From Treponema sp. UBA4326 (GTDB taxonomy: Bacteria; Spirochaetota; Spirochaetia; Treponematales; Treponemataceae), in assembly GCA_002393835.1 (NCBI GenBank), contig DGTW01000051.1, positions 1-12,653 on the forward strand: 12,653 nucleotides of DNA. The letters run 5' to 3'. Below, in pieces: positions 1 to 12,653 of this stretch (positions within the stretch are counted from its first letter, which is position 1; every line of letters begins with the position of its first letter). Both the position numbers and the translations under genes were made by a program. The notes beneath the pieces are model-generated. The model was not told the DNA's origin. It made no database searches and saw only the letters and a program-made list of their open reading frames with translations.

Positions 1-43
1 TTGTAGAAAAGTGTGGTATTATTAAATTGTAGACAGGAGCGAG

Positions 44-124
44 ATGAGGACGCACACCGGCTGCACGACAGGATGCGTAATGCAATTTCCGACAAAAAGA
101 TCTGACTCCTCGGGGGTCTTGTAA
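44..124 (+). CDS. possible 26-residue small ORF, function unknown
   Basis: A short plus-strand frame starts with ATG at 44 behind an AGGAG motif at 35-39 (four-base spacer) and stops with TAA at 122-124. The peptide begins MRTHTGCTTGCV, with two cysteines four residues apart, and has no signal or membrane segment. I do not recognise it. In its favour are the well-placed ribosome binding site and the plus-strand T-tract terminator about 75 nt downstream. Against it are its length and the absence of a clear promoter inside the window. A 46-residue cysteine-containing minus-strand frame (162 to 22) covers the same bases with a weaker start signal, so neither is secure. Confidence 0.15.
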   Translation: MRTHTGCTTGCVMQFPTKRSDSSGVL

Positions 125-200
125 TTACATTCACTCCGCCTGCAGGATATGCAGGGTTCCATTAATTGCCCTTCGCTAAGGTCGAAGAGAGGCAAACTAT

Positions 201-233
201 AAACCGCCAAAAGCTGGCGGTTTTCTTTTTTTT
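201..233. terminator. intrinsic terminator hairpin, strongest on the plus strand
   Basis: A perfect 9-bp inverted repeat (201-209 with 215-223, GC-rich core CCGCCA/TGGCGG, five-base loop) runs into a T-rich stretch to about 233 on the plus strand. The hairpin begins 17 nt after the stop codon of the minus-strand peptidase-fusion gene at 241, so it may also end that transcript, although the minus-strand T-run (TTTATAGTTTG) is poorer. The polarity implies that a plus-strand transcript enters from the left, from a convergent gene outside the window or from a short RNA within 1-200. Confidence 0.75.
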
Positions 234-240
234 GCTCATC

Positions 241-2640
241 CTAATTGAAAAACTCAATCGGCCAGGTCGCATACAGGTTTCCGAAATTGCCGGCATTGAA
301 GAGCTGTACATGGGAGCCAATTGTGTTCTGAACGAGGTATTTGTACAAATCTGCGTAGAAGATTCCGTAAGACCCGTTCTGGTCAGCGGAGTTTATAGTC
401 TCAATCATTTTGTCGGTGAAATTGTGGGTAAAGCGGTTTGAAAGCCAGACTTTAAGCTCCACGCTGTAGAGGTCGGCAAATGATGTTTCGTAGCCGTTGG
501 CAGCTGTAAAGGCAAGAATGCCCTTGTAGGCATCATTCTGGGCAACATTCAGTACGCTGGCCGAATAGCACGGCTCCGCGATAATGAGCATTTTTCGATA
601 ACATTTCTGATTCTGGTTTGATTCAGACTGGCCGGACAAATAGTCAAGCGTGGCTTTCATTCGTTCGGTGGTAAATCCTTCTTTTCCTTTTCCTTGCCAG
701 ACAAACTGACCGAGCGCCCCGTTTCCGTTCCGGTTTGCGCCGTGTCCCGACCAGAACCAGAGGATGTCGGACTGTCCGTCACTATTCAATTGAGTGGGGC
801 TTTCCACGAGACGCGGATGCGTTTGCCTGTCTTCGCTGCGGCTTTCAATCGAAACAGCTTCTCCTTTCATAATATTCACCATGTCGTCTGCCGTCAGCTC
901 AGAAAGCAGGTAGTCAATCTGAATGTCGTCCGTGTACAGGTTTTCACCGTTCAGTCGGGCATAGATTTCACCGGGCTTTTTGTTACGTTTGCTGCCCGCT
1001 ATGTCATCGGCAAGAATCAGGATAATGTTGTCATCATTATATATCTTGGTTTTCTTCTTTAAAAGCTGATAGAGATAGAGCGCATCCGCCTGATGACGGT
1101 AATTTTGCCAACCGTTTGATGCTGCGACGATGACCGCCCAGTGACTCTTTGCCTCTTCATAGTCAACAGATACGCCTTCGCTTTCTTCCTGAAGCTGTTT
1201 CTCAATTTCGTCAATGAGTACGCCCCATTCCCAGCTTGCCCGGTTTCCGGCAGTGCGACCGTTTCCGTCCGAAGATGTGTAGTCAAGTGGCTCAAAACTT
1301 CCCTCTGCTACGGTCCAATGAGTGTAAACCGTGCGAAGAGCGCTTGTGAGAGTTTCTGCGTCAAAATCCAGTAAGCCGGTCGCACCGTTGATATTCACCG
1401 TTTTGTTTGCGTCAATATCTTCAAAGGCGAACATCATGCCGAGCGGCGACAATGCTGATTTTCCGCCACTTCCTGTTCCGGTAAAACTCTTTATCGCTTC
1501 GTTTACCGCATGATTTGAAATAGGCGTGGTCGCTTCGTTTTTGATGCAACGAGCCGCCGCAAAGCCGCACAAAAGCAAGGCATCGTACAAATTCGCTTCG
1601 CCGACAGAAGGCTTTTCATTGAAACGAGCCTCGTACATGACGACAAAACCGCTGGTCGGGTCGGCATAAGGAGCCGTTCCTTCAACGCCTTCTGCAAGCC
1701 CTGCGAATTCTTCTTTCAGAAAATCTGCGGTAAAGGCAGTGTCGGTAAAAAGGAGCCTGGGGGAGCTGTCTCCAAGTCGCTCTCGTTCCTGTAAGATTGC
1801 CTGTGCATCTTTGTATGAAGAAAGTGCGCACAGAACATAATCAGCACCACTTCCGAGCGCTTCGCTGGCAGCGCTTGCAAGAGGAAGGGCTTGGGTTCCT
1901 GCCCCGTAGCTGGTCTCTGCGTTTTCAGAAGAAATATAACGGATATTATTTACAGGCGTAAGTTTCAGCTCGGAGGCGATGTAAGGTCCCCAGTTAAAGA
2001 ATGTCTCGCCGTATAAATCTGCGCTTGAAATGAATGCGACCTTTTTTCCGCCATAAGCCGCCACTTTTGCAAGCAGGGCTTCGGTCTGGGAGATGTCAGT
2101 TTCGGTCAATGCCCACAAGAAAGGGTCGGAATGTGCTGCGGATGCGGCATTCATCGCAAAGGCTCGGATAATGCTTTCGCTTGCGGCGCATGGGGCAATG
2201 AGCGGTTTTTTGTTGATAAAACACGGCTCGGCAAAAACCTGCACATGGTCAGAATAGCGGGGGCCGATAATAGCAAACACATCGTCTCTTTTTGAAAGAC
2301 TTTCTGCCATGGAAGCGAGATTTTCGCTCTCTTCGCTGTACCATTCGAGGTCAAGGATGAATGGCGTGGAAAATTCACTGTCCGTCAGGGCCGTTTTTAG
2401 CGAGGAAAGGTACCAGTCTGCGATACGGTGAAAACGGCTGCTCTGCTCGCCGCTAGAAGGAAGAACCATCGCAACTTTTATCTTTCGCCAGCTGTCTGTG
2501 TCACTTGTTTTGCCTGAGGACGACGAGTCGGAATCATCTGAACAAGAGGCAAGGCAAAGAAACAGGACATAAAACAGTATCAATAAAATATTTTTGGCAG
2601 AAACAGGAACAAAACGATAATTTTTATTTATTTTCTTCAT
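241..2640 (-). CDS. lipoprotein fusing a LivJ-like binding domain to a legumain-like C13 cysteine peptidase
   Basis: This 799-aa protein starts with a lipoprotein signal peptide (lipobox LASC, Cys33), then a Ser/Asp-rich linker. Residues about 55-370 resemble the branched-chain amino-acid type I periplasmic binding fold; FAIIGPRYSDHVQVF and the following KPLIAPCAASES are typical of that family. Residues about 499-799 resemble family C13 peptidases (legumain, GPI8). HWAVIVAASNGWQNYRHQAD at 500-519 is close to the legumain N-terminus, SGHG (His633) fits the catalytic His and AEPCYS (Cys691) the catalytic Cys. N513, R515, H516 and E689 match legumain positions for the active-site Asn and part of the S1 pocket. 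Legumain cleaves after Asn or Asp; the specificity here is unknown. The start is ATG 2640; a GTG at 2646 is in frame two codons earlier. It overlaps the BMP gene by 17 nt, so translational coupling is likely. The protein is probably anchored to a membrane outside the cytoplasm. The domain calls are firm and the biological role is unknown. Confidence 0.88.
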   Translation of the reverse strand: MKKINKNYRFVPVSAKNILLILFYVLFLCLASCSDDSDSSSSGKTSDTDSWRKIKVAMVLPSSGEQSSRFHRIADWYLSSLKTALTDSEFSTPFILDLEWYSEESENLASMAESLSKRDDVFAIIGPRYSDHVQVFAEPCFINKKPLIAPCAASESIIRAFAMNAASAAHSDPFLWALTETDISQTEALLAKVAAYGGKKVAFISSADLYGETFFNWGPYIASELKLTPVNNIRYISSENAETSYGAGTQALPLASAASEALGSGADYVLCALSSYKDAQAILQERERLGDSSPRLLFTDTAFTADFLKEEFAGLAEGVEGTAPYADPTSGFVVMYEARFNEKPSVGEANLYDALLLCGFAAARCIKNEATTPISNHAVNEAIKSFTGTGSGGKSALSPLGMMFAFEDIDANKTVNINGATGLLDFDAETLTSALRTVYTHWTVAEGSFEPLDYTSSDGNGRTAGNRASWEWGVLIDEIEKQLQEESEGVSVDYEEAKSHWAVIVAASNGWQNYRHQADALYLYQLLKKKTKIYNDDNIILILADDIAGSKRNKKPGEIYARLNGENLYTDDIQIDYLLSELTADDMVNIMKGEAVSIESRSEDRQTHPRLVESPTQLNSDGQSDILWFWSGHGANRNGNGALGQFVWQGKGKEGFTTERMKATLDYLSGQSESNQNQKCYRKMLIIAEPCYSASVLNVAQNDAYKGILAFTAANGYETSFADLYSVELKVWLSNRFTHNFTDKMIETINSADQNGSYGIFYADLYKYLVQNTIGSHVQLFNAGNFGNLYATWPIEFFN

Positions 2641-3754
2641 ATTCACGCTCTTTTTCTATGGCTCCTGCTAAGGCTCCCTGCACGACGGCAGAAAGCTTAT
2701 CTTTATATGATTTTGAAATTATCAGTTCTGTGTAGCCGTTTGCAAGGTCAAATTCCTGATGATGGGGAAGTTTGCCCGAAAGCCACTGCTCAATGCATTT
2801 TTGAACGGCACGGTCGATATGCTTTACCACGGAGAAAGGAACTTGCTTCGTGTAGACAGACAAATCGGAGTCCATGCCCACTGTATAGAAGGACTTTTCT
2901 CCTTTTTCTCGGTTGTAGCGCAAAAGTCCGTGGACACTTCCGCCACAAACAGGAAAATAAAGGTCAAAGGGATTTAATTTCTGGGCAAAGAGCGCCAGAG
3001 CATAAGAGAGGTCGGCACTGTCAAAGCCATCTTTGTCATGATCGTTATTAAGGGAAATCGCCGCAAAATCCAGCTCCTCAAATTTTGAAACTGAATCCGA
3101 CCATTCCGTAAAATTATAGTCATAGACTTTTTCGTTCCAGGCAGATTCGCTGCCAGCGATAAAGCCCTTCAACGCATCCATGACGCTTTGAGTGCTTTCG
3201 TTAGCAAGAATGGCAAGAATCCGGGCATTTTCCCTTCCCGCAAGCAGCGTCTTTGAAGCCAGCCCAGCAAGGTAACTCGCACCATAGAGTGGCATATATG
3301 CTGTATTTACAGCAGGAAATTCAGTTTCTTTGGATTCAAAAAGCATGTATGAAATCGTATCGGGCTTTTCAGAGAGATATGGTGAAAAAAATTCAAGGTA
3401 GCCCTCATCACCAAAAAGGAAAAACACCGGGAGCTTGTAGGTTTTCGTTAGCTCATAACAGCGCGGAATGTATTCATCAACAAGGCCTTTTGCCTCATCC
3501 CAGTTTTTGGGGCAGATATCATATACCAAGAGATTGTTTTTTAGGGCAGCCTTCTGAACGCCCGAGCAAAAAGAATCGACATAGGAATTGTCGCCCAAGC
3601 CGTTGGGCGGATAAAAAGCAATAAGTCCGCCTTTTGAAGCGACGCTCTCAACAGAGGGATTTTCGTCATCGGATTCGTTCTTGCAGGAAAAGAGAGAAAA
3701 TGAAAAAATCGTAAAAAAAGTCGCAAAAAAGGTAAACCTGAAAAAGTTTTTCAT
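2624..3754 (-). CDS. BMP/PnrA-family substrate-binding lipoprotein
   Basis: A 376-aa lipoprotein: a Phe-rich hydrophobic signal ends in LFSC (Cys24) and is followed by an acidic linker. The mature part matches the basic membrane protein family (PnrA/TmpC/Med-like type I binding fold). GLGDNSYVDSFCSGVQKAA at 52-70 corresponds to the family's N-terminal strand-helix, and GMDSDLSV (293-300) followed by SVVKHIDRAVQKCI (308-321) to the C-terminal signature. Known members bind purine nucleosides and feed ABC importers; the ligand here cannot be read off. An Asp-rich stretch at 238-248 (DHDKDGFDSAD) looks like a calcium-type loop and is unusual for the family. The start is ATG 3754 because a Lys precedes the hydrophobic core there; the in-frame TTG at 3796 would add 14 residues. 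The Shine-Dalgarno is weak. The 3' end overlaps the peptidase-fusion gene. No permease or ATPase lies nearby, so it may act as a sensor or serve a distant transporter. Confidence 0.85.
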   Translation of the reverse strand: MKNFFRFTFFATFFTIFSFSLFSCKNESDDENPSVESVASKGGLIAFYPPNGLGDNSYVDSFCSGVQKAALKNNLLVYDICPKNWDEAKGLVDEYIPRCYELTKTYKLPVFFLFGDEGYLEFFSPYLSEKPDTISYMLFESKETEFPAVNTAYMPLYGASYLAGLASKTLLAGRENARILAILANESTQSVMDALKGFIAGSESAWNEKVYDYNFTEWSDSVSKFEELDFAAISLNNDHDKDGFDSADLSYALALFAQKLNPFDLYFPVCGGSVHGLLRYNREKGEKSFYTVGMDSDLSVYTKQVPFSVVKHIDRAVQKCIEQWLSGKLPHHQEFDLANGYTELIISKSYKDKLSAVVQGALAGAIEKEREYEENK

Positions 3755-3790
3755 AAACAAACACAAGAATTCATAAAAGAAAGAAGACAA

Positions 3791-3818
3791 GTTCAAATGC
3801 CCGGACAGACATTTGAAC
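3791..3818. terminator. inverted repeat between the MACPF and BMP genes, possible weak terminator or regulatory hairpin
   Basis: A perfect 9-bp inverted repeat, GTTCAAATG (3791-3799) with CATTTGAAC (3810-3818), encloses a ten-base loop. It lies after the MACPF stop codon at 3876 and before the BMP start at 3754. On the minus strand it is followed by a pyrimidine-rich stretch (TTGTCTTCTTTCTTTT), which fits a weak intrinsic terminator. The stem is AT-rich, so an operator or an mRNA processing hairpin is also possible. Confidence 0.45.
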
Positions 3819-3875
3819 CTGCCATTGTCCTTGTCACGAGGTCAAGCAAAAAAATGACACGTCAAGTCCTTTCAG

Positions 3876-6575
3876 CTATTTACAAGGCTCACATAGAATT
3901 ACACGGTAGCACGGGCCTTGTTCAGACCGAAGCTCTGATGCTGACGCCCTGCGATACCAGATTAATCCAACTTTGTAGTCGTGAGCCATATCTTTATAGT
4001 TAGTATGGCTTACAGAACCTGAATTAGGAGAAATGGTGATTTTAGACAGATTGCCCCATGTATTGCTGCGCATTGTCGCGGGATCGGTGGTGTTGTTGTC
4101 ATCCCAACAAGCCAGTACGCAATTCTCTGCCTGGTCAAAGTAGTATCGTTCCGTTACTGCTCCGTTGTTATTGAAGCCGATATATCCGGTTTTGGTAAGG
4201 TTAAGGCCGAGCACACCGCCCTTCATGAACATGGCAGCCACCGTACCGCCTGGTTTTCTAGAAAGATTGTTCAAGCGCGAGACAAGACCGGTGATGGCAC
4301 TTGTTTTTGGAAGAGAATATTTTCCATTAACAAAATGAGTGCCATTGTAATCCCATTTTTCTGTGAGCAGCCAGACAGGATAATAGTAGATGTTTTGATA
4401 TTCTGATGGCAAGTTTTCCCAACTATCATCAGATGTGGTTTTTTGGTACTTATTGGCGATTAATTGTTGCTGACTGCCATCGACATTAGCAAAGGCTGTG
4501 CTGCCATTCTCATAACCAGTACCCATATAATAATCGCGCAAATACAAGTTGTTTTCAATTTTTACGACATTGTATGTACCGTTGGCTGCCCCAAAATTAA
4601 GTTTGTAGTCTTCGGAAGATACCTCAGAGCTTTTTTCTTCTATCTTGTTCTGGTTTTCTTCGGAGAGATATGAAGGCACATAGGTAGTAAGCGTAGTACC
4701 GGTAAGATAGAATGTCGTATACTGGTCATAGTCGAGGGATGATTTTTCGGTCAAGACAACCTGCCCGCCATTCCAGCCAACGGAATGCGGTTTATGGAGT
4801 ATATCACCTGCATACAAACCCTGATTCCAGAACACTTTTCCGTTGTTATCTGCAGGATAGAGGACTTTGACACGGCTGTTTATATTAAGCTGCGGAATAT
4901 ACTCCCAGCACAATTTTGCAACCAAATTGTCTCCGTAGTAGATGTCTTTTACAAAAGAACCGTTCTCATCGAAAGCAATCTTTGTGGTGTCGATTTTTGC
5001 AGGAAGCGTGTTCACATGACGTGCCTGACCTTCAATCGGGTAATCCACTTTCAGCTGACTTTCAAAATAGTCTTCCATTGCTTTATAGCGCTCTTCGAAT
5101 CCGTCCAACTCATCGTCAAGAAGCTCATACAAAGGAATGAGGTTGTCAGGACTTATAAAATCTACGAATACGCAGTTGTTGGCTTCGCTCAATGTAGCCT
5201 GCCACTCAGCGAATTTGTCACTGCGGCTGCTTTCTGAGGCCGTTCTTTCGTTAAGCAAAGAGCCAAATCCCGATATCGCATCTTCGCTTCCTCCCTTCAC
5301 ATCTGAACTAAAGTTGAATCTGTTGCCTTCGCTTGTGAGCGTCTTCTTGTAGCTTCCCTCTACAGTAGTTGACAGTTTGAAAAGACCATCATAGCCTGCC
5401 TTAAGCATTCCTCCTGCCTCAAATGTACTTTCCATCTTCTCGGTATTTGCTTCCATGTCCAGATGAACCTTACCGCCAAGGATTCCGCCTTTTACGACAT
5501 GAGTACCATACTGTTTTACAAGCTTCTTGAAGACATCCGCTGTATTATTCTTAAATCGCGGGTTTATACCGTTAATGGCTTTATAAGCGGCATCCGTCAT
5601 AAATTCTTTTTTGGTAAGCGTCATATCATCAGTATTAATAACCGCAGTCAGTTTATTAACTTTAATGTCAGCCCATGCATACTGATAGTTTGTCGTGTCG
5701 TGGCTTGTCCACTCTGTATGAGCATCAATTTCACCACTGAAATCAGCGATGTCAAAACTACCTTCAACAGTATGTTTGAGTGAGGCTTCAAGTTCTGCAA
5801 GGTTTGAACCGGATGCCTCACGATAAGAAAGCTTAGTGGAGTCAGACGTGTAGACAATCTTAACGACATCGCCTTCATAGGTAATACCGTCATCGCTCAT
5901 AAGTTCCGTAACCTTAAAAATAGGACTCTTACGGCATCTTGCTGAAGCATAGCCAAGACGGTTGTTGTAGCCGTAGCCGATGAACTGCTTCATGGCAACT
6001 GATTCACTCGGTTCATCAGCATTTGCCGCCGCAGCTTTCTGCTCCAGGTTTATTGTCTTTGTCGTCTCCGTACCTGTCGCACCATATTTTATGGTGAGGG
6101 TTGCGCTGTGAGTGTTTGCGTTATCGTTCTGGTACACATACAGATTGACTTTTTTTGTGCCGTTTCCTTTCTGGTCAAGGCTTCCCGCTTCTTCGCTTAT
6201 GTAGCCAAGCTGATAAATTTCTTCAGTATCCTCGGTCTGACCAGTAGTTTCGTCAGTTTCAGTGTAGAAATCATTCTCAGCATAGGCAATTTCTGCGCCC
6301 CAAGAGTCACCGTTGTTTATCGGAAGGACAAATTCAACCTTGTAAGCGTAATTTTCAAGCTTCAGGTCTTCCGTATCTCCGAATGTGCTTACATCCTTCG
6401 TTACGGATGTGATTGTAGGGGTAGTAGTTTCTGTGGTGTCAGCTCCCGGAGTTGTTTTTGGCGTACTGTCACTTTTTGGCGAGGTCTCATCATCGCCATT
6501 TGAGCAGCCTGAGAAAATCAGTGCCGAAGCAAGCAGCAATGATGTCAGACATGATAAGATTTTTGTCTTTTTCAT
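3876..6575 (-). CDS. MACPF-domain (perforin-like) lipoprotein
   Basis: An 899-aa lipoprotein: signal MKKTKILSCLTSLLLASALI, lipobox FSGC (Cys24), then a Thr/Ser/Pro-rich linker to about 55. Residues about 57-180 form a beta-rich region ending TKTINLEQKA that resembles a BACON/Ig-like repeat (tentative). MQ-type MACPF sequence begins near GYGYNNRLGYAS (200-211). The defining signature YGTHVVKGGILGGK is at 356-369, fitting the family pattern (Y/F)GTH-x(n)-GG. Residues about 520-899 form a C-terminal region with WNGGQVV, YYPVWLL and GLIWYRR motifs, possibly for target binding. MACPF proteins oligomerise into membrane pores; bacterial members include the Bacteroidales antimicrobial proteins (BSAPs) and also proteins with no known pore activity. 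The start is ATG 6575, five bases after AAGGAGG; the open frame to 6821 lacks this. It is the last gene of a four-gene unit, 76 nt after the preceding lipoprotein gene, and its signal-peptide DNA is nearly the same as that gene's. The domain is confident; target and activity are unknown. Confidence 0.87.
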   Translation of the reverse strand: MKKTKILSCLTSLLLASALIFSGCSNGDDETSPKSDSTPKTTPGADTTETTTPTITSVTKDVSTFGDTEDLKLENYAYKVEFVLPINNGDSWGAEIAYAENDFYTETDETTGQTEDTEEIYQLGYISEEAGSLDQKGNGTKKVNLYVYQNDNANTHSATLTIKYGATGTETTKTINLEQKAAAANADEPSESVAMKQFIGYGYNNRLGYASARCRKSPIFKVTELMSDDGITYEGDVVKIVYTSDSTKLSYREASGSNLAELEASLKHTVEGSFDIADFSGEIDAHTEWTSHDTTNYQYAWADIKVNKLTAVINTDDMTLTKKEFMTDAAYKAINGINPRFKNNTADVFKKLVKQYGTHVVKGGILGGKVHLDMEANTEKMESTFEAGGMLKAGYDGLFKLSTTVEGSYKKTLTSEGNRFNFSSDVKGGSEDAISGFGSLLNERTASESSRSDKFAEWQATLSEANNCVFVDFISPDNLIPLYELLDDELDGFEERYKAMEDYFESQLKVDYPIEGQARHVNTLPAKIDTTKIAFDENGSFVKDIYYGDNLVAKLCWEYIPQLNINSRVKVLYPADNNGKVFWNQGLYAGDILHKPHSVGWNGGQVVLTEKSSLDYDQYTTFYLTGTTLTTYVPSYLSEENQNKIEEKSSEVSSEDYKLNFGAANGTYNVVKIENNLYLRDYYMGTGYENGSTAFANVDGSQQQLIANKYQKTTSDDSWENLPSEYQNIYYYPVWLLTEKWDYNGTHFVNGKYSLPKTSAITGLVSRLNNLSRKPGGTVAAMFMKGGVLGLNLTKTGYIGFNNNGAVTERYYFDQAENCVLACWDDNNTTDPATMRSNTWGNLSKITISPNSGSVSHTNYKDMAHDYKVGLIWYRRASASELRSEQGPCYRVILCEPCK

Positions 6576-6580
6576 AAAAA

Positions 6581-6587
6581 CCTCCTT
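6581..6587 (-). promoter_or_regulatory. ribosome binding site that fixes the MACPF start
   Basis: AAGGAGG on the minus strand, five bases before ATG 6575. It rules out the much longer reading frame that remains open to 6821, which would overlap the upstream lipoprotein gene by 170 nt and lack an N-terminal signal peptide. Confidence 0.85.
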
Positions 6588-6651
6588 GTATGAAAAAAGC
6601 AAAGTGTGGTATACGGCTTTCCTAATCAAGCAAAAGAATGACAGAAAATGC

Positions 6652-8472
6652 CTATTCGTTTTCCTCTTGCCATGAAGCCAAGGCATCATCAATATAGCGG
6701 CTGAAAGAGTTTTTGGTACTCCAGTAATCAAAATATGTATCACCATCGGAAAGCTCTGTATCTTCTCTCTGAACATACACGCTCGTATACGAAGATGAAT
6801 ATGGCTTCTGAGGCTGTCCATTTTTTTCTTTATTGTCTTTAATCATGAGCTCTGGAGAGACAATGACATGATAGTTAGCCTCATTATCCTTGTAGCGGTA
6901 TCTGCTATTTGCAGGTTTCTGCCACGTTGACCTTGAGAATTCATAAAAATTCAAAGTCTTGTCCGAAACAGGATATCCATGAAGATAGTGAGCAAAGTCA
7001 TAATAGAACTCACTTGCATAGATAGGCGCCTCCTGCTTGGTCATATATCCTCTTTCGGCAAGCAGAGCAAGAACTTGTGTCGGACTTGCCCCTATTGATG
7101 TGAGATATACTTCATCGTAAGAATCAGTAAGCGACAGAAGAAATTCTTTGTTTACATACTTGCTGTATGTGATTGCTGGGACCTTAATGCGAGTAAAAAG
7201 ATATTCCGTTACAGAACCGTTTTTGCAGTAACCGTAAAAAAATGGCTGGGTCGTTTTTAGCTGGGCGGCCTTTTTAAAGACAGTAGTATCGACACTGCCA
7301 TCCTTGGGCAGGTTGTTCAAGCTGAGGCCTCGGTTTGAATCATCTTTAGGAGAGCCATAAGCAAAGGCAAACATGACATTTTTGTAGTCGTCCCGATTTT
7401 TAGTGTCGTTGCCAGGTCCATCCTTGCCATCTGACAGCATGTGCAGCGCCATTAAATCTATTCCTTTTTTCTGCAATGCTTCATATACATGTCTTGCATT
7501 TCCAAATCCAGAAGCATTGTCCGTTGCTGCTTTTTCCCATGCAGCCACATTGACCAGCGAACTGAATGTATGGAACGCAGCTTTTGCGGTTTTCAGGCTC
7601 ATCAGGTTTTTTGCGTATGTCCAGTTATGCTCGGATTTAATATATTTACTTTTGCCGTCATCCTTTTGCCCCGCATAATGATAGACACTGACGGTTTTTG
7701 TGGTCTCATTAATGATGTTTTTCGCACTGTCGGTCACAGAGTTGAGGCAGAGCCAATAGCTTTTATCCTTAAACATTGGGCCTCCAGCCGGGCGAACGCA
7801 TATCCAACAGGTACTGTCTTTGTTGCGTCTGATAACATCACCTGCATGGTAGTAAGGCGTACCGGTGAATTTGTTTGTAGCCGTAAGTTCCTTTGAATCT
7901 GCAGAAATAAAGCGAAGCTGGGTCAGTTCAGGCATTACAGGAAGATTAACATCAATTGTTGCATATAAATCTTCTTCGCCGCTTATCTTTGTAAAAGTGA
8001 GCGTGCCTAGCCCGGAATATGACCAGCTGTACTTGCCTGCGGTAAGACTGGACTCCGTAATGCTTTCGCCGATAAGGCCAGAAAAATAATCAAGCGCATC
8101 GGTAATGCTTGCCGCCGCTATTGAGTACACGGTTGGTTTTGTGGAATCAAGAACAAAGCCCTCATCGCAGGTAAAAGTCATTGTATTCCAGCCGCCAGGA
8201 AGAACTTCGACACCGGAAACAGTCCCGTCTTCGTCATCAGCGACTTTGTTCTCATCGTACTGCGTCAAGTCAGTGAGCGAGCGAAGCACGGTGAATGCCG
8301 CATCGTCAACTGTGGCGAAAACTGCGTTGTTTGCCTCATCTTCTTGTTCAGAACCTGGATTTGAACCATGGGTAGTTGATTTGTCATCATCGTCATTTGA
8401 ACAGCCTGAAAAAATCAATGCCGAAGCAAGCAACAGTGATACCAGAAAAGATAAGTATCTTGTCTTTTTCAT
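6652..8472 (-). CDS. large surface-type lipoprotein of unknown family, paralogue of the gene at 9091-10878
   Basis: A 606-aa lipoprotein: signal MKKTRYLSFLVSLLLASALI, lipobox FSGC (Cys24), then SNDDDDKS and a Gly/Ser/Glu linker. I do not recognise a named domain. Conserved blocks shared with the paralogue are residues 55-77 (VDDAAFTVLRSLTDL plus eight more), SWSYSGLGTLTFTK (149-162), LTQLRFIS (183-190), HAGDVIRRNKDSTCWICVRP (209-228), NLMSLKTAKAAFHTF (289-303), FAFAYGSPK (368-376), IVSPELMIKDN (537-547) and YFDYWST (580-586). Trp, Tyr and Gly richness suggests a beta-rich extracellular fold, possibly for ligand or glycan binding, but that is inference. Start ATG 8472 has AAAGGAGG four bases before it. 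It lies 27 nt after the membrane-protein gene and 76 nt before the MACPF gene, so co-transcription is likely. The 5' region and signal peptide match those of the MACPF gene at DNA level, while the body matches the other lipoprotein. Confidence 0.8.
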   Translation of the reverse strand: MKKTRYLSFLVSLLLASALIFSGCSNDDDDKSTTHGSNPGSEQEDEANNAVFATVDDAAFTVLRSLTDLTQYDENKVADDEDGTVSGVEVLPGGWNTMTFTCDEGFVLDSTKPTVYSIAAASITDALDYFSGLIGESITESSLTAGKYSWSYSGLGTLTFTKISGEEDLYATIDVNLPVMPELTQLRFISADSKELTATNKFTGTPYYHAGDVIRRNKDSTCWICVRPAGGPMFKDKSYWLCLNSVTDSAKNIINETTKTVSVYHYAGQKDDGKSKYIKSEHNWTYAKNLMSLKTAKAAFHTFSSLVNVAAWEKAATDNASGFGNARHVYEALQKKGIDLMALHMLSDGKDGPGNDTKNRDDYKNVMFAFAYGSPKDDSNRGLSLNNLPKDGSVDTTVFKKAAQLKTTQPFFYGYCKNGSVTEYLFTRIKVPAITYSKYVNKEFLLSLTDSYDEVYLTSIGASPTQVLALLAERGYMTKQEAPIYASEFYYDFAHYLHGYPVSDKTLNFYEFSRSTWQKPANSRYRYKDNEANYHVIVSPELMIKDNKEKNGQPQKPYSSSYTSVYVQREDTELSDGDTYFDYWSTKNSFSRYIDDALASWQEENE

Positions 8473-8476
8473 AAAA

Positions 8477-8484
8477 CCTCCTTT
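8477..8484 (-). promoter_or_regulatory. ribosome binding site of the 606-aa lipoprotein gene
   Basis: AAAGGAGG on the minus strand, four bases before ATG 8472. With the flanking TTTTTTCATA it is shared almost exactly with the site in front of the MACPF gene. Confidence 0.85.
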
Positions 8485-8499
8485 ATATGAAAAAATTTG

Positions 8500-9048
8500 T
8501 TAAACATTCTCTTTCCTAAAGCAAGCCACAAGCCCGTAGCTGAGTGTCGGTCTAATCCAGATTTCAACAAGCAGATAACCAGTGTATTCATTGTTTGGTT
8601 CAAGGCAGATGTCTATGTTGTAGAGTGTTGCAATGACCATATCAATGAGACAAATAATCCACAAATTGCCCTTGGAATAGCTCTTCCACTCTTTACGGGC
8701 ATAGAAGTATGTGAGCATGACCAGAAGCAGTACTGACAAGGTAAGGCAGGACAATCGGAGAGGATAAATTGCCAGAGGGGGCGCAAAGATAATGTCACGC
8801 AGGAATACCGTAATTCCCAGACACACCGAACACCAGTAATTGAACCGATGGGCGCCGAGAATGTTGAAGAAATACAGTCCTATCATTACCAGACAGGCAA
8901 TGTAGAAGGCATTCAGCACCAGTTCCGGCCATGTGTTGCTAATTCCCAAATGAGTTATGCCATAGAGCATGATACCCACTGAGAGAAGAGCGGCTAAGAT
9001 AGTAATAACGATATCTCTGATTTGTGATTTCTTGAATCTTGTACTCAT
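8500..9048 (-). CDS. small multi-pass membrane protein of unknown function
   Basis: A 182-aa protein with a basic N-terminus (MSTRFKKSQIRD) and about five hydrophobic stretches, roughly 13-31, 42-62, 72-90, 98-116 and 128-146, with a possible sixth near 155-176. The last two are separated by an acidic segment (LEPNNEY). No catalytic or transport motif is visible and I do not recognise the family. It is the only non-lipoprotein in the unit, lying 42 nt after one large lipoprotein gene and 27 nt before its paralogue. A role as an inner-membrane partner, an export helper or a self-protection (immunity) protein for the MACPF product can be imagined, but nothing in the sequence proves one. The upstream GGGG before ATG 9048 is only a weak Shine-Dalgarno, suggesting lower translation than its neighbours. 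Confidence 0.75.
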   Translation of the reverse strand: MSTRFKKSQIRDIVITILAALLSVGIMLYGITHLGISNTWPELVLNAFYIACLVMIGLYFFNILGAHRFNYWCSVCLGITVFLRDIIFAPPLAIYPLRLSCLTLSVLLLVMLTYFYARKEWKSYSKGNLWIICLIDMVIATLYNIDICLEPNNEYTGYLLVEIWIRPTLSYGLVACFRKENV

Positions 9049-9090
9049 GTGTTGCCCCAGTAAAATGATATCTATTCCGTATTTTCCTTT

Positions 9091-10878
9091 TTAGTCATTT
9101 TCTTTTTTCCAATCGACTTTTTTGGCGTCGACATAACGCTCGCAGTTGTCGAAAGTGCTCCAGTAATCGAAGTAAAGGGTATATCCTTGCCAATAAATTT
9201 CAGTATAGTCTTTCTCTTTAACAGGAGACGGAGGGACTGACTGATCTGCCTTGCCGTTGTTGTCTTTAATAACAAGTTCTGGGGAAATAATGACATGCCT
9301 ATCTAAGTATGTAGGGTAATAGCGTGCGTAGACAGGTTGGTGTTTAATGAATTTTACAGGTCCGGGTGCGTTCGTATTATCGCAATTTTCTAGCCTATGA
9401 AGAAAGTTATTGAAGTCATACAGAAATTTTTTTGCCTTTTCGTCATTAGTATCGCCTTCTGTTAGCGGGAAGCAAGTATCGAAGGTACTTCCGTTCATTC
9501 GTGAGAAAACAACATCAAAAGAATCAGTAAGCGAGAGTAAAAAACTTACAGCTTTGTTAGTATACTGAAAATTTTCGACTGTATTTACTGTTGAAATTAC
9601 TTCCTTGAACTTTCCGTTTTCTACATATCCGTCGCATGATATAAATGGCTGAACATAGTTTACCTGTCCCACAGTCTTATAGATATCCTCATCAAATCCG
9701 TGTGTGGGTTCAATTATTACTTTGAGATTTCTGTTAGCATCCTTTTTGGGACTTCCATAAGCAAAGGCAAACATGGCAGATCTGAGATTCTGAAAATCGT
9801 CTGACATTTTACCATTATCATCCGCATTCAAGTGCAATCCTATCAAATCAATTCCTCTGTCCTTCAACCCTGTATATGCCATCTTGGCTCCTTCACATCC
9901 AGATAAGTTCCATGCATTGCTGTCTACAAGCAAGCCAAAAGTATGGTAAGCGGCTTTAGCAGTTTTAAGAGACATCAGATTCTTTGCATAGACCCATGTT
10001 TGGATGCACTCGTAATAGGCATAATCGTCCTCACTAGCATTATGCCAAATGGTATACTTCTTCGTTTCGCTCTTGATTGTGGTTTTTCCGGCATTTTTTC
10101 CTGTAGATTTGTTGTCAAAAGCATCGAGAGCAATCCAGTAGCTCTTGTCTTTTTTGTAAGGACCACCCGAAGGTCGGACGCAAATCCAATAGGTGTTGTC
10201 CTTATTTCGCCTGATTACATCGCCCGCATGGAAGTAAGGTCTGCCACTGTAGCTGTTCGTTGAGGTAAGTTCTGGTGAATCTTTGGAAATAAACCTGAGC
10301 TGGGTTAAGTCGGGCATTACATCGAGGGCTACATCTACCGTGGCAAACAAATTTTCGGTGCCAGTTACTTTTGTGAATTTTAAAGAGCCAAGTCCGCTGT
10401 AGGACCATTTGTAAGTACCGTTTGTAAGGCTGGCTTCTGAAACAGGCTCTCCAATAACACCTGAGAAGAATTCAAGGGCATCGTCAAGATTGTTTACTGG
10501 AATCGAGCGTACTTTGGGTTTTGAGGTGTCAAAAACAAAGCCTTCGTCACATGTAAAGATCTTTGTCGCCCAGTTGTCAGGAAGGGTTTCAACTCCAGAA
10601 ACAGAGTTGTCATCTTCATTGACAACTTTGTTCTCATCGTACTGGGTTAAATCTGTGAGCGAGCGGAGTACGGTGAATGCCGCATCGTCAACGGAATCAA
10701 AAGTGGCGGGTTGGGTTATTAGGTCTGTTTGACCGGAACCAGGCTGTGATTTCGGGTCAGTTGATTTATCGTCGTCGTCATTTGAACAGCCCGTTAAAGG
10801 AAGGATAAATATAAGGGAAATTAATACGAATACTTTACTTATGTGTAGTAGGGGGGGGGTAATCCAAATCTTATTCAT
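9091..10878 (-). CDS. large surface-type lipoprotein of unknown family with a poly-C tract in its 5' coding end
   Basis: A 595-aa lipoprotein with an unusual signal: MNKIWITPPLLHISK precedes the hydrophobic core VFVLISLIFILPLTGC (lipobox LTGC, Cys31), followed by SNDDDDKS. The mature part is collinear with the 606-aa protein at 6652-8472, sharing an identical 23-residue stretch at 63-85, plus LTQLRFIS (191-198), HAGDVIRRNKD (217-227), WICVRPSGGP (231-240), KNLMSLKTAKAAYHTF (299-314), AFAYGSPK (371-378), ISPELVIKDN (531-540) and YFDYWST (569-575). No named domain is recognised. Start ATG 10878 has AAGGAGG five bases before it, and no other ATG, GTG or TTG in frame lies before the lipobox. Codons 7-10 contain nine consecutive Cs (10851-10859 on the plus strand), and a change of one base would stop translation within about six codons. 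It is the first gene of the unit, so such a switch could also have polar effects on the genes behind it. A surface location is inferred. Confidence 0.82.
   Translation of the reverse strand: MNKIWITPPLLHISKVFVLISLIFILPLTGCSNDDDDKSTDPKSQPGSGQTDLITQPATFDSVDDAAFTVLRSLTDLTQYDENKVVNEDDNSVSGVETLPDNWATKIFTCDEGFVFDTSKPKVRSIPVNNLDDALEFFSGVIGEPVSEASLTNGTYKWSYSGLGSLKFTKVTGTENLFATVDVALDVMPDLTQLRFISKDSPELTSTNSYSGRPYFHAGDVIRRNKDNTYWICVRPSGGPYKKDKSYWIALDAFDNKSTGKNAGKTTIKSETKKYTIWHNASEDDYAYYECIQTWVYAKNLMSLKTAKAAYHTFGLLVDSNAWNLSGCEGAKMAYTGLKDRGIDLIGLHLNADDNGKMSDDFQNLRSAMFAFAYGSPKKDANRNLKVIIEPTHGFDEDIYKTVGQVNYVQPFISCDGYVENGKFKEVISTVNTVENFQYTNKAVSFLLSLTDSFDVVFSRMNGSTFDTCFPLTEGDTNDEKAKKFLYDFNNFLHRLENCDNTNAPGPVKFIKHQPVYARYYPTYLDRHVIISPELVIKDNNGKADQSVPPSPVKEKDYTEIYWQGYTLYFDYWSTFDNCERYVDAKKVDWKKEND
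10851..10859 (-). repeat. nine-base homopolymer (C9 in the coding strand), candidate slipped-strand switch
   Basis: Nine consecutive Gs on the plus strand read as ACC CCC CCC CTA in codons 7-10 of the lipoprotein gene. With eight Cs the frame reads TAC TAC ACA TAA. With ten it reads CCT ACT ACA CAT AAG TAA. Either change ends translation before the lipobox. Homopolymeric G/C tracts in 5' coding ends or promoters are established phase-variation elements in bacteria, including the tpr genes of Treponema pallidum. Confidence 0.7.
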
Positions 10879-10883
10879 AGAAT

Positions 10884-10890
10884 CCTCCTT
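10884..10890 (-). promoter_or_regulatory. ribosome binding site of the poly-C lipoprotein gene
   Basis: AAGGAGG on the minus strand, five bases before ATG 10878. It confirms that translation starts upstream of the poly-C tract, so the tract is translated. Confidence 0.85.
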
Positions 10891-10948
10891 GTGATTATGA
10901 TTTGAATTTTTAAGAGTTCGATAAAACTCTCATAAGAAAGTCTTAATA

Positions 10949-10976
10949 ATTGTAACACAAGATTTGAGGAATTCAA
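10949..10976 (-). promoter_or_regulatory. candidate sigma-70-type promoter for the four-gene unit
   Basis: On the minus strand, TTGAAT (10976-10971) and TACAAT (10954-10949) are separated by 16 bases, a fair match to a -35/-10 pair. Transcription would begin near 10940 and give a leader of about 60 nt. That leader holds a short 6-bp inverted repeat (AGAGTT at 10913-10918 with AACTCT at 10925-10930), too weak to call a regulator. Confidence 0.5.
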
Positions 10977-11048
10977 GTTTTATTTGAGATATTTTTAAGA
11001 CTTCTTTAACTAATGGGGGCTTGGGGATGTGAGGGGCCGAGCATAATA

Positions 11049-11090
11049 AAAACAGGCATAGCGTCCAATTTGGGGCATTATACCTGTTTT
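11049..11090 (-). terminator. hairpin terminator downstream of the GH94 gene
   Basis: AAAACAGG (11049-11056) pairs with CCTGTTTT (11083-11090), and the stem continues past one mismatch with ATA/TAT. On the minus strand the right-hand arm runs into TTTTTATTAT, giving a usable U-rich tail. It lies about 90 nt beyond the GH94 stop codon and separates that gene from the lipoprotein/MACPF unit. The rest of 10879-11176 holds only the promoter-like sequence, the ribosome binding site and a G-rich stretch near 11013-11038; I see no gene or RNA there. Confidence 0.6.
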
Positions 11091-11176
11091 ATATGAGAAG
11101 TGTGCTTTTGTGGGTTCGCCATTTACCGCAAGTATTTTTCTGCCGTTTAGCCAACTGCTTTTCCCCTTATTTTTTT

Positions 11177-12653
11177 TTACCCTAAAGTCACTTCAACTTC
11201 AACTTCTTTCTTTCCTGCTTCGAATGGCACTACGCATCCCTGTACCGCTTTGCCGTCCACGAGTATTGATTTAACGCCCTTGCAGACATGAGAGGGATTT
11301 TTAATCACAATCTTGTATTTTGTGCCCCGAAAGATTCTTGTCGCAGTAAAGCCTTCCCAGTCAGAAGGAATTGACGGGTCGATTTTAAGGCCGTCGAAGT
11401 CTGGCTGGATGCCGAGGATGTACTGGCTGATTGCAACCATGTTCCAAGCGGCGGTTCCAGTGAGCCAGGAGTTCTTGCCCTGCCCGAAGTTTCTTCCGCT
11501 TTGACCTATGTCGCTTCCTGCGTCCTTTCCGCCAATCATCTGTCCGTAGACATATGGCTCTGTTTTATGGATGTCCGAAGTTTCTTCTGTGTAGGCCGGG
11601 GCGATTTCCGAGTAGTATTTGAAGGCCTGGTTTCCCTGACCAGCATAAGCTGCCGCACAGATAATCCATGCGTTGTTGTGGGTGAAAATTCCGGCGTTTT
11701 CCTTGTAGCCGCCAGGATAGGTTGAGATTTCGCCGTACTCGACATAGTATCTTGTGAAAGCCGGATTGTTGAGCACAAGTCCGAACTTTGTGTTAAGCCT
11801 TTCATCGATTGAAGCCAATGTTTTCTTTGCCGCATCCTTGTCGATGTCAGACATAATTGCAAATCCCTGAGGCTCGATGAAGATTTTTCCTTCTTCGCAC
11901 TCCTTCGAGCCCATTTTCTTTCCGTAAGCGTCGTAGGCCCTCAAGAACCAGTCTCCGTCCCAGGCAGACTCCATGACAGCTTTCTTCATTTTGTCTATTT
12001 CTGCCTGTGCTTTTTTTGCCTCGTCTTTCTTACCAAGATGATTTAAGATTCCCACATAGTTGGGGCCTGCGTAAGTAAAGAGTGTTGCGACGAAGACTGA
12101 TTCAGCGATTTTTGAATATCCGCCCTCCGCCTTGAATTTCGGGTTTGTGTAGGTCTGGAAACTTTCGCCCGGAGTGTCGGAGAAGCAGGAAAGATTTATG
12201 CAGTCGTTCCAGTCAGCCCGCATTGCAAGGGGAAGTTTGTGGGGACCGAGATTGTTCACAATGTGATAGAAGCTGACCGTAAGATGGTCGAGCATCGATT
12301 TTGCCTTTGACGCGTCATTGTCGAAGGGAACTTTTTCGTCGAGAATTGACCAGTCGCCGGTTTCCTTGATGTAGGCCGAGACTGAAAGAATCATCCAGAG
12401 GGGGTCGTCCGAGAAGTCGCCGCCGATGTCAGCGTTTCCTTTTTTGGTGAGTGGCTGGTACTGATGATAGCAGCCTCCGTCTTCAAGCTGGGTTGATGCG
12501 ATGTCGATAAGGCGCTCTCTTGCCCGGTCTGGAATCTGGTGAACGAAGCCCAGAATGTCCTGATTTGAGTCCCTGAAGCCCATGCCACGACCGATTCCGC
12601 TTTCGAAGTAAGAGGCCGAGCGGGAAAGATTGAATGTAACCATGCACTGATAC
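11177..12653 (-). CDS. GH94 cellobiose-type phosphorylase, N-terminus outside the window
   Basis: The visible part is the C-terminal 491 or so residues. The frame continues to the window edge (TAT CAG TGC before ATG 12643, giving [12 protein letters not shown]), so that ATG is internal. Full-length family members are about 800 aa, so roughly 300 residues are missing. GH94 enzymes split beta-1,4-glucobiose or related disaccharides with phosphate into a sugar 1-phosphate and a free sugar in the cytoplasm. Numbering from ATG 12643, RADWNDCIN (142-150) holds the Asp that is the family's general acid. [20 protein letters not shown] (304-323) and LTGTAAW (394-400) are conserved segments around the phosphate and substrate site, and [17 protein letters not shown] (407-423) is typical of cellobiose phosphorylases. 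No signal peptide is expected. Cellobiose is the best guess for the substrate; cellodextrin or chitobiose phosphorylase remain possible. It appears unrelated in function to the lipoprotein genes and is separated from them by a terminator. Confidence 0.92.

What the first reader, a model, noticed from the sequence alone, without database searches (positions are those of the whole stretch)
10841..10878. C9 tract in the 5' coding end of the operon's first lipoprotein: likely phase-variation switch
Nine Cs sit in codons 7-10, after a strong start site and before the signal-peptide core. By reading the frames, C8 gives TAA four codons after the tract and C10 gives TAA six codons after it, and no alternative start exists before the lipobox. 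That is the arrangement of an ON/OFF contingency locus. The paralogue at 6652-8472 lacks the tract and the extra N-terminal residues, so the tract is specific to this copy.
Basis: partly seen in the sequence, partly recalled or inferred. Interest (0 to 1): 0.78.

Follow-up and report, generated by a model that had tools for sequence, protein, structure and literature searches.

The report
Probable on/off switch in a lipoprotein
A run of nine identical bases at the start of a surface-lipoprotein gene in a Treponema-like bacterium sits where gaining or losing one base would stop the protein, and similar runs cluster at lipoprotein genes in related genomes, so it is probably a random on/off switch of a well-known type, although switching itself was not seen.

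Summary
In detail: G9 on + (C9 in the gene) at 10851-10859, codons 7-10 of a 595-aa lipoprotein, behind a strong ribosome site. C10 ends after 14 codons with no rescue. No length variation was observed. The best case for switching is comparative. Of 8 C/G runs of 9 or more in this genome, 3 lie at lipoprotein 5' ends (2.6% expected); in six relatives 24 of 95 (3.5% expected), in a second set 10 of 30. Of 18 classifiable coding-class cases 7 are in frame and 11 out of frame as assembled. Part of the signal is a second class, runs between -35 and -10 of lipoprotein promoters. Against: the closest homologue (96%) has Phe at codon 8, so its run is broken, and no other family copy examined at DNA level has such a run. 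In the narrow coding zone the second set is not enriched (2 of 30). Verdict: probable translational phase-variation switch, a new member of a known kind (T. pallidum poly-G loci, Neisseria pilC). Less expected is a lipoprotein-centred set of such runs across this treponeme genus.

The parts
10851..10859 (-). C9 run (G9 on +), codons 7-10 of the lipoprotein gene: the proposed slippage switch
9091..10878 (-). 595-aa lipoprotein gene, in frame as assembled; no Pfam match at E<=0.001; Cys31 invariant in 36 aligned family members
10884..10890 (-). AAGGAGG ribosome-binding site, 5 nt before the ATG
10786..10797 (-). lipobox L-T-G-C (Cys31), 71 nt from run start to the Cys codon
10865..10867 (-). TTG that is in frame with the lipobox at C8; poorly spaced from the ribosome site
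10949..10976 (-). promoter-like site TTGAAT-16-TACAAT (weak: 2 sites found in the region against 1.1 in shuffles)
8500..9048 (-). 182-aa hydrophobic, membrane-type protein (by eye; no Pfam match), next in the presumed operon (42-nt gap)
6652..8472 (-). 606-aa lipoprotein paralogue (51% identical) without the run
3876..6575 (-). MACPF-domain lipoprotein (start inferred at MKKTKILS; the listed ORF runs to 6821)
2624..3796 (-). Bmp/PnrA-type lipoprotein
241..2646 (-). lipoprotein with periplasmic-binding and C13 peptidase domains

Best explanation
The C9 run is a translational phase-variation switch. Slipped-strand mispairing during replication changes the run by one base. C9 (and C6, C12) gives the full lipoprotein; C10 stops translation after 14 codons; C8 stops the main frame after 12 codons and at best allows weak expression from a badly spaced TTG. 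Cells in a population would thus differ in displaying this lipoprotein, and premature termination in the first gene could also lower the five genes downstream. Shown: run, frames, start site, lipobox, clustering of such runs at lipoprotein 5' ends in the genus. Inferred: slippage at this locus, surface display, polarity and the benefit (bet-hedging against host immunity, phage or competitors).
For: Frame analysis. Runs of 9 or more at lipoprotein 5' ends (zone -120..+60 nt of the lipobox Cys): own 3 of 8 (p 9e-4), six relatives 24 of 95 (p 2e-14), the latter split as 9 of 17 in G005 and 15 of 78 in the other five; second set 10 of 30 (p 4e-8). In the random samples, runs of 4-8 in the zone are 10 of 420 (own) and 20 of 698 (relatives). 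Of 18 classifiable coding-class runs 7 are in and 11 out of frame (read off), close to the third in frame expected if length drifts freely (p 0.62). Improbable codon choice, about 0.5%. In T. pallidum a promoter run of mostly 9 G varies from 7 to 11 within isolates (PMC7864442, passages), and a run inside the TP0127 ORF is listed as phase-variable (PMC5015957, passages).
Against: No length variant was seen. The closest homologue P0001 (96%, same length) has Phe at codon 8, so its run is broken; in its first 41 residues that is the only difference. No other family copy examined at DNA level has such a run. Enrichment in the narrower, mostly coding zone (-75..+60) is strong in the own genome (3 of 8) and in G005 (8 of 17, one gene family), weaker in the other five (8 of 78, p 0.001), and not significant in the second set (2 of 30, p 0.19). 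Only 3 of the 18 coding-class runs are C runs, and most lie closer to the lipobox, so a C run in the n-region is atypical. MutS is matched in the own genome (660 of 840 positions, 638.8 bits against a cut-off of 641.7), so no repair defect is evident.
Confidence: 0.7

Rival explanations
1. Chance homopolymer: Thr, Pro and Leu codon choices happened to line up; the run slips at background rate, with no selected switching.
For: Run is broken in the 96% homologue and absent from the other family copies examined; the genome-wide number of runs of 9 or more is not clearly above the decay trend.
Against: 3 of 8 runs of this genome lie at lipoprotein 5' ends, the genus shows the same tendency, and C9 is an unlikely spelling of TPPL.
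Confidence: 0.2
2. A recently lost or decaying switch: the lineage had a phase-variable run and strains are locking the gene ON by substitutions, as in P0001.
For: P0001 differs from the window in residues 1-41 only inside the run; P0013 (47%) keeps an ITPPL N-terminus.
Against: DNA of P0001 and P0013 was not available; the direction of change is unknown.
Confidence: 0.08
3. Assembly artefact in run length, so that the true length (and frame) is not known.
For: Draft assembly of 373 contigs, 74% complete.
Against: At C9 the gene is open for 595 codons and matches a 96% homologue of the same length end to end.
Confidence: 0.02

Closest known systems
Treponema pallidum poly-G loci (tprE/G/J, tprL, tp0126, TP0127)
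   Same: G/C homopolymers of about 7-11 linked to envelope-protein genes; TP0127 has the run in the ORF (PMC5015957, passages; PMC7864442, passages).
   Different: The cases described in those passages with expression data are promoter runs of outer-membrane proteins; here the run is in the signal-peptide coding region of a lipoprotein and length variation is not shown.
Neisseria pilC
   Same: Homopolymer (table entry G 9-20, genic) inside the reading frame of a surface protein, ON/OFF by frameshift (PMC5953494, passages). That the pilC run lies in the signal-peptide region is recalled, not from a call.
   Different: Unrelated protein and organism; switching is established there, not here.
Spacer-type phase-variable promoters (tp0126, Neisseria porA)
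   Same: A second class of runs found in relatives sits between -35-like and -10-like hexamers of lipoprotein genes, as described for tp0126 and porA (PMC7864442, passages).
   Different: Does not apply to the window's own run, which is inside the gene.

Membership tests
Homopolymer contingency (phase-variable) locus, translational type | Uninterrupted homopolymer of about 8 or more inside the reading frame near its 5' end | tested here: met
   C9 at nt 20-28 of the gene
Homopolymer contingency (phase-variable) locus, translational type | One-base change abolishes the product | tested here: met
   C8 and C10 stop after 12 and 14 codons; C8 leaves a weak TTG start
Homopolymer contingency (phase-variable) locus, translational type | Run length varies between cells or strains | tested here: inconclusive
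   Only one close homologue, same length but substituted at codon 8; no reads; two genome-contig scans gave no relative
Homopolymer contingency (phase-variable) locus, translational type | Reversible ON/OFF expression | not testable with these tools
   needs culture or reporter
Bacterial lipoprotein (signal peptidase II type) | n-region, hydrophobic core, lipobox Cys | tested here: met
   MNKIW...HISKVFVLISLIFILPLTGC; Cys31 invariant in 36 sequences; judged by motif, no signal-peptide predictor was run
Spacer-type phase-variable promoter | Run between -35 and -10 | tested here: not met
   Window run lies in the ORF, and the spacer scan of 103 runs listed no site for it

The most novel reading that the evidence does not exclude
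This treponeme genus carries a lipoprotein-centred phasome with two switch designs: runs inside lipoprotein signal-peptide regions (translational) and runs in the spacer of strong promoters driving lipoprotein genes (transcriptional). Within the window's genome, copies of one operon type (family lipoproteins, MACPF lipoprotein, Bmp lipoprotein, C13 peptidase) carry G/C runs in different members, so the displayed set could vary combinatorially.
Probability: 0.55. Interest if true: 0.65.

Novelty: new member of a known kind. Interest (0 to 1): 0.5.

Why it matters
In the papers seen, phase variation in treponemes is studied in the syphilis agent; the one wider genomic comparison found counted homopolymers of 7 or more per genome and reported the rumen species T. 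ruminis to have the fewest (PMC8049484, passages), without linking them to lipoproteins in the passages seen. If switching is real, uncultured treponemes outside the syphilis group diversify their surface in the same way, and this can be tested directly in existing metagenome reads.

Tried and rejected

Rows set aside: of 96 runs listed, one was dropped because its flanks are identical to another's, leaving 95. Of 27 zone hits (28 rows), 9 were left out of the in/out-of-frame count: six promoter-class, two with withheld (N) bases, one not a credible lipoprotein; one of the seven in-frame cases rests on a GTG start with a weak ribosome site. The six relatives were picked because they have many runs or share the gene family; their random sample comes from five of them. 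The second set is 30 of 100 runs in 26 genomes; three same-genus genomes (G002, G012, G027) had no run and were not included. Relatives of other genera were counted but their runs were not placed.

Full report
The run is real. On the minus strand, gene 9091-10878 begins ATGAATAAGATTTGGATTA then C9 then TACTACACATAAG; the run spans the last two bases of codon 7 to the first of codon 10. AAGGAGG lies 5 nt upstream of the ATG. The product has a short n-region, a hydrophobic core and LTGC, with the Cys invariant in 36 aligned sequences. C8 and C10 stop after 12 and 14 codons, C6 and C12 stay open. So C8 may be low rather than off.

The window is a whole contig of a 2.98-Mb, 373-contig draft. The gene is first of six on one strand with gaps of 42, 27, 76 and 79 nt and one overlap, 298 nt from a glycoside-hydrolase-94 gene on the same strand (distances by subtraction). 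That the six form an operon is inferred.

The genome holds 8 runs of C/G of 9 or more (overlapping hits merged). Placement: this gene; a 225-codon open frame for a lipoprotein on C200, run 46 nt after its lipobox Cys, in frame; a MACPF-domain lipoprotein on C370 whose signal-peptide start and lipobox frame do not agree at the run; an FkbM-type methyltransferase on C300; a binding-protein/AraC regulator on C324; the last codons of a histidine-kinase gene on C136; two without a clear gene (C346, C373). With a fixed lipobox rule (motif, 80 open codons after it, polar residues), 3 of 8 runs fall within -120..+60 nt of a lipobox Cys, against 2.6% of bases in 15 sampled contigs (151,425 bases). In six same-genus genomes it is 24 of 95 against 3.5% of 366,847 bases sampled from five of them, and 15 of 78 without G005. 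G005 contributes 9 of 17, which all look like one lipoprotein family, so these are not independent. In a second set of 30 runs from 26 other genomes (30 of the 100 runs listed), 10 of 30 fall in the zone.

Two designs are mixed in that number. In the narrower zone -75..+60 nt, which is mostly coding, counts are own 3 of 8, G005 8 of 17, other five 8 of 78, second set 2 of 30, the last not significant. Much of the rest is a promoter class: 19 of 103 runs lie between a TTGACA-like and a TATAAT-like hexamer at spacing 15-19, against 508 of 20,000 random positions (p 2e-11), and 12 of the 19 are followed by a lipoprotein-like N-terminus (by eye); 5 of 30 in the second set (p 9e-4). The rule allows up to 3 mismatches in 12, so some of these will be chance.

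If runs in coding 5' ends switch freely, about a third should be in frame. Of 18 classifiable cases 7 are in frame and 11 out. Runs held in place by selection for an intact gene would be nearly all in frame. Decayed genes or assembly errors could also give out-of-frame cases.

For this locus alone the evidence is thinner. Of 15 family proteins read in full, only P0001 and P0013 share the window's N-terminus; P0001 (96%, 595 aa) has Phe at codon 8, so its run is interrupted; P0013 (47%) keeps ITPPL; P0004 is called from the lipobox. At DNA level, 13 other copies with a readable start, of 15 examined, lack the run, and none of 15 further, partly overlapping loci from the genus has any G/C run of 7 or more. 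The run is therefore young or local to this lineage, as contingency runs often are (general knowledge).

Known parallels: in T. pallidum a promoter run of mostly 9 G varies from 7 to 11 within isolates and its length alters reporter expression (PMC7864442, passages), and TP0127 is listed with a run in the ORF (PMC5015957, passages). Neisseria pilC has a G 9-20 run in the reading frame (PMC5953494, passages). This is a likely new member of that kind. A comparison of homopolymer counts across treponemes found the rumen species T. ruminis the poorest in them (PMC8049484, passages); the genomes searched here vary widely, from 0 to 35 overlapping C9 hits among 35 same-genus relatives. The lipoprotein clustering of the long runs is the more interesting result.

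Noticed in passing
L033 (G000 contig C370) 3415-3423: MACPF-domain lipoprotein with a G9 run in its signal-peptide region; as assembled the start and the lipobox are in different frames, i.e. the gene reads as off or broken.
   Followed up: partly
L029 (G000 contig C200) 533-542: Lipoprotein of about 221 aa with C10 46 nt after the lipobox Cys, in frame; no Pfam match.
   Followed up: partly
L037 (G000 contig C108) 1413-1419: Bmp-type lipoprotein with a G7 run about 11 residues after the lipobox Cys, in another copy of the operon type.
   Followed up: partly
L099, L124, L126, L130, L136, L141-L143, L145, L147, L157: G/C runs in the spacer between TTGACA and a TATAAT-like hexamer upstream of lipoprotein-like genes in related genomes.
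   Followed up: partly
L100, L103, L107, L109-L111 (G005): A lipoprotein family (CENFL or CQNFL at the lipobox) in G005 with a run in the signal-peptide region of many copies, some in frame, some not.
   Followed up: partly
window 241-6575; L038, L039: Set of MACPF lipoprotein, family lipoprotein(s), Bmp lipoprotein and C13 peptidase lipoprotein also present side by side in G020 and G023.
   Followed up: partly
L030 (G000 contig C300) 1160-1169: G10 run in mid-gene of an FkbM-type methyltransferase, in frame; another possible switch.
   Followed up: no
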